Assembly: GCF_007018905.1 (NCBI RefSeq)
Contig: NZ_CP041402.1
Span: 5,382,001-5,446,000, forward strand
DNA length: 64,000 bases
Source: Tardiphaga sp. vice304
GTDB lineage: Bacteria > Pseudomonadota > Alphaproteobacteria > Rhizobiales > Xanthobacteraceae
Direction of reading: 5' to 3'
Translations under genes and position numbers: made by a program
Notes under the pieces: model-generated
What the model was told of the DNA's origin: nothing
Databases searched by the model: none
The model's input: the letters and a program-made list of their open reading frames with translations, nothing else
Shown here: piece by piece, positions 1-64,000 of the stretch
Layout of the letters: each line of letters starts with the position of its first letter
Position numbering within the stretch: position 1 is the stretch's first letter

Positions 1-2
1 CG

Positions 3-398
3 TGGTGGCTGGAGGCCAAGGACGGACTCGAGATCGCCGGCAGCGGGATGTTCGCCACCATGCGCGACTATGCCCGCTTCGGTCGCTTCATCCTCGGCGA
101 CGGTACCATCGATGGCGAGCGGGTGCTGCCGGAAGGCTGGATGAAGGAGGCTGGCGCGTCCCGTCAGGTCGGCGGCGCGCGGCTGGACTACGGCTACATG
201 TGGTGGCCGGTGCCGGCACCCGACGGCTCGCTGGACGACGGCGCCTACAGCGCGCGCGGCATCTTCGGCCAGTTCATCTATATCAACCCGAAGCACAACA
301 TCATCAGCGTAGTGCTGAGCGCGCGGTCGAAGCCGAAATTTTCCGAAAGCGTCCTCGATAACGATTTCTGGAATGCCGCGGTCGCCGCCTTGCGCTGA
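3..398 (+). CDS. Serine hydrolase, beta-lactamase/NylB-like, C-terminal part
   Basis: The reading frame is open from the first bases of the window, so the start lies upstream and only about 131 C-terminal residues are seen. The segment WWLEAKDGLEIAGSGMFAT followed by MRDYARFGRF resembles the C-terminal half of class C beta-lactamase-fold hydrolases of the 6-aminohexanoate-dimer hydrolase/esterase type. GIFGQFIYINP fits the strand near the active site in that family. The nucleophile SxxK motif is outside the window, so activity and substrate cannot be judged. The family call is from recognition only. Confidence 0.7.
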   Translation, partial: WWLEAKDGLEIAGSGMFATMRDYARFGRFILGDGTIDGERVLPEGWMKEAGASRQVGGARLDYGYMWWPVPAPDGSLDDGAYSARGIFGQFIYINPKHNIISVVLSARSKPKFSESVLDNDFWNAAVAALR

Positions 399-410
399 CC
401 GGTCGGCGAA

Positions 411-447
411 GCACATCAAGGGATGCATGTGCCGTCCCTTGATGTGC
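411..447. other. Perfect 13-bp inverted repeat downstream of the hydrolase
   Basis: GCACATCAAGGGA (411-423) is matched exactly by TCCCTTGATGTGC (435-447) around an 11-nt loop. It starts 13 nt after the hydrolase stop, which is a usual place for a transcript end, but no T-run follows. It could be a 3' stabilising hairpin, a weak terminator or an operator for the transporter gene downstream. Confidence 0.4.
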
Positions 448-509
448 ATCAATCGTCGCGCCGTCGATTGCGGCAATAGTGATCAGGCTCAGGGGGCCTT
501 CAGATTTTA

Positions 510-523
510 CCGACCGCGGTCGG
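510..523. promoter_or_regulatory. 14-bp perfect palindrome upstream of the Dcu gene, possible operator
   Basis: CCGACCGCGGTCGG is a perfect palindrome about 50 nt upstream of the transporter start codon. The position suits a regulator binding site, but palindromes this GC-rich can occur by chance in this genome. No matching regulator gene is nearby. Confidence 0.25.
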
Positions 524-575
524 ATAACGATAACACGACGTTCCTCCCGGATGAGCCACGCGAAGGGTGCGAACG

Positions 576-1901
576 ATGTTTCAGTTCTGGATACAGTTCT
601 TTCTGGTGCTCGGGGCCATCCTGATCGGCATCCGCCGCGGCAGCATCGCGTTGGGAATGCTCGGCGGTCTCGGCGTCGCCGTCCTCACCATCGGTTTCCA
701 CAATCCGCCGGCCAGCCCGCCGATCGACGTCATGCTCATCATCCTCGCGGTGGTGACCGCCTCCGCTACGCTGCAGGTCGCCGGCGGCCTCGACTGGATG
801 GTTCAGCGCACCGAACGCCTGCTGCGCGCGCATCCGACGCGCATCACCATCCTCGCGCCGCTCTGCACGTTTTTCCTGACCATGTGCGTCGGTACCGGGC
901 ACGCGGTCTATTCGCTGCTGCCGGTGATCGCGGACGTCTCGCTGAAGACCAGGATCCGGCCGGAGCGGCCGATGGGCGTCGCTTCGGTCGCGTCGCAGAT
1001 GGGCATCACCGCCTCGCCGGTCGCCGCAGCGGTCACCAGCTTCATGGCGCTGTCGGCCAAGAACAATGACCCCGCAACCCTGATCCAGATTCTCAGCATC
1101 ACCATCCCCGCCGGCCTGATCGGCGTGCTGATGGCTGCGCTGTGGAGCATGAACCGCGGCAAGGAACTCGATCAGGACCCGATCTTCCAGGAACGCCTGA
1201 AGGATCCCGAATTCCGCGCCTCGCTCGAGCAGGACGTCACCACGCTGGGCAAGGAACTGCCGGGCACGGCGGCGCTGTCGGTGTGTCTGTTCTTCGGCGG
1301 CATCCTGACGGTGATCATCCTGGCGCTGTTTCCGGTGCTGTTGCCGCACTATAACGGGAGGATGCTGCCGCTCACCACCGTGGTGCAGATCATCATGATG
1401 AGCGCCGGCGCCCTGATCCTGTTCAGCTGCAATGTGAAGTCGGCGGATGTCGGCAAGTCCAGCGTCTTCAATGCCGGCATGACCGCGGTGATCGCGATCT
1501 TCGGCATCGCCTGGATGAGCGACTGCTTCGTCACCGGCAACCAGGAATTCCTGATCCGCAACATCAAGGAGATGGTGCAATACGCGCCATGGACCTTCGC
1601 GCTGGCGATGTTCGCCGTCTCCGCCTTCGTGAAGAGCCAGGCGGCGGTGCTGGTGATCATGATGCCGTTCGGCTATACGCTCGGCCTGTCAACGCACCAG
1701 ATGCTCGCCGTGATCCCGTCCTGCTATGCCTATTTCTTCTTCTGCTTCTATCCGTCCGACCTCGCCTCGATCAGCATGGACCGTACCGGCACGACGCATA
1801 TCGGCTCCTATCTGCTCAACCACAGCTTCATGATTCCGGGCCTGATCGGCGTCTCGGTATCCACCGTGGTGGCCTATACCCTGTCGACGATATTGTTCTG
1901 A
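576..1901 (+). CDS. Anaerobic C4-dicarboxylate transporter, DcuA/DcuB family
   Basis: A 441-residue hydrophobic protein with many membrane segments and the overall pattern of Dcu-type C4-dicarboxylate antiporters: N-terminal helix, conserved VGTGHAVYSLLPVI, and MGITASPVAAA in the first half. Dcu proteins exchange fumarate, aspartate or malate for succinate across the inner membrane. I chose the ATG at 576, which has GAAGG about ten nt upstream; an in-frame GTG nine bases earlier is less likely. It is a single gene between an unrelated hydrolase and a broken small gene, so the physiological substrate is not indicated by context. Confidence 0.82.
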   Translation: MFQFWIQFFLVLGAILIGIRRGSIALGMLGGLGVAVLTIGFHNPPASPPIDVMLIILAVVTASATLQVAGGLDWMVQRTERLLRAHPTRITILAPLCTFFLTMCVGTGHAVYSLLPVIADVSLKTRIRPERPMGVASVASQMGITASPVAAAVTSFMALSAKNNDPATLIQILSITIPAGLIGVLMAALWSMNRGKELDQDPIFQERLKDPEFRASLEQDVTTLGKELPGTAALSVCLFFGGILTVIILALFPVLLPHYNGRMLPLTTVVQIIMMSAGALILFSCNVKSADVGKSSVFNAGMTAVIAIFGIAWMSDCFVTGNQEFLIRNIKEMVQYAPWTFALAMFAVSAFVKSQAAVLVIMMPFGYTLGLSTHQMLAVIPSCYAYFFFCFYPSDLASISMDRTGTTHIGSYLLNHSFMIPGLIGVSVSTVVAYTLSTILF

Positions 1902-2255
1902 CAAAGCATGGATCTGCGCGTAGCGGAGAATGCAACTGAGGATTCCGGTACGACGGCTGGCAATGCGATCTGCTAGCGCCGGCGTTTCTCCAGCTCCTCC
2001 ACGGCGTCCAGCGCCGCGTGCATCATGGCGTCCTGCGTACAGTCGCTCGCGCGCACATGCGCGATAATGCTGGTAGCAATGAACGCGCTGGTCGCGTGCG
2101 TACGCAGATCCGTTGGCAGACCGCCGTACGCATGATCGAAGCTCTCGCTGAGAAGCTGATCGTCGCCGCCGATATCCGGCGTTTCTTCCGATTGACCTGA
2201 GCCCCTGAACTTCCGCCAAAAATGGGTAGAATCCGTCACCTGAAGGGAGACGGAG

Positions 2256-2519
2256 ATGAAGCAGTCGAGGTTCACGGAAGAGCGGATCATCGCGATCCTG
2301 CGGGAGCACGAGGCAGGCTCAAAGACCGGGGACGTTTGTCGCAAGCACGGGATCAGCAGCGCGACGTTCTACAAATGGAAGGCGAAGTATGGTGGGCTCG
2401 ATGTGTCGGAGGCCCGCCGCCTGAAGGTTCTGACCGACGAGAATGCCAAGCTAAAAAAGCTGCTGGCCGAAGCGATGCTCGACAACGCCATGTTGAAGGA
2501 TCTCAATTCAAAAAAATGA
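2256..2519 (+). CDS. IS407-group transposase OrfA
   Basis: An 87-residue protein with an N-terminal helix-turn-helix (RITEERI-like start, then [20 protein letters not shown]) and a leucine-zipper-like tail, typical of IS3-family OrfA, which binds the element ends. ATG follows a GGGAGACGGAG ribosome site. The stop codon lies just after a run of seven A residues (2508-2514), a classical -1 slippery site, so ribosomes can continue into orfB to make the OrfAB transposase. Confidence 0.92.
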   Translation: MKQSRFTEERIIAILREHEAGSKTGDVCRKHGISSATFYKWKAKYGGLDVSEARRLKVLTDENAKLKKLLAEAMLDNAMLKDLNSKK

Positions 2520-3451
2520 TGACGCCCGTCGCGAAGCGACAAGCTGTGGCTCACCTTTGTTCAAGTTTTGAGGTCAGCCAGCGGCGGGCGTGTGCGGTCA
2601 TCGGAGCGGATCGAACCTCGGTACGCTATCGCAGCGTGCGGCCCGACGATGTTGTCATTCGCGCGAGGTTGCGCGAACTGGCCAATATCAGACGGCGGTT
2701 TGGCTACCGTCGCCTGCTCCTACTGTTGCGCATCGATGGCGTTTCGATCAATCACAAGAAGCTGCGGCGTCTGTACGCCGAGGAGCGGCTTCAGGTTCGA
2801 CGGCGTGGTGGTCGCAAGAAAGCGCTGGGAACAAGGGCTCCGATGACGTTGCCCCAAGGTCCCAACCATCGCTGGTCGCTCGACTTTGTCAGCGACACGC
2901 TGACCGACAGCCGGCGCTTCCGCATGCTGGCCGTGGTGGACGACTTCACCCGCGAGTGCATCGCATTGGTTGCCGATACGTCGCTCTCGGGCACAAGGGT
3001 CGGCCGAGAGCTCGATGCGGTGATCGCCCGGCGTGGTCCCCCGCTAACGATCGTCAGCGATAACGGTACCGAATTTACCAGCATGGCCATCTTGCGATGG
3101 TCACAGCAGACCAGGATCGAATGGCACTACATCGCACCAGGCAAGCCGCAGCAGAACGCATTCGTAGAAAGCTTCAATGGGCGCCTGCGCGACGAACTCC
3201 TGAACGAGACGTTGTTCTCGTCCCTCAACCATGCCCGCGAAGTCCTTGCTGAATGGCAGGACGACTACAACACCGTCCGCCCTCACAGCGCGATCGGCAA
3301 TCTTCCACCGGCTACCTATGCCAAGCTCCACGCGTCCGACATGCAACGGGACGGACCGCATGAGCTGATTTGGGGCTCCGCGCCCCGTCCCGTTGCATCA
3401 CCGAGCCACACAGGCTCAAATGATCAAAGGATTCTTCCCATCGCTGGATGA
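2516..3451 (+). CDS. IS407-group transposase OrfB (DDE integrase domain)
   Basis: OrfB overlaps orfA by 4 nt in the -1 frame and can be expressed as an OrfAB fusion by slippage on A7. The rve/DDE core shows the three acidic residues in [19 protein letters not shown] and [13 protein letters not shown]. The C-terminal end reads [18 protein letters not shown] and stops inside the element. That ending is the usual one for this group as I recall it, so this copy is probably the functional version and the inverted copy the mutated one. Confidence 0.9.
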   Translation: MMTPVAKRQAVAHLCSSFEVSQRRACAVIGADRTSVRYRSVRPDDVVIRARLRELANIRRRFGYRRLLLLLRIDGVSINHKKLRRLYAEERLQVRRRGGRKKALGTRAPMTLPQGPNHRWSLDFVSDTLTDSRRFRMLAVVDDFTRECIALVADTSLSGTRVGRELDAVIARRGPPLTIVSDNGTEFTSMAILRWSQQTRIEWHYIAPGKPQQNAFVESFNGRLRDELLNETLFSSLNHAREVLAEWQDDYNTVRPHSAIGNLPPATYAKLHASDMQRDGPHELIWGSAPRPVASPSHTGSNDQRILPIAG

Positions 3452-3711
3452 AGCTTGGGGCTCAGGTCACGATACCAAGCTCATGGTTGGTATCTTCCTT
3501 CATCCCGACAACGCAGCGTTCTTTCGGCGCCGTAAAAGTCGATCATGCCCTTTGTTCCAATCGCACGGCATCTCAAATGAGGCGCCATTGTGGATTCGGA
3601 ACTCATCGGCAGTTGCTGACTGTTGCAGAGTGGAGACAGTAATCCATGCGCAATCGTCTAGGTTCGCGTCAGATGCAGCCATCCACCGGGGATGGCCTCA
3701 AGGAACCCACA

Positions 3712-4359
3712 ATGAAAAAGTTTTTGCTCGCTTCCGCCGCTTTCATCGCTCTGGCCGCTCCGGCTTCGGCCGCTGACCTCGCCGCCCGTCCCTACACCAA
3801 GGCACCGGCGATGGCCGCAGCGCCGATCTACAACTGGACCGCTTTCTACATCGGCGGTCACGTCGGCGGGGGCTTCCCGGGCAACAACAACCTGGTCGGC
3901 GGCAGCAATGACGGCACGTTCATGGGCGGCGCCCAGGTCGGCTACGACATGCAGTTCTCCCCGAACTGGGTGTTCGGTGTGGAAGCCAACTACTCCTGGC
4001 TCGACACTTCGAGCAGCTTTGCCAACCGTGGCCTCGGTTCGGTGACCGGCCGTCTCGGCTACACCTGGGGTGGTCCGGCCCTGCTGTACGTCAAGGGCGG
4101 TTACGCCTGGGCTGACTCGCGCTTCACCAACGGCTTCTCGGGCAACGGCGGCCGTGATGGCTACACCGTCGGCGGCGGTCTGGAATATCTGTTCACCCAG
4201 AACTGGTCGGGCAAGATCGAATACCAGTATTATGACTTCGGCAACGTGACCGCGCTGCAGCCCGGCCTCGCGGCTGTCGGCTTCAAGAACGACGAGCACA
4301 CCGTCAAGGCCGGCCTGAACTACCGCTTCAACCTCGGCAGCCTGGGCGGCGGCTTCTAA
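3712..4359 (+). CDS. Outer membrane beta-barrel porin, Omp25/RopB-like
   Basis: A 215-residue secreted protein. The signal peptide MKKFLLASAAFIALAAPASA is followed by ADLAARPYTKAP, a mature N-terminus typical of rhizobial Omp25/Omp31-type proteins. Alternating aromatic and glycine-rich strands follow (WTAFYIGGHVGGGF, GAQVGYDMQFSPNWVFGVEA), ending in an aromatic C-terminal strand with final F, as expected for BAM recognition. ATG at 3712 has AAGGA six nt upstream. A strong terminator follows at once, so it is monocistronic. The upstream 228 bp after the IS element may hold its promoter. Confidence 0.88.
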   Translation: MKKFLLASAAFIALAAPASAADLAARPYTKAPAMAAAPIYNWTAFYIGGHVGGGFPGNNNLVGGSNDGTFMGGAQVGYDMQFSPNWVFGVEANYSWLDTSSSFANRGLGSVTGRLGYTWGGPALLYVKGGYAWADSRFTNGFSGNGGRDGYTVGGGLEYLFTQNWSGKIEYQYYDFGNVTALQPGLAAVGFKNDEHTVKAGLNYRFNLGSLGGGF

Positions 4360-4382
4360 GCTCCGACCCCTTCCAGAACGCG

Positions 4383-4411
4383 AAAGGCCCGCAGCAATGC
4401 GGGCCTTTTTC
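4383..4411 (+). terminator. Rho-independent terminator of the porin gene
   Basis: Arms GGCCCGC and GCGGGCC with a 6-nt loop AGCAAT, flanked by AAA upstream and TTTTT downstream, start about 25 nt after the stop codon. Confidence 0.9.
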
Positions 4412-4522
4412 TTTGCCGTATCGTCACGGGCGGGTCCCGACCGCCCCGGGCATACGTCAAACCGCCTGCGCGTGATGCGCCGGCGCTGCGGCCTGCGGCG
4501 TCGAGGTTTTCAATGAACTGGC

Positions 4523-4599
4523 TGGCGATCCCGGCATGACTCGAACATGCGACCTACGGTTTAGGAAACCGTCGCTCTATCCGGCTGAGCTACGGGACC
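4523..4599 (-). tRNA. tRNA-Arg (anticodon CCT)
   Basis: On the minus strand 77 nt fold as a cloverleaf: acceptor GGTCCCG pairs with CGGGATC, the D arm begins TAGCTCAGC, and the anticodon stem ACGGT/ACCGT encloses loop TTCCTAA with anticodon CCT, reading AGG arginine codons. The T arm contains GTTCGAGTC. The discriminator is G and the CCA end is encoded. No integrase or attachment duplication is seen beside it. Confidence 0.95.
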
Positions 4600-4674
4600 G
4601 CAACACCCGCAATCGATGCGGGGCTTGACCCGATCCATACCAGAGCATCGCGCGGGTCGCTAGTGCGGCCGGCG

Positions 4675-6144
4675 TCAGCGCGCAACCTTGCCCTGCGGCC
4701 GGGACACGTGGTCGCCGGCATCACGCGACAGCCGCAAGGCGTCAATAATGCCGAGGAGCGCGACCAGCCCCACCACCAGGAAGGCCAGCCGGAACGAGGC
4801 CGCCGGCACCTGCGCAAGGCCGAGCTGCGGCGCGGCCCAGTCGCCGAGCCGCAGCGCCACCGCACCCAGCGCAATGCCAATCCCCATCGCCAGCTGGAAA
4901 ACGGTGCTGAACAACGTGTTGGCATCGCTCATCTGCGGCTGCGGGATGTCGGCGAAGGCGACCGTGTTGAGCGCCGTGAACTGCATCGAGCGCGTCATGC
5001 CGCCGGCAAACAGCAGCGTGGCGATCAGCCAGACCGGGGTGGCAGGCGTCAGGAGCGCCAGACAGGCCAGCAACACAGCGTTGAGCAAGCCGTTGCCGAT
5101 CAGCACGGTGCGAAAGCCGAATCGCCGCAGCACCGGCGTGGTCAGCGGCTTCATCAGGAGGTTGCCGGCAAACACGGCCAGCACCAGCATGCCGGCCTGA
5201 AACGCATCGAGGCCGAAGCCGACCTGAAATAGCAACGGCAGCAGGAAGGGCACCGCGCCCGTCGACATCCGGAACAGCGAGCCGCCCCAGATCGTGACGG
5301 CGAAGGTCGGCACCCGCAAGACCGACAGCGTCAGCATCGGATGCGCGGCGCGACGCATATGCACCACCCCGGCGGCGAGCAGCAACGCGCCCGCCAGCAG
5401 CGGCATCAGCACCTCGCGCCATTGCATGTGGGGCCGGCTCACCACCTCGACCGCCCACAAGATGCCGAGCAGCCCACCACTGGTCAGCGCGAAGCCGAGC
5501 CAGTCGAACGGCCGCGGTTGGCGCGCGCGCTCGTTGGGGATCAGCCACAGCGCGGCGGCGAGAGCGAGGGCGCCGAGCGGCAGATTGAGATAGAAGATCC
5601 AGCGCCATGACGCATAGGTCGTGATGAAACCGCCGAGCGGCGGGCCAAGCACCGGCGCGACCAGTGCGGGCCAGGTCAGGATCGCGATCGCGTTGATCAT
5701 GCGCTCCTTCGGCGTGCCGCGCAGCACCACCAGGCGACCGACCGGCACCATCATGGCGCCGCCGATGCCCTGCAGCACCCGCATCGCGATGAACGCGCCC
5801 AGCGAATCCGCCAGGCCGCACAGCAGCGAGGCCCCGGTGAACACCGCGATGGCTGCGGCGAACACCGTGCGCGCGCCGATCCGGTCGGCGACCCAGCCGC
5901 TGATCGGGATCAGCACGCCGAGCGTCAGCAGATAGGCGCTGACGCCGAGATTGAGGTCGACGGGCGCCACCCCAAAATCATGCGCCATGGCGGGCACCGC
6001 CGTGGTGATGATGGTACCGTCGAGATTTTCCATGAAGAACGCCGCGGCCACCAGCAACGCGATCGATACTTCGCGCGCCCGCGTCGGTGCAGGGCCGGGA
6101 TTATGGGCGGAGGCGTCGGTCAGTGCGGGCAAGGTCGCGTCCAT
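4675..6144 (-). CDS. MFS multidrug transporter, DHA2 (EmrB/QacA) family
   Basis: A 489-residue polytopic inner-membrane protein. The first membrane helix carries MENLDGTIITTAVPA, the DHA2-type motif D1, and later APVLGPPLGGFI matches antiporter motif C, so a proton-driven drug or metabolite exporter with about 14 helices is likely. I start at MDATLPAL (ATG at 6142-6144); the frame is open further upstream but that part is arginine-rich and not membrane-like. No membrane-fusion partner or TetR regulator is adjacent, so the substrate is unknown. Confidence 0.85.
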   Translation of the reverse strand: MDATLPALTDASAHNPGPAPTRAREVSIALLVAAAFFMENLDGTIITTAVPAMAHDFGVAPVDLNLGVSAYLLTLGVLIPISGWVADRIGARTVFAAAIAVFTGASLLCGLADSLGAFIAMRVLQGIGGAMMVPVGRLVVLRGTPKERMINAIAILTWPALVAPVLGPPLGGFITTYASWRWIFYLNLPLGALALAAALWLIPNERARQPRPFDWLGFALTSGGLLGILWAVEVVSRPHMQWREVLMPLLAGALLLAAGVVHMRRAAHPMLTLSVLRVPTFAVTIWGGSLFRMSTGAVPFLLPLLFQVGFGLDAFQAGMLVLAVFAGNLLMKPLTTPVLRRFGFRTVLIGNGLLNAVLLACLALLTPATPVWLIATLLFAGGMTRSMQFTALNTVAFADIPQPQMSDANTLFSTVFQLAMGIGIALGAVALRLGDWAAPQLGLAQVPAASFRLAFLVVGLVALLGIIDALRLSRDAGDHVSRPQGKVAR

Positions 6145-6336
6145 GATGCGCGACCGGCGTCGCGAGATCCCGTGTATGCCGCAGCGAAGGCCGGCAAGGC
6201 AATGCCGGCGCCGGGCGGCGCGGCGCATGGCGACCATGCGGGTGGTGTGGATTGGCGGGACGACGGCCGTCTATTGCATTGATAAAGGCCGCCGGACGGA
6301 TGAATATTGCCGTGCAACAGGGATGGAGCGGGCTCG

Positions 6337-6942
6337 ATGGCGGTACCCGGCCAATTCATATGTCTGACCGTGATGACGCTCGGCCTGTCCGCGCTGACGC
6401 CGACCTGCGCGCTGGCGCAGTGGTGGACCGCGGCGCCCGCCGACTTCGAGGAATGCGCCGAGCGCGCCGGGCGCTCGGCTACCAAGGACAGGGCCACGCT
6501 GCTATCGGCCTGTGACGGCCAGTTCGCCGGACGGCGCAAGCCCGGCGTCGGGTACACCTATTTCGATTTCATGCAGAACCGCAGCTTCGATATCGCCGGC
6601 CCCAATCCGACGGCCGCGGAGCTCAAGGCCATCGACGAGCACTATACCTCGTATCTCGAGCAGCAGCGCCGCAGCGTAATCGCCGCAGCCTTTGCCACGA
6701 AGCAGCGCGAGGAGCAGCAGGCAGCGCTGCAACCGCCAGCCGCCGCCCCGGCGTCATCGACAGTGCCGCCGCCGAAAGACATCCGGCCGGTCGCCACCGT
6801 CCGGCCGAAACCGCGCGTCAAGCAGCCGGACTGTGCCGATCCGCTGGCCTGCGGCTGGTCGAAACTGTCGAGCGGGCTGAGCGACATCAAGAAGGCGCTG
6901 TTCGGCCCGCCGCCGAAAACCCGTCGCACGCGAGAGAGCTAG
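6337..6942 (+). CDS. Hypothetical secreted protein
   Basis: About 201 residues. A signal peptide at the N-terminus ends near CALAQ. The mature part begins with a compact region with several cysteines (EECAERAG, SACDGQF), then a Q/A/P-rich linker and a basic C-terminal tail with a CADPLACGW cysteine pair. The start ATG at 6337 has GGAG about eight nt upstream. I recognise no domain; a periplasmic location is the only inference. It lies between a divergent exporter gene and a convergent CAP-domain gene. Confidence 0.6.
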   Translation: MAVPGQFICLTVMTLGLSALTPTCALAQWWTAAPADFEECAERAGRSATKDRATLLSACDGQFAGRRKPGVGYTYFDFMQNRSFDIAGPNPTAAELKAIDEHYTSYLEQQRRSVIAAAFATKQREEQQAALQPPAAAPASSTVPPPKDIRPVATVRPKPRVKQPDCADPLACGWSKLSSGLSDIKKALFGPPPKTRRTRES

Positions 6943-6975
6943 CACCTATCCGCAAGCACGGCCGCGCTGGCGGCC

Positions 6976-7413
6976 TCAGTCGGTGATCACCAACGCCCAG
7001 AACATCCGGTACGGCGACTTCGGATTGGCGACATAGGCCACGCCGACCTTCCTGGCGCCCGGCATCAGCAAATTCGCGCGGTGGCCGGCGCTGTCCTGCC
7101 ACTGCTTCAGCGTCTCGGGGAAAGTGGTGGAGCCCGCCGCGATGTTTTCAGCAGCCCTGGACTTGCGCAGGGGGGCGATGCGCTTTGGAAACGGGCCACC
7201 AACCTCGTGGCTGACCTTGCCGCTTTCGGACATCGCCATCGCCTGATACTGCGCGACCGCATCGAGCTTGCCGTCCGGCGTCACCGCGGAAAGGCCATGT
7301 GCCCGGCGAAAGGCGCTGATCTGGCCGGCATAATCCGCTGCCTGCACAGGCGCGATCTGGATCAAAACAAGAACAAGCATTACCGCAGTCTCCCGCAGGT
7401 TGCGAATTGTCAT
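6976..7413 (-). CDS. Secreted CAP-domain (SCP/PR-1-like) protein
   Basis: About 145 residues with signal peptide (NLRETAVMLVLVLIQIAPVQA). The CAP fold is indicated by SHEVGGPF, the AENIAAG strand and SAGHRANLLMPG near the C-terminus, the latter being the most conserved CAP signature. Bacterial CAP proteins are extracytoplasmic and their roles are mostly unknown. An ATG three codons earlier (7422) is an equally possible start; no clear ribosome site separates them. Confidence 0.75.
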   Translation of the reverse strand: MTIRNLRETAVMLVLVLIQIAPVQAADYAGQISAFRRAHGLSAVTPDGKLDAVAQYQAMAMSESGKVSHEVGGPFPKRIAPLRKSRAAENIAAGSTTFPETLKQWQDSAGHRANLLMPGARKVGVAYVANPKSPYRMFWALVITD

Positions 7414-7599
7414 GTGATACATCCGTCGGCGGCGGGGGGACGAGGTGACAGCTATAGAAACAGGCGATCGTGGCGCTGCCGCTTCGCAGCACATGCCCCG
7501 CCATGCGAGGGCGGCATCCGCCTCTCGCCACGAGCGATATCTCTGCAGTTCGCCTGAAGCGCAACTGCGCTCCAGGCGATGATATCCGGTCGCTAGACC

Positions 7600-7890
7600 T
7601 TACTTCTTGGCCTTCTTCGCCTTGGCGGTCTTCACGGTCTTCTTGGCTGCCTTGGCCGACTTCGCGACCTTGGTGGTCTTGGCAACCTTCGTCACCTTGG
7701 CCTTGCGGCGGCGATGACCGAGCGGGATACCGAGCTTGATGGCCTTCTGGCGCAGCGAACCGCCGGTACGCTTCATCGCCTTGGAGATCTTCACCAGCGG
7801 CGTCTGGGCCTTGGAGTGCTCCTTCAGCGTCTTGACGTCTTCCTTGGTGTATTCGCGACGCACGAGTTTTTTCTTTGCAGCCTTGGCCAT
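7600..7890 (-). CDS. Histone H1-like basic DNA-binding protein
   Basis: A 96-residue protein: an N-terminal helical region (RREYTKEDVKTLKEHSKAQT, then ISKAMKRTGGSLRQKAIKLG) that looks like a small helix-turn-helix or SANT-like unit, followed by a tail made almost only of Lys, Ala, Val and Thr like histone H1 and bacterial HU/H1 tails. Nucleoid association is inferred. ATG at 7890 has GGAG upstream. It is transcribed alone, away from the next gene. The lysine tail resembles that of the CarD protein at 21759. Confidence 0.7.
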   Translation of the reverse strand: MAKAAKKKLVRREYTKEDVKTLKEHSKAQTPLVKISKAMKRTGGSLRQKAIKLGIPLGHRRRKAKVTKVAKTTKVAKSAKAAKKTVKTAKAKKAKK

Positions 7891-8273
7891 AATAGCTCCG
7901 ATTCTTAAGTTGAGGTCTTCGATCAGCACACGCAATGCGGATGCATTAAAGGATCAAACGACAGTTTCAGGGCGCGAACGCATCGACCACCGCCAAATCA
8001 CGCAGCTATCTATACTAAAGAAGTACAGAATGACATAGCCCTTGATGTCACATCGCGATGTACTGAATTGCTCTTGTTTTGTTCTCACTCGCATCCACAG
8101 GAAGCGAATGCTAGTTCGGCGAATGATGAGTCCGCGGGCATTTACGGCTTGTTTACTTCAACGCGGGGCAGCCGTTTGCGTAGTTGATTTCGTTGAGTTT
8201 CGACAATCGGATTAAGCGATATTTAGGCGGAGAATGTTACCAGTGAGGTCTTTATCAGCATGGGATCTTCCAG
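7891..8273. other. 383-bp intergenic region between divergent genes
   Basis: This gap separates the H1-like gene (leftward) from the TadG-like gene (rightward) and must hold both promoters. It is clearly more AT-rich than its surroundings. I found no convincing promoter pair, RNA gene or repeat in it. Confidence 0.5.
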
Positions 8274-9599
8274 GTGTTGACCAGATTTCTCGACCTGCTG
8301 GCTCGTTTTCGACACGCCAAAAGCGGCAATGTTGCGACTATCTTCGCCGTTGCGCTGGTGCCGCTGATCGCCTTTATCGGCTGCGCGATTGATTACAGCC
8401 GCACCGTGGAGATCCGCGGCAAGATGCAGGCGGCGATCGATGCGGCCAGCGTCGGCTCGGTCGCCCGGAGCTCGCCGGGGTTTATTGCCGCAGGTGCAAT
8501 GACCACCGACGGCGCCATCCCCGCCGGCGTCACCGACGCTACCAACATCTTCAACGGCAACATGTCGGGCCGCAACGGCTACACGTTGACCGGCTTTTCG
8601 GCCGACGTACAGAAAATCGCCGGAAAGGTGGTTTCGACGGTGCAGTACTCAGCAACCGTGCCGACCACTTTCACATCGATCATCGGCTGGAGCCGGCTGG
8701 CGATCTCGGGGACGTCGACATCTGCGGCGTCGATGCCGGCCTATATTGATTTCTATTTGTTGCTGGACAACTCGCCATCGATGGGCGTCGGCGCAACGCC
8801 TGCCGATGTCGCCAAGATGGTCGCTAATACATCGGACCAATGCGCCTTTGCCTGCCATGACAAGCTGAACAGCAACAGTTACTACAATCTCGCCAAGACG
8901 CTCGGCGTGACCACCCGGATCGACGTGTTGCGCACCGCGACTGAAGATCTGATGAGAACGGCCAAGCAGACCGCGACCTATAACAGCCAGTTCAGGATGG
9001 CGATCTACGACTTCGGCGCCTCGGCACAGACCGCGGGTCTTCGCGCCCTGTTTGCACTGTCGGCAAATCTCGACAACGCCAAGACCGAGGCCGGCAAGAT
9101 CGACCTGATGTCGGTCAACGGCCAGAATGACAACAACGATCAGGATACGCCCTACACCACGGCATTGGCTGCGCTGAACAGTGAGATCACCAATCCCGGT
9201 GCCGGAACCGCCGCCGCACCGCAGAAATACGTGTTCTTCGTATCCGACGGCGTCGCCGACGAGTACAATCCGGGCGGCTGCAAAAAGCCCACGAACGGGG
9301 GGCGCTGCCAGTCGCCTATCAACCCCGCTCTCTGCAAGACGCTGACGGACCGCGGTATCAAGGTGGCGGTGCTGTACACCACCTATCTCGCCCTGCCGAC
9401 CAACGGCTGGTACAATGCCTGGATCGACCCGTTCAATGCCGGACCTTATGGTCCCTCCCCGAACAGCGAGATCGCCATCAATATGAAGAGCTGCGCCTCG
9501 CCCGGCTTCTATTTCGAAGTCAGCCCGACGCAAGGCATCGCCCAGGCGATGAGTGCGCTGTTCGAAAAAGCCATTGCCGACGCCCGCATCCGCAGCTAG
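8274..9599 (+). CDS. TadG-like pilus assembly protein with vWA domain
   Basis: A 441-residue protein. Near the N-terminus RHAKSGNVATIFAVALVPLI is the TadE/TadG-like membrane anchor typical of Flp/Tad pseudopilin-like proteins. From about residue 160 a von Willebrand A-like domain begins with the MIDAS-type motif DNSPSM, and a further metal-site region KYVFFVSDGVAD lies in the second half. It also has several cysteines. Start is GTG at 8274 with TTG as the second codon. No other tad or flp genes are nearby, so it is an orphan component that may act with a tad locus elsewhere. Confidence 0.8.
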   Translation: MLTRFLDLLARFRHAKSGNVATIFAVALVPLIAFIGCAIDYSRTVEIRGKMQAAIDAASVGSVARSSPGFIAAGAMTTDGAIPAGVTDATNIFNGNMSGRNGYTLTGFSADVQKIAGKVVSTVQYSATVPTTFTSIIGWSRLAISGTSTSAASMPAYIDFYLLLDNSPSMGVGATPADVAKMVANTSDQCAFACHDKLNSNSYYNLAKTLGVTTRIDVLRTATEDLMRTAKQTATYNSQFRMAIYDFGASAQTAGLRALFALSANLDNAKTEAGKIDLMSVNGQNDNNDQDTPYTTALAALNSEITNPGAGTAAAPQKYVFFVSDGVADEYNPGGCKKPTNGGRCQSPINPALCKTLTDRGIKVAVLYTTYLALPTNGWYNAWIDPFNAGPYGPSPNSEIAINMKSCASPGFYFEVSPTQGIAQAMSALFEKAIADARIRS

Positions 9600-9655
9600 T
9601 GCTCATACTCTGCTAGGCGTGCCGGAAATTGATACGGCGCTCGCGCGCTCCACGT

Positions 9656-9681
9656 GTCGTCCCCGCGAAAGCGCGGACGAC
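9656..9681. repeat. Short palindromic intergenic repeat unit
   Basis: GTCGTCCCCGCG, a 3-nt loop and GCGCGGACGAC form an imperfect hairpin between two convergent genes. It resembles the GTCGTCCC unit at 56596-56733 and may also serve as transcription end for both neighbours. Confidence 0.6.
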
Positions 9682-9690
9682 AAACAGAAA

Positions 9691-10689
9691 CTATCCCCTT
9701 GTTTCCCTCGCCGTGAGCCCCGGCGAACCGCGGCCGGCGACCTCGGCGGCCTTGACCAGCGCCACTATGCGCTGCGCCAGCGGCGCCTTCAATCCATGTT
9801 GCGCGGCGGTGCGCAGGATCACCCCCTGCAGATAATCGACCTCGGTGCGGCGACGGCGCTCGAGATCCTCCCACATCGAGGAGCGCGCGTGCGGATCGAT
9901 CTGCATGGTGCGACCGAGCAGCAGCCTGAACAGGCCATCGGGCAGCCGCAGCAGAAGCGGCGTCAGCGCCATCGGCAATGGCGTCGGTGAGACCGGGCGG
10001 ATGCCCGCCGCCCGGATCGCGGCGAGCCCTTCTGCCATCTGGTCGGCAAACAGCCTGCGCCATTCGCGCTGCGCCAACTGTTCGCGCAGCGGCAGGCCGG
10101 ACAGCGCATTGAGCGCATTGTTGAGATTAAGCACCAGCTTGCCCCATTGCACACCGGCGATATCGTCGGTCGCACGGACGGGCAGGTCCGCTACCGACAA
10201 TGCCTGCGCGGTGCCGGCGTCGTCGCGTGCCACGACGATGTCGCCCGAGGTGGCGCGATGCATGCGGCCTTCCCCCATGGCCACGACGTTGAACGGCACC
10301 ATCCCGCCCAGCACGCGATGCCGCGGCAATATGGTCTGCAGCGCATCGACATTGCCGATGCCGTTCTGCAGGCTGACGATCACCGCATCTTCCGGCGCAT
10401 ATCGCGCAATCAGTTCGGCGATTTCCGGGCTGTCGGCGCTCTTGACGGTGACCAGGATGACCGCTGCGTCGCGCAGGATGGCGGGATCGTCGGACAACAG
10501 CATCCCGGCAGCCGGCATCTTCCGGTCGAGCCCGTCGAAGGAAGTCAGTCGCAGGCCGTGGCGGCTGACCTCTTCGATCACGCGCGCCCGCGCCAGCAGC
10601 GTGACCTCGCGACCGCCGGCGGCCAGCATGCCGCCGACAAAGCAGCCGATGCTTCCGGCGCCGGCAATTCCAATCGGCCGCTGTGTCAT
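9691..10689 (-). CDS. 2-dehydropantoate 2-reductase (ketopantoate reductase family)
   Basis: A 332-residue cytoplasmic oxidoreductase. The NADPH-binding Rossmann motif GIAGAGSIGCFVGG is at the N-terminus. The catalytic region has the family pattern (VSLQNGIGN; KLVLNLNNALNALSG with the conserved lysine and asparagine), then a helical ApbA/PanE C-terminal domain. The family reduces ketopantoate to pantoate for CoA synthesis, but paralogues are common and this one has no pantothenate neighbours, so panE is not assigned. ATG at 10689 has GGGAGA upstream. Confidence 0.82.
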   Translation of the reverse strand: MTQRPIGIAGAGSIGCFVGGMLAAGGREVTLLARARVIEEVSRHGLRLTSFDGLDRKMPAAGMLLSDDPAILRDAAVILVTVKSADSPEIAELIARYAPEDAVIVSLQNGIGNVDALQTILPRHRVLGGMVPFNVVAMGEGRMHRATSGDIVVARDDAGTAQALSVADLPVRATDDIAGVQWGKLVLNLNNALNALSGLPLREQLAQREWRRLFADQMAEGLAAIRAAGIRPVSPTPLPMALTPLLLRLPDGLFRLLLGRTMQIDPHARSSMWEDLERRRRTEVDYLQGVILRTAAQHGLKAPLAQRIVALVKAAEVAGRGSPGLTARETRG

Positions 10690-10817
10690 CGCTGTCTCCC
10701 GGATCATTGATAGCAGTAAAATTCCGCGCCGCCAGCCGCCGATGGAACCCGTTTGGCTTGAAGGCGTCATACCGCACCGCTATGTTCGTTTCCGGGCTGG
10801 CACCACAGGAGATTGCG

Positions 10818-11453
10818 ATGGGTTTGCTCGATATTCTCAACGGCATGCAGAACGGCCCGCGCGGCCCCAGCGATCCCAACGACAAGAGCGGCGGCATGTC
10901 GCCGATGACGGTGGCGATCCTCGCGCTGCTGGCCTACAAAGGCTACAAGCATTTCAACGGGACTCACCCGGGCAAGGTCCAGCAGGCGCCTTCGCCGACG
11001 CCGATGCCGGCCCCCAACACCATGCAGGCTGATAGCGGCGGCCTCGGCGGCATGCTTGGCAGCATCTTCGGCGGTCAGAGCAATCATCCGGGACAGGCCG
11101 GCGGCGCGCAGGGCGGCGGTCTCGGTGGCCTGCTCGGCGGGCTGCTGGCCGGCGGCGCGGCCGGCTCGGTGTTGTCGGGCGGCCTCGGCGATCTGCTCAA
11201 GCAATTCCAGCAGAACGGCCACGGGGAAGTGGCGGACTCCTGGGTCAGCCCCGGCCCCAACAAACAAATTGCGCCGAACGATCTCGCCGAAGCCCTCGGT
11301 GCAGATCAGATCGACCAGCTGACCTCGCGCACCGGCCTGTCGCGCGAGCAACTGCTGCAGGACCTCAGCCAGGAATTGCCAGACGCCGTCGATGATTTCA
11401 CGCCAAACGGCCGTGTGCCGACGGAGGATGAAGCCGCCTCGCGCTGGGTTTAA
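10818..11453 (+). CDS. YidB-family (DUF937) protein
   Basis: A 211-residue protein beginning MGLLDILNGMQNG, the typical YidB start. Glycine-rich stretches (GGLGGLLGGLLAGGAAG) follow, then the C-terminal DUF937-like segment with WVSPGPNKQIAPNDLAEALG and LSREQLLQDLSQELP. Function is not established for the family. ATG has AGGAG six nt upstream. It is followed after 30 nt by a small stress-membrane gene, so both are probably co-transcribed up to the terminator at 11766. Confidence 0.85.
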   Translation: MGLLDILNGMQNGPRGPSDPNDKSGGMSPMTVAILALLAYKGYKHFNGTHPGKVQQAPSPTPMPAPNTMQADSGGLGGMLGSIFGGQSNHPGQAGGAQGGGLGGLLGGLLAGGAAGSVLSGGLGDLLKQFQQNGHGEVADSWVSPGPNKQIAPNDLAEALGADQIDQLTSRTGLSREQLLQDLSQELPDAVDDFTPNGRVPTEDEAASRWV

Positions 11454-11483
11454 TCCCACTTCATTTACGCAAAGGATATTGCA

Positions 11484-11753
11484 ATGCTCTGGATACTCTT
11501 GATCGGCTTCGTCGCCGGCATCATCGCCCGAATGCTTTCGCCGGGCCCGAACAACCCCAGCGGATTCATCCTGACCACCGTGCTCGGCATCGCCGGCGCG
11601 TTTCTCGCGACCTTCATCGGCCAGCAGATCGGTCACTACGGCCCCAACCAGGGCGCCGGCTTCATCACCGCCACGCTCGGCGCGCTGGTGGTGTTGTTCA
11701 TCTGGAACAGGCTGGTCGCCAGCCGGATGATTTCGGATCCCGGCCAGCGCTGA
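11484..11753 (+). CDS. GlsB/YeaQ/YmgE-family stress-response membrane protein
   Basis: An 89-residue hydrophobic protein with three membrane segments and the family's glycine-rich helix pattern (LIGFVAGIIARMLSPGPN, TVLGIAGAFLATFIG). These transglycosylase-associated small inner-membrane proteins are induced by stress in several bacteria; the mechanism is unknown. AAAGGA precedes the ATG. It is the second gene after the YidB-like gene. Confidence 0.88.
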   Translation: MLWILLIGFVAGIIARMLSPGPNNPSGFILTTVLGIAGAFLATFIGQQIGHYGPNQGAGFITATLGALVVLFIWNRLVASRMISDPGQR

Positions 11754-11765
11754 TCCGCGCATACA

Positions 11766-11799
11766 AAGCCCCGGAGGTTATGCCTCCGGGGCTTTTTTA
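11766..11799 (+). terminator. Rho-independent terminator
   Basis: AAGCCCCGGAGG and its complement CCTCCGGGGCTT around a short loop, followed by TTTT, lie 13 nt after the YeaQ-like stop codon. It may also work for the convergent SDR gene. Confidence 0.92.
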
Positions 11800-11810
11800 C
11801 GTCTGCGGGT

Positions 11811-12593
11811 TCACGACAGATGCATGCCCGCATCCATCCGCACCACTTCGCCCGTCATGTTGCTCGACGGCGAGGTGGCAAGGAAGCAGATTAGGCTGGC
11901 GATGTCCTCGGCCGTGGACGCCAGCTTCAGTGGCGTTTTGGCGATCACCGCATCGCGCACCTTGGCGGCGGCATCGGCACCACGCCCCTTGGTGAACCAC
12001 GGCGTATCGATATAGCCGGGACATACCGTATTGACGCGGATCGACGGCGCCAGCGCGCGCGCCAGTGACAGCGTCATGGTATTCAGCGCGCCCTTGCTGG
12101 CGGCATAGGCCACCGACGAACCGCTGCCGGCGAGGCCGGCGATCGACGAGACGTTGACGACCGCGGACGCCCGGCACGACGCCGTAGCGCCGGCCTGGAG
12201 CAGCGACCGCGCCGCGCGCACCATCTGATACGGACCGATCGTGTTGACGCCAAAGATCCACTGGAAGTCCGCAGCAGAAAGCCCATCCAGGTCGTCATGC
12301 GGTACGTGCTTGGTGACGCCGGCATTGTTGACCAGCGCATCGATGCGGCCCCACGGCGCCGCGGCGGCGATGATCTTCTTGCAATCCTCATCCTTCGAGA
12401 CGTCGCCCTGCACCACAACGACTTCCGCAGCGCCCAGGCTGCGGCAATGCTCGGCAGTGGCCATCGCTTCCTTTTCGCTCGACGAATAATTGATCACCAG
12501 GCGCGCGCCGTCCTTCGCCAGGATCGCGGCTGTCGCGGCCCCCAGACCTGACGCCGACCCCGTAATCACCACGCACAAACCATCCTTCGACAT
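11811..12593 (-). CDS. SDR-family NAD(P)-dependent oxidoreductase
   Basis: A 260-residue classical short-chain dehydrogenase. Visible motifs are the cofactor loop TGSASGLG, NNAG, the catalytic serine in NVSSIAG and the YAASK tyrosine-lysine pair, then PGYIDTPW. ATG at 12593 has GGGGGA six nt upstream. It is divergent from two acyl-CoA dehydrogenase genes across 248 bp, and may supply the 3-hydroxyacyl-CoA dehydrogenase or another alcohol oxidation step in that cluster; this role is inferred from position only. Confidence 0.85.
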   Translation of the reverse strand: MSKDGLCVVITGSASGLGAATAAILAKDGARLVINYSSSEKEAMATAEHCRSLGAAEVVVVQGDVSKDEDCKKIIAAAAPWGRIDALVNNAGVTKHVPHDDLDGLSAADFQWIFGVNTIGPYQMVRAARSLLQAGATASCRASAVVNVSSIAGLAGSGSSVAYAASKGALNTMTLSLARALAPSIRVNTVCPGYIDTPWFTKGRGADAAAKVRDAVIAKTPLKLASTAEDIASLICFLATSPSSNMTGEVVRMDAGMHLS

Positions 12594-12841
12594 GCATTCC
12601 CCCTGATCGTATTGATCTTGATTGCCGCCGCAGCATAGTTGCCGGCACCAATGATGCAAATTGCCGTCGCTGCCGCTGCGCGGAATAACCGAAGGCGACC
12701 GCATGTCCCCACCGCAGGCCGCCCTGCGGGGAGCAACGCTTGTCACGGCCGGTGCTTTTCCGCATCATGATCGCAACAACAGGGGTCGCACCGGTGCCGG
12801 CATTTCGCCGCACGAGATGTGCGCTTGCAGTGAGGAACGCG

Positions 12842-13909
12842 GTGACGGAGACGGATAATATCGTTGTCGAGACCGCAGAGCGAATTTTCGCCGATCTCGC
12901 CGGCGCGCAGACCATCAACAAGAGCACCGACGGCAAATGGAAGGTCGCGCTGTGGCAGGCGCTGGCCGAATCCGGGTTGCCGCTGTCCTGGGTGCCGGAG
13001 GACTGCGACGGCTCCGGCGCCAGCATGGCCGAGGGTTTTGCCGTGATCGGCGCCGCCGGCCGCGCCGGCCTTTCCGTGCCGCTCGCTGAAACCATGCTGG
13101 CCGGCTGGTGGCTGTCGCAGGCGAAGATCGCCTCGCCCGAAGGGATGATGACGGTCGCACCGACCAACCCGAAGGACAGCCTGACGCTGAACGCCGACGG
13201 CACCATCAGCGGCCGTGCCCGCAGCGTGCCGTTCGCGTCGCAGGTCCAGCATATCGCCGTCATCGCCAGTGGGACTGGTGGCGCCTCGATCGCGCTGCTC
13301 GAGGCCGGCGCCTGCCGCATCGAGCAGGGCCTCAATCTTGCGAACGATCCGTCGGATATCGTCACCTTCGACCGCGTCAGGCCGCTGTCGATCGCGGCTG
13401 CCCCTGCCGGTATCGACGCCCGGTCGCTGCAACTGATGGGCGCGCTGCTGCGCAGCCTGCAGATCTCGGGCGCGATGGAGAGCATGCTCGACATCAGCGT
13501 GACCTATGCCGGCGAGCGCGTCGCCTTCGAGAAGAAGATCTCGAAATTCCAGGCGGTGCAGCACAATTTGGCAAGGCTCGCCGGCGAAACCTCGGCCGCG
13601 CTGGCCGCGGCGTCCTCCGCGGCCGAAGCGCTGTCCCATGATGGCGCCGCCTTCGACGATGCGATCCTTCTCGAAGTGGCCGCCGCCAAGATCCGCTGCG
13701 GCGAGGCGGCCGAAAAAGGCGCGGCGATCGCGCATCAGGTATTCGGCGCGATCGGCTTCACGCAGGAGCACATCCTGCACCGCTTCACGCTGCGCGCGCT
13801 GGCCTGGCGCGACGATTTCGGATCCGAGAGTTTCTGGGCGGTCGAACTCGGCCGCATGGTCGCCGCGCGCGGCGCCGACGAATTGTGGCCGCTGGTCGCC
13901 TCGCGGTGA
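12842..13909 (+). CDS. Acyl-CoA dehydrogenase-like protein, probably non-catalytic subunit
   Basis: About 355 residues with acyl-CoA dehydrogenase fold features, including the C-terminal helical domain (HQVFGAIGFTQEHILHRFTL). The FAD-contact motifs of the middle beta-domain are not recognisable. It is followed 37 nt later by a canonical dehydrogenase, a pattern seen for heteromeric alpha2beta2 acyl-CoA dehydrogenases where one subunit has lost key residues. I chose GTG at 12842 because AGGA lies six nt upstream; the frame is open further 5' but that part looks non-coding. Confidence 0.75.
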   Translation: MTETDNIVVETAERIFADLAGAQTINKSTDGKWKVALWQALAESGLPLSWVPEDCDGSGASMAEGFAVIGAAGRAGLSVPLAETMLAGWWLSQAKIASPEGMMTVAPTNPKDSLTLNADGTISGRARSVPFASQVQHIAVIASGTGGASIALLEAGACRIEQGLNLANDPSDIVTFDRVRPLSIAAAPAGIDARSLQLMGALLRSLQISGAMESMLDISVTYAGERVAFEKKISKFQAVQHNLARLAGETSAALAAASSAAEALSHDGAAFDDAILLEVAAAKIRCGEAAEKGAAIAHQVFGAIGFTQEHILHRFTLRALAWRDDFGSESFWAVELGRMVAARGADELWPLVASR

Positions 13910-13946
13910 ACCCGCTCAACCAGACTTCTGAACAAGCGAGATTGTC

Positions 13947-15107
13947 ATGACTGCCGCCCTTCGTTTCGATCCGATCCGCCTGCCCGACGAATGCGAGGTG
14001 CTGCGCCGCGAAGTCCGCGCCTTCCTCGCCGAGGAAATCGCCGCCGGCACCTTCGACCCGCACAAGCCCTTGCGCGAAGACGCCGACGCGCCGGAATTCT
14101 CGCGCCGTGTCGGCCAACGCGGCTGGCTCGGCATGACCTGGCCGAAGCAATATGGCGGGCACGAGCGCAGCTATCTCGAACGCTACGTCGTGACCGAGGA
14201 GATGCGCGTGGCGAACGCGCCGGTGCGGCGCTTCTTCGTCGCCGACCGGCAGAGCGGCCCGGTGCTGCTGAAATACGCGCCCGAGCATATCAAGATGGAT
14301 ATCCTGCCGCGGATCTGCCGCGGCGAGGTGTGCTTCTCGATCGGCATGAGCGAGCCCAATTCCGGCTCCGACCTGTTCGCCGCGAAAACAAAAGCCACCA
14401 AGACGGACGGCGGCTGGCTGATCAACGGCAGCAAGATCTGGACGACGTCGGCCCACATGGCCGACTACATGATCGCGATCTTCCGCACCTCGCCCTCGAC
14501 CAAGGAAAATCGCCGCCACGGCCTGACGCAGTTTCTCGTCGACATGAAGAAGCCGGGCATCAAGGTCAACCCGATCGGGCAGATTACCGGTCAGACCGAA
14601 TTCAACGAAGTGGTGTTCACCGACCATTTCGTGCCGGACGACCACATGCTCGGCGAGCTCGACGGCGCCTGGAAACAGGCGACGAGCGAACTCGCCTTCG
14701 AGCGTTCCGGGCCGGAGCGCTTTCTCGAGACCTATTATGTGCTGACCGAGCTGGTTCGTACCATCGGCGCACATCCCGACACGCGCAGCGCCGAAGGCAT
14801 CGGCCGGCTGGTGGCGCAGTTGCACACCATGCGGCGGATGTCGGTGTCGGTGGCCGGCATGCTGCAGGCCGGCAAAGAGCCGGTGGTGGAAGCCTCGATC
14901 GTCAAGGACATCGGAACGATCTGGGAGCAGCAATTGCCGCACCGCGTCCGCGAACTCGCGGCCTTCGCCGATGCCGACCACACCAACCACGCCACGCTCG
15001 ACGAGATGCTGACCTTCGCGATCCGCACTGCGCCGAAGCTGACCATCCAGGGCGGCACCACCGAAGTCCTGCGCGGCATCATCGCGCGCGGGCTGGGGCT
15101 GCGCTGA
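13947..15107 (+). CDS. Acyl-CoA dehydrogenase, catalytic subunit candidate
   Basis: A 386-residue flavoprotein with the standard order: N-terminal helical domain, middle domain with CFSIGMSEPNSGSDL and the FAD loop WLINGSKIWTTSAH, and C-terminal helical domain ending TIQGGTTEVLRGIIARGLG. It forms the alpha,beta double bond in an acyl-CoA, passing electrons to ETF. Close spacing after the degenerate paralogue suggests a heteromer. Substrate unknown; ring-containing or branched acyl-CoAs are typical for paired subunits. Confidence 0.88.
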   Translation: MTAALRFDPIRLPDECEVLRREVRAFLAEEIAAGTFDPHKPLREDADAPEFSRRVGQRGWLGMTWPKQYGGHERSYLERYVVTEEMRVANAPVRRFFVADRQSGPVLLKYAPEHIKMDILPRICRGEVCFSIGMSEPNSGSDLFAAKTKATKTDGGWLINGSKIWTTSAHMADYMIAIFRTSPSTKENRRHGLTQFLVDMKKPGIKVNPIGQITGQTEFNEVVFTDHFVPDDHMLGELDGAWKQATSELAFERSGPERFLETYYVLTELVRTIGAHPDTRSAEGIGRLVAQLHTMRRMSVSVAGMLQAGKEPVVEASIVKDIGTIWEQQLPHRVRELAAFADADHTNHATLDEMLTFAIRTAPKLTIQGGTTEVLRGIIARGLGLR

Positions 15108-15116
15108 CCCACCACT

Positions 15117-15230
15117 GTCGTTCCGGGGCGCTAGGGCGACGCCCGAGCGAACCCGGAACCTCGAACTAATGAAAACACATCGGGATTCCGGGTTCGCGGC
15201 CGGCTGACGCCGCCCGCGCCCCGGAATGAC
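15117..15230. repeat. Dispersed palindromic repeat (GTCGTTCCGG...CCCGGAATGAC), copy 1
   Basis: It begins GTCGTTCCGG and ends CCGGAATGAC, near-inverse ends, with an internal dyad of AACCCGGAA and GGATTCCGGGTT. A related copy is at 17760-17888. Both lie just upstream of an enoyl-CoA hydratase gene. Confidence 0.8.
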
Positions 15231-15250
15231 AATTCACAACGAGGACTCCC

Positions 15251-16057
15251 ATGACCACCTATAAAGACATCGCCGTCGAGACCCGCGGCCACATCGCGAT
15301 CATCGAGATCCGCAAGCCGCCGTTCAACTTCTTCGACATCATGCTGATCCAGCAGATCGCCAACGCGCTTGACGAGATCGATGCCGATCCGGAGATCCGC
15401 GCCACCGTGTTGTGCGCGCAGGGCAAGGCGTTCTGCGCCGGCGCGGATTTCAGCGATCCGAACCGCAAGGAAACCGAGGCGGCGGCCAAGAGCGGCGACC
15501 CCGCCGACAATCTCGGCTCGATCGGCCATCTCTATATGGAAGCCGTGCGGATCTTTCGGGCGAAGAAGCCGATCGTTGCCGCCGTGCAGGGGGCTGCGAT
15601 CGGTGGCGGTCTGGGCCTCGCGGTCTCCGCGGACTTCCGCGTTGCCTGCCCGGAAGCGCGCTTTGCCGCGAACTTCACAAAACTCGGCTTCCATCCCGGC
15701 TTCGGCTTGACCGTGGCGCTGCCGGAGATCGTCGGCAAGAACAACGCCGAGCTGATGTTCTACACCAGCCGCCGCGTCGGCGGCGAGGAAGCGCTGAAGA
15801 TGGGCCTCGTCAACGTGCTGGTCCCACTGGCCGAGGTGCGCGACGCCGCGATCAAGCTGGCGGAAGAGATCGCCGAGAACTCGCCGCTCGGCCTGCTGTC
15901 GACCCGCGCCACGATGAAAGGTGACCTAGCCGACCGCGTCGCCAAAGCCACCGAACACGAGTTGGCCGAACAGACCCGGCTGCGCGCGACCGACGACTTC
16001 AAGGAAGGCGTCAAGGCGACGGAAGAACGACGCGTGGCCAATTTCAAGGGCAGGTAG
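15251..16057 (+). CDS. Enoyl-CoA hydratase/isomerase family protein
   Basis: A 268-residue crotonase-fold protein. The oxyanion-hole strands are seen in AFCAGADFS and AAIGGGLGLAVSADFR. It would hydrate the product of the dehydrogenase pair just upstream, the next step of a beta-oxidation-like path. A GAGGA ribosome site precedes the ATG. A dispersed repeat lies between it and the dehydrogenase, so co-transcription is likely but the hairpins may modulate it. Confidence 0.87.
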   Translation: MTTYKDIAVETRGHIAIIEIRKPPFNFFDIMLIQQIANALDEIDADPEIRATVLCAQGKAFCAGADFSDPNRKETEAAAKSGDPADNLGSIGHLYMEAVRIFRAKKPIVAAVQGAAIGGGLGLAVSADFRVACPEARFAANFTKLGFHPGFGLTVALPEIVGKNNAELMFYTSRRVGGEEALKMGLVNVLVPLAEVRDAAIKLAEEIAENSPLGLLSTRATMKGDLADRVAKATEHELAEQTRLRATDDFKEGVKATEERRVANFKGR

Positions 16058-16060
16058 TTC

Positions 16061-16171
16061 GTAGCCCGGATGAAGTCGCCGGGCCGCGCCGGCGGTACGG
16101 CGACGAAATCCGGGAAAAGCGCCAGCAGCGATAGGCCGGTCCCGGATTGCGCTTCGCTTCATCCGGGCTAC
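16061..16171. repeat. Dispersed palindromic repeat (GTAGCCCGGATGA family), copy 1
   Basis: The unit starts GTAGCCCGGATGA and ends with the inverse TCATCCGGGCTAC, with CCGGGA-type internal motifs. Further copies are at 21592-21694 and 62910-63013. It lies between convergent genes. Confidence 0.88.
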
Positions 16172-16180
16172 GCTCGGCTC

Positions 16181-16942
16181 CTACCCAGCGATATGAAACG
16201 TCACCCCACTCAGCAGAAAGTTCTCGCCGCCGCACGGGCAGCCGCGGGTGCGCGCGGCGTCGATGACCTGCGCCACATCGCGCACTTTGAACGTCAGCCC
16301 GGTCAACGCCTCATTGCCACCCGGCATGAAACGCAGATACGCATTCGGCAGCACGATCTGCGGCGCGTCGTGCTCGCCGCGGCTGACATCGACTCCGATG
16401 ATCCTGCTCCAGTGCCGTGCGAGATCTTCTGGATCAGGGCTCTGCAATTCGACGCCCAGCAAGGCCAGCGTGGTGTCGGTGCGGATCGAACGCGGCCAAT
16501 CCGGCCCCGCCGGCGGATAGACGCCGAAAATATTGTCGCTGCCTTCGGTATGGTTGAACTCGATGAAGGCGGCGCGGCAGTCGCGCGGATGCAGCTGGAC
16601 GCCGCGATACGGCGCGTGCTCGATCACATTGGCAATCCGCACGCCGATCTGCTGCGCGTGGCGACCGAGCTCGTCCGGATCGTCACAGGAGAAGATCGCC
16701 ATGTAGCCGCCGAAGCCGCGGCTCTTATCGAGAAAGCGCCCGGCGGCGGTGCCGTCCTGCGTCGGCGCGACGACCTCGAGCAGCGTGCTGTCGACCGGCA
16801 GCAGCGCATTCTCCAGGCCGTATTTCGCGACCCCGGGATCGCGGTAGCAGACCTCCAGGCCCATGATCGCGGCGATATCGCCGACCACCGGTTCGAGATG
16901 CGGCGCCACCAGACAGACCTGCCGAAGCCGCATCTCGCCCAT
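16181..16942 (-). CDS. VOC-family (glyoxalase/dioxygenase-fold) protein
   Basis: A 253-residue protein with two betaalphabeta VOC-like halves; the first starts RQVCLVAPHLEPVVGDIAAI and the second LALLGVELQSPDPEDLARHW. Possible metal ligands are His and Glu residues (for example the terminal FHIAG strand), but a complete triad is not certain. Its start is 1 nt from the stop of the upstream hydratase gene, so the two are translationally coupled. A CoA-ester lyase or epimerase role is possible but not shown. Confidence 0.7.
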   Translation of the reverse strand: MGEMRLRQVCLVAPHLEPVVGDIAAIMGLEVCYRDPGVAKYGLENALLPVDSTLLEVVAPTQDGTAAGRFLDKSRGFGGYMAIFSCDDPDELGRHAQQIGVRIANVIEHAPYRGVQLHPRDCRAAFIEFNHTEGSDNIFGVYPPAGPDWPRSIRTDTTLALLGVELQSPDPEDLARHWSRIIGVDVSRGEHDAPQIVLPNAYLRFMPGGNEALTGLTFKVRDVAQVIDAARTRGCPCGGENFLLSGVTFHIAG

Positions 16943-16943
16943 G

Positions 16944-17732
16944 TCAGTGTCCCTGAAATACCGGTTTGCGTTTTTCGACGAAGGCGGAGGCCGCCTCCTT
17001 GTGGTCGGCGGTGTCGCTGCAGCGGGTGTGATGGATCGCCTCGGCGTCGAAACACGCCTCCAGCGTCATCGTCTCCGCATTGTTGATGTTGCTCTTGATG
17101 TAGCCGAGCGTGATCGACGGCCCTTGCGCCAGCGACATCGCCAGATCGTGCGCGGCCTTCTCGACCTCGGCGTCAGCGACCACCTTGCTGACCATGCCGA
17201 GCGCCAGTGCCTCCTGCGCCGTCAGCACCGGCGACAGCAGGTACAATTCGCGCGCCTTGGCGCTGCCGAGCATCTGCGTCAGGAAGTAGGTGCCGCCGTA
17301 GTCGCCGGAGAAGCCGACCTTGGCGAAGGCCGTGGTGATCTTCACCGAGGCCGAGGCGACGCGCAGGTCGCAGGACAATGCGATCGACAGCCCGGCGCCC
17401 GCCGCGGCGCCGTCGAGCTGCGCCACCACCGGCTTCGGCATCTGGTGCAGGAGTCGCGACACTTCCATGCCGCGGCGCAGATTGGCGCGCTTGGCCTCGA
17501 ACGGCAGCGGCGCGTGGCCGGCGGCCATCGACTTGACGTCGCCGCCGACGCAGAACGTGCCGCCGGCGCCCTTCAGCAGCACCGCGCGCACCGCATGGTC
17601 CTCCGCCGCCCGCCGCGCCGCCGCCACCAGCCCCTGCGTCAGTTCGACATTCAGCGCATTGCGCCGGTCCGGCCGGTTCATGGTGATGGTCAGCAGGCCG
17701 TTGTCGAGCGATTGCAGTACGAGGTCGGTCAT
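16944..17732 (-). CDS. Enoyl-CoA hydratase/isomerase family protein
   Basis: A 262-residue crotonase-fold protein with oxyanion-hole segments TFCVGGDVKSM and GAAAGAGLSIALSCDLR. I start at MTDLVLQ (ATG 17732) with AGGA eight nt upstream; the frame extends into a repeat further upstream. It is the second hydratase of this cluster and is coupled to the VOC gene. Whether it is a hydratase or isomerase cannot be told because the catalytic acidic residues vary in the family. Confidence 0.86.
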   Translation of the reverse strand: MTDLVLQSLDNGLLTITMNRPDRRNALNVELTQGLVAAARRAAEDHAVRAVLLKGAGGTFCVGGDVKSMAAGHAPLPFEAKRANLRRGMEVSRLLHQMPKPVVAQLDGAAAGAGLSIALSCDLRVASASVKITTAFAKVGFSGDYGGTYFLTQMLGSAKARELYLLSPVLTAQEALALGMVSKVVADAEVEKAAHDLAMSLAQGPSITLGYIKSNINNAETMTLEACFDAEAIHHTRCSDTADHKEAASAFVEKRKPVFQGH

Positions 17733-17759
17733 AAGGAAGTCCTGTGGGTTACTGTCGGT

Positions 17760-17888
17760 GTCGTTCCGAGGCGCAAGCAGCGCGAGCTGCGAGCGAACCC
17801 GGAACCTCGGCATGGGACGATGAACATCTCGGGATTCCGGGTCTGCGCTTTAGTCGGCTTCGCCGACGCAAGCACATCCCGGAATGAC
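17760..17888. repeat. Dispersed palindromic repeat (GTCGTTCCGG family), copy 2
   Basis: It begins GTCGTTCCGAGGC and ends CCCGGAATGAC, with internal GAACCCGGAACCTCG and GGGATTCCGGGT shared with the copy at 15117-15230. It fills the gap between the binding-protein gene and the hydratase gene, both leftward. Confidence 0.8.
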
Positions 17889-17899
17889 GATCTCTACTC

Positions 17900-19105
17900 C
17901 TACTTCTTCACCAGCGGGCAGCGCGAGGCCTCTAACGGCTGGAAGGCCTGGTCGCCGGGGACGGTGGCGAGCAGCTTGTAGTCGTCCCAGCGCCCCTTCG
18001 ATTCCGACGGCTTCTTGACCTCGAACAGATACATGTCGTGCACCATGCGGCCGTCCTCGCGGATCTTGCCGTTCTTGGCGAACATATCGTTGATCGGCGT
18101 CTCCTTCATCAGCTTCATCACCGCGGCGGCGTCGGTGGTGCCGGCGGCCTTGACGGCTTTCAGGTAGTGGCCGACCGACGAATAAACACCGGCCTGCGCC
18201 GAGGTCGGCACGCGCTTGGTGCGCGCCTGGAAGCGCTTGGTGAATTCTCGGGTGCCGTCGTTGAGATCCCAGTAGAACGCCTCCGCCAGGATCAGGCCCT
18301 GCGCGGTCTCCAGACCGACGCTGTCGATGTCGGAGATGAAGGCCAGCAGCGGCGACAGCTTCTGGCCGCCGCTCTTGGTGAGGCCGAATTCGGCGGCCTG
18401 CTTGATGGCGTTGATGGTGTCGCCGCCGGCATTGGCGAGGCCCACTACCTTGGCCTTCGAGCTCTGCGCCTGCAGCAGGAACGAGGAGAAGTCCGAGGTA
18501 TTGAGCGGATGCTTGACGCCGCCGACTACCTTGCCACCGGCCTTCTGCACCACCGCCGTGGTGTCGCGCTCGAGGTCCTGGCCGAAGGCGTAGTCGGCGG
18601 TGAGGAAGTACCAGGAGTCGAGCCCCTGCTTCACCGTGGCGAGGCCGGTGACGTTGGCCTGCGCGTAGGTATCGAACACGTAGTGCACAGTGTACGGCCC
18701 GCAGGCCTCGTTGCTGAGCCGGATCGAGCCCGGTCCGTTGAATATGATGATCTTGTTGCGAGCGCGCGCGATTTCGCTGGCGGCGAGCGCCGTCGCCGAC
18801 GCCGCGACATCGATGATCGCCTCGACGCCCTGATTGTCCAGCATGTCGCGCGCGATGTTGGCGGAGAGGTCCGCCTTGTTGAGATGATCGGCGGCGACGA
18901 TCTCGATCTTGCGGCCCAGCACTTCGCCGCCGAAATCTTCCACCGCCATCTTGGCTGCGGTTTCCGAGCCCGGCCCGGTGATGTCGGCATAGAGCCCGGA
19001 CATGTCGAGAATCGCGCCGAGCTTCAACGGCTTGGTCTGCGCCATCGCGGCGCTTGCGGAAAACATAAAGGTCGAAGCCAGCAGTGCTGAAATAAGTCTC
19101 GTCAA
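17900..19105 (-). CDS. Branched-chain amino acid/aromatic-acid ABC transporter binding protein
   Basis: A 401-residue periplasmic protein of the LivK-like type I fold. Signal peptide MTRLISALLASTFMFSASAA is followed by KPLKLGAILDMSGLYADITG, the typical start of Peripla_BP_6 proteins in this group. Translation begins at TTG, supported by a strong GGGAGGA site five nt upstream. The permease and ATPase genes are not adjacent. Its place in the acyl-CoA cluster suggests it delivers the acid whose CoA ester is degraded there; this is inference. Confidence 0.88.
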   Translation of the reverse strand: MTRLISALLASTFMFSASAAMAQTKPLKLGAILDMSGLYADITGPGSETAAKMAVEDFGGEVLGRKIEIVAADHLNKADLSANIARDMLDNQGVEAIIDVAASATALAASEIARARNKIIIFNGPGSIRLSNEACGPYTVHYVFDTYAQANVTGLATVKQGLDSWYFLTADYAFGQDLERDTTAVVQKAGGKVVGGVKHPLNTSDFSSFLLQAQSSKAKVVGLANAGGDTINAIKQAAEFGLTKSGGQKLSPLLAFISDIDSVGLETAQGLILAEAFYWDLNDGTREFTKRFQARTKRVPTSAQAGVYSSVGHYLKAVKAAGTTDAAAVMKLMKETPINDMFAKNGKIREDGRMVHDMYLFEVKKPSESKGRWDDYKLLATVPGDQAFQPLEASRCPLVKK

Positions 19106-19294
19106 GTTATCCTCCCTGTGGACCCGCGGTTTGCTGCGCGATGTCCGTGATTGTTCTCGCGATCATGCCGCAAGCGCTTTGCAGCGGCAAGCAGCACGGC
19201 GATATCGGGCGCATCAGGCCGGCATTGTGCCGCCTAGCGGAATGAAATGTTGCTATCATCGCGACGTAGTTGACGACGCGTGGCAGGGGCACGG

Positions 19295-20068
19295 ATGCGT
19301 GCAGCGAAGATGAGAGTGAGTCGCGCCATGGTGGCGGCGATACTGGGTCTCGCCGCCACCGGTCCGGCGCACGCGACCGGCTGCCGGTTCGCCCCGCAGG
19401 GGGAAGGCCGCGTCGCGGAGGTGATCGACGTCAGAACGTTTCGGCTGCAGGATGGTCGCGAAGTTCGACTATTGGGCATTGAGCCCGCGGATACGACCGA
19501 CGCCGCCGCGGCGCTGGCCGGGCTGATAGCCGGTCGCAGCGTCACGCTGCACGGCGAGACCGACGCGCCGGACCGTTACGGCCGACAGCCGGCCTTCGCA
19601 TTTCTCGACGGCGCCACCCCTTCAGTGCAGAGCGAGTTGCTGGCGCAGGGCACTGCCTTGGCCTCCCTCGCCGTCTCGGACAAGGACTGCGCCGCGGACC
19701 TCACCGCGGCGGAGGCCGCGGCGCGCCGGGCGAGGGTCGGCCTTTGGGGTCAAGCGGGCGTCATAAAAAGCGCGGAAAGTCCGGGCGATATTCGGGCCGA
19801 TGTCGGGCGCTTCCGGCTGGTCGAAGGCCGGGTGCTGTCGGTTCGCACCGCAGGCGGCATGACCTACCTCAATTTTGGCCGGAACTGGACACAGGACTTT
19901 GCCGTGACTATTTCAAGGCGCATGATGGTCACGCTGGAGGGCGCGGGTATTTCGCCGAAGTCCTTCGAAAGACGGCGGATTCGGGTTCGCGGCTTCATCG
20001 AGCGGCGGGGCGGGCCACGGATCGAGGTAGTCCGGGTCGGGCAGATCGAAGTGGTCGGGGACAAATAG
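19295..20068 (+). CDS. Secreted SNase-like (thermonuclease-fold) protein
   Basis: About 257 residues. A hydrophobic signal (RAMVAAILGLAATGPAHA) precedes a staphylococcal-nuclease-like OB-fold: RVAEVIDVRTFRLQDGREVR, LLGIEPADT and DRYGRQPAFAF. The arginine of RLLGIE is retained, but the usual D...E...R active-site set is not obviously complete (the family's DGDT is replaced by DVRT). A C-terminal extension includes FGRNWTQDFAVTI. GTG 15 nt upstream is an alternative start. It precedes a lipoprotein protease gene by 23 nt, probably in one operon. Confidence 0.72.
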   Translation: MRAAKMRVSRAMVAAILGLAATGPAHATGCRFAPQGEGRVAEVIDVRTFRLQDGREVRLLGIEPADTTDAAAALAGLIAGRSVTLHGETDAPDRYGRQPAFAFLDGATPSVQSELLAQGTALASLAVSDKDCAADLTAAEAAARRARVGLWGQAGVIKSAESPGDIRADVGRFRLVEGRVLSVRTAGGMTYLNFGRNWTQDFAVTISRRMMVTLEGAGISPKSFERRRIRVRGFIERRGGPRIEVVRVGQIEVVGDK

Positions 20069-20091
20069 GCCACAGGGCAGGAAGAAGCGAC

Positions 20092-21588
20092 GTGACGGGT
20101 AAGGGACGGCAAACCAGTCTGAGCCGCCGCCGTTGGGCTGCGCCGGTTTTGCTGTGCCTGTCGTTTGCCTTGTCCGCCTGCGGCGACGTCAGCCGCTTCG
20201 AGACCGCGTCGAAGCCGTTCAGCCCGGGCAAGCCGGCCGCCCCGCCGGCGAAACCGGCCGTGGTGCAGACCCCGGCTGGCGAGAAGGAGCATGAGCGGAT
20301 TCTCGCCTCCTATGGCGGCTCCTATGATGACCCCCGGCTGGAGGCGCTGATCGGCAAGACCGTCGATCGGCTGGTCGCGGCGTCCGAGCGGCCCGATCTG
20401 GCCTACAAGGTCACCATCCTGAATTCCGGCGCGGTCAACGCCTTCGCGCTGCCGTCCGGCCAGCTCTATGTCACGCGCGGCCTGATCGCACTGGCGTCCG
20501 ACACGTCCGAACTGTCCTCGGTGCTGTCGCACGAGATGGCGCATGTGCTGGCCCGCCACGCCTCGATCCGCGAGGAGCAGGCCCGCCAGGCCGCGGTGGT
20601 GACGCGCGTCGTCACCGAGATGGGCTCTGACCCCGATTTGAGCGCGCTCGCTCTGGCAAAATCCAAGCTGACAATGGCAAGCTTCTCGCGGGCGCAGGAA
20701 TTCGAGGCCGACGGCATCGGCGTCGGCATTTCCGCGCGCGCGCATTTCGATCCGTTCGGCGCAGCGCGATTCCTTACCGCGATGGAGCGCAACGCCGCGA
20801 TGAAGGCCGGCCGCACCCCGCTCGATCCGCGCGCGCAGGACTTCCTGTCCTCGCATCCGGCGACGCCGGAGCGGGTGCAAAATGCGCAGGCCAATGCGCG
20901 GCAATATTCGACGCCGGAAGGCGGCGAGCGCGACCGCGAGACCTATCTCGCCGCGATCGACAACATCGTCTATGGCGAGGATCCCAGCGAAGGCTTCGTC
21001 CGCGGCCGCCGATTCCTGCATCCGAAACTCGGCTTCACCTTCCAGGCGCCGGAATCCTTCACGCTCGACAATACCGCGCAGGCGGTGATCGGCGTGCGCG
21101 AGGGCGGCAACCAGGCGATGCGTTTCGACGTGGTGCGGGTGCCGTCCGAGCAGTCATTGTCCGACTATCTCAATTCCGGCTGGATGGAGAATGTCGACAG
21201 GAGTTCGACCGAAGAACTGACCATCAACGGCTTTCCCGCCGCGTCGGCGAATGCGCAGGGCGACCAGTGGCAGTTCAAGGTCTACGCGCTGCGCTTCGGC
21301 AGCGACGTCTACCGCTTCATCTTTGCCGCCAAGCAGAAGGGCAATGAGAGCGAGCGCAACGCGCGAGACACCGTCAACTCGTTCCGCCGCCTGACGCTGG
21401 CCGAGATCCAGGCAGCGCGCCCGCTGCGCATCAAGGTGGTCACGGTGCAGCCGGGCGACACCGTGGAGTCGATGGCCCACCGCATGACCGGCGTCGACCG
21501 CCCGGTGGAGCGTTTTCGCGTCCTCAACGGGCTCGACAACAACGCCAGCATCAAGGCGCGCGAGCGCGTGAAGATCGTGGTGGATTGA
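20092..21588 (+). CDS. M48-family zinc metalloprotease, lipoprotein, with LysM-like C-terminus
   Basis: A 498-residue protein. The N-terminal signal ends in a lipobox LSAC at about residue 25, so it is a lipoprotein. The peptidase domain has the zinc motif HEMAHVLARH with the third ligand expected in AQEFEADGIG, as in BepA/LoiP-type M48 enzymes that act on the outer-membrane assembly pathway. The end (VVTVQPGDTVESMAHRM, RVLNGLDNNA) resembles a LysM peptidoglycan-binding unit. GTG at 20092 has AGGAAG nine nt upstream; earlier starts overlap the SNase-like gene. Confidence 0.87.
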   Translation: MTGKGRQTSLSRRRWAAPVLLCLSFALSACGDVSRFETASKPFSPGKPAAPPAKPAVVQTPAGEKEHERILASYGGSYDDPRLEALIGKTVDRLVAASERPDLAYKVTILNSGAVNAFALPSGQLYVTRGLIALASDTSELSSVLSHEMAHVLARHASIREEQARQAAVVTRVVTEMGSDPDLSALALAKSKLTMASFSRAQEFEADGIGVGISARAHFDPFGAARFLTAMERNAAMKAGRTPLDPRAQDFLSSHPATPERVQNAQANARQYSTPEGGERDRETYLAAIDNIVYGEDPSEGFVRGRRFLHPKLGFTFQAPESFTLDNTAQAVIGVREGGNQAMRFDVVRVPSEQSLSDYLNSGWMENVDRSSTEELTINGFPAASANAQGDQWQFKVYALRFGSDVYRFIFAAKQKGNESERNARDTVNSFRRLTLAEIQAARPLRIKVVTVQPGDTVESMAHRMTGVDRPVERFRVLNGLDNNASIKARERVKIVVD

Positions 21589-21591
21589 GGC

Positions 21592-21694
21592 GTAGCCCGG
21601 ATGACAATCCGGGACCGGCCCAACCACATGCGCCTTTCCCGGATTGCGTCACCGCGCCGCGCTACGCGCTGCCCGCTGACTTCATCCGGGCTAC
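21592..21694. repeat. Dispersed palindromic repeat (GTAGCCCGGATGA family), copy 2
   Basis: Same ends as the copies at 16061 and 62910: GTAGCCCGGATGA at the left, TCATCCGGGCTAC at the right, with a related interior (CCCGGATTGCGTCACC). It begins 4 nt after the protease stop codon. Confidence 0.88.
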
Positions 21695-21707
21695 AAGTCC
21701 ACCCAGC

Positions 21708-21737
21708 AAAAAGCCCGACCTTGCGGCCGGGCTTTTC
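21708..21737. terminator. Bidirectional Rho-independent terminator
   Basis: AAAAAGCCCG ... CGGGCTTTT with a GACCTTGCGGC interior lies between the convergent protease and carD genes. A-run and T-run on opposite sides let it serve both. Confidence 0.85.
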
Positions 21738-21758
21738 AAACTCATACCTGCGTAACGC

Positions 21759-22784
21759 TTACGCGGCTTCGTCCGCGGCGGCGACATCATCGTCACCGTC
21801 GGCATCATCCGCACCGGCGTCGGCGCCCGCTTCGGCCTTGGCGCCGCGGCGCGGGCTCTTGGCGAGTTGACCTTCGATCTCCTTGACCGCTTCGGTCTCG
21901 GTGACGTGCTGCACGACCGCGATCTCGCGCGACAGACGGTCCAGCGCGGCCTCATAGAGCTGGCGCTCACTGTAGGACTGCTCGGGCTGCGAGTCAGAGC
22001 GGAACAGATCGCGGACCACTTCGGCAATCGCGACGATGTCGCCGGAATTGATCTTGGCCTCATATTCCTGGGCGCGGCGCGACCACATCGTGCGCTTGAT
22101 GCGGGCGCGGCCCTTCAGCGTCTCCAGCGAGCGCTTGACCAGCGCCGGCTCCGACAGCTTGCGCATGCCGACATTGGCGACCTTGGCGGTCGGCACCCGC
22201 AGCGTCATCTTGTCCTTCATGAAGCTGATCACGAACAGTTCAAGCTTCGCGCCGGCGATCTCCTGCTCCTCGATCGCGAGGATCTGGCCGACGCCATGCG
22301 CCGGATAGACCACGAACTCGCCGGTCTTGAAGCCCTGGCGCTGGGTCAGCGCCTTCTTCGGCTCGGCCACGGCCGGCTTGGCTGCGGCAGCGACGGGCGC
22401 CTTGGCAGAAGCGACCGGCTTGGCGGCGACCTTCACGGCTTCCTTCGGCGCGACCTTCTCAGCAGCTTTGGCGACAGGCGCCTTGGCGGCGACGGGCTTG
22501 GCAGCAGCAACAGGCTTCGCGGCCGCCTTGGTCTCCACCTTGGGAGCAACCTTGGCGGCTGGTTTTGCAGTCTTGTTGGGCATTGCACTTCTTTTATTTT
22601 TCGAGGATTTGGCCGCCGCGACCTTCGCGCTGCTCCGGGTATCCTTGACAGATGCCTGGGCACGGCCTTTCTTTGCAGTGCGGCTGGCCGCAACTGCCTT
22701 CTTCGAAGCGGGCTTCGAAGAAGTTTTCGACGGCGAAGCCTTCGCCGCCTTCACAACACTCTTTTTACGCGTTTTCTGTGACAC
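21759..22784 (-). CDS. CarD-family transcriptional regulator with long H1-like N-terminal tail
   Basis: The conserved CarD/CdnL part starts at GFKTGEFVVYPAHGVGQILA and continues through the RNA-polymerase-interacting Tudor-like domain and a helical DNA-contacting domain (RIKRTMWSRRAQEYEAKINS). It regulates initiation at rRNA and other promoters in alphaproteobacteria. The C-terminus is acidic. Upstream is a long Lys/Ala-rich region. Two starts are possible: GTG at 22784 (341 aa) or ATG at 22583 (274 aa, start MPNKTAKPAAK). The added 67 codons have a clear coding bias, so I use the longer form, but the ribosome site is poor for both. Confidence 0.85.
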   Translation of the reverse strand: MSQKTRKKSVVKAAKASPSKTSSKPASKKAVAASRTAKKGRAQASVKDTRSSAKVAAAKSSKNKRSAMPNKTAKPAAKVAPKVETKAAAKPVAAAKPVAAKAPVAKAAEKVAPKEAVKVAAKPVASAKAPVAAAAKPAVAEPKKALTQRQGFKTGEFVVYPAHGVGQILAIEEQEIAGAKLELFVISFMKDKMTLRVPTAKVANVGMRKLSEPALVKRSLETLKGRARIKRTMWSRRAQEYEAKINSGDIVAIAEVVRDLFRSDSQPEQSYSERQLYEAALDRLSREIAVVQHVTETEAVKEIEGQLAKSPRRGAKAEAGADAGADDADGDDDVAAADEAA

Positions 22785-22887
22785 AGCCCGTGCGCGGAAT
22801 CTGTCGCGCCCCTGTTGGATGATTAAACGGGGAACCCGACAGGGCCACTCAAGCGGCACCACGGGGTCCGACTATTGAATTGTGCCT

Positions 22888-22915
22888 ATAATAGCACATT
22901 TCCCGCAAAAATCAA
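22888..22915 (-). promoter_or_regulatory. Candidate sigma-70-type promoter of the carD gene
   Basis: On the minus strand TTGATT and TATTAT are separated by 16 nt, and TGC directly before TATTAT makes an extended -10. Transcription would start about 95 nt before the GTG at 22784. The same segment carries a TGTGC/GCACA inverted repeat. Confidence 0.5.
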
Positions 22916-23013
22916 TGATTTATGCCCCGTCGAGGCCTTTGGGGAGGCAATCGGCAGGGTTTAATCGGGTCAGGGTAAATAGCTTGGCCGAGCGCAGAGC
23001 GCCGGCGTCAGGC

Positions 23014-23352
23014 TCAGTCGCCTTTGCCGGGCGCCGGCGAGAAGAACTTGTCGAACTTGCCATCGACGCCGTCGAATTCCTTGGCGTCGTCCGGCGCGTC
23101 CTTCTTCTGGGTAATATTGGGCCACTGCTTGGCGTATTCGGTATTCACCTCGAGCCACTTCTCCAGGCCCGCTTCGGTATCCGGCTTGATGGCATCGGCC
23201 GGGCATTCCGGTTCGCAGACGCCGCAGTCGATGCATTCATCCGGATGGATGACGAGCATGTTCTCACCCTCGTAGAAGCAATCCACGGGGCAAACTTCAA
23301 CACAGTCGGTATACTTGCACTTGATGCAGGCTTCAGTGACGACGTAGGTCAT
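23014..23352 (-). CDS. fdxA: Ferredoxin FdxA (7Fe type)
   Basis: A 112-residue protein with the FdxA start [20 protein letters not shown] and a 3Fe-4S plus 4Fe-4S cysteine arrangement ([14 protein letters not shown] and [12 protein letters not shown]). The C-terminal extension ([16 protein letters not shown]) is typical of this family. It is a cytoplasmic low-potential electron carrier. The start has GGAG nine nt upstream. In many rhizobia it sits between carD and the S4/helicase genes as here. Confidence 0.95.
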
Positions 23353-23501
23353 CCACGGCTCCGGAACGATCAGTTTTTCAAGCCGTGGCGTAGCGCACCC
23401 ACAAGGTCGCCGCAAGGGACGCGGCGCGTATCAGGGTCTGCAAAACGCGATTAGCAGGAAGCTGCTGCAAATAGTGAATCGGGAACAGAATCTTTCTGGA
23501 T

Positions 23502-23771
23502 CTACGCCGGCGGCAGCGGCACGTCGGCATAAAGTACCCGCGCGGCGGTGGCGTCACCGCGCCGTTCCGCAAAGGCTTCGACCTTCATCACCCGCACGGT
23601 GCGGTCCAGCGCCACGGTCAGAACGTCGCCGATCTTGACGCCGTGCCCCGGCGATTTCTCGCGATTGCCGTTGATGCGGACATGGCCGCTTTCCACCAGC
23701 GCAGCAGCACTGCTGCGGGCTTTCACCACCCGCGCATGCCACAGCCATTTATCGAGACGCTGGCGTTCCAA
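23502..23771 (-). CDS. S4-domain RNA-binding protein, Hsp15-like
   Basis: An 89-residue protein that is almost only an S4 domain: RLDKWLWHARVVKARSSAAA, then GHVRINGNREKSPGHGVKIG. The Hsp15/HslR family binds stalled 50S subunits carrying peptidyl-tRNA. Translation starts at TTG with AGGTGG close upstream. The helicase gene precedes it on the same strand, with a dispersed repeat in the gap. Confidence 0.85.
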   Translation of the reverse strand: MERQRLDKWLWHARVVKARSSAAALVESGHVRINGNREKSPGHGVKIGDVLTVALDRTVRVMKVEAFAERRGDATAARVLYADVPLPPA

Positions 23772-23809
23772 TCACCACCTGTCGCTGCACAAATCCAAAC
23801 CTCTCCACC

Positions 23810-23902
23810 GTCATTGCGAGGAGCGAAGCGACACGGCAATCCAGAAAGCCGTAAACTCGGCAAGAACTGGATTGCTTCGTCGCAAGGGCTCCTCGCAATG
23901 AC
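23810..23902. repeat. Dispersed repeat (GTCATTGCGAGGAGCGAAGC family), copy 1
   Basis: It begins GTCATTGCGAGGAGCG and ends CTCCTCGCAATGAC, inverse ends around a GGCAATCCAG/CTGGATTGC dyad. The second copy is at 59451-59570. It lies between two leftward genes that are probably transcribed together. Confidence 0.88.
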
Positions 23903-23926
23903 GAGGAGAGGTCGGAGTTCGTCGTC

Positions 23927-26900
23927 TCAATCCTTGCGGCCGGTCAATTGTTCCTTGAGCGCGGCCAGCTTGGCGAAGGGCGAGTTGGGATCGATCGGAC
24001 GGTTACGCTCCGGCGGCGGAGCGCTCGAGGCGTAGGGCCGCGTCGCGCCACCGGAGTTGCGATCGTTGCGATCGGGACGGCCGCCCTTGTCGCGGTCGCC
24101 GCCCTTGAACTTGCCCTTGTTGCGGTCGCCAAAGCTCTTGTCGCCACCGGGCTTCTTGTCGCCGAACCGCTCGCGCGGCGGACGGCCCTTGTTGTCGTCG
24201 TTGCGCGGGCCGCGATTCGGGGCGCCTTCGGCCGGCGCGCCGGCATTGGCCGCACCCGCATCAGGACGCGGGCGGCGGAATTCACTGCGATCGCGGCGCG
24301 GACGGTCATTGCGCTCGCGCTTGGCGCCATCGGCCGGCGCTTCGCCTTCGGCGGGCGCAGCGGCGTTCGACGGATTGGCCTGGCGCTGATGGCGGTTGCG
24401 GTCGTGACGCGGCGGGCGGCGTTCTTCCGAACGGCCACCGGGGCGCCAGACTTCCACCATTTCGGGTGCGGCGGCCTCGACGGGCGCGACGGCTTCCGCG
24501 GAAACTTCCGTCGCAGAGGCGTCCGCCGTCGGCGCCTCGGCACCGACGGCATTGGCGATCAGCTCGGCTTCAGCGGCCGGCGCCGCGGCTTCAGCGGGGG
24601 CCGCCTCGTCAACAGCAGCAGCTTCAGCGGCAAGTTCTTCGACCGCTGCTACCGGATCGGGCTGCAATTCGACGGGCGCTTCGTCGCGCGTTTCGGCCGG
24701 CACCAGATCGACGCCCGGCAACAGCGAGGCGGACGGCGAACCGATCACCTCCGCCACGGCAGGCGCATCATTGCTGATGTCGGCGATATCCTGGGTCTCG
24801 ACGGCGACCGCGGGCTCTTCGGCGGCAGCATCTGCGGCAATGGTATCGCCTTCGGACGGCGCATCGCTGCTGATGTCGGCGATATCCTGGGTCGCCACGG
24901 CGATCGCGGGCTCTTCAACCGCGGCGTCGGCGGCAACCACTTCCACCGGCGTCGTCGCAGCCATCGGCTTCGGTGCGGCTGGCGGCAGCGGCGGGCGCTT
25001 CTCCATGCGATAGCCCAGCGCGCGCAGAATCGAGGCAAAATCCTCGCCGGCCGAACCGGTCAGCGAGGTCATCGCCTGCGTCACCACGAACGAGCGGCCA
25101 TCGAAGGCGCCGGCCGGCTTCTCGCCGGGCGAGGCCTCGCGCCACGACAGCGCAGGGCGGATCAGGTCAGCGAGGCGTTCGAGAATATCGACGCGCACGG
25201 CGCGCTCGCCGCACTGGCGATAGCCGAGGATGCGATAGGCGTCGCGGTCGAGCAGCTTGTCGACCGGAAACGAGGTGCGGCCGGAGCTGGCGAGATGCTG
25301 GGCGGTGGACAGCGCCGCCATGTCGACATTGTCCTGCTTCTGCGCCCACAGCAGCAGCGCCAGTGAGCGCGCCGCGGGCTTCAACAGTGCCGGGACATAG
25401 ATGTGATAGGCGCCGAACCGCACGCCGTATTTGCGCAAAGTGGCGCGCGACGGCTGGTCGAGATCCTTCATCTCGGTGGTGATCTTCTGCCGCTCCAGCA
25501 CGCCGAGCGCCTCGGTGAGCTGGAAGGCGATGCCGCGCGCGATGCCGGTGATGTCTTCGGCCTTCGTCAGGTCGAACAACGGCCCGAGCAGTTTTTCGAT
25601 ATGTGTCTTGAGCCAGAGATCGAGGCGGGTTTGCACGGCCTCGCGTGCCGGGCCAGCCAGTCGATCGTCGGAAATGATGCGTAGGCGGGGATGCAACACG
25701 TCGTCGGCGGCGTTGAGCCGGGCCACCGCGTCGCCGGTCCAGCGCAGCGTGCCGTCGGAGGCCAGCACGAACTGGTCGTCGGGGGCCTTCGACAGTTTCT
25801 CGGCGCGCGCCTCGATTTCACCGGCCAGCGCCTTCAAGGCGGCGGCCTGCAAGGCCTTGGCGTCCGAGCCGGCCTCGGCCGCATCCGGCGCAAAGGTGAA
25901 ACCGTCCAGACGGCCAATCACATGGCCCTCTACGATCACTTCGCCAGTCTTACCAATTTCAGTATTCAACATCGTATTTTCCCGCAAGCGGCGCATCAAT
26001 ACACTGGTACGGCGGTCAACGAAACGCTCGGTGAGCCGTTCATGCAGTGCATCTGACAGTTTATTTTCCAAATCGCGAGAGATTTGCTGCCAACGGTCTG
26101 GATTGACGAGCCAATCCGGACGATTTGCCACAAAGGTCCACGTCCTGATCTGGGCGATTCGCCCCGATAACGCGTCGATATCACCATCTGTTCGATCGGC
26201 CTGCGCGATTTGCGCGCCGAACCAATTATCCGGGATCCGCCCCTTCTGCATCAGAAAGCCGTAGATCGTCACCACCAGCTCGGCATGCGCGGCCGGCGCG
26301 ATGCGCCGGTAATCCGGGATCTGGCAGGCCTCCCAGAGCTTTTCGACCGCTTCCTTGCCCTGCGCCCACTCCCGGACGTCGGGATCCCTTGCGCAGTGAT
26401 CGAGTACGCGGAGATCTTCGGCGATCGGCGCGCGGGTCAGCGCCTCATGATTCGGCACCATTGCCAGCGACACCTGCAAGGCCGCGATCGAGGAGAAATC
26501 CAGCTTGGAATTGCGCCATTGCAGCACTTTGACGCTGTCGAAGGTGTGGTTCTGCAGCGCGTTGACCAGTTCGGGCTCGAATGGCGGGCAGCGCCCGGTG
26601 GTGCCGAAGGTGCCGTCGCGGGTGGCGCGGCCGGCGCGGCCGGCGATCTGCGAGAACTCGGCCGGGTTGAGCCGGCGAAACTGGTAGCCGTCATATTTGC
26701 GGTCGGAGGCGAAGGCGACGTGATCGACGTCGAGATTGAGCCCCATGCCGACCGCATCGGTGGCGACCAGATAATCGACGTCGCCGGACTGAAACATCGC
26801 AACCTGGGCATTTCGCGTGCGCGGGCTGAGTGAGCCCAGCACCACGGCCGCGCCGCCGTGCTGGCGCTTGATCAGCTCGGCGATGGCGTAGACCTCATCC

Positions 26901-27454
26901 GCCGAGAACGCGACGATCGCGGTGCGCCTGGGCTGCCTTGTAATCTTGCGGTCGCCGGCGAATTCCAGATGCGACAGCCGCGGCCGGGTGACGATGCTGG
27001 CGCCGGGCAGCAGCCGCTCGATGATCGGGCGCATCGTGGCGGCGCCCAACAGCAGCGTCTCGTCGCGGCCGCGGCGATGCAGGATGCGATCGGTGAAAAC
27101 ATGGCCGCGCTCCAGATCGGCGGCGATCTGGATCTCGTCGACGGCTAGAAACGCCACGTCGATGTCGCGCGGCATCGCTTCCACGGTGGAAACCCAGTAG
27201 CGCGGCCGGGCCGGCTTGATCTTTTCCTCGCCGGTGATCAGCGCCACCGCCTCGGGGCCGGCGCGATCGACGATCTTGTTATAGACCTCGCGCGCCAAAA
27301 GGCGCAGCGGCAGGCCGATGATCCCCGACGAATGCGCCAGCATCCGCTCGATCGCCAGATGGGTCTTGCCGGTATTGGTGGGCCCGAGCACGGCGGTGAC
27401 GCCGCTACCGGGAGCCCTGCCGTTCGACATCGGCGGGAGGGAAGAAAAGGCCAT
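23927..27454 (-). CDS. SUV3-like DEAD/DEAH-box RNA helicase with long disordered C-terminal tail
   Basis: A 1175-residue protein. Walker A GPTNTGKT is at residues 24-31 and the motif II variant DEIQ follows. YLVATDAVGMGLN and QIAGRAGRA are the SUV3-type motifs V and VI, and a SUV3-like C-terminal helical region continues to about residue 850. The family acts on RNA, as in the mitochondrial degradosome. From about 860 the chain is low-complexity: an acidic Ala/Glu-rich stretch with a 32-residue tandem duplication, then an Arg/Gly/Asp-rich tail of RNA-binding type. It may form an operon with the S4 gene. ATG at 27429-27431 is an alternative start. Confidence 0.87.
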   Translation of the reverse strand: MAFSSLPPMSNGRAPGSGVTAVLGPTNTGKTHLAIERMLAHSSGIIGLPLRLLAREVYNKIVDRAGPEAVALITGEEKIKPARPRYWVSTVEAMPRDIDVAFLAVDEIQIAADLERGHVFTDRILHRRGRDETLLLGAATMRPIIERLLPGASIVTRPRLSHLEFAGDRKITRQPRRTAIVAFSADEVYAIAELIKRQHGGAAVVLGSLSPRTRNAQVAMFQSGDVDYLVATDAVGMGLNLDVDHVAFASDRKYDGYQFRRLNPAEFSQIAGRAGRATRDGTFGTTGRCPPFEPELVNALQNHTFDSVKVLQWRNSKLDFSSIAALQVSLAMVPNHEALTRAPIAEDLRVLDHCARDPDVREWAQGKEAVEKLWEACQIPDYRRIAPAAHAELVVTIYGFLMQKGRIPDNWFGAQIAQADRTDGDIDALSGRIAQIRTWTFVANRPDWLVNPDRWQQISRDLENKLSDALHERLTERFVDRRTSVLMRRLRENTMLNTEIGKTGEVIVEGHVIGRLDGFTFAPDAAEAGSDAKALQAAALKALAGEIEARAEKLSKAPDDQFVLASDGTLRWTGDAVARLNAADDVLHPRLRIISDDRLAGPAREAVQTRLDLWLKTHIEKLLGPLFDLTKAEDITGIARGIAFQLTEALGVLERQKITTEMKDLDQPSRATLRKYGVRFGAYHIYVPALLKPAARSLALLLWAQKQDNVDMAALSTAQHLASSGRTSFPVDKLLDRDAYRILGYRQCGERAVRVDILERLADLIRPALSWREASPGEKPAGAFDGRSFVVTQAMTSLTGSAGEDFASILRALGYRMEKRPPLPPAAPKPMAATTPVEVVAADAAVEEPAIAVATQDIADISSDAPSEGDTIAADAAAEEPAVAVETQDIADISNDAPAVAEVIGSPSASLLPGVDLVPAETRDEAPVELQPDPVAAVEELAAEAAAVDEAAPAEAAAPAAEAELIANAVGAEAPTADASATEVSAEAVAPVEAAAPEMVEVWRPGGRSEERRPPRHDRNRHQRQANPSNAAAPAEGEAPADGAKRERNDRPRRDRSEFRRPRPDAGAANAGAPAEGAPNRGPRNDDNKGRPPRERFGDKKPGGDKSFGDRNKGKFKGGDRDKGGRPDRNDRNSGGATRPYASSAPPPERNRPIDPNSPFAKLAALKEQLTGRKD
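24765..24936 (-). repeat. Coding tandem repeat, 96-bp period, in the helicase gene
   Basis: Two neighbouring units, beginning near 24765 and 24861, encode the related peptides EEPAIAVATQDIADISSDAP and EEPAVAVETQDIADISNDAP. The 32-codon period keeps the frame. It is in the disordered acidic segment after the helicase core. Confidence 0.8.
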
Positions 27455-27712
27455 ATTTTCAGGTATTTCTGCGTCGCCGACTTTTCAAGTGTGTATCAGT
27501 TTGCGACGCTTTCGGAGGCACGCGGCAAGCTTTGGAACGGGGCCGGAACGAAAGCGGCCCGAATCGGTGACTCGGCACCATCCCGGCCGCACCACCCCAA
27601 CATCTCGCGCAGCGCCCTGCTTGCGCTCACTAGATCAAGTTTGCGGAGGCGTCACAAGGGCCGCATCGGCGCGGCATTCGTTAACGCCGCGAGGACTCCG
27701 AAGCGGATTTGA

Positions 27713-28852
<1,140 letters not shown>

Positions 28853-28899
28853 CCCGAAAGACAGTCGCTCCCCTCTTGAGGGGGAGGGTGCAGGCGACC

Positions 28900-29757
28900 T
28901 CAATTCGTCTTGGCGGCGGTTTTGGGCGGCGCGGCGGTGGTGACGAATTCGGTCGCCTCCAGCGCGGCGGTGCCGAGCGGCGTCGGCACCGTGACCTTGA
29001 ACGGCACCAGCACCCTTGTGCCGGCGATCGGCACGAACCAGACTTCGATATTGCGCTGGGCGGCGAGATATTTGATCGCGGCGCGGTCCGGGATGTAGCC
29101 GGACACTGGCGTGAAATACAAAGCGCAGACCACGGCCTGGCCGTGATAGCCCTTCTCGGCCTTGACGTTCTCCATCCGCTTGTAATCGAGCTTGAGGTCG
29201 TAGCGCATCCGTCCGTCGAAGATCGCCGTGCCGGTGCGGCAGGAATCCGCCGCCAGCACATCGCCGCTGCCGGGCACCCGCAGCAGCGAGCCGGTCATCG
29301 GGTCGAGCACATTGCGGCGATGCGCGTCGGTGATCGGCAGCCGGTCGGGATCGGCCGGCGGCTCCGGCTCGATCGAAAACTCCTTCACATAGCCGGACGC
29401 CAGCACCATCTTGATGGCTTCCGACTTCTTCGACGACAGCGTGGTGGCATTATAGGTCGAGGGCAGCAGCGAGCCGACCACGACACGGCCGGCCGAGGAA
29501 CCGGTGCCGGAGCCGCCGGCGAAGGCCTTCAACAGGCCGGACGTGCCGCCCTGCGCGGCCGCGCTGTAGGAATCGTCTGATATCTCGATGGTCCAGCCGC
29601 CGCGGCCGACCGGAATGCCGGCCAGGCTGGCTTCATATTTCGCGTCGAGCCGCCCCTGGGCCGCGGCGGGCGCCATAGCACCCAGCAAGCTCGTCAGAGC
29701 AAGGCCCGCCGTCAGCAGCACGAGGCGGGCGAAAAGCGGCTTTTCGACAAGGTTCAC
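28900..29757 (-). CDS. DUF3108 domain-containing secreted protein
   Basis: A 285-residue protein. The signal peptide region LVLLTAGLALTSLLGAMAPA precedes a beta-rich domain starting RLDAKYEASLAGIPVGRGGW, as in DUF3108 proteins of alphaproteobacteria. The C-terminal strand IEVWFVPIAGTRVLVPFKV is conserved. Function unknown; likely periplasmic. The GTG start has GAGGAA nine nt upstream. It is divergent from rpmB, a neighbourhood common in this group. The IS110 element has landed at its 3' end without shortening it. Confidence 0.82.
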   Translation of the reverse strand: MNLVEKPLFARLVLLTAGLALTSLLGAMAPAAAQGRLDAKYEASLAGIPVGRGGWTIEISDDSYSAAAQGGTSGLLKAFAGGSGTGSSAGRVVVGSLLPSTYNATTLSSKKSEAIKMVLASGYVKEFSIEPEPPADPDRLPITDAHRRNVLDPMTGSLLRVPGSGDVLAADSCRTGTAIFDGRMRYDLKLDYKRMENVKAEKGYHGQAVVCALYFTPVSGYIPDRAAIKYLAAQRNIEVWFVPIAGTRVLVPFKVTVPTPLGTAALEATEFVTTAAPPKTAAKTN

Positions 29758-29964
29758 GTCGGCAATTCCTCGAGCGGCGCCCTGGCGGCGATGGACCGCG
29801 CGCGCGATCCACCGCTATACTGCCCAAGCAAGGCCGCGGATGTCGCGATAATTCCGGCTTGAATACGTCGATTATATGATTGAACTGCCACCGGAAACGG
29901 CGCGAGGCGCGCCGTGGCCGCTGCGGTAAAACAGCCGATCCCAGGCTAATTGCGCCCGGATATC

Positions 29965-29993
29965 TTGACGCTGCGGCCCAGCCGCCCTATAGG
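29965..29993 (+). promoter_or_regulatory. Candidate rpmB promoter
   Basis: TTGACG (29965-29970) and TATAGG (29988-29993) are 17 nt apart, giving a transcript with an about 75-nt leader before rpmB. This is the only clear feature in the 316-bp gap 29758-30073 between DUF3108 and rpmB. Confidence 0.6.
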
Positions 29994-30073
29994 TCCGCGG
30001 TTCCTGAAAATGGACTTAGATTTACAACCCCTGCCTGGCAAAGGCTGGCGCGGGGATGAACAAGGATTTCGCC

Positions 30074-30400
30074 ATGTCCCGCCGCTGCGAACTGACACTC
30101 AAGGGCCCCCAGGTCGGCCACAAGGTGAGCCACTCGAACCACAAGACCAAGCGCCGGTTCCTGCCGAACCTGGTCAATGTGACGTTCCTGTCGGACGCGC
30201 TCGGCCGTGGCGTGCGGATGCGCGTCTGCACCAACGCCGTGAAGTCGGTCGATCACCGCGGCGGCTTCGACGCCTATCTGATCAAGGCCAAGGAGAGCGA
30301 ACTCTCCCAGAAGGCCGTGCTGCTCAAGCGCGCCATCGAGAAAAAGACCCCGGCCACTGAGGCCGCCCCAGTCAGCGTCGCGGAAGCGCCGGCTGCGTAA
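30074..30400 (+). CDS. rpmB: 50S ribosomal protein L28
   Basis: A 108-residue protein with the L28 pattern: [20 protein letters not shown], then [13 protein letters not shown] and a C-terminal extension typical of alphaproteobacteria. AAGGA lies seven nt before the ATG. A terminator follows at 30445, so it is its own transcript. It marks the left edge of the accessory island that starts after the terminator. Confidence 0.96.
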
Positions 30401-30444
30401 GGTTTGCGCCGGCAGCGTATAGCGGCTTCGAACTGCAGAATTTG

Positions 30445-30476
30445 AAAACGGCCGGATCGCAAGATCCGGCCGTTTT
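30445..30476 (+). terminator. Rho-independent terminator of rpmB
   Basis: AAAACGGCCGGATC and GATCCGGCCGTTTT form a 14-bp stem with loop GCAA, ending in a T-run. The A-run on the other side could stop transcripts from the right as well. Confidence 0.93.
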
Positions 30477-30582
30477 TGCGTTCAGATCCGTCAAGACAAT
30501 TGCAATATACCTTAGCGAGAAGCTATCAGAGATTGCGCCCTTGTAGTTGACAAAGGCTTGAGTGATTTAGACGGGAGGATAC

Positions 30583-30789
30583 GTGCTCGATTTTATCGTG
30601 AATCACCTTAGCCAGATCGGCAGTTTCGTCGGCGGCATATGCGCTGGCGCGGTTGGTGGATCTCTAGTCACATTCAAAGTCTCCCGAAAAAATCAGGCAG
30701 ATGGATCGAGTTCCATTACGGACCAAACCGGAGCGCACGCTGGTGGGGATCTCGTAGGACGAGATAAGTCTACAATTCTTAAGCGGTAG
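30583..30789 (+). CDS. Small single-TM protein with GGDLVGRD motif, possible extra ABC-3C component
   Basis: A 68-residue protein starting at GTG with GGGAGG four nt upstream. Residues about 8-31 form one membrane helix (IGSFVGGICAGAVGGSLVTF), followed by a basic patch and a soluble tail with AHAGGDLVGRDKS. The next gene, 7 nt downstream, starts with the related AKGHIAGRDINS, so the two proteins share a motif and probably a complex. I know no named family for it. Low GC and tight spacing put it in the same operon as the ABC-3C genes. A membrane effector or anchor role is inference. Confidence 0.65.
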   Translation: MLDFIVNHLSQIGSFVGGICAGAVGGSLVTFKVSRKNQADGSSSITDQTGAHAGGDLVGRDKSTILKR

Positions 30790-31259
30790 AGCGCTCATGA
30801 CGGGCGAAACGACTTCGGTGAGCGTCATTCAATCCAACGCGAGCGCGAAGGGACATATAGCAGGTCGCGACATAAACTCGACGATCATCAACAATGCCCC
30901 CCCGCGAGCGGCTGGCATAGTCGAGCAACTGCTTGAAAAGCTGGACGCGGAACTGCAGGGCGATCAGAAAACTCAGAATACGATCCATAAATTGCAGCGC
31001 TATTACTCCAACAAAGCTCACGACGGAATTAATGGCCTTGAAGCCAAACTTATACACGTTGGAAGAGAGACGGCATACGCCGACGCGATAGAGATGAAAG
31101 AAATGTTCGCGAAACTCCTTGAGCAATGGTCCTTGTATGCTTCCGCTCAGCAGATCTTTGTCTATCTGCTCGCAAGAGCCGAGCGCCATTTTAATGATCT
31201 CATTCTACCTCAAATCGCATCACTCGACGAAGCTGGCGTCAATAAAATGGTCAATGAAC

Positions 31260-32222
31260 TTATTGTCGATGACCTGAGCCCCAAGCTTCATCCAGCGATG
31301 GGAAGAATCCTTTGATCATTTGAGCCTGTGTGGCTCGGTGATGCAACGGGACGGGGCGCGAGCCCCAAATCAGCTCATGCGGTCCGTCCCGTTGCATGTC
31401 GGACGCGTGGAGCTTGGCATAGGTAGCCGGTGGAAGATTGCCGATCGCGCTGTGAGGGCGGACGGTGTTGTAGTCGTCCTGCCATTCAGCAAGGACTTCG
31501 CGGGCATGGTTGAGGGACGAGAACAACGTCTCGTTCAGGAGTTCGTCGCGCAGGCGCCCATTGAAGCTTTCTACGAATGCGTTCTGCTGCGGCTTGCCTG
31601 GTGCGATGTAGTGCCATTCGATCCTGGTCTGCTGTGACCATCGCAAGATGGCCATGCTGGTAAATTCGGTACCGTTATCGCTGACGATCGTTAGCGGGGG
31701 ACCACGCCGGGCGATCACCGCATCGAGCTCTCGGCCGACCCTTGTGCCCGAGAGCGACGTATCGGCAACCAATGCGATGCACTCGCGGGTGAAGTCGTCC
31801 ACCACGGCCAGCATGCGGAAGCGCCGGCTGTCGGTCAGCGTGTCGCTGACAAAGTCGAGCGACCAGCGATGGTTGGGACCTTGGGGCAACGTCATCGGAG
31901 CCCTTGTTCCCAGCGCTTTCTTGCGACCACCACGCCGTCGAACCTGAAGCCGCTCCTCGGCGTACAGACGCCGCAGCTTCTTGTGATTGATCGAAACGCC
32001 ATCGATGCGCAACAGTAGGAGCAGGCGACGGTAGCCAAACCGCCGTCTGATATTGGCCAGTTCGCGCAACCTCGCGCGAATGACAACATCGTCGGGCCGC
32101 ACGCTGCGATAGCGTACCGAGGTTCGATCCGCTCCGATGACCGCACACGCCCGCCGCTGGCTGACCTCAAAACTTGAACAAAGGTGAGCCACAGCTTGTC
32201 GCTTCGCGACGGGCGTCATCAT
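31260..32222 (-). CDS. IS407-group transposase OrfB, copy 2, altered C-terminus
   Basis: Identical to the copy at 2516 through the DDE domain ([18 protein letters not shown]). Because one C is missing near the 3' end, the frame changes after HELIWGS, runs through the right inverted repeat and stops at a TAA in host DNA (31260-31262). The catalytic core is complete, so the protein may still act, but the tail is not the usual one. Confidence 0.85.
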
Positions 32223-32545
32223 TTTTTTGAATTGAGATCCTTCAACATGGCGTTGTCGAGCATCGCTTCGGCCAGCAGCTTTTTTAGCTTGGCATTCTCG
32301 TCGGTCAGAACCTTCAGGCGGCGGGCCTCCGACACATCGAGCCCACCATACTTCGCCTTCCATTTGTAGAACGTCGCGCTGCTGATCCCGTGCTTGCGAC
32401 AAACGTCCCCGGTCTTTGAGCCTGCCTCGTGCTCCCGCAGGATCGCGATGATCCGCTCTTCCGTGAACCTCGACTGCTTCATCTCCGTCTCCCTTCAGGT
32501 GACGGATTCTACCCATTTTTGGCGGAAGTTCAGGGGCTCAGGTCA
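31270..32545 (-). mobile_element. IS3-family (IS407 group) insertion sequence, copy 2
   Basis: A 1276-bp element, inverted relative to the copy at 2193-3469, with the same TGACCTGAGCCCC ends. The 4-bp target duplication TCGA is at 31266-31269 and 32546-32549. It separates the first ABC-3C gene from the other two and is transcribed against them. Confidence 0.93.
32219..32482 (-). CDS. IS407-group transposase OrfA, copy 2
   Basis: The 87-residue protein is the same as in copy 1, with the helix-turn-helix [15 protein letters not shown] and the A7 slippery site before the stop, so OrfAB can be made by -1 slippage. Confidence 0.92.
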
Positions 32546-32654
32546 TCGAGCCGACCGTGAGTGAGTGCGGCGCAAGCGTATTTGAAATCGATCACAATAC
32601 AGCATTAGGGATGGTCTATTGGTTGGCCGAACAGTGTTTCGTACGGTGGCACAG

Positions 32655-33176
32655 GTGAACCAACTAGTCTTCCAACCAGCGCTTGACCCGCTACACGCAG
32701 CTTTTCGCATCCTACGCCTACGCTCCATCTTATCGGAGTCTCCCCCGCTACACGTAGAACATGTTCGCATACTTGATTTTTTCCTTCTGTTCCCTTTCAG
32801 AATACGATCATTGCGACTTGCACCCTCGCATCAGCATTACAAAGCACTTGCAGAAAAATATGCACACCTAGCCCCCTACGGCGAACAGCCCGACTCCGAA
32901 CTGCTCTTTGAGAGAATGAAGCCCATGCAAATTGCCGCCTTAGAAACGCTAGCGCTAAGAGGATACATCGATGAAGGTAGTTTTAAAGCAGGAATTTTTA
33001 AACCAACTCAGAACGAGATTCCAATTGAACTCGCCGACAGAATATCGCGCATCAATTACGAGCAATCTGACCTAGTCGATTTTTTAAGGATCCTCGCAAC
33101 AGGCTACGATGTTTCAGGCGAGAACGGGCTGAAAGCCCGCAGTCAATTGATGGATTCTCGATATGACGCGATTTGA
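32655..33176 (+). CDS. ABC-3C system middle component
   Basis: A 173-residue protein. The start LVFQPALDPLHAAFRILRLR and the following VRILDFFLLFPFRIRSLRL match the winged-helix-like middle component (MC) of ABC three-component systems, which is thought to link the ATPase to the C-terminal-domain partner. I chose GTG at 32655 because it overlaps the original upstream stop as GTGA. An in-frame TTG at 32619 is open but would lie inside the upstream gene. It overlaps the ATPase gene by 14 nt. After the IS insertion it has lost its coupled upstream reading frame. Confidence 0.72.
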   Translation: MNQLVFQPALDPLHAAFRILRLRSILSESPPLHVEHVRILDFFLLFPFRIRSLRLAPSHQHYKALAEKYAHLAPYGEQPDSELLFERMKPMQIAALETLALRGYIDEGSFKAGIFKPTQNEIPIELADRISRINYEQSDLVDFLRILATGYDVSGENGLKARSQLMDSRYDAI

Positions 33177-35079
33177 ACCTACGCTGATAGTGAAGCGGTT
33201 GGTCGTAGAGCGACGCGAGGCGGTAGTTTACGACGAGCGTTTTCATGCAGGTGTCAACGTTGTTCGCGGAGAGAACTCCTCTGGAAAGTCCACAGTTCTA
33301 AACTTCATCTTCTATGGATTAGGTGGCGACCTCTCTGATTGGAGTGCCGTAGCTCGCCTGTGCTCAAGGGTAATTGTGGAGGTCAGCCTAAACGGACTTA
33401 GCGCGACGCTTAGCCGAGAGATATCTGAAACTAGCGGTTTGCAACCAATGGATATCTTTGGTGGAGCTTACGACGACGCCAAGAGCGCGCCTCGCAGTGA
33501 ATGGTTGCGCTTTCCCTATAAAGGCGGCGCAAGCCGCGAGAGCTTTTCTCAAGCGTTGTTTAAGCTAATGGGCGTTCCGGAAGTATCAAGCGATCTTTCA
33601 GGCCACATAACAATGAATCAGATCCTGCGTCTGCTCTACGCGGACCAACTCAGCCCGGTCGAACAGATTTTTCGGGTAATGCCATTCGATAGAGCCGATT
33701 TACGAGATACAGTCGGCCGCCTGCTCTGCGGGGCCTACGACTCCACCGTTTATGACAACGAACAAAGGGTGCGGGAACTCGACAAGGAATTTGATACCGT
33801 AAACGGACAATTGAGAAGCCTGTTTTCGGTGCTGGGAAAAGCAGATCAAGGATTTACTTATGATTGGATCGACGCTCAGCGAAGCGTCCTCGAACGAGAA
33901 CGCGTTGAAATTGGCAACGCCATCCAAATCGCCGAGAGGGCTTTTTATACGTTAGAAAAGAAGGATAAGCTTACGCTTGTCCAGCAAGAAAAATCCTACA
34001 AAGAAGTTCAAAGAATTCAAGCTAGTTTGCTCAAGGCTAAACATGATCGAGACGCATTAGCCCTCGCCATAGCCGACTCTGCTGGCTTTTTAAGAGCGCT
34101 GAACAACAAATTAGAGGCGCTACAAGACTCTTCGACGGTCGCACAACATATTGGAGCGGTTCGATTTGAGTCTTGCCCATCGTGTTATGCCGTCTTGGAT
34201 CTAGAAACTCCTCATGCTTGCCATCTCTGCAAGACGCCATTTGATTCAGAGCAGACAAAGGGACGCATTGCGGGACTTATATTGACAACCGGGCTTCAAA
34301 TTCGACAATCAGAAATGTTACAGGCACGTCGGGAAGAAAAATATACTATTTTAGAATCTCAAATTCGAGCGATGGAGTCTTCCTGGAAAGAAGCCTCTCG
34401 GCGGCTCGCTAGCATACAATCGCTTCCCTCAAGCACTGAGCGAGAGCGACTGCGAGAGCTTCATCGCAGATCGGGATATCTGCAGCGGCAAGCTGAAGAT
34501 ATTGAGCAGAAGGCGCAACTGGCCGAGACAATTCGCGCATTGTCCGATCGTAAGAATGCGCTTCAAAGTGAAATATACAAGCTGAAGTCTGACAATGAAG
34601 GTCTGCGCGCTCAACAAGAAGCCCGAATGGCGGCTGCATACACAAGCATAAGCACTGAAATTAAGAAGCTCTTGATTCTCGATCTCCGCCGCCAAGATAT
34701 CTTCGAAGACCCTCAAAGTGTCAGCTTTACATTCTCGGACAATAAAATCACGGTGGACGACGAAAATTACTTTTCCGCTAGTTCGCGAGCAATCCTAAGG
34801 AGCAGCTTCTTTCTGGGTTTCTTTGCAGCGGCAACAAAGAATCCTTTTTTTCGACACCCACGCTTTTGTATGATCGACTCTCACGAAAACATGGGGGTCG
34901 AGGCCATACGAAGTCAGAATTTTCAACTTCAGATGCTTCGTATATCCCGAGAGAGCAAGGTCGAACATCAGATTATTTATGCAACAGCAATGATTGAGCC
35001 TGAGTTAGAAGATGATAGTTATACTGTCGGCGCGTTTTCGACGAGCGACGATAAAACGGTCGGCATCAAAATGGTCTAG
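33163..35079 (+). CDS. ABC-3C system Rad50/SMC-like ATPase
   Basis: A 638-residue ATPase with Walker A GENSSGKST at residues 36-44, a long coiled coil, a central CPSC...CHLC pair (Cys338, 341, 353, 356) resembling a zinc hook, a signature-like SASSRAILRSSFF near 538-550, and Walker B FCMIDSHEN with Asp572. This order is that of Rad50-like SMC ATPases used in ABC three-component conflict systems. It appears intact. Codon use is AT-richer than in rpmB or the c-di-GMP genes. It is the last gene of the island. Nucleic-acid sensing is the family's proposed role; not shown here. Confidence 0.8.
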   Translation: MTRFEPTLIVKRLVVERREAVVYDERFHAGVNVVRGENSSGKSTVLNFIFYGLGGDLSDWSAVARLCSRVIVEVSLNGLSATLSREISETSGLQPMDIFGGAYDDAKSAPRSEWLRFPYKGGASRESFSQALFKLMGVPEVSSDLSGHITMNQILRLLYADQLSPVEQIFRVMPFDRADLRDTVGRLLCGAYDSTVYDNEQRVRELDKEFDTVNGQLRSLFSVLGKADQGFTYDWIDAQRSVLERERVEIGNAIQIAERAFYTLEKKDKLTLVQQEKSYKEVQRIQASLLKAKHDRDALALAIADSAGFLRALNNKLEALQDSSTVAQHIGAVRFESCPSCYAVLDLETPHACHLCKTPFDSEQTKGRIAGLILTTGLQIRQSEMLQARREEKYTILESQIRAMESSWKEASRRLASIQSLPSSTERERLRELHRRSGYLQRQAEDIEQKAQLAETIRALSDRKNALQSEIYKLKSDNEGLRAQQEARMAAAYTSISTEIKKLLILDLRRQDIFEDPQSVSFTFSDNKITVDDENYFSASSRAILRSSFFLGFFAAATKNPFFRHPRFCMIDSHENMGVEAIRSQNFQLQMLRISRESKVEHQIIYATAMIEPELEDDSYTVGAFSTSDDKTVGIKMV

Positions 35080-35233
35080 CAAATAACTCCGCTTAAAACG
35101 GAAAGCCATTTGCGGCGAGCATTTCGGTATGGCACACCACAACATCGCCCCATTTCGTTCGGGAACACGCCGCCGCCCGCGCGGTTCTTCTTTTGGTGCG
35201 CTGCGAAGCGCAAGATCAATCGAGGAGTTTCCG

Positions 35234-35548
35234 ATGAATAACATCCTGCGCAAGGCGATGCTGCCCATGCTGGCGGCGGTGACGATCTCGGCGGCGACGC
35301 CGGTGCTGGCGGCGGACGTCTATGTCGGTGAGCGCTACGTCCGCGAGGTGCCGGTCGCGCAGGGGCCGTTCACGCTGCAGCAGGCGCTGGTGGTGGCCCA
35401 GGAGATCGGCGTGGTGACGGTGTCGAATACTAATTTCGACGGCGATCAGTGGGAGATCGAGGGCCGCGATATCAACGGCAAATATATCGAGGTCGATGTC
35501 GACGCCCGTACCGGCGAAATCCGCGACGTCGATCGCTCGATGCTGTAA
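35234..35548 (+). CDS. PepSY domain-containing periplasmic protein
   Basis: A 104-residue protein with signal peptide (AMLPMLAAVTISAATPVLAA) and one PepSY unit: FTLQQALVVAQEIG, then QWEIEGRDINGKYIEVDVD and TGEIRDVDR. PepSY domains often inhibit proteases or bind ligands in the periplasm. ATG has GAGGAG seven nt upstream. It returns to the high GC of the core genome and marks the right edge of the island. Confidence 0.85.
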   Translation: MNNILRKAMLPMLAAVTISAATPVLAADVYVGERYVREVPVAQGPFTLQQALVVAQEIGVVTVSNTNFDGDQWEIEGRDINGKYIEVDVDARTGEIRDVDRSML

Positions 35549-35883
35549 CGGAACACGACGCGAACCGATCGCATGACCACGACAACGGCGGCGGGCGACA
35601 GCCCGCCGCCGTTGTCGTGGTGGCTGCGATCAGCCGCAGCGGCCAAACCTTCGTGCTCGCGCGGCAACCGGCCCACGCCGGCGCGCTGTCATCGCCATGT
35701 CCTGCGGCACAACTTGACGTCGCCAAAAGCAGTTACGGACCGCATGGTCCCCGGCGCGCGGCGGCACAGATCCGGTGAAATGCGCCGCTGTCGTTAACCG
35801 TGCATTCACATTGTCGCGTCGCTGCTGCGAAACATTACTGGATATCGGTCGTATCTGTCGGACATCGCGCGGAGCGATGATAG
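35549..35883. other. 335-bp intergenic region with a perfect 20-bp hairpin
   Basis: Between 35577 and 35620 two 20-nt arms (left arm begins CCACGACAACGG, right arm ends CCGTTGTCGTGG) are perfect complements around loop GACA. No T-run follows. It begins 28 nt after the PepSY stop and may end or protect that mRNA. The rest, to the cyclase start, shows no clear promoter. Confidence 0.6.
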
Positions 35884-37443
35884 GTGATGCGTTGCAACGC
35901 CGCCGAATGGGTGCGACCACATCTGATGCCAGCACGGCCAGTTCCAGAACCTATCCGACGGATATCTCCGCGCTGGCTGCTTGCCGGCGCGTTGCTCGCC
36001 GTGATCGGCTTCATGGCGATCTGCGGCAGCGTGCTGCTCGGCATGCGGACCGGCGACGAGCGGCTGGCGCAGCAGATGCTCGGCAATGTCGCCGCCCGCA
36101 TCGACGGCGACATCAGCCACAACGTCGAATTGCTCGACCTGTCGCTGAGCGCGGTGGCCGCCAACATGACGGCGCCACAAGTGCTCAACGCCACGCCGTC
36201 GATCCGGCAGGCGATCCTATTCGATCACACCACGCCGCCGCGGCAGTTCGGCGCCATCCAGGTGCTCGACGAGGCCGGAACCGTCACCATCGATTCCGCC
36301 GCGCAGCCCGCGACGGCGCGCAGTTTTGCCGACGCCGAATTCTTCAAGGTGCATCGGCGCGATCCGCTGGCCGGGCTGTATATCTCCAAACCGATGCTGC
36401 ACGACGGCACCTATGGCCTGGTGTTGAGCCGGCGCATCGCGACGCGCGACGGCCGCTTTCTCGGCGTGGTCGCCGGCATGATCCGCTACAGCTATTTCGA
36501 CGAGCTGGTCGCGGGGCTGCATTTGCAGCCCGACGACGTTGTCAGCGTGGTCCGGCAGGACGGGCTGCAGATCATGCGCGCGCCGCTGGACATGGCGGTG
36601 ATTGGAACCGACGTCAGCCGGCTGCCGGTCGTGCAGCAGGCGCTGGCGGCGCTGTCCGGTTCCCATGTCGCGACGAGCGCGGTCGATGGCATCGAGCGGC
36701 TCTATGTCTGGCGCGACGCCCGCAATCCACTGATCGTGATCGTCGGCCGCTCGACCCGCGCGATCTTCGCCGACTGGCGCCGCGAGGCGCTGGTGATTGC
36801 CGGCGCGATGGGCGCGCTGTTCCTGCTCGTGCTGGCCGTGCTGCTGCTGCTGATGCGCGAGATGAAGAAGCGCGCCGGCATCGAGGACGAGATGGCGCGG
36901 CTGGCGATCACCGATGCGCTGACCGGGCTCGGCAACCGCCGGCATTTCGACGCCACGCTGGCCAGGGAATGGCGCCGCGCGTTGCGCGCAAACGCGCCGC
37001 TGGCGCTGCTGATGATCGATGCCGACCATTTCAAGGCGTTCAACGATGCCTTCGGCCACCAGGCCGGCGATGTGGCCCTGGTCGAAATCGCCGGCTGCAT
37101 CGCCGGCCACGCGCAACGCGCCAGCGATTGCGCCGCGCGTTACGGCGGAGAGGAATTCGCGCTGTTGCTGCCCGGCCTGTCGCAGTCCCAGGCGATCGAG
37201 CTCGGCGAACGGATCCGCTCCCAGGTCGAGGAACTGAACACCGGCGCGGCCGTCACCGTGAGCATCGGCGTTGCCAGCCTGCGGCCGGCGGCCGGCCAAA
37301 GGCCCGCCGATCTGGTCGGCCACGCCGATCTGGCGCTGTACTCCGCCAAGGCGCAGGGCCGCAATTGCACCTATCCCGTTACCATCGCCTCGCAAAGCGC
37401 ACGCCGCCCGGTGCAGTCGGCGGTAATTGAGGCCGGTTCTTAA
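35884..37443 (+). CDS. Diguanylate cyclase with periplasmic Cache-like sensor
   Basis: A 519-residue membrane protein: a first TM (LLAGALLAVIGFMAICGSVL), a Cache-like periplasmic region (QFGAIQVLDEAGTVTID, FFKVHRRDPLAGLYISKP), a second TM and a C-terminal GGDEF domain. The active-site motif is GGEEF, and RASD five residues before it is the inhibitory I-site, so it should make c-di-GMP and be product-inhibited. Start GTG 35884 has GGAG nine nt upstream; ATG 35887 is an alternative. It precedes two GGDEF-EAL genes on the same strand. Confidence 0.87.
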   Translation: MMRCNAAEWVRPHLMPARPVPEPIRRISPRWLLAGALLAVIGFMAICGSVLLGMRTGDERLAQQMLGNVAARIDGDISHNVELLDLSLSAVAANMTAPQVLNATPSIRQAILFDHTTPPRQFGAIQVLDEAGTVTIDSAAQPATARSFADAEFFKVHRRDPLAGLYISKPMLHDGTYGLVLSRRIATRDGRFLGVVAGMIRYSYFDELVAGLHLQPDDVVSVVRQDGLQIMRAPLDMAVIGTDVSRLPVVQQALAALSGSHVATSAVDGIERLYVWRDARNPLIVIVGRSTRAIFADWRREALVIAGAMGALFLLVLAVLLLLMREMKKRAGIEDEMARLAITDALTGLGNRRHFDATLAREWRRALRANAPLALLMIDADHFKAFNDAFGHQAGDVALVEIAGCIAGHAQRASDCAARYGGEEFALLLPGLSQSQAIELGERIRSQVEELNTGAAVTVSIGVASLRPAAGQRPADLVGHADLALYSAKAQGRNCTYPVTIASQSARRPVQSAVIEAGS

Positions 37444-37517
37444 CCGCTGATTCACCGGCCTTGCTAACCTCCCCTGCACCCTTGCCCCGTAGCGTTCCGA
37501 ACCGGGGGAGTGACGAC

Positions 37518-40247
37518 ATGAAGTTTCGTCTGTGGGGCCAGAAGGCCGACATACCGGGTCCGACCGCACGACATCGCCTGTCGGGGATGCGGCGTGGCGT
37601 CGTGCGCTGGCTGATCGTCGCGGGCATCGTGCTGATCGGCGCGATCGCGCTCGGCACCGTGATGACGGTCAATCATTTCCGTGAGCGTGCGCTGGCCAAT
37701 TCCGCGCATGAACTGGAAAAAACGTTGTTGCTGCTGACGCGACATTTCGATCATCAATTCCAGGACCTGAAGCGCATCCAGAAAAGCCTGACCGCCGACC
37801 TGCTTGCAAATGGCGTACGATCTCCGATCAGCTTCGCCAGCCGCATGTCGAGCTATGAATCCCATGTGATGCTGACGTCGAAGGTCGATGATGACGCCGT
37901 CGGTGACATCACCGTGCTCGATGCCGAGGGTCGCCTCGTCGCCTGGTCCGGCAATTGGCCGGCGCCGGAACTCAACCTCGCCGATCGCGAATATTTCCAG
38001 GCTTTGAAATCGCAGGATTTCATCACCGACGGAGAGTTCGTTCAGCACATGCAAAGCCGCATCACGGGGCGCCCGAAGACCTTGTTTGCACGCCGTATCA
38101 GCGGCCCCGACGGACAATTCCTCGGCGTGGTGACCCGCGGCGTCGAGCCGATGGAATTCGAAAAATTCCTCGCTTCCGTGACGCTCGGCGACAATTCCGC
38201 CATCGCCATTGTCCACCGCGACGGCACGCTACTGGCCCGGTATCCGGTCATAGGGGAGATCTTTACGAAAGAGCCCAGCAGCGGCGTGCTGTTGCAACAT
38301 CTGCAAGCGAGCGGCCAGCCGGTCACGATGCGCGTGATCAGCCCCTTCGATCAGATCGAGCACATCGGATCGATCCGCTCGCTGCGGGATTTTCCGATCG
38401 CGCTGGTCGCGACCAGGGCAACCGACGACGTCCTGGCAGACTGGCGCGCCCAGACCAGGTTCCTGATCGTGACGGCCAGTTTCTCCGCCTTGGTCATCGC
38501 CATCCTGCTGCTGCTGGTGATCCGCAAGATCCAGCAGCAAAGCCGCCTTGCGCAAGCGCAGTTGACGCTTGAAAAGGACCGGCTCGATATCGCCATCAAC
38601 AACATGACGCAGGGCCTGGTCTTGTTCGACAAAAAGGCCCGCGTCGTGATCTGCAATAAACCCTATCTCGACATGTACACGGTCCCGCCGGAGCTCGCAC
38701 TTCCCGGCAGCCACTTCCGCGACCTGATTGCCCATCGAAAGGCACACGGCTCGTTCATCGGCGACATCAATACCTACGTCAGCGAAGTCCTGAAAGACGT
38801 CTGGCAGACCACCAGCGACGTGCTGCAGACCGGCGACGGCCGTTCGGTCCAGATCAGCAGGCGGCCGGTTCCCGACGGTGGCTGGGTCGCGACGCACGAA
38901 GACATTACCGAGCGCCGCCGCAGCGAGGAAAAGATCGCGCATCTGGCGCATTATGACGCGCTCACCGACCTGCCAAACCGCGTGCTGTTTCGCGAAGAGC
39001 TCGAACGGGAGCTCGCCAACCTGGCGAATGGCGCGCAATGCGCGGTGCTCTACATCGACATCGACGAATTCAAGAGTATCAACGACTCGCTCGGACATCC
39101 GGTGGGCGACGAATTACTGAAGTATATCGCGCAACGGCTGCGGCGTTGCGTGAACGGCTCCGACATGGTCGCGCGGCTCGGCGGCGACGAATTCGCCATC
39201 GTGCAGACCGGCATCGCGACACGCAGCGACATCACCGATCTGGTCGCGCGAATCCATGCCGCGATCCGCGAGCCATTCGAATGTCTCGGCCACCGTCTGC
39301 TCACCGATGCCAGCATCGGTATCGCGCTGGCGCCACAGGACGGCAGCGACCTGGATTCGCTGCTGAAGAACGCCGACCTGGCGATGTACGGCGCCAAGGC
39401 CGACGGCCGGCGCACCTATCGTTTCTTCGAACCGCAAATGGACGCCAAGGTCCGCGCCCGCCGCATGCTGGAGCTGGATCTGCGCCAGGCCATCGCCCAT
39501 GGCGGCTTCCGGGAAGGCGGCTTCGAGGTTTACTATCAGCCGCTGGTCGATCTGTCCGACGACCGCATCGTCGGCTGCGAGGCCCTGCTGCGCTGGCAGC
39601 ATCCCGAGCGCGGCATGATCTCGCCGGCCGAATTCATTCCGGTCGCCGAGGAAATCGGTGTCATCAGCCAGCTTGGCGAATGGGTCCTCGACACGGCCTG
39701 CAGCGAGGCGGCGACATGGCCGGACGATATCCGCGTCGCCGTGAACGTCTCGCCGCTCCAGTTTCGCTGCCAGTCGCTGGCCCTGAAGGTGGCCGCAGCG
39801 CTGGCCCATTCGGGCCTGCCGGCACAACGGCTGGAACTGGAGATCACCGAAGCCGTCCTGATCCGCGACGACGACGTCGCGCTGACGATCCTGCATCAGT
39901 TGCGGGAAATCGGCGTGCGGATCGCGCTCGATGATTTCGGCACCGGCTATTCCAGCTTGAGCTACCTGCAGCGCTTTCCGTTCGACAAGATCAAGATCGA
40001 CCGCTGCTTCGTGACCGATATCGCCGAGCCGCACGGTTCGTCGGTGATCGTTCAGGGGGTGGTCAACATCGCCGCCTCGCGGCACATGACGACCACCGCG
40101 GAGGGCGTGGAAACCCAGCAGCAGAAGGAATTGCTGCGCGCGCTGGGCTGCACCGAGATGCAGGGCTACCTGTTCAGTGCCGCGAAACCCGCCGCCGAGG
40201 TACGTCGGCTGATCGAAGCGCTCCGCACCAGGGCTGCGGCGGCCTGA
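37518..40247 (+). CDS. Cache-PAS-GGDEF-EAL c-di-GMP enzyme, paralogue 1
   Basis: A 909-residue membrane protein: TM, Cache-like sensor (LDAEGRLVAWSGNWPAP, RDREYF-type ligand strand), second TM, PAS domain (AINNMTQGLVLFDKKARVV), GGDEF and EAL. GGDEF is intact, but the I-site position holds NGSD, not RxxD. The EAL domain keeps EALLRW, NVSPLQF, ELEITE, DDFGTGYSS and AEGVET, so phosphodiesterase activity is likely. ATG has GGGGGAG upstream. Its neighbour is a close tandem paralogue; the catalytic halves are strikingly similar. Confidence 0.9.
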   Translation: MKFRLWGQKADIPGPTARHRLSGMRRGVVRWLIVAGIVLIGAIALGTVMTVNHFRERALANSAHELEKTLLLLTRHFDHQFQDLKRIQKSLTADLLANGVRSPISFASRMSSYESHVMLTSKVDDDAVGDITVLDAEGRLVAWSGNWPAPELNLADREYFQALKSQDFITDGEFVQHMQSRITGRPKTLFARRISGPDGQFLGVVTRGVEPMEFEKFLASVTLGDNSAIAIVHRDGTLLARYPVIGEIFTKEPSSGVLLQHLQASGQPVTMRVISPFDQIEHIGSIRSLRDFPIALVATRATDDVLADWRAQTRFLIVTASFSALVIAILLLLVIRKIQQQSRLAQAQLTLEKDRLDIAINNMTQGLVLFDKKARVVICNKPYLDMYTVPPELALPGSHFRDLIAHRKAHGSFIGDINTYVSEVLKDVWQTTSDVLQTGDGRSVQISRRPVPDGGWVATHEDITERRRSEEKIAHLAHYDALTDLPNRVLFREELERELANLANGAQCAVLYIDIDEFKSINDSLGHPVGDELLKYIAQRLRRCVNGSDMVARLGGDEFAIVQTGIATRSDITDLVARIHAAIREPFECLGHRLLTDASIGIALAPQDGSDLDSLLKNADLAMYGAKADGRRTYRFFEPQMDAKVRARRMLELDLRQAIAHGGFREGGFEVYYQPLVDLSDDRIVGCEALLRWQHPERGMISPAEFIPVAEEIGVISQLGEWVLDTACSEAATWPDDIRVAVNVSPLQFRCQSLALKVAAALAHSGLPAQRLELEITEAVLIRDDDVALTILHQLREIGVRIALDDFGTGYSSLSYLQRFPFDKIKIDRCFVTDIAEPHGSSVIVQGVVNIAASRHMTTTAEGVETQQQKELLRALGCTEMQGYLFSAAKPAAEVRRLIEALRTRAAAA

Positions 40248-40479
40248 GCGTTGGCGACACCCGGATACCAGCCGCGCGCTGCGTTTCGCCTCGACCATCT
40301 CACCGCAGCACTGCAGACGCGCTGCGGCGTCCACGCCTGACCCTGACGCCACGACCGCTTCATCAAATATTTTTACCGGGATGAAATGATCCAGGTACCG
40401 CATATGGCCGTCGTTTACCGTTTTCAGTAACACTCTCTCCACTTATGGAACCCTAGTTTGGAACTTTCAGGGGGACGAC

Positions 40480-43185
40480 ATGGGCTGGCGGGGACGGAAG
40501 CATCGGCTGGATGGCGCGGGGAAGCGGCGAAATCCCGTCCGTTGGCTGATCGCGACCGGCGTCGTCCTTTTGGGCGCCATCATTCTCGCGGCCACCCTGA
40601 CGATCATCAGCTTCCGCGACAGCGCGCTCGAGAACCATCGTCGCGAGCAGGAAAACAGACTGGTGCTGTTGACGCGCCACTACGAAAAGGAATTCAGCGA
40701 TCTCGATCGCGTTCAGCGTGACATTTCGATCCATCTGCAGCTTGCCGGCGTCGTGACGCCGGAACGCTTCATCGAACTCATGAGCACGACCGAGGAGCAC
40801 ATCAGGCTGAAGGCCAAGCTGAACAGCAAGGTAAGCAGCACCCTCAACATCCTCGATGCCGAGGGCTGGCTGATAAACTCCACCCAGGGCCGGCCGGCCG
40901 TGCACGTCAATTTCGGAGACCGCAAGTATTTTCAGCAGCTCAAGGACGCCGGGGGCAACGCCAACGAGGAGGTTTCGGAGTTGATCCTCAGCCCGATCAG
41001 CGATCAGCCACGCTTGCTGTTCGCCCGACGGCTTATGGGGCCGAACGGTGAATTCCTCGGCGTGGTGACCCGCCATGTGGCGCCAGAGCAATTCCAGGCC
41101 TTCTTCGCCACGGTATCGCCGAGCCAGGATTCCACGATAGCGCTGTGGAATGAGACGTTCACTTTGCTGGCTCGTTTTCCGCACGTGAACGACATGATCG
41201 GCAAGAGCTTCACGCCCGATGTTGCCCTGTCCCGGATAGAAACGAGCGTCGAGCCGTCGACCCTGATCCACACCGGCATCATCGACGGACGCGAGCGAAT
41301 GTCGTCGATCCAGCGGATCCCAGGCTTCCCGCTGGCAATCGTCGCCAGCACCCCACTCGATCGCGTGCTGGTCGATTGGTACGCGGTGAGGCGAGTGACC
41401 GTCATTGCCGCCCTGCTGGCGGCGTTGCTGGTCATCGGCGTTTTGTATCTGGTCATCGGCCAGGTCCGCCAGCAGAACCAATTGTCGCGCGCGCAGCTCA
41501 AGCTGGAGAGGGAGCGGCTCAGGAAGGCAATCAACAACATGACGCAGGGCCTGCTGATGTTCGATGCCGACGCGCGCGCCGTGATCGTCAATCAGAGCTA
41601 TCTCGATATGTATCATTTGCCCCGCGACACCATCTGGCAGGGCATGCCGCTGCGCGAGGCCCTGGCCCATCACCGCATCAACGGCGCTTGCGACGGCGAC
41701 GATCTCGACACGCTCTCGATGAAGGTCCTCGAAACGGTCAAGACCCGGCACGCCAGGACCATTTCCCTGAACGACGGGCGCGTGATCCATCTGCAGTGCC
41801 AGCCGATCACCGATGGCGGCTGGGTCGTCACCCACGAGGACATCACCGAGCGCCACCGTGTGGAAGAACGCATCGCCCATCTGGCGCATTACGACACGCT
41901 CACCGACCTTCCCAACCGGGCGCTGTTTCACAAGATGCTATCGCAGGAGCTGGGGTGGATTTCGCGAGGCCAGCAATGCGCCGTGATCTATGTCGACATG
42001 GACGAATTCAAGAGCATCAATGATTCCCTCGGCCATTCGGTCGGCGACGCGCTGCTGACGGAGGTGGCCAAGCGGCTGAAAGACTGCGTGCGCAACACCG
42101 ACGTGGTCGCGCGGCTGGGCGGCGACGAATTCGCCATCGTACGGACCGACCTGAAAAATCGCGATGAACTCGTCGACCTGATGGAGCGCATCCACACGGC
42201 CATCCGCGAGCCGTTCGAATGTCTCGGCCATCGTCTGCTGACCGACGCCAGCATGGGCGTCGCCCTTGCGCCGCAGGACGGCAGCGACCTTGACCAATTG
42301 CTGAGGAACGCGGACCTGGCGATGTACAGCGCCAAGGCCGACGGCCGCCGCACCTATCGTTTCTTCGAGCCGGAAATGGACGCGCGCGTGCAAAGCCGCC
42401 GCGCCCTCGAGCACGATTTGCGCGATGCCATCGCCGGCGGCAATCTGACCTCGGGCGGCTTTGAGGTGTACTACCAGCCGTTGCTCAAGCTGGCCGACGA
42501 CAGCATATCGGGATGCGAGGCCTTGCTGCGTTGGCGTCACCCCCGGCGTGGTGTGGTTTCGCCCGCCGATTTCATTCCGGTCGCCGAGGAAATCGGCGTC
42601 ATCAACCAGCTCGGCGAATGGGTGCTGACCACCGCCTGCAAGGAAGCCGCGGGTTGGCCGCAGGACATCAAGCTGGCGGTCAACGTCTCGCCGGTCCAGT
42701 TTCGCAGCCACACTTTGTCGATCAAGGTTGCCGCGGCGCTGGCTGCATCCGGACTGGCACCGGCGCGACTCGAGCTCGAGATTACCGAGGCCGTGCTGAT
42801 CCGCGACGACGAGGTCGCCCTGACCGTTCTGCACGGACTTCGCGCCATTGGCGTGCGGATCGCGCTCGACGATTTCGGCACCGGCTACTCGTCGCTGAGC
42901 TATTTGCAACGCTTCCCGTTCGACAAGATCAAGATCGATCGCTGCTTCGTGACCGAAATCGCCGAACCGAAAGGATCCTCCTCGATCGTGCAGGCGGTGG
43001 TCACCATTGCGTCCTCGCGCGACATGATCACCACTGCGGAAGGCGTCGAGACGCAGGCCCAGAAAGAACTGCTGCGCACGCTCGGCTGCACGGAGATTCA
43101 GGGATGGCTGTTCAGCGCCGCCAAACCCGCCGCCGAGATCCGGGCCCTGATCGAAGCGCACGACGCCAAGACCCGGGCGGCCTAG
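40480..43185 (+). CDS. Cache-PAS-GGDEF-EAL c-di-GMP enzyme, paralogue 2
   Basis: A 901-residue protein with the same order as its upstream neighbour: TM, Cache-like sensor, TM, PAS (AINNMTQGLLMFDADARAV), GGDEF, EAL. Here RNTD lies five residues before GGDEF, so the I-site is canonical, unlike paralogue 1. EAL motifs (EALLRW, NVSPVQF, ELEITE, DDFGTGYSS, AEGVET) are kept. The sensor part is more diverged than the catalytic part, suggesting different signals. ATG 40480 has GGGGGA upstream, and 232 bp separate the two genes, so it may have its own promoter. Confidence 0.9.
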   Translation: MGWRGRKHRLDGAGKRRNPVRWLIATGVVLLGAIILAATLTIISFRDSALENHRREQENRLVLLTRHYEKEFSDLDRVQRDISIHLQLAGVVTPERFIELMSTTEEHIRLKAKLNSKVSSTLNILDAEGWLINSTQGRPAVHVNFGDRKYFQQLKDAGGNANEEVSELILSPISDQPRLLFARRLMGPNGEFLGVVTRHVAPEQFQAFFATVSPSQDSTIALWNETFTLLARFPHVNDMIGKSFTPDVALSRIETSVEPSTLIHTGIIDGRERMSSIQRIPGFPLAIVASTPLDRVLVDWYAVRRVTVIAALLAALLVIGVLYLVIGQVRQQNQLSRAQLKLERERLRKAINNMTQGLLMFDADARAVIVNQSYLDMYHLPRDTIWQGMPLREALAHHRINGACDGDDLDTLSMKVLETVKTRHARTISLNDGRVIHLQCQPITDGGWVVTHEDITERHRVEERIAHLAHYDTLTDLPNRALFHKMLSQELGWISRGQQCAVIYVDMDEFKSINDSLGHSVGDALLTEVAKRLKDCVRNTDVVARLGGDEFAIVRTDLKNRDELVDLMERIHTAIREPFECLGHRLLTDASMGVALAPQDGSDLDQLLRNADLAMYSAKADGRRTYRFFEPEMDARVQSRRALEHDLRDAIAGGNLTSGGFEVYYQPLLKLADDSISGCEALLRWRHPRRGVVSPADFIPVAEEIGVINQLGEWVLTTACKEAAGWPQDIKLAVNVSPVQFRSHTLSIKVAAALAASGLAPARLELEITEAVLIRDDEVALTVLHGLRAIGVRIALDDFGTGYSSLSYLQRFPFDKIKIDRCFVTEIAEPKGSSSIVQAVVTIASSRDMITTAEGVETQAQKELLRTLGCTEIQGWLFSAAKPAAEIRALIEAHDAKTRAA

Positions 43186-43229
43186 GCGCCCTGCGCGGGG
43201 CGTGCTGCGGGGCGAACTGCAGCGCGCCG

Positions 43230-44390
43230 TTATTCCACCAACGTGAACTGCAGCAGCAGCGTCCGTTGCAGCATTGAGAAATTGTCGTCGGATACCAGCG
43301 TCAGCACGGTGTCGCCGTCTTCGGTGACATGAACATCGAGGCCTTCGAAATTATCGATTTCGTGGCCTAAGTCGGCATCGAAAATCGAGGGACCATCCAC
43401 CGTGGCGCCGGCGGCGATCGACGCCAGAGCGATGCGGCGGATGCGAATGCCGGCGCCGCCGAGCAGCGACAATTTGCGCTCCAGCACCAGCAGGTCGCCG
43501 GTCGGCAGCTGCGCGGCGTCGCTGATGTCGTAGCTGTCGGTGCGGCGCACCGAGAACGTCGCCGTCGCCTTGCCGCCGATCAGCCAGGCCATGATGTTGC
43601 CAGCGGGATCGAGGCCCCGTTCGGAAATCGCGATCAACGTTCCCGCCAGCGCAAGACCCTTGCGACCGACCACCAGCGATTCCAGGCTGCCATTGGACGG
43701 CAGCTTGCGCATGCCCGGCGGCTGCGGAAGCACCTCGGCGCGGGCGCGCACGCCATCGCGTCCGAAATCGAATTTCAGGATCTGGTGCACCCGCTCGAGG
43801 CCGACATAGACGGTCGGCCCATCGACCGCGATCGACTCGCTATCATACCATTTGCGCGCGGTGATGGCGCGACCATCGGGGCCCAGGATCGGCGCCGCCT
43901 CGACATCGGTCAGGCCGACCATCGCCTTGCCGCTATACGCAATCTTGCCGGTGAACCAGTTGCCCTGGTCGCTGATCGAGACGAAGCCCTCGCCCCTGGC
44001 ATCCAGCCGGATGCCGGAGAGGCCGCCGAAGTCGCGATATTTCGAGGTGAGGATCAGGCCGCTGCGATAGCGCAACTGGCCGAACTGCACATGGCTGCGA
44101 TCGCGGGTGTCGAAGGATGGGACCGGGCGGGCGTCGACCTCGATCGAGACAGGCTCGCGGGTCGGCGGCGGAGTGGCGGGAATGGTTTGGGCGTGAGCGA
44201 GAGATGAGAACATAAAAGCAGCAATGGCAACGATCGGCGCGCGAATAAAACGCCGCGCTATCGTCCCCCCTCCCCCTTGCGGGGAGGGGCCGGGGGTGGG
44301 GGTGCCACGGGCGACGTCGCTTGTGGTTACCCCCCTCCCCGACCCTCCCCCGCAAGGGGGGAGGGAGCACTCAGGCCGGAGCGCTGTCAT
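43230..44390 (-). CDS. Phytase-like esterase-activity protein, N-terminus overlapping a C-rich repeat
   Basis: The core (LTSKYRDFGGLSGIRLDARG, FVSISDQGNWF, YDSESIAVDG, NFEGLDVH) is the 'esterase-like activity of phytase' beta-propeller family, secreted. The signal peptide (RRFIRAPIVAIAAFMFSSLA) is at residues 46-65 of the open frame, not at its start. The only usable start before it is ATG at 44390, 7 nt after the cobT stop. The first 44 codons then come from the repeat at 44264-44370 (PTPGPSPQGG). The native start may have been displaced by the repeat. ATG at 44213 would remove the signal. Confidence 0.78.
   Translation of the reverse strand: MTALRPECSLPPCGGGSGRGVTTSDVARGTPTPGPSPQGGGGTIARRFIRAPIVAIAAFMFSSLAHAQTIPATPPPTREPVSIEVDARPVPSFDTRDRSHVQFGQLRYRSGLILTSKYRDFGGLSGIRLDARGEGFVSISDQGNWFTGKIAYSGKAMVGLTDVEAAPILGPDGRAITARKWYDSESIAVDGPTVYVGLERVHQILKFDFGRDGVRARAEVLPQPPGMRKLPSNGSLESLVVGRKGLALAGTLIAISERGLDPAGNIMAWLIGGKATATFSVRRTDSYDISDAAQLPTGDLLVLERKLSLLGGAGIRIRRIALASIAAGATVDGPSIFDADLGHEIDNFEGLDVHVTEDGDTVLTLVSDDNFSMLQRTLLLQFTLVE
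44264..44370. repeat. C-rich palindromic repeat pair (CCCCCTTGCGGGGA family)
   Basis: Two inverse units, one around CTCCCCCTTGCGGGGAGGG and one around CCTCCCCCGCAAGGGGGG, flank about 40 bp. The pair lies inside the 5' end of the esterase frame. Same family at 46313, 49732, 54094, 54589, 57819 and 61796. Confidence 0.88.
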
Positions 44391-44397
44391 AAGTATA

Positions 44398-46299
44398 CTA
44401 ATGCGTCTTGCGCCGGCGGCGGCCGGTCGGCGCGGCGCCTGACGTTTCGCTGAACAATTCCGCCAGCTTCTCGGTAATCGCGCCGCCGAGTTCTTCGGCG
44501 TCCACGATGGTCACGGCGCGGCGATAATAGCGCGTCACGTCATGGCCGATGCCGATCGCGATCAGCTCGACCGGCGAGCGGGTCTCGATCTCCTCGATGA
44601 TGTGGCGCAGGTGGCGCTCCAGATAATTGCCGGGATTGACCGACAGCGTGGAATCGTCGACCGGCGCGCCATCCGAAATCATCATCAGGATCTTGCGCTG
44701 CTCGGAGCGGCCAAGCAGGCGCTTGTGCGCCCAGTCGAGCGCCTCTCCGTCGATATTTTCCTTCAGCAGCCCCTCGCGCATCATCAGCCCGAGATTCTTG
44801 CGCGCCCGGCGCCACGGCGCATCGGCCGACTTGTAGATGATGTGGCGCAGATCGTTGAGACGACCCGGGTTCGCGGGCTTGCCGGCGGCGAGCCACGCCT
44901 CGCGCGACTGTCCACCCTTCCAGGCCCGCGTCGTGAAGCCGAGAATCTCGACCTTGACGCCGCAGCGCTCGAGCGTACGCGCCAGAATGTCGGCGCAGGT
45001 CGCCGCCACCGTGATCGGGCGGCCGCGCATCGAGCCGGAATTGTCGAGCAGCAGCGTCACCACGGTATCGCGGAACGTCGCTTCCTTCTCGTGCATGAAG
45101 GACAACGGATGGTGCGGATCGGTGACCACGCGCGACAGCCGCGCGGGATCGAGGATGCCCTCCTCGAGGTCGAAATCCCAGGCGCGGTTCTGCTGCGCCA
45201 TCAACTTGCGCTGCAGCCGGTTGGCGAGCCGCGCCACGATGCCCTGCAGATGCGCGAGCTGCTTGTCGAGATAGGAGCGCAGCCGCTCCAGCTCGTCATG
45301 GTCGCAGAGGTCCTCGGCGGCGATCACCTCGTCGAATTTCGGCGCAAAGGCATGATATTCCGGCCCGCGCAGTTCGTTGGCGCCGCGGGAATTCGGCCGT
45401 GTCGCCTCGCCCGGCGTCTCGTCCTCGCCCGTCTCGCCTTCATCGAAGGTGTCGGAGGTCGAGGCCTGGGCGCTTTCCATCGACTGGTCGGACATCTCGT
45501 CGGAGGTCGCCTCAGCCTGGTCGGCGTTCATTTCCTGCGAGGCGTCGCTCTCCGGCGAACCTTCGGCGCCGGCCTGGTCGTTCTCGCCCTGGCGCTCGTC
45601 GTCCTCGCTCTGGTCGTCCTCGGAATCGGCGTTGCGCTCGTCGCCGAGTTCGAGCGCGGACAACAGGTCATGCACGGCGTCACCGAACTTGGCCTGGTTC
45701 TCGGTAAAGCCCGTAAGCTGGTCGAGGCGGTGCCCGATCTTGTCTTCGAGAATCGGACGCCACAGGTCGACCATCTTTTTCGCCGCGTTCGGCGGCGCCA
45801 GGCCGGTCAGGCGCTCGCGCACCAGCATCGCCAGCGCATCCGCCAGCGGCGCGTCGGCGCGGTCGGTGATCTCGTCGAACTTGCCGCGATGAAAATGATC
45901 GTCGAGCATCGCGCCGAGGTTCTTGGCGACGCCTGCCATGCGGAGCGAGCCGATCGCCTCGACACGCGCCTGCTCGACCGCCTCGAACACGCCGCGCGCC
46001 TGCGGATTGCCCGGCATCAGCTTGCGATGCACTTTCGGATCGTGGCAGGCGAGCTTCAGCGCGATGGAATCAGCGTAACCGCGCACGATCGCGGCATCGC
46101 GCTTGCTCATCTTGCGCGCCGGCTCCGGCAGCCGCGCCTTGCCCGGCGACAGGCCGGGCCGCTCGGCGGCGAAGGTCACTTCCAGCTCTGGCGATTTCGA
46201 GATCGCCCGCAGGCACGACGTCACCGCGCGCTTGAACGGCTCGGTCGGCGCTTCTTTGGCGCCGGTGCGGAATTTGTTGGTGGTGGGTGTCGTGCTCAT
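44398..46299 (-). CDS. cobT: Aerobic cobaltochelatase subunit CobT
   Basis: A 633-residue protein. The N-terminal CobT helical part ([19 protein letters not shown]) leads to an acidic Glu/Asp/Ser-rich middle, as usual in CobT. A C-terminal vWA domain follows with the MIDAS motif [13 protein letters not shown] and [11 protein letters not shown]. With CobS and CobN it inserts cobalt into hydrogenobyrinic acid diamide in cobalamin synthesis. It lies downstream of cobS on the same strand; the 217-bp gap is filled by C-rich repeats. cobN is not in the window. Confidence 0.95.
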
Positions 46300-46312
46300 C
46301 GCCGTCGCTTTC

Positions 46313-46503
46313 TTCCCCTCTCCCCTTGCGGGAGAGGGTGCGTAGGCGGCCTTCCGGCCGCCGTTATAAAATAACGCCGATGCATTGCATCGGCTACGGC
46401 GGAGCTAAGGCGGGAGAGGGGTCGTATTCTGCTGCGCCCCCTCTCCCGTCTCGAACCCGCTACGCGTGTTCGATCCACCCTCCCCCACAAGGGGGGAGGG
46501 GAA
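46313..46503. repeat. C-rich palindromic repeats between cobS and cobT
   Basis: Units CCCCTCTCCCCTTGCGGGAG and CCTCCCCCACAAGGGGGGAG lie at the two ends, with a third CCCCCTCTCCCGTCTCG unit and a CGATGCATTGCATCG palindrome between them. They occupy almost the whole gap in the cobST operon. Confidence 0.85.
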
Positions 46504-46517
46504 ACAAGAAAAGTCTT

Positions 46518-47525
46518 TTAGCTCAGCGCGACGTTCACCGAGCTCTCCGGCAATTCCGCATTGAAGCATCGCTGGTAGAACTCCGCGACCAGCGATCGCT
46601 CCAGTTCGTCGCACTTGTTGAGGAAGGTGACGCGGAATGCGAAGCCGATGTCGCTGAAAATATCGGCGTTCTCGGCCCAGGTGATCACCGTGCGCGGGCT
46701 CATCACCGTCGACAGGTCGCCATTGGCGAAGGCGTTGCGGGTGAGGTCGGCGAGGCGCACCATCTTGTTGACGATGTCGCGGCCCTCATTGGTGCGATAA
46801 TGCTTGGCCTTGGCCAGCACGATCTCGACTTCCTCGTCATGGGCGAGATAGTTCAGCGTGGTGACGATCGACCAGCGGTCCATCTGACCCTGGTTGATCT
46901 GCTGGGTGCCGTGATACAGGCCCGAAGTGTCGCCGAGGCCGATCGTATTGGCGGTCGAGAACAGCCGGAACGACGGGTGCGGCTTGATCACCTTGTTCTG
47001 GTCCAGGAGCGTCAGGCGGCCGGAGACTTCCAGCACGCGCTGGATCACGAACATCACGTCGGGGCGTCCGGCGTCATATTCGTCGAACACCAGCGCGATG
47101 TTGTTCTGCAGTGCCCAGGGCAGGATACCGTCGCGGAATTCCGTGACCTGCTTGCCGTCGCGCACCACGATCGAATCCTTGCCGACCAGATCGATGCGGC
47201 TGATGTGGCTGTCGAGATTGACGCGCACGCACGGCCAGTTCAGGCGGGCGGCGACCTGCTCGATATGGGTCGATTTGCCGGTGCCGTGGAAGCCGGTCAC
47301 CATGACGCGACGGTTGCGCGCGAAGCCCGCCAGGATCGCCAGCGTGGTATTGCGGTCGAAGCGGTAATCGGAATCGACGTCCGGGACGTGCGGGTCGCCG
47401 TTGGAAAATGCGGGCACTTCGAGGTCGGAATCGATGCCGAACACCTTCCGGACCGACAGCTTGATGTCGGGGATGCCGCTGGGCGATCCGGTGATTTCTT
47501 GCGGTTTGGTCATGGCGGCGGTCAT
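46518..47525 (-). CDS. cobS: Aerobic cobaltochelatase subunit CobS (AAA+ ATPase)
   Basis: A 335-residue AAA+ protein. After the N-terminal CobS part ([20 protein letters not shown]), Walker A is GFHGTGKST at residues 78-86 and Walker B is [29 protein letters not shown] is typical of CobS. It forms the ATP-driven ring with CobT. I use the ATG at 47525, which has GGAGG four to five nt upstream; a second ATG four codons later is possible. The frame is open to 47717 but that part is not conserved-looking. Confidence 0.95.
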
Positions 47526-47811
47526 CAATCCTCCGTGGTCCCGGATTTTCCGAAACCAGTCACAATGGCTGCGAATGGGTGCTGCGGCGAACGTAGCAGA
47601 CCAATGCTGCCGGACAAAGCCCACCCGGCCATCAAAGTTCCGTTGCAATATCATCAAGATAGATTGGCAGGATATTTTTGGAGGGCAGCCCTGCGAATCA
47701 GAAATGCTGCGCACCACGTTGTGGCAGCTCGATTTGCGGATCTCATCGCCCGATCAGCGGTTGTATTCGTATCTGCAATGAACGGCGCGCTGGCGACGGA
47801 ACGGATATTGC

Positions 47812-48468
47812 GTGGCTTCCTGGATTGAATCTCTGACCCATTTCGTAGCCTTGCATGCCTGGCTCGGCTATCTCGTGCTGTTTCTAGCCGCCATGCTGGA
47901 AGCGGTGCCGGTGGTCGGCTCGGTTATTCCCGGCTCGACCATCATTCTGGCGCTGAGTGCGCTGGTGCCGTCTGGCGATCTCGACCTGATCGGCGTGCTG
48001 CTGGCGGCGGCCGCCGGGGCCGTGATCGGCGACGGCGTGGCGTTCTGGACCGGGCATGTGCGACAACAGCGCATTCTCGAGGCCTGGCCGATGTCGAAAT
48101 ACCCCGCACTGATCGCGCAAAGCGAGGCGTTCTTCCATCGCTTCGGCGTGCTGGCGGTGCTGTTTGGCCGCTTCGTGCCGCCGATCCGCGCCTTCGTGCC
48201 CGTCACCGCCGGCGCGCTCGGCATGCGCCCGCTGAAGTTCTACGGGATCAATGTCTCCGCGGTCATGCTCTGGGCACCGGCGCATGTCCTGCCCGGCGTG
48301 TTGGCGGTGTCGATGCTACACCATTATAGCGGCCTGCCGCACGCGACCGGCTACGGCAAGCAGATCTGGATTCCGGCGGTCATGGTGATCGCCGCGCTCG
48401 CGGGTGCTGCGACGTGGTGGTGGCGTCGCCGCCGCCAGGTGCAGGCAGCCGCTGCGGCCGTCCGATGA
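47812..48468 (+). CDS. DedA-family membrane protein
   Basis: A 218-residue polytopic protein with the DedA signature: EAVPVVGSVIPGSTIILALS early and FGRFVPPIRAFVPVTAGALGM in the middle, the latter containing the conserved arginines and prolines of the re-entrant region. DedA proteins flip phospholipids such as undecaprenyl phosphate carriers. The C-terminus is basic. GTG start at 47812 with only a weak GGA site. It is divergent from cobS. Confidence 0.87.
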   Translation: MASWIESLTHFVALHAWLGYLVLFLAAMLEAVPVVGSVIPGSTIILALSALVPSGDLDLIGVLLAAAAGAVIGDGVAFWTGHVRQQRILEAWPMSKYPALIAQSEAFFHRFGVLAVLFGRFVPPIRAFVPVTAGALGMRPLKFYGINVSAVMLWAPAHVLPGVLAVSMLHHYSGLPHATGYGKQIWIPAVMVIAALAGAATWWWRRRRQVQAAAAAVR

Positions 48469-48666
48469 GAGCTCTGCGACACCGCCGCGAAATCGGCGTT
48501 CAGCCCGCGGCGCCCCGCCGATCGCGACCGCGCGGATCGCCGCCATGAAATTAACTGTTTGATCTATAACGCCATTTCCTTCGCCTGCTTGACTTCCGCC
48601 GCATTTTGACTTGAAAAGCCTGCGATAGCTGTTTCGCCCGCCCGCCTGCGCCCCCATATCCATTGA

Positions 48667-49629
48667 ATGTCCGAAAACATGCGCTCTTATCTCGATTTCG
48701 AAAAGCCTGTCGCCGAACTCGACGCGAAGGTGGATGAGCTGCGCGCGCTGGCCGCTGGCGGCAGCGACATCGGCGAGGAAATCGTTCGCATCGAGGACAA
48801 GGCGGCGTCCGCGCTGCACGAGCTCTATGCGAGCCTGACGCCGTGGCAGAAGACCCAGGTCGCGCGGCATCCGCAGCGGCCGCATTGCATGAATTACATC
48901 GAGACGCTGATCACCGAATTCACGCCATTGGCCGGCGACCGCAAGTTCGGTGACGACGAGGCGATGGTCGGGGGCTTCGGCCGGTTTCGCGGCGAGGCGG
49001 TCTGCGTACTCGGCCAGGAAAAGGGCAACACCACCGAAAGCCGGCTGAAGCACAATTTCGGCATGGCGCGCCCCGAGGGCTACCGCAAGGCGGTGCGCCT
49101 GATGGAGATGGCCGACCGCTTCGGCATTCCCGTTCTGTCGCTGGTCGATACCGCCGGCGCCTACCCCGGCATCGGCGCGGAAGAGCGCGGCCAGGCGGAA
49201 GCCATCGCGCGCTCGACCGACGCCTGCCTCGGGCTCGGCGTTGCCAATGTCGCCGTGATCATCGGTGAAGGCGGCTCCGGCGGCGCGATCGCGATCGCCA
49301 CCGCCAGCCGCGTGTTGATGCTGGAGCACGCGATCTACAGCGTGATCTCGCCGGAAGCGGCCTCCTCGATCCTGTGGCGAGATTCCACCAAGGCCCAGGA
49401 AGCCGCCACCAACATGAAGATCACCGCGCAGGACCTGCTGCGCTTCGGCGTGATCGACCAGATCCTGAAAGAGCCCGCCGGCGGCGCCCACCGCGATGCC
49501 GCCTCGATGATCGCCACCACCGGCGACGCCATTGCGCAGGCCTTCAACGACATGCGCGGGCTGGATGCCGCCACCATCCGCCAGCAGCGCCGGCAGAAAT
49601 TTCTCGATATCGGCCGCAAGATCGGCTGA
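48667..49629 (+). CDS. accA: Acetyl-CoA carboxylase carboxyltransferase subunit alpha
   Basis: A 320-residue protein with the AccA start MRSYLDFEKPVAELDAKVDE (preceded here by four codons) and the crotonase-like core: HPQRPHCMNYIETLI, FRGEAVCVLGQEKGNTTES, PVLSLVDTAGAYPGIGAEERG and GEGGSGGAIAIATA. It transfers carboxyl from biotin to acetyl-CoA in fatty acid synthesis with AccD, encoded elsewhere. A strong terminator follows. Confidence 0.97.
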   Translation: MSENMRSYLDFEKPVAELDAKVDELRALAAGGSDIGEEIVRIEDKAASALHELYASLTPWQKTQVARHPQRPHCMNYIETLITEFTPLAGDRKFGDDEAMVGGFGRFRGEAVCVLGQEKGNTTESRLKHNFGMARPEGYRKAVRLMEMADRFGIPVLSLVDTAGAYPGIGAEERGQAEAIARSTDACLGLGVANVAVIIGEGGSGGAIAIATASRVLMLEHAIYSVISPEAASSILWRDSTKAQEAATNMKITAQDLLRFGVIDQILKEPAGGAHRDAASMIATTGDAIAQAFNDMRGLDAATIRQQRRQKFLDIGRKIG

Positions 49630-49646
49630 GGTTACTCCCGGACAGC

Positions 49647-49682
49647 AAAAAGCCCGCTTTCTGCGAAAAGAGCGGGCTTTTT
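49647..49682 (+). terminator. Rho-independent terminator of accA
   Basis: AAAAAGCCCGCT and AGCGGGCTTTTT pair around a loop of about 10 nt, 18 nt after the accA stop, and the right arm ends in a T-run. Confidence 0.93.
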
Positions 49683-49731
49683 GTCGGGATCGTCACTTGA
49701 ACAAGGATGCTCGAACGCAGCGGCTCCATCG

Positions 49732-49872
49732 TCCCTTCTCCCCTTGTGGGAGAAGGTGGCCGCGCGAAGCGCGGTCCGATGAGGGGTAATTCCAGGCTCG
49801 GAGCTTGTGGCCCCCTCACCCGTCTCGACCGCTTCGCGGTCGATCCACCCTCTCCCACAAGGGGAGAGGGAA
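49732..49872. repeat. C-rich palindromic repeat pair with GAAGCGCGGTC interior
   Basis: CCCTTCTCCCCTTGTGGGAG at the left and CCCTCTCCCACAAGGGGAGA at the right are near-inverse; between them are CGCGAAGCGCGGTCCGATGA and the matching GACCGCTTCGCGGTCGATCC. It fills the gap between accA and the parvulin gene. Confidence 0.87.
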
Positions 49873-49894
49873 GATCAGCGCGTCACGCTCAGGC

Positions 49895-50842
49895 TTACTT
49901 CTTCGCAGGGGCCATCTTGCTGTCGGCAGGCTTCGGCGCGTCGGCCTTCGGGGCTTCGGCGGGCTTGGCGACTTCCGGGGTGGCTGCCGCCTGGTCCATA
50001 CGCTCGACCTTGGCGGCGGCGCGAAGGCCGGTGACGTAGTCGGCCTGCGCCTTGCGTACGACATAGGTCTCGATCTGCGGCTTGACCTGCTCGAAGGCCG
50101 GGGCCTGGCGGTTGCGCTTTTCCTCGACCTTGATGATGTGCCAGCCGAACTGCGACTTCACGGGATCCGAGATCTTGCCGGGCTCCATGGCGAACGCCAC
50201 GGCGGAGAATTCCGGCACCATCTGGTCCTTGGTGAAGAAGCCGAGATCGCCGCCATCGGCCGCACCTGGGTCCTTAGACTTCTTCTTCGCCAGTTCGGCG
50301 AAGTCGGCGCCCTTCTTCAGCTCATCCGCGATCGTCTTGGCCTCGGCCTCGGTCTCGACCAGGATGTGCCTTGCATGAACCTCGGCCTCGCCGGTGATCT
50401 GCTTGGCGGCGTCCTCATAGACCTTCTTCATATTGTCATCGGTCACCGCGGCCTTGCCTTCGACGGCCAGCAGATTGTCCATCAGCAGCCGGTTGCGGGC
50501 GAAGGCTAGCTTGGTCTTGAAGTCCTCGCGGTCGGCGATCTTCTTGTCCTCGGCCGCCTTGGCGACGATCTTCATATCGATCAGGAACGACAGCACGTTG
50601 TCCTTCTTGGTCGCCGGATCCATCTGCGCCAGGCTGGGGCCGAGTTCTTCTTCCGCCAGAGCGACATCGCTGGCGCGGATCTCGGAGCCGTTGACCTTGG
50701 CCAGGACGGGGTTGGCGGCATCGGCCCCCTGGGCATAGACCGGGAAGCTGGACAGCATTGCCATCGCGAAGGCGCCGGTCAGGGCGGCCAGTGCGAGCCC
50801 CGGGCGCTGGCCCGGTTTCTTGGCGGGCGATACGATGGTCAT
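49895..50842 (-). CDS. Parvulin-type peptidyl-prolyl isomerase, periplasmic
   Basis: A 315-residue protein. The signal peptide (LALAALTGAFAMAMLSSFPV, then YAQGA) is followed by a SurA-like N-terminal helical region (VNGSEIRASDVALAEEELG), the rotamase domain (EAEVHARHILVETEAEAKTI to SQFGWHIIKVEEKR) and a Lys/Ala/Pro tail. It would fold exported outer-membrane proteins. ATG has AAGGA upstream. It is divergent from secA, a sensible partner in the export pathway and a neighbourhood common in rhizobia. Confidence 0.92.
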   Translation of the reverse strand: MTIVSPAKKPGQRPGLALAALTGAFAMAMLSSFPVYAQGADAANPVLAKVNGSEIRASDVALAEEELGPSLAQMDPATKKDNVLSFLIDMKIVAKAAEDKKIADREDFKTKLAFARNRLLMDNLLAVEGKAAVTDDNMKKVYEDAAKQITGEAEVHARHILVETEAEAKTIADELKKGADFAELAKKKSKDPGAADGGDLGFFTKDQMVPEFSAVAFAMEPGKISDPVKSQFGWHIIKVEEKRNRQAPAFEQVKPQIETYVVRKAQADYVTGLRAAAKVERMDQAAATPEVAKPAEAPKADAPKPADSKMAPAKK

Positions 50843-50975
50843 GGAAAATCCTTATCTCGGGGGAAGGTGGGCTATCGGGGTCGGCGGGACAGTCACTTAA
50901 ACGACCCCTCTTGGCAACGCGAAAACTCTGTCAAAATGATGAAATCCTTGACAGGTTCGCGACCAAGCGCCGCCG

Positions 50976-51004
50976 TTGACAACCCTCTGCCCCAGCCATA
51001 TCTC
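50976..51004 (+). promoter_or_regulatory. Candidate secA promoter
   Basis: TTGACA (50976-50981), 17-nt spacer, then TATCTC (50999-51004). The 363-bp gap 50843-51205 between the parvulin gene and secA must hold both promoters; another TTGACA at 50948 has no good -10 partner. Nothing else is recognised there. Confidence 0.45.
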
Positions 51005-51205
51005 TGCAAAACTGGCCGGTGGCTATGCGCATTTTCGGCTGTGCCCCTGCCATTGGAACGCTTTCGCCAGTGAACCCTTGATACCCTCTTTCCCACACAT
51101 CATGGCCGGCCCGATCGGGCCTCTGGCCCGATGCGTTCCGGGGGCCATTTGCCCCGCTGACTACCTCACGGCGGCAACGCCGAACTGCAAAGACAGGATT
51201 TCGTT

Positions 51206-54049
<2,844 letters not shown>

Positions 54050-54093
54050 GGGCTGAGGTTACGGGTTCTTATTGAGAAGCTGTCGCCTGCGGC

Positions 54094-54222
54094 ACCCCCA
54101 TCCCCAATCCTTCCCCGCAAGGGGGAAGGGAGCTGATGGGCCTTCGCTTTGATTACTTTAGCCCGATACGCCGCGCGTCGTGCCCCCTTCCCCCTTGCGG
54201 GGAAGGGGCAGGGATGGGGGTC
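54094..54222. repeat. C-rich palindromic repeat pair after secA
   Basis: CACCCCCATCCCCAATCC with TTCCCCGCAAGGGGGAAGG, and the inverse unit CCCCCTTCCCCCTTGCGGGG with GGGATGGGGGT. The second unit lies inside the 3' end of the DUF559 gene and encodes its last residues. Confidence 0.88.
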
Positions 54223-54554
54223 ACCACGCTCTGGATGACCTGAAGCACGCCATCCAGATTCCCCAGCACCTCGTGATTCCAGAACCGAAGCACCCGGTAG
54301 CCACGGGCTTCGATGAATCTCGTGCGACAATCATCCGCCGCGCGGTTCTCGTGATGCTGCCCGCCATCGAGCTCGATCACCAGCCTGGCCTTGCGACTTA
54401 CGAAATCGACAATGAACGGCCCGATCAACGCCTGCCGCCGGAAGTGCGATCCACCAAGCTCGATATCGTGCTTCAACCGCGGCCACAGCACGCGCTCGGC
54501 ATCCGTCGGATCGGCCCTTAACTGCTTGGCAAATTGTCGTTGTCGATCTTGCAT
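54153..54554 (-). CDS. DUF559 (Vsr-like endonuclease-fold) protein with repeat-encoded C-terminus
   Basis: A 133-residue protein. The fold of very-short-patch-repair-type nucleases is seen in QLRADPTDAERVLWPRLKHD, HFRRQALIGPFIVDFVS, and the catalytic-type strand RLVIELDGGQHHENRAADDC with the D...ExDGGxH pattern, then GYRVLRFWNHEVLGN. Function is not known. The final residues TPIPAPSPQGGRG come from a C-rich dispersed repeat, suggesting the original 3' end was replaced. Start ATG 54554; the frame extends 14 codons further upstream. Confidence 0.82.
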   Translation of the reverse strand: MQDRQRQFAKQLRADPTDAERVLWPRLKHDIELGGSHFRRQALIGPFIVDFVSRKARLVIELDGGQHHENRAADDCRTRFIEARGYRVLRFWNHEVLGNLDGVLQVIQSVVTPIPAPSPQGGRGHDARRIGLK

Positions 54555-54588
54555 GATCGAGCCTAATTCTGGCGAAAGCGCTCGTGGC

Positions 54589-54793
54589 GCCCCCATCCCC
54601 GACCCTTCCCCGCAAGGGGGAAGGGAGCACTGCTGCCAAAGCGAAATTACTGCGAACTAATATAAGCGAACTGACGAAGTCGGATCAGCTAGGTCTCATG
54701 AGCTTACACGCGATGCACTTAGCTTGCTCGCTAAGAAGCACCGCGGCTAATGCCCCCTTCCCCCTTGCGGGGAAGGGTCGGGGATGGGGGTCC
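54589..54793. repeat. Inverted pair of C-rich repeats flanking 116 bp
   Basis: CCCCCATCCCCGACCCTTCC with CCGCAAGGGGGAAGGG (54590-54630) is inverted relative to CCCCCTTCCCCCTTGCGGGG with GGTCGGGGATGGGGGT (54751-54792). The sequence between them has no recognised gene. Confidence 0.87.
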
Positions 54794-54834
54794 GCGGGCT
54801 CGAACGAAGCGATCGTCGCTCCGGACCATCAGCC

Positions 54835-56310
54835 CTACTTGGCGGCCGAGAACCGCGTATCAAAACTGTTGGCGGGCACCACCGAGGCTGCGCCGGACAG
54901 CAAAGCGCCCTGCTCAGTCGGCTTCGACGGCGGGCGCGGGGCGGCGCTGGCCTGCTTGGTGGCGTCGGCCGGCGTCAGCACCGGCTTGGCGGCCACAGAA
55001 ACAGCAGGCTTGGCCGCGGGCGTTGGCTTGGACTTGGCGGCAATGGTGGCTGCGGTCGAAGCCGGCGTGGCGCTCGCCGTGGTCTCCGAGGAGCCGCCGA
55101 TGCCGACCTTCTTGGCGAGGTTGCTGAAGAAGCCGCCTTCCGACGAGGCCGAGGCGACCTTGGTGCCGGGGGTGACGGCGACCGCCGGCTCTTCCGACGA
55201 CGCCGACGCCAGCAGCGACGCCGAGGACGGCTCAAGGTTCGGCTTCGGCGGATTGACGTGCGGTGGGATGGTGCCCGGCGCGCGGACGCTTTCGATGCCG
55301 GGGACGATCGGGTCCGACAGGCCGGTCGAGGCTTCCGGCAGCTTGGAGGCGAAGATCCGGTTCATGCCGCCGTCGATGTCCGGACGGCGCGCCGCGATCG
55401 CCACACCCTTGGCGACCAGCTCAGCCGTTTTGGCGTCGTCGGCGCGCTGCTTCTGCGCCACCGCGTCGGCGATCTCCGGCGTCACCGTATAGGCCGGGCA
55501 CTTGGCGGATGCGTTGAAGACAGGCGCGCGCGACATGTTGGCGGGCTGCGCCGGATCGAACACGTACTTGTTCTCGCAGAACTCGACCTTCGGCTCCTGC
55601 TTCGTCACCTCGAAATGATCGTAGCCCTGCTTGATCATCTTCCAGAACGGCATGTTCGGGTTGTTGCGGTGGCGGGCCATGTTCACGGGCGTCATCTTGA
55701 ACGGATAGGCCTGCACCTGGAACGAGCGCTGGCCGCCGAAGAAGGATTCGCGCCCCAACGCGTAGATGTCCGAGATCTGTTCGTCGGTCATCGCGTAGCA
55801 TCCGCGCGACGAGCAGTCGCCATGCACCATCAGCTGCGAGCCGGTGCGCCCCAGCGATTTGTCGAACGCGTTGGGGTAGCCCATGTTGAACGACAGATAA
55901 TACGACGACTGCGGATTCATCTGCGCCGGCGTGATGTTGTAGAAGCCCTCGGGCGCCTGGCGGTCGCCTTCCTTGATCTTCGGACCGAGGTCGCCGGACC
56001 AGCGGCAGATCGGATAGGTCTTCAGCAACGCGAACTGGCCGGAACGATTCTGTTTCCAGACCTCGAGCTCGGCCTCCTGCTTGAACAGCCGCACCAGCAT
56101 CGGCGACTGCAGGTCCATGTCCTTGGCCGCGATCTCGGCGACGAGCTTTTCCGGAATCGGCTTGTTGGCCTTGGCGTTGCTGGCGAGCGACATCTCGTCG
56201 GTGTTGCAGCCGGACAGCGCCAGACCAGCCGCCAGAACGGCGGAGATGACCAGCGCGCGAACGAGCGGGCCGCGAAGGTCCGAGCCGCGAAAGTCCGAGC
56301 GATATATCAA
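54835..56310 (-). CDS. L,D-transpeptidase (YkuD) family lipoprotein
   Basis: About 491 residues. The lipobox LSGC in ISAVLAAGLALSGCNTDEM marks a lipoprotein. The YkuD catalytic site is GSQLMVHGDCSSRGCYAMTD, with the nucleophilic Cys in SRGC, as in the ErfK-like murein enzymes. The long C-terminal third is Ala/Pro/Lys/Ser-rich and disordered. It likely cross-links peptidoglycan or attaches proteins to it. Start TTG at 56310 has GGAG seven nt upstream; a TTG 14 codons earlier is possible. Confidence 0.87.
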   Translation of the reverse strand: MIYRSDFRGSDLRGPLVRALVISAVLAAGLALSGCNTDEMSLASNAKANKPIPEKLVAEIAAKDMDLQSPMLVRLFKQEAELEVWKQNRSGQFALLKTYPICRWSGDLGPKIKEGDRQAPEGFYNITPAQMNPQSSYYLSFNMGYPNAFDKSLGRTGSQLMVHGDCSSRGCYAMTDEQISDIYALGRESFFGGQRSFQVQAYPFKMTPVNMARHRNNPNMPFWKMIKQGYDHFEVTKQEPKVEFCENKYVFDPAQPANMSRAPVFNASAKCPAYTVTPEIADAVAQKQRADDAKTAELVAKGVAIAARRPDIDGGMNRIFASKLPEASTGLSDPIVPGIESVRAPGTIPPHVNPPKPNLEPSSASLLASASSEEPAVAVTPGTKVASASSEGGFFSNLAKKVGIGGSSETTASATPASTAATIAAKSKPTPAAKPAVSVAAKPVLTPADATKQASAAPRPPSKPTEQGALLSGAASVVPANSFDTRFSAAK

Positions 56311-56595
56311 GACGAAACTCCGCAGCCGAGGGGCGAACTCACCCCGAAACAACCGTCTACGCCCAAAGCGGGCCGCAGATTATCCCCAACACCCCCTGCT
56401 CGCAAGCCGACCCGGCCGCGCGAAGCGGGCGCAAATACCCTTGGACCCGAACGGTTAAAACTTGGTGGCGGGGCTTAATTGCGGCCGAAACCGCGATGCG
56501 GCGGAATAAAGGCGGCTGGAGTGCCGACATGTTTAATCAAATGTTACGGAGGGCGGGAATGCGGGCAAGCTGTGAAGTCCACCGCCCTCTCCGCC

Positions 56596-56733
56596 GTCGT
56601 CCCGGCGAACGCCGGGATCCATAGCCTCCAGAGATAAGAGACGGAAGGCCGCTGCGGCCGTGCCGCCACTTGTCGATGGCGTGTATGGGTCCCGGCTTGC
56701 GCCCGCGCTGACGCGCGGGCTTGCCGGGACGAC
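56596..56733. repeat. Dispersed repeat (GTCGTCCCGGCGAACGCCGGGATCCATA family)
   Basis: It begins GTCGTCCCGGCGAACGCCGG and ends GCTTGCCGGGACGAC, inverse ends around further small dyads. It sits in the 428-bp gap 56311-56738 between the transpeptidase and J-domain genes; the rest of the gap shows no gene or clear promoter. Confidence 0.82.
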
Positions 56734-56738
56734 AGAGC

Positions 56739-57395
56739 CTACGAGCCCCGGACCACCGTCTTCAGATAATTATACGCCTTGATGATCTCGATCAGGCGAT
56801 CCTCGGTGGAGCGGTCGCCGCCATTGGCGTCGGGGTGGTGCTGCTTGACCAGCGCCTTGTAGGTCGATTTCACGGTTTCCAGCGTGGCGTCGGGGCCGAG
56901 GCCCATCACCTGAAGCGCCTTGCGCTCGGCGTTGAAAATCTTGCGCGTCTCGGCCTTGGGCGCTTCGGCCTTGGCGCCGGGACCGGGCCGCCAGCGGTTG
57001 CGGCCGTTGAGTTCAGAGAACATTGCGAACGGATCGGCGGCGCCTTCGAGGTCGGCCTCGGGCGACTTGCCTTTGCCCTTGCTGCCATTGGCGCCCATCT
57101 TCCAGGTCGGACGGTGGCCGGTCAGCGCGTCCTTCTGGTACTTCGCCACCGCGTCCAGCGTCATGCCGGAGAAGAAATTATAGGACTGGTTGTACTCGCG
57201 GACATGGTTCAGGCAGAAGTGCCAGTATTCCTTGTCGTTGGCGCGGCCCTTGGGGGCGCGGTGCGGCCCCTTGTTTTTGCACTCCGGCCACTCGCACATC
57301 GCGGCTTCCTCGCGCGCGGCGGCCTGCTGCTTGGCGCTCAGCTTATTGGGCTTGATGCGGATGGAGTCGAAGAATTTGGATGAGTCGATGGCCAT
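56739..57395 (-). CDS. J-domain protein (DnaJ-like co-chaperone) with C-terminal J domain
   Basis: A 218-residue protein. The N-terminal part has a possible metal site (MCEWPECKNKG, HFCLNHVREYN). The J domain is at the C-terminus (LGPDATLETVKSTYKALVKQ) with the HPD signature in HHPDANGGD, so it should stimulate a DnaK ATPase. This domain order is common in a rhizobial family often found beside bolA and cobS. Here bolA is divergent, while cobS is about 9 kb away. Confidence 0.87.
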   Translation of the reverse strand: MAIDSSKFFDSIRIKPNKLSAKQQAAAREEAAMCEWPECKNKGPHRAPKGRANDKEYWHFCLNHVREYNQSYNFFSGMTLDAVAKYQKDALTGHRPTWKMGANGSKGKGKSPEADLEGAADPFAMFSELNGRNRWRPGPGAKAEAPKAETRKIFNAERKALQVMGLGPDATLETVKSTYKALVKQHHPDANGGDRSTEDRLIEIIKAYNYLKTVVRGS

Positions 57396-57523
57396 GGCGG
57401 ACTATGACAACGCCGCGCGAAAAGCTTCAAGTCTTGACATTCGGATATGATCCCAGTGGCGCCGATTTCCAGCGATTGACGATGATGCGGCAAAGACGTT
57501 AAGCCGATATGCGAGGAACTGCC

Positions 57524-57796
57524 ATGACCGTCAAAGACATCATCTCAAAGAAACTGCAGGACGCCTTCGCGCCCGATCGCCTTGAGGTGACCGACGAGTC
57601 GCATCTGCATGAAGGCCACGCCGGCCATCAGCCCGGCGGCGAGACGCACTTCCGAGTTGATATTGTGTCGGACGGCTTCGAAGGGAAGAGCCGGATCGAA
57701 CGCCACCGAATGATCAATGCGACGCTGGCTGCGGAACTCGCCGGCCCGATCCACGCGCTGGCGCTGAAGGCGCGAACGAAGGGCGAGGCGGGCTAA
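57524..57796 (+). CDS. BolA-family protein
   Basis: A 90-residue protein with the BolA fold: VKDIISKKLQDAFAPDRLEV, then ETHFRVDIVSDGFEGKSRIE and RHRMINATLAAEL with the conserved histidine. BolA proteins work with monothiol glutaredoxins in Fe-S handling and stress morphology. ATG at 57524 has GAGGAA seven nt upstream; an ATG five codons earlier has a weaker site. It is divergent from the J-domain gene. Confidence 0.92.
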   Translation: MTVKDIISKKLQDAFAPDRLEVTDESHLHEGHAGHQPGGETHFRVDIVSDGFEGKSRIERHRMINATLAAELAGPIHALALKARTKGEAG

Positions 57797-57818
57797 TTGG
57801 TCCGAACACCGGCGGTAG

Positions 57819-58003
57819 TGCCCCCTTCCCCCTTGCGGGGAAGGGCCGGGGATGGGGGTGCCGCGAGCGACGACCTCTGCGATGTCGCGCAGGCGATGCA
57901 GCAACGACTTCTTCATTCAGGTTTTACAGAGCGTCGCTGAAAGTTCAGCGCGTGGGGCCCCCCATCCCCGACCCTTCCCCGCAAGGGGGAAGGGAGCACT
58001 GCT
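57819..58003. repeat. Inverted pair of C-rich repeats between bolA and the CorC-like gene
   Basis: TGCCCCCTTCCCCCTTGCGG with GGAAGGGCCGGGGATGGGGG (57819-57860) is inverted relative to CCCCATCCCCGACCCTTCCC with CGCAAGGGGGAAGGG (57958-57999). Nearly the same pair occurs at 54589-54793. Confidence 0.88.
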
Positions 58004-58029
58004 GCCATTGCTCTTATCTCGTTAGAAAA

Positions 58030-59379
58030 TCAGAACGACGTCCCGGCCCTTGGCTTCTTCCCGACCGGCTCCGGCTCCACCGGCACCGGGCCGATGCGCA
58101 ATGCGGTGATGCGGTTGCGCTCGCGGCGCAGCACCCGAAACCGGAAGCCGTGGAAGGTGAAGCTCTGGCCGCGCTCGGGGATCGAGCGCGCCTCGTGGAT
58201 CACCAGGCCCGCCACGGTCGTCGCCTCCTCGTCGGGCAGGTGCCAGTCCATCGCGCGGTTGAGATCGCGGATCGGGACGGAGCCGTCGACCACCACGGAA
58301 CCGTCCGGCTGGGCGCGGACGCCGGCGACCACCACGTCGTGCTCGTCGGAGATATCGCCGACGATCTCTTCCAGCACATCCTCCAGCGTCACCATGCCTT
58401 CGACTTCGCCATATTCATCGACCACCAGCGCGAAATGCGTCTTGCGGCGGCGGAATGCCTTCAGCTGATCCGACAGCGGGCGCATCTCCGGCACGAACCA
58501 TGGCGGCAGCGCGATGGAAGCCACATCGATCTTCGAGGTGTCGCCGTCGACGGCCCGGATCGCGCGCAACAGATCCTTGGCATGCAGCACGCCGATGATG
58601 TTCTCCGGCTTGTCGCGCCACAGCGGGATGCGGGTATATTCGGTGGTCAGCACCTCACGCACCAGTTCTTCCGACGGCAGATCCGCGTTGAGCATCACCA
58701 TCGCGGTGCGGTGGACCATCACGTCGGACACGGCAAGATCGCCGAAGCGAAACACGTTCTGGATATATTCGGCCTCGCCCGATTCCATCTTGCCGTGCTC
58801 GGCGGATTCGCCGACCAGCCCCTGGATCTCGCGGCCAGTGAGGATCTCGTGGCTCGACACTTCCTGCACGCCGAGCATGCGCAGCGTGGCGCGCGAGGCA
58901 TTGTTGAGCAGCCAGTTCAGCGGCCAGAACAGTACGAAGGAAACATAGAGCGGATAGGCGATCCATTGCGACACCGGCTCCGGCTGGCGGATCGCCAGCG
59001 TCTTCGGCACCTGCTCGCCGATCACGATATGCAGCGAGGAGAACACCAGAAAGCCGCTCAGGAACGAGGTGAAATGCACCGCCGATTCCGATAGGCCGAG
59101 CGGCTCGAGCAGCGGCTTCAAGAGCGCCGCCACGGTGGGCTCGCCGACCCAGCCCAACCCCAGCGAGGCCATGGTGATGCCGAGCTGACAGCAAGCGAGG
59201 TAGGCCTCGACGTTGTTCATCATCTGCTGCAGCAAACGCGCGCCAAAACGGTTCTGCTCGGCCATCGCCTTGACGCGAAAGCCGCGGCTCGACACCAGCG
59301 CGAATTCCGCCGCGACGTAGAAGGCGTTGGCCGCCAGCAGCAGCACGGCGATCAGGAGATTGGCAACGTTGGAAGTCAT
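58030..59379 (-). CDS. Hemolysin-family/CorC-like CNNM transporter-associated protein
   Basis: A 449-residue protein: N-terminal CNNM (DUF21) membrane domain with LLAANAFYVAAEFALVSSRG and the signature VVIGEQVPKTLAIRQPE, two CBS units (SDVMVHRTAMVMLNADLPSE; HAKDLLRAIRAVDGD, then EYGEVEGMVTLEDVLEEIVG) and a C-terminal CorC_HlyC domain. Such proteins take part in magnesium and cobalt efflux or membrane integrity. Start ATG 59379 has a weak AGAAA site. Confidence 0.9.
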   Translation of the reverse strand: MTSNVANLLIAVLLLAANAFYVAAEFALVSSRGFRVKAMAEQNRFGARLLQQMMNNVEAYLACCQLGITMASLGLGWVGEPTVAALLKPLLEPLGLSESAVHFTSFLSGFLVFSSLHIVIGEQVPKTLAIRQPEPVSQWIAYPLYVSFVLFWPLNWLLNNASRATLRMLGVQEVSSHEILTGREIQGLVGESAEHGKMESGEAEYIQNVFRFGDLAVSDVMVHRTAMVMLNADLPSEELVREVLTTEYTRIPLWRDKPENIIGVLHAKDLLRAIRAVDGDTSKIDVASIALPPWFVPEMRPLSDQLKAFRRRKTHFALVVDEYGEVEGMVTLEDVLEEIVGDISDEHDVVVAGVRAQPDGSVVVDGSVPIRDLNRAMDWHLPDEEATTVAGLVIHEARSIPERGQSFTFHGFRFRVLRRERNRITALRIGPVPVEPEPVGKKPRAGTSF

Positions 59380-59450
59380 ATTTCTTTCACGTCTGCGGGC
59401 TGCCTCATGCGGCCGACGGTCGGCTGAATTAAAGTACCGGCTTTTCAGCC

Positions 59451-59570
59451 GTCATTGCGAGGTCAGGGAAAGCCAATTGGCTTTCCCCTTAGCCCTTGCG
59501 ACGAAGCAATCCAGTTCTTGCCGCGTTTGCCGCTTCTGGATTGCCGCGTCGCTTCGCTCCTCGCAATGAC
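59451..59570. repeat. Dispersed repeat (GTCATTGCGAGG family), copy 2
   Basis: It starts GTCATTGCGAGG and ends TTCGCTCCTCGCAATGAC; inner motifs GACGAAGCAATCCAG and CTGGATTGCCGCGTCGC match the copy at 23810. It contains an extra short inverted AAAGCCAATTGGCTTT. Confidence 0.88.
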
Positions 59571-59610
59571 GGAGCTTGTGGGTTCGCCCGAGCCAAAACG
59601 CAAGGGAGGC

Positions 59611-60765
59611 TCATGCCGACAGTTTTGCCTGCAGAAAGTTCCTGACCACCGCCGGCTCGACGTCATTGGCGATCACCGCCTGCCCGATCGCTTCGAGCAG
59701 AATGAACGTCAACTTGCCGCGCTTCACCTTCTTGTCCTGCGCCATCAGCGCCATCAGGGCGTCGGCGTCGGCCAGGCCTTCCTGGGTGAAGCCGGCGATG
59801 TCCTGCAGCCGCGTCGGCAGGCCGAACTCGACGAGATGACGCTGCACGCGCGCGGCGTCGCTGTCGGCGATCATGCCGAGCTGCGCGGAGAGCTGCGCCG
59901 CCAGCACCATGCCGACCGCGACGCCCTCGCCGTGGAACAGCCTGTCGGAAAAGCCGGTTGCGGCCTCCAGCGCATGGCCGAAAGTGTGGCCGAGATTGAG
60001 CAACGCGCGCTCGCCGTTCTCGCGCTCGTCGCGCGCGACGACGCCCGCCTTGGCGCGGCACGAGGTAGCGATGGCATGCTCGCGCGCCGCGCCGCCGCGG
60101 ACGATCTCGGCATGGTTGGCCTCCAGCCAGGCGAAGAACGCCTCATCCCCGAGCACGCCGTATTTCGCGACTTCGGCATAGCCGGAGCGAAACTGGCGCG
60201 GCGACAGCGTGTCGAGCACCGCGGTATCGGCGACCACCAAGAGCGGCTGGTGGAACGCGCCGATCAGGTTCTTGCCGTGCGGCGAGTTGATCCCGGTCTT
60301 GCCGCCGACCGAGGAATCCACCTGCGCCAGCAGCGAGGTCGGCACCTGCACGAAATCGACGCCGCGGCGCAGGATCGCCGCGGCAAAGCCGGCGAGATCG
60401 CCGACCACGCCGCCGCCCAGCGCAATGACCAGGTCGTTGCGCTCAATTTTGGCCGCGACCAGCGCCTCGGAAACCTTTTCCAGCCCGGCATAGCTCTTCG
60501 AGCCCTCGCCGTCCTCGACGATGAAATGCGAGGTGGCAATGCCGGCTTCCGCCAGCGAGGCTTCGGTGGCCGCCAGCCAGTGGCTGGCCACCGTGCGGTC
60601 GGTGATGATGGCGGTCCGCACACCGGGCCGCAGCGCCAGGATGCGGGCGCCGAGCGAGGGCAGCACGTCGCGGCCGATGATGATGTCATAGGCCCGCTCG
60701 CCGAGCGCGACCTCGACCGTGATCGGCGCGGAATGGTTCAGGGGGGCGGTCATAGGCAAGGTCAT
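59611..60765 (-). CDS. aroB: 3-dehydroquinate synthase
   Basis: A 384-residue protein with the DHQS pattern: ERNDLVIALGGGVVGDLAGF, VPTSLLAQVDSSVGGKTGIN, GKNLIGAFHQPLLV, and the zinc-ligand region LLNLGHTFGHALEA. It forms the carbocycle in the shikimate pathway. Its ATG overlaps the aroK stop as ATGA, so it is translationally coupled to aroK. A second ATG four codons later (60753) is an alternative. Confidence 0.96.
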   Translation of the reverse strand: MTLPMTAPLNHSAPITVEVALGERAYDIIIGRDVLPSLGARILALRPGVRTAIITDRTVASHWLAATEASLAEAGIATSHFIVEDGEGSKSYAGLEKVSEALVAAKIERNDLVIALGGGVVGDLAGFAAAILRRGVDFVQVPTSLLAQVDSSVGGKTGINSPHGKNLIGAFHQPLLVVADTAVLDTLSPRQFRSGYAEVAKYGVLGDEAFFAWLEANHAEIVRGGAAREHAIATSCRAKAGVVARDERENGERALLNLGHTFGHALEAATGFSDRLFHGEGVAVGMVLAAQLSAQLGMIADSDAARVQRHLVEFGLPTRLQDIAGFTQEGLADADALMALMAQDKKVKRGKLTFILLEAIGQAVIANDVEPAVVRNFLQAKLSA

Positions 60766-61400
60766 AAAATCGGGCTCAAGGGATCGCCTGTCGGTTCGAT
60801 AATGGCGGAGGCCGGGCGCGGCCGGAACAGGTGCTCGTGCAGGGCGACGACGCATTCATCGACGATCCTGTCATGCGGCACGTCGCGCGAATCGATCAGG
60901 ATGTCGGTCTGCTCGTAGAACGGATGCCGCGCCTCGATCAGCCGGGCGATCACCGCGGCGGGATCGGCGTTCTGCAAGAGCGGCCGGTCGGCGCGGCGCT
61001 TGACCCGTCGCAGGATCACGTCGGCATCGGCCTTCAGCCACATCGAGATCGCCCTGTCGCGGATTTTGGCGCGGGTGTCCTCGCGCATGAAGGCGCCGCC
61101 GCCGGTGGCCAGCAGGATCGGCCCGCTTTCCAGCAGGCGGGCGATCACCCGCGCCTCGCCGTCGCGGAAATGCGGCTCGCCATGGACCTCGAAAATGTCG
61201 GGGATCGACATGCCGGCGGCGGCCTCGATCTCGTTGTCGGCATCGATGAAGGGCAGCCGCAGCCGCATCGCCAGCCGGCGGCCGATCGTCGATTTGCCGG
61301 CGCCCATCATGCCGACCAGCACGACCGAGCGCTTGCCGAGGCCCGCGACGATCGCGGCCTCCTGGGCAGTGCTGTGGGTCGGCAAGACGGTATCGGACAT
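60762..61400 (-). CDS. aroK: Shikimate kinase
   Basis: A 212-residue protein. The P-loop GMMGAGKST is at residues 30-38, followed by FIDADNEIE with the shikimate-binding aspartate, and LLATGGGAFM. It phosphorylates shikimate. AGGTGAG precedes the ATG. It is the first gene of an aroK-aroB operon, with a divergent small membrane-protein gene on the other side. Confidence 0.96.
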   Translation of the reverse strand: MSDTVLPTHSTAQEAAIVAGLGKRSVVLVGMMGAGKSTIGRRLAMRLRLPFIDADNEIEAAAGMSIPDIFEVHGEPHFRDGEARVIARLLESGPILLATGGGAFMREDTRAKIRDRAISMWLKADADVILRRVKRRADRPLLQNADPAAVIARLIEARHPFYEQTDILIDSRDVPHDRIVDECVVALHEHLFRPRPASAIIEPTGDPLSPIL

Positions 61401-61606
61401 CAACTCACCTGCAAAAACGATGCGCGGCCAACGGATTGCGCGGGCAAAGCATTGGGATGACGAAGGATTGCCGCATTTTCGTCACCTATACCAGCCCTGC
61501 GACAAGCGTTGCCAGCGAGAGTGTCAAACTGTATCCGACAGAAGTGGCGACCCGGCGGGTGCGCTGCACCGCAATGCCCCCTTCGACCCGCTTTGAGTCC
61601 CCGGCC

Positions 61607-61753
61607 ATGCCCAGCCTGTTCCGTTTCCTGACGATCGTCGCCCTCATCGGCGGCCTCGTCTATGGCGTGGTGTTCGCATTGGCCAATTTCGTCAATCCGG
61701 GCCCACGGGAAATGACGGTCACGATCCAGCCCGACAAGTTTCTCAAGAAATAG
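61607..61753 (+). CDS. Small single-TM protein
   Basis: A 48-residue protein starting MPSLFRFLTIVALIGGLVYG with one membrane helix and a soluble tail ending TIQPDKFLKK. Similar tiny proteins are found between aroK and xerD in this bacterial group. Function unknown. ATG at 61574 in the same frame is a possible earlier start. The 200 bp upstream to aroK must contain both divergent promoters. Confidence 0.65.
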   Translation: MPSLFRFLTIVALIGGLVYGVVFALANFVNPGPREMTVTIQPDKFLKK

Positions 61754-61795
61754 CGGCTAGGCTGCACAAGAATTACCGGCGGAGCGGCTTTGCTT

Positions 61796-61902
61796 CACCT
61801 CTCCCCGTTGGGGAGAGGTCGGCGCGAAGCGCCGGGTGAGGGGGCTTTGCGCCATTGAGAGAGCGTAACCCCTCACCCCAGCCCTCTCCCTATGGGAGAG
61901 GG
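61796..61902. repeat. C-rich palindromic repeat pair upstream of xerD
   Basis: CACCTCTCCCCGTTGGGGAG with GGTCGGCGCGAAGCGCCGGG at the left, and CCCTCACCCCAGCCCTCTCC with CTATGGGAGAGGGAG at the right. The xerD start follows 44 nt later. Confidence 0.85.
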
Positions 61903-61945
61903 AGCGCACGGCCGCACCGCTTCACTGGCAAGCAAGGGTCTTCTG

Positions 61946-62905
61946 TTGAGCACCAATCCTACCTCCGATGCCAAATGGGCCGGGCTGTTTCTCGACATGC
62001 TGGCCGCCGAACAGGGCGCCGGCGAGAACACGCTGGACGCCTACCGCCGCGATCTCGCCGATTTCTCCGACTTCGCCTGCCGGGTCCGCTCCAGCTTCAA
62101 GGCCACCGATACCCAATTGCTGCGCGATTACCTCGAGGATCTCGACGGCCGCGGCTTCAAATCGACCACCGTGGCGCGCCGGCTGTCGGCGCTGCGCCAT
62201 TTGTTCCGCTTCCTGCTCAGCGAAGGGTTGCGCAGCGACGACCCCGCCGCGATCCTGTCCGGCCCCAAGCGCGGCCGCAGCCTGCCCAAGGTGCTGTCGA
62301 TCGCCGACGTCGACCGCATGCTGGTGCAGGCGAAATCGCAGGCCGAAAATCTGGCGACGCCGATCGCCCAGCGGCTGCGCGAGGCGCGCCTCTATTGCCT
62401 GCTGGAGGTATTGTACGCCACCGGACTGCGCGTCAGCGAACTGGTGTCGCTGCCGCTGACGGCGGCCAGGCGCGACGCGCGCATGATCGTGGTGCGCGGC
62501 AAGGGCAACAAGGAGCGGCTGGTGCCGCTCAATGAGACCGCCAAACAGGCGATGGCGGCCTATCTCGCCGCGATGGCCGAGTTGCAGGCCACCCAGCCGA
62601 AGAAGACCGCGGCGTCGAAATGGCTATTTCCGTCGTTCGGCGAGAGCGGGCATCTGACCCGGCAGCATTTCGCCCGCGATCTGAAAGAACTCGCCGCCGC
62701 CTCCGGCATTGCACCGGCTTTGGTCAGCCCGCATGTGCTGCGCCACGCCTTCGCCAGCCACCTTTTGCACAACGGCGCCGACCTGCGCATCGTGCAGACG
62801 CTGCTGGGGCATACCGACATCTCGACGACGCAGATCTATACCCATGTGGTGGAAGAACGCCTGAAGAGCCTGGTGCGCGACCTGCATCCGCTGGCGGAGA
62901 AGTGA
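61946..62905 (+). CDS. xerD: Tyrosine recombinase XerD
   Basis: A 319-residue protein. The N-terminal SAM-like core-binding domain (WAGLFLDMLAAEQGAGENTL) is followed by the catalytic domain with Arg in ATGLRVSELVSLPL, Lys in VRGKGNKERLVPL, HxxR in SPHVLRHAFASHLL, His in TLLGHTDISTTQIY and the nucleophile Tyr in the same segment. It resolves chromosome dimers at dif with XerC. I place the start at TTG 61946 with AGGG eight nt upstream; an ATG at 61892 lies inside a dispersed repeat. Confidence 0.92.
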   Translation: MSTNPTSDAKWAGLFLDMLAAEQGAGENTLDAYRRDLADFSDFACRVRSSFKATDTQLLRDYLEDLDGRGFKSTTVARRLSALRHLFRFLLSEGLRSDDPAAILSGPKRGRSLPKVLSIADVDRMLVQAKSQAENLATPIAQRLREARLYCLLEVLYATGLRVSELVSLPLTAARRDARMIVVRGKGNKERLVPLNETAKQAMAAYLAAMAELQATQPKKTAASKWLFPSFGESGHLTRQHFARDLKELAAASGIAPALVSPHVLRHAFASHLLHNGADLRIVQTLLGHTDISTTQIYTHVVEERLKSLVRDLHPLAEK

Positions 62906-62909
62906 AGAC

Positions 62910-63013
62910 GTAGCCCGGATGAAGTCAGCGGGCCGCGCCTTGCGCGGGTCGGTGACGCAATCCGGGAAAGGACGTCATGTGATGCGCCGGCCCCGGATTG
63001 TCATCCGGGCTAC
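62910..63013. repeat. Dispersed palindromic repeat (GTAGCCCGGATGA family), copy 3
   Basis: GTAGCCCGGATGAAGTCAGC at the left and TTGTCATCCGGGCTAC at the right, as in copies at 16061 and 21592. It lies between the convergent xerD and methyltransferase genes. Confidence 0.88.
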
Positions 63014-63023
63014 AGGAAGCGCC

Positions 63024-63800
63024 TCACCCTCCCTGCGGCTTCGGCTCCGGCAGTTCTTCCTCCTCGTCGCGCTGCAACCGCGACGGCACCAGCACCGGCT
63101 GCAGCGCCGGGATCAGCCGGGTCCGCTCGCGATGCGCGGGGATCGCGCGATAGACCTGCTTGGTGGCCTCGACGAGATGCACGCCGGCGAAGGGCAGTGC
63201 CATCGCGGCGCCGAGCTTCTCCCAGGCCATCGCCGATTGCAGGAACCACCCCCCCCCGAACGGTGGCATGAACAGCGCCTCGCTCCAGGCCGACGGCGTG
63301 AACCAGGTCTGGCGCAGCAAGTCCGTGATCTGCGCGCGCGAATAGGGCCGGCCGTGGCCGAACGGCGTGTGCTCGGTGCGGGTCCAGACGCCGCGGCGGT
63401 TCGGGATGATCGCCAGCAGCCGGCCGGACGGCGCCAGCACCCGCCATATCTCCCGCAGCAACCCGCCGGGATCGTCCGACATTTCCAGCGCATGGACCAG
63501 AATGATGCGGTCGACCGCGGCATCCGGCAGCGGCAGCGAGAACTCGTCGACCAAAGTGGCCAGCGCCGGCTTGTCGGTCGGCCATTTCAAGACGCCCTGC
63601 GCCGCCGGCATGAAGGCGATACAACGCTCCGAGGTCTCCCGGAACAGGCCGAGATAGGGCGTCGGATAGCCCAGCCCCAGCACGCGCAGCCCGTGCGCGT
63701 CCGGCCAGTGCGCCTGGATACCGCGGTTGATGAGCCGCCGCGCCACGAGGCCCAGGCGGCGCGAATAGAAATCCCGGAGGTCGATGACGTCGATGGCCAT
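63024..63800 (-). CDS. SAM-dependent methyltransferase-like protein (YafS-type, beside gloB)
   Basis: About 258 residues with a class I methyltransferase fold: LRVLGLGYPTPYLGLF in the place of motif I, SLPLPDAAVDRIILVHALEM, then LREIWRVLAPSGRLLAIIPN. The glycine-rich loop is atypical. In E. coli a related gene (yafS) is also divergent from gloB. The Pro-rich acidic C-terminus is disordered. I start at MAIDVIDLRDFYS (63800); ATG at 63833 is an alternative. Confidence 0.8.
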   Translation of the reverse strand: MAIDVIDLRDFYSRRLGLVARRLINRGIQAHWPDAHGLRVLGLGYPTPYLGLFRETSERCIAFMPAAQGVLKWPTDKPALATLVDEFSLPLPDAAVDRIILVHALEMSDDPGGLLREIWRVLAPSGRLLAIIPNRRGVWTRTEHTPFGHGRPYSRAQITDLLRQTWFTPSAWSEALFMPPFGGGWFLQSAMAWEKLGAAMALPFAGVHLVEATKQVYRAIPAHRERTRLIPALQPVLVPSRLQRDEEEELPEPKPQGG

Positions 63801-63912
63801 GAATGTTTCTACCACGTCGGCAGGAGTCGGCATGCCCCGATTCTCGCATTGCCGGGGCAACGTTAACGCCATATGTCAGAACCCAGCACCGTTCAGGATT
63901 CCCGGAGATATC

Positions 63913-64000
63913 ATGGCCGCCGAAATTCGCGTGTTCCCCTGCCTGTCCGACAATTTCGGCTATTTGATCCACGATCCGCAGAGCCGCATGACGGCCGCGA
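63913..64000 (+). CDS. gloB: Hydroxyacylglutathione hydrolase (glyoxalase II), N-terminal part
   Basis: The frame begins MAAEIRVFPCLSDNFGYLIH and runs off the window after 29 codons. FPCLSDNFGYLIHDP is the typical start of glyoxalase II, which hydrolyses S-lactoylglutathione. GGAGA lies about six nt before the ATG. The metal-binding THxHxD motif is outside the window, so the call rests on the N-terminus and on the divergent methyltransferase neighbour. Confidence 0.8.
   Translation, partial: MAAEIRVFPCLSDNFGYLIHDPQSRMTAA

Follow-up and report, generated by a model that had tools for sequence, protein, structure and literature searches.

An interrupted four-gene operon in an AT-rich island

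The window, i.e. the whole stretch of 64 kb of DNA that was analysed, contains between rpmB and a PepSY gene an AT-rich island (30483..35136, without strand), which was delimited by GC content and by comparison within the genus. All coordinates are positions within the window, forward strand. The island carries four tightly packed genes on the + strand. The first (30583..30789; start codon GTG) encodes a 68-aa membrane peptide recognised by hydropathy and a peptide profile, with one hydrophobic segment and the C-terminal motif SITDQTGAHAGGDLVGRDKSTI, and is proposed to specify a membrane effector. It is followed after 7 nt, at 30797, by the start of the LmuA-like CTD9 gene, whose left piece (30797..31269) encodes the N-terminal motif SVIQSNASAKGHIAGRDINST and then the helical CTD9 domain. 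The right piece of this gene (32546..32655) ends in a stop codon that overlaps the start of the gene for middle component 5 (MC5, LmuC-like; 32652..33176) as GTGA (32652-32655), and the latter gene overlaps by 14 nt (33163-33176) that of a 638-aa Rad50/SMC-like, LmuB-like ATPase (33163..35079). The packing of the four genes, as given by a sequence-only reading of this DNA, was thus confirmed in its positions, gap and overlaps.

With the insertion sequence removed, the GC content of the island was 48.8%, compared with at least 60.5% (mean 64.4%) in 211 same-length sliding windows elsewhere in the 64 kb, in agreement with the earlier description of the operon as AT-richer than both sides. A search with the rpmB region revealed a match in 16 of the 17 other genomes of the genus. 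Homology stopped by position 30490 in all 16 loci, one of which reaches its contig end inside rpmB. In two of them rpmB is followed after approximately 0.5-0.6 kb by the PepSY gene, indicating an empty site and corroborating the placement of the island between these two genes. Flanking the island, repeats of at least 12 bases were absent within each end examined, and promoter and terminator scans yielded scores no better than shuffles.

The two pieces of the CTD9 gene are separated by an IS3-type insertion sequence on the - strand (31270..32545; 1276 bp), identified by its ends, domains and genome copies. It is flanked by TCGA on each side, its terminal 13 bases are identical in inverted orientation, it encodes HTH_Tnp_1 and rve transposase domains, and six full-length copies of approximately 100% identity are present in the genome. 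The CTD9 profile match is split accordingly into positions 1-88 and 77-113. Given this interruption, the operon copy in the window is probably dead.

The left piece of the CTD9 gene alone matched PF20285 (CTD9) at 1.6e-16 in Pfam, and the MC5 product matched PF20291 at 2.2e-41 (query starting 57 nt upstream of the GTG). These are exactly the families expected if the sequence-only reading was right in calling an ABC three-component (ABC-3C) system, and not the unrelated ones that would have refuted it. The ATPase matched the PADLOC LmuB profile at 1.2e-39 across residues 8-631 and AAA_23 at 7.9e-6, just above the Pfam cut-off; by alignment it carries the nucleotide-binding sequence GENSSGKST and a CxxC..CxxC hinge. 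Chance does not account for the CTD9, MC5 and LmuB matches. An MC5-type ORF was found downstream in 19/19 relatives checked, and relatives of the ATPase co-occur with CTD9 and MC5 in the loci fetched, so that the pairing of the ATPase with the small proteins also held. Sequence searches of the PDB gave no credible match to CTD9 or MC5, and the ATPase matched Rad50 heads alone. Among solved Lamassu entries, the predicted models of CTD9 and MC5 (the latter from the L008 relative) were nearest to the LmuA C-terminal domain and to LmuC, at Foldseek E values of 0.89 and 1.5 that are not significant and with structural Z scores that helical bundles reach by chance.

The operon is therefore an ABC-3C system consisting of a C-terminal-domain protein (CTD9), a middle component (MC5) and a Rad50/SMC-like, LmuB-like ATPase. 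ABC-3C systems are now placed in the Lamassu superfamily, and an LmuB-like protein, which the window ATPase is by its PADLOC match, is described as common to all Lamassu systems (PMC10586767). As Lamassu activation has been described (PMC12409362), the mechanism is less open than the sequence-only reading, which called it largely open, had held. Family and neighbourhood suggest a role of the operon in defence.

A membrane peptide with a motif shared by its CTD9 neighbour

A membrane peptide of approximately 64 aa, with a membrane segment called solely from hydropathy (values down to 1.29 for 18 residues) and chosen, like the motif stretches, by eye from translations, precedes CTD9 in 36 of the 37 distinct short-CTD9 loci examined; the sole exception, L018, has a short CTD9 without the peptide. 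Near-duplicates were dropped before counting (L012 of L013, L021 of L008, L023 of L010, L096 of L094 and L107 of L024), and the contig L087/L090/L100, which begins inside CTD9, and the plasmid matches H21, H24 and H25 were left out. The window peptide belongs to no Pfam, PADLOC, NCBIfam or PHROG family. The sequence-only reading was right to point out an unusual membrane peptide, but understated it, since short-CTD9 loci regularly include this peptide, which bears a motif cognate to that of CTD9. Scanning 238 genomes with a peptide profile, with only 25 candidates scored per genome and misses hence possible, gave five strong matches (E up to 7e-11). All five lie directly upstream of CTD9, and the peptide as a free-standing module was rejected on this ground. 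Five weak matches in housekeeping contexts (L034-L038; E 5.7e-4 to 0.0098) were attributed to chance, as was L044, which falls below the CTD9 cut-off and lies in a 1691-residue ORF containing a stop.

The C-terminal motif of the peptide (DQSGxxAGGDIVGRDK-like) reappears at the N-terminus of the CTD9 protein of the same locus. Matching of motif variants within loci was not equalled in any of 100,000 permutations for 36 loci, nor in any of 200,000 for 15 loci gathered after the hypothesis had been formed; the permutation clusters use the CTD9 body sequence instead of the seven motif classes, which were set after the motifs were seen. The non-motif parts of peptide and CTD9 displayed no within-locus matching (body control). 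The L042 pair scored 59, whereas none of 5,000 shuffles of the residues exceeded 42; its register was set by hand in one comparison, while this shuffle test and the permutation and body controls are register-free. The codons of the two motifs do not match within loci, arguing against DNA copying, and gene conversion was rejected as the source of the match. A plain ABC-3C system with an incidental front peptide was likewise ruled out by co-occurrence and motif matching.

The strength of matching differs between loci. The pair encoded in the window itself is one of the weakest, with the cognate partner ranked 14th and 13th of 19. The match at motif position 13, found in 19/19 loci of the first set, was broken by the later loci L081 and L092. 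Because many loci share GDIVGRDK, the own partner ranked first in only 13 of 36 loci from peptide to CTD9 and in 16 of 36 in the reverse direction. The variants include such distant ones as GSVRAGNDTN and GDIVGRDK. Together, these sequence comparisons support well a locus-specific pairing of the two motifs, and the small front gene with a motif shared with CTD9 is the new point of this analysis.

A probable effector replacement and a proposed relay

In seven distinct loci CTD9 is fused to an alpha/beta-hydrolase (L017, L019, L024, L077, L078, L079 and L080), and neither the motif nor a motif-bearing peptide was seen in them; MC5 and the ATPase are annotated beside the fusion in L017, L078, L079 and L080. 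These systems have the CTD9 domain in common with the window operon, with their effector enzyme covalently attached. The peptide is thus absent exactly where an enzyme is fused, and behaves as an effector replacement.

The best explanation, which we consider on balance probable, is that the operon belongs to a Lamassu-superfamily defence system in which a separate membrane peptide, linked through the motif to the sensor, replaces the killing enzyme fused to LmuA and acts by an amyloid-like relay. This model builds on the gene make-up, the identities of CTD9, MC5 and LmuB, the pairing and locus-specific matching of the motifs, the hydrolase swap, and the N-terminus of the L008 CTD9 protein, which is disordered with low AlphaFold confidence for the motif region in the monomer model. 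By analogy with published Lamassu work, LmuB and the middle component would sense abnormal DNA and release the CTD9 protein, whose CTD9 domains would then oligomerise as reported for LmuA. The oligomer would bring several disordered N-terminal motifs together, and these might nucleate a homotypic beta stack that is in register and amyloid-like. Such a stack could template the identical motif on the peptide tails, and the peptides so gathered may break the membrane, sacrificing the cell.

The most serious competitor, though a fairly unlikely one, holds that both tails fit the same groove of the MC5/LmuB complex, or another CTD9 surface, and that the peptide either tethers the complex to the membrane or is a competitor of CTD9, activation swapping one for the other. 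Locus-specific identity of the tails is equally expected if one pocket reads both, and the motif adjoins the docking domain and lacks order in the modelled monomer; however, the pocket would have to track every variant, even ones as distant as those cited above, and the system would be left without an obvious killing step. It is also unlikely that the pairing, with the effector logic otherwise unchanged, produces a small closed beta assembly (e.g. a beta-roll of four CTD9 proteins and a few peptides) rather than an open-ended amyloid. The same sequence evidence would fit, and tetrameric LmuA, as described in PMC12409362, would suit such an assembly; yet most tails lack the motif repeat needed to close a roll (L084 has two copies), and the described analogues of like gene layout are amyloids (PMC7889193 and PMC8086366).

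A small gene ahead of a toxic operon occupies a common antitoxin position, and the peptide might accordingly be a regulator, antitoxin-like or an anchor, with the short CTD9 protein, or else the ATPase, doing the damage. We consider this highly improbable, as only approximately 30-75 residues precede the domain in short CTD9 proteins, with no Pfam enzyme domain, and the peptide is missing precisely from the enzyme fusions. That the tails, which are both short and have many G, D, N and Q residues, are alike through low complexity or recent DNA duplication is already refuted at the level tested by the permutation and body controls, the codon comparison and the L042 score.

Returning to the amyloid-like relay, we regard its broader form with evenly divided confidence: prion-like signalling would operate in Rad50/SMC-type defence, the CTD9 oligomer being the nucleation trigger and the peptides the templated killers. 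It would thus extend amyloid signalling beyond NLRs and across proteobacterial chromosomes, plasmids and prophages, including P2-like ones of E. coli, and locus-specific motifs would prevent cross-firing of neighbouring systems. If right, this joins DNA-sensing Rad50/SMC-like complexes with prion-like death signalling, fields so far separate. It would further provide a clean evolutionary swap, in which the same docking domain works either with a fused enzyme or with the motif and its membrane peptide. Paired sequences would reveal the specificity of this short motif, and a small E. coli prophage operon would offer a direct test bed for templating, tetramer nucleation and membrane killing.

Relation to known systems

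Two E. coli copies sit in the P2 gpA-portal defence hotspot, which makes the system testable. In the water isolate E. coli AGR6137, a P2-like prophage carries the four-gene operon (L112, 2767-5951). The membrane peptide, the CTD9 protein and the MC5 of the L093 type belong to, or lie close to, phrog_17975, phrog_13193 and phrog_13252, families for which no function is given and whose entries do not mention the link between the tails. CTD9 had no match in annotated phage records; many matches were found in viral contigs. No paper in the literature searched joined Lamassu and amyloid, and two mentioned ABC-3C; the papers defining ABC-3C and BASS and one Lamassu structure paper lie outside that scope and may mention a small membrane gene.

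Lamassu type II and ABC-3C systems (LmuABC, DdmABC) likewise encode a CTD-bearing protein, a middle component and a Rad50/SMC-like ATPase in one operon. The N-terminal enzymes of LmuA listed in PMC10586767 include nuclease, protease, hydrolase, and TIR or SIR2, among others; such an enzyme is usual in Lamassu, but ABC-3C systems do not require it. In contrast, Pfam revealed no domain ahead of CTD9 in either the window protein or L012; a disordered motif takes its place, and a separate front peptide bears the same motif.

In the BASS/Bell amyloid signalosomes of bacterial NLRs and in fungal NLR-HeLo pairs, as presented in PMC7889193 and PMC8086366, adjacent genes encode a small membrane-directed protein with a C-terminal motif and a partner with a like motif at its N-terminus. 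This tail-to-N-terminus layout is shared with window-type loci, where permutation tests revealed matching C-terminal and N-terminal motifs in neighbouring genes; the likeness to BASS amyloid is one of gene layout and motif position. The receptors differ: those of BASS are NLRs (NACHT/NB-ARC), whereas here the larger genes encode a Rad50/SMC-like DNA complex of CTD9, MC5 and an LmuB-like ATPase.

An inserted operon interrupted by an insertion sequence

The sequence-only reading had placed four tightly packed genes, with a 7-nt spacing, a GTGA overlap once the insertion sequence is removed and a 14-nt overlap, in an AT-rich island, and both points were confirmed: the genes occupy window 30583-35079, with rpmB on one side and a PepSY gene on the other, and the GC content of the island is 48.8%, whereas none of 211 equally long windows elsewhere fell below 60.5%. 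In order, they encode a front peptide of 68 aa with one hydrophobic stretch, CTD9 (PF20285, LmuA-like), the middle component MC5 (PF20291, LmuC-like) and a Rad50/SMC-type, LmuB-like ATPase. The source chromosome is one 5.79-Mb contig that includes the window. Homology ends by window 30490 in the 16 further genomes of the genus that match the rpmB region (one of these loci stops within rpmB, where its contig ends), and a PepSY gene follows rpmB at 0.5-0.6 kb in two of the 16, indicating that the island is an insertion. CTD9 was not found in 17 other genomes of the genus. An IS110-family transposase gene lies at 27743-28852, approximately 1.7 kb ahead of the island.

Since an IS3-type element of 1276 bp (31270-32545, TCGA flanking both sides) lies inside the CTD9 gene, the window copy of the operon is probably no longer functional, and insight into the system must come from its relatives. 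The genome holds six full-length copies of this element at approximately 100% identity; another copy within the window is found at 2193-3469. Decayed operons appear to be frequent: CTD9 is also split in L015 and L078, and in L012 the peptide is frameshifted and transposon genes stand where MC5 and the ATPase are expected. One possible reason is that the system is costly to its host.

A motif common to the front peptide and CTD9

Related loci (L-numbers) were collected by searching for CTD9 at the level of family (matches in 11 of 391 genomes), order (5 of 397), class (4 of 385) and phylum (5 of 299 above cut-off), the own genome being counted each time. One scan of genome contigs for CTD9 with the ATPase gave three loci; plasmids and viral contigs were also searched, and the search of phages gave no match. 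Once near-duplicates were removed, the set comprised 37 loci in which a short CTD9 has readable sequence upstream, and seven in which CTD9 follows an alpha/beta-hydrolase.

Of the 37 short-CTD9 loci, 36 have a small hydrophobic gene in front of CTD9; the contig of L003 includes just the tail of the peptide. In the sole exception, L018, neither motif nor membrane peptide could be recognised with the short CTD9, and the upstream side holds broken regulator-like readings. Membrane segments were predicted from hydropathy (35 peptides; median 64 aa with starts set by rule of thumb; lowest mean over 18 residues, 1.29), and the peptides of L010, L022 and L027, which failed the first hydropathy filter, were picked up by direct reading.

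The C-terminal tail of the peptide shares a motif with the N-terminus of the CTD9 protein from its own locus, most commonly DQSGxxAGGDIVGRDK; motif stretches and peptides were selected by eye from translations. Its variants recur on both sides (peptide / CTD9): GHMSGRDVNV / GHMGGRDVNV (L003, L026), AGRDNIGG / AGRDNAAG (L004, L028), GDQAGRD / GDQAGRD (L016), DIVGGNK / DIVGGNK (L005), NGDYTGRDK / NGDYVGRDK (L088), NTAAGDIAGGDI / NTAKGDIAGGDI (L084), GSIVGRDQ / GSIVARDQ (L095) and, with quite different letters, GSVRAGNDTN / GGVRVGDDTN (L042). A profile of 12 peptides, unaided, matched CTD9 N-termini in three genomes (E = 3.7e-5, 6.0e-5 and 0.009). The front peptides of L042 and L098 are longer and more hydrophobic, possibly with two membrane helices each, and carry another motif type that still matches their own CTD9. 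The tail of the L084 peptide (732-1010) bears two motif-like copies, NISGGSIAGGSIIKN and NTAAGDIAGGDIKK, resembling some repeated amyloid signalling motifs.

In the hydrolase-fused loci (L017, L019, L024, L077, L078, L079, L080), neither a motif at the protein start nor an upstream motif-bearing peptide was seen, which suggests that peptide plus motif takes the place of the fused enzyme. DUF676 scored above cut-off in L017, L024, L079 and L080 and slightly below in L019; L077 and L078, the latter annotated as two overlapping genes, were assigned by a VHGLxG reading alone. L077 has one hydrophobic reading upstream, without the motif, and L107, a viral-contig duplicate of L024, likewise has a hydrophobic upstream reading.

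Within-locus matching of the motif

Over 16-residue cores from 19 loci, identities averaged 10.2 within a locus versus 7.3 between loci (0/200,000 permutations), and the R/G position in G[RG][DN]K was identical in 19/19 pairs versus 51% between loci; L081 and L092 break this position outside that first set. Best ungapped, register-free scores gave 62.1 for own versus 38.6 for other partners in 21 loci (0/200,000 permutations). Viral-contig loci gathered after these tests served as an out-of-sample set: 18 distinct contigs yielded 16 short CTD9 with readable start, one fused hydrolase and one locus cut at the contig end. The peptide was present in 16/16 short-CTD9 loci, and the 15 non-duplicates scored 61.1 versus 32.3 (0/200,000 permutations). 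All 36 loci together gave 61.7 versus 35.7 (0/100,000), and a single locus per CTD9 cluster (13 clusters) gave 0/10,000 in each of 30 draws.

The protein bodies showed no within-locus matching (15.0 versus 15.2; 34 of 36 loci). Of 367 identical residues, 143 used the same codon (0.39, less than the 0.47 that codon usage predicts), which argues that the match is maintained at the protein level. The own partner ranked first for 13/36 peptides and 16/36 CTD9 proteins, GDIVGRDK being common among loci; the window's own pair is weak, with the cognate ranked 14th and 13th of 19.

Proposed mechanism, the E. coli version and known systems

Lamassu is reported to sense DNA structures or ends (PMC12904381), and LmuA to be set free and to assemble into a homotetramer, which switches on its effector (PMC12409362); two solved entries among the top structure matches are titled LmuA tetramers. 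In-register beta stacking predicts that equivalent positions should be alike, not complementary. Taking these together with the motif layout of bacterial NLR amyloid systems, we propose that a CTD9 oligomer would place several disordered motifs side by side and nucleate a stack templating the membrane peptides, which would then kill the infected cell. Peptide and CTD9 are very probably coupled via the motif, and the peptide is likely to be the effector; an amyloid-like basis of the coupling is the reading we somewhat favour.

The proposal is testable in E. coli, where 23 of 5,426 genomes carry a version, 19 of these with at least 99% identity to one copy. Complete four-gene operons lie in P2-like prophages (L112:2767-5951; L113:5050-8234), in both regions examined between the replication endonuclease and portal genes, a site that PMC9122126 identifies as a hotspot for anti-phage systems. 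Here the motif TVTQTGNSVTNGSIVGGNQ pairs with VSIEQSGNTVTNGNIISGDQ; annotation calls the peptide a hypothetical protein and its neighbours ABC-three component proteins. The operon was not found under any name in the literature passages covered by the search. Elsewhere, a helix-turn-helix regulator-like reading lies directly upstream of the operon (L010:4289-4531) and before the L043 peptide. On an Allorhizobium plasmid, an annotated DarT-family gene downstream of the operon (L013:7726-8235) is in keeping with a defence neighbourhood.

In the literature collection searched, no paper joined Lamassu with amyloid, and ABC-3C was named in just two; the defining 2020 papers on three-component (ABC-3C) systems and on the amyloid signalling motifs of NLR systems (BASS) may contain an earlier mention of the small front gene. 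The Lamassu effector list in PMC10586767 is enzymatic. In bacterial NLR amyloid signalling, a small membrane protein is reported to carry the C-terminal motif and the adjacent receptor the N-terminal one (PMC7889193, PMC8086366), the same layout as in the peptide/CTD9 pair.
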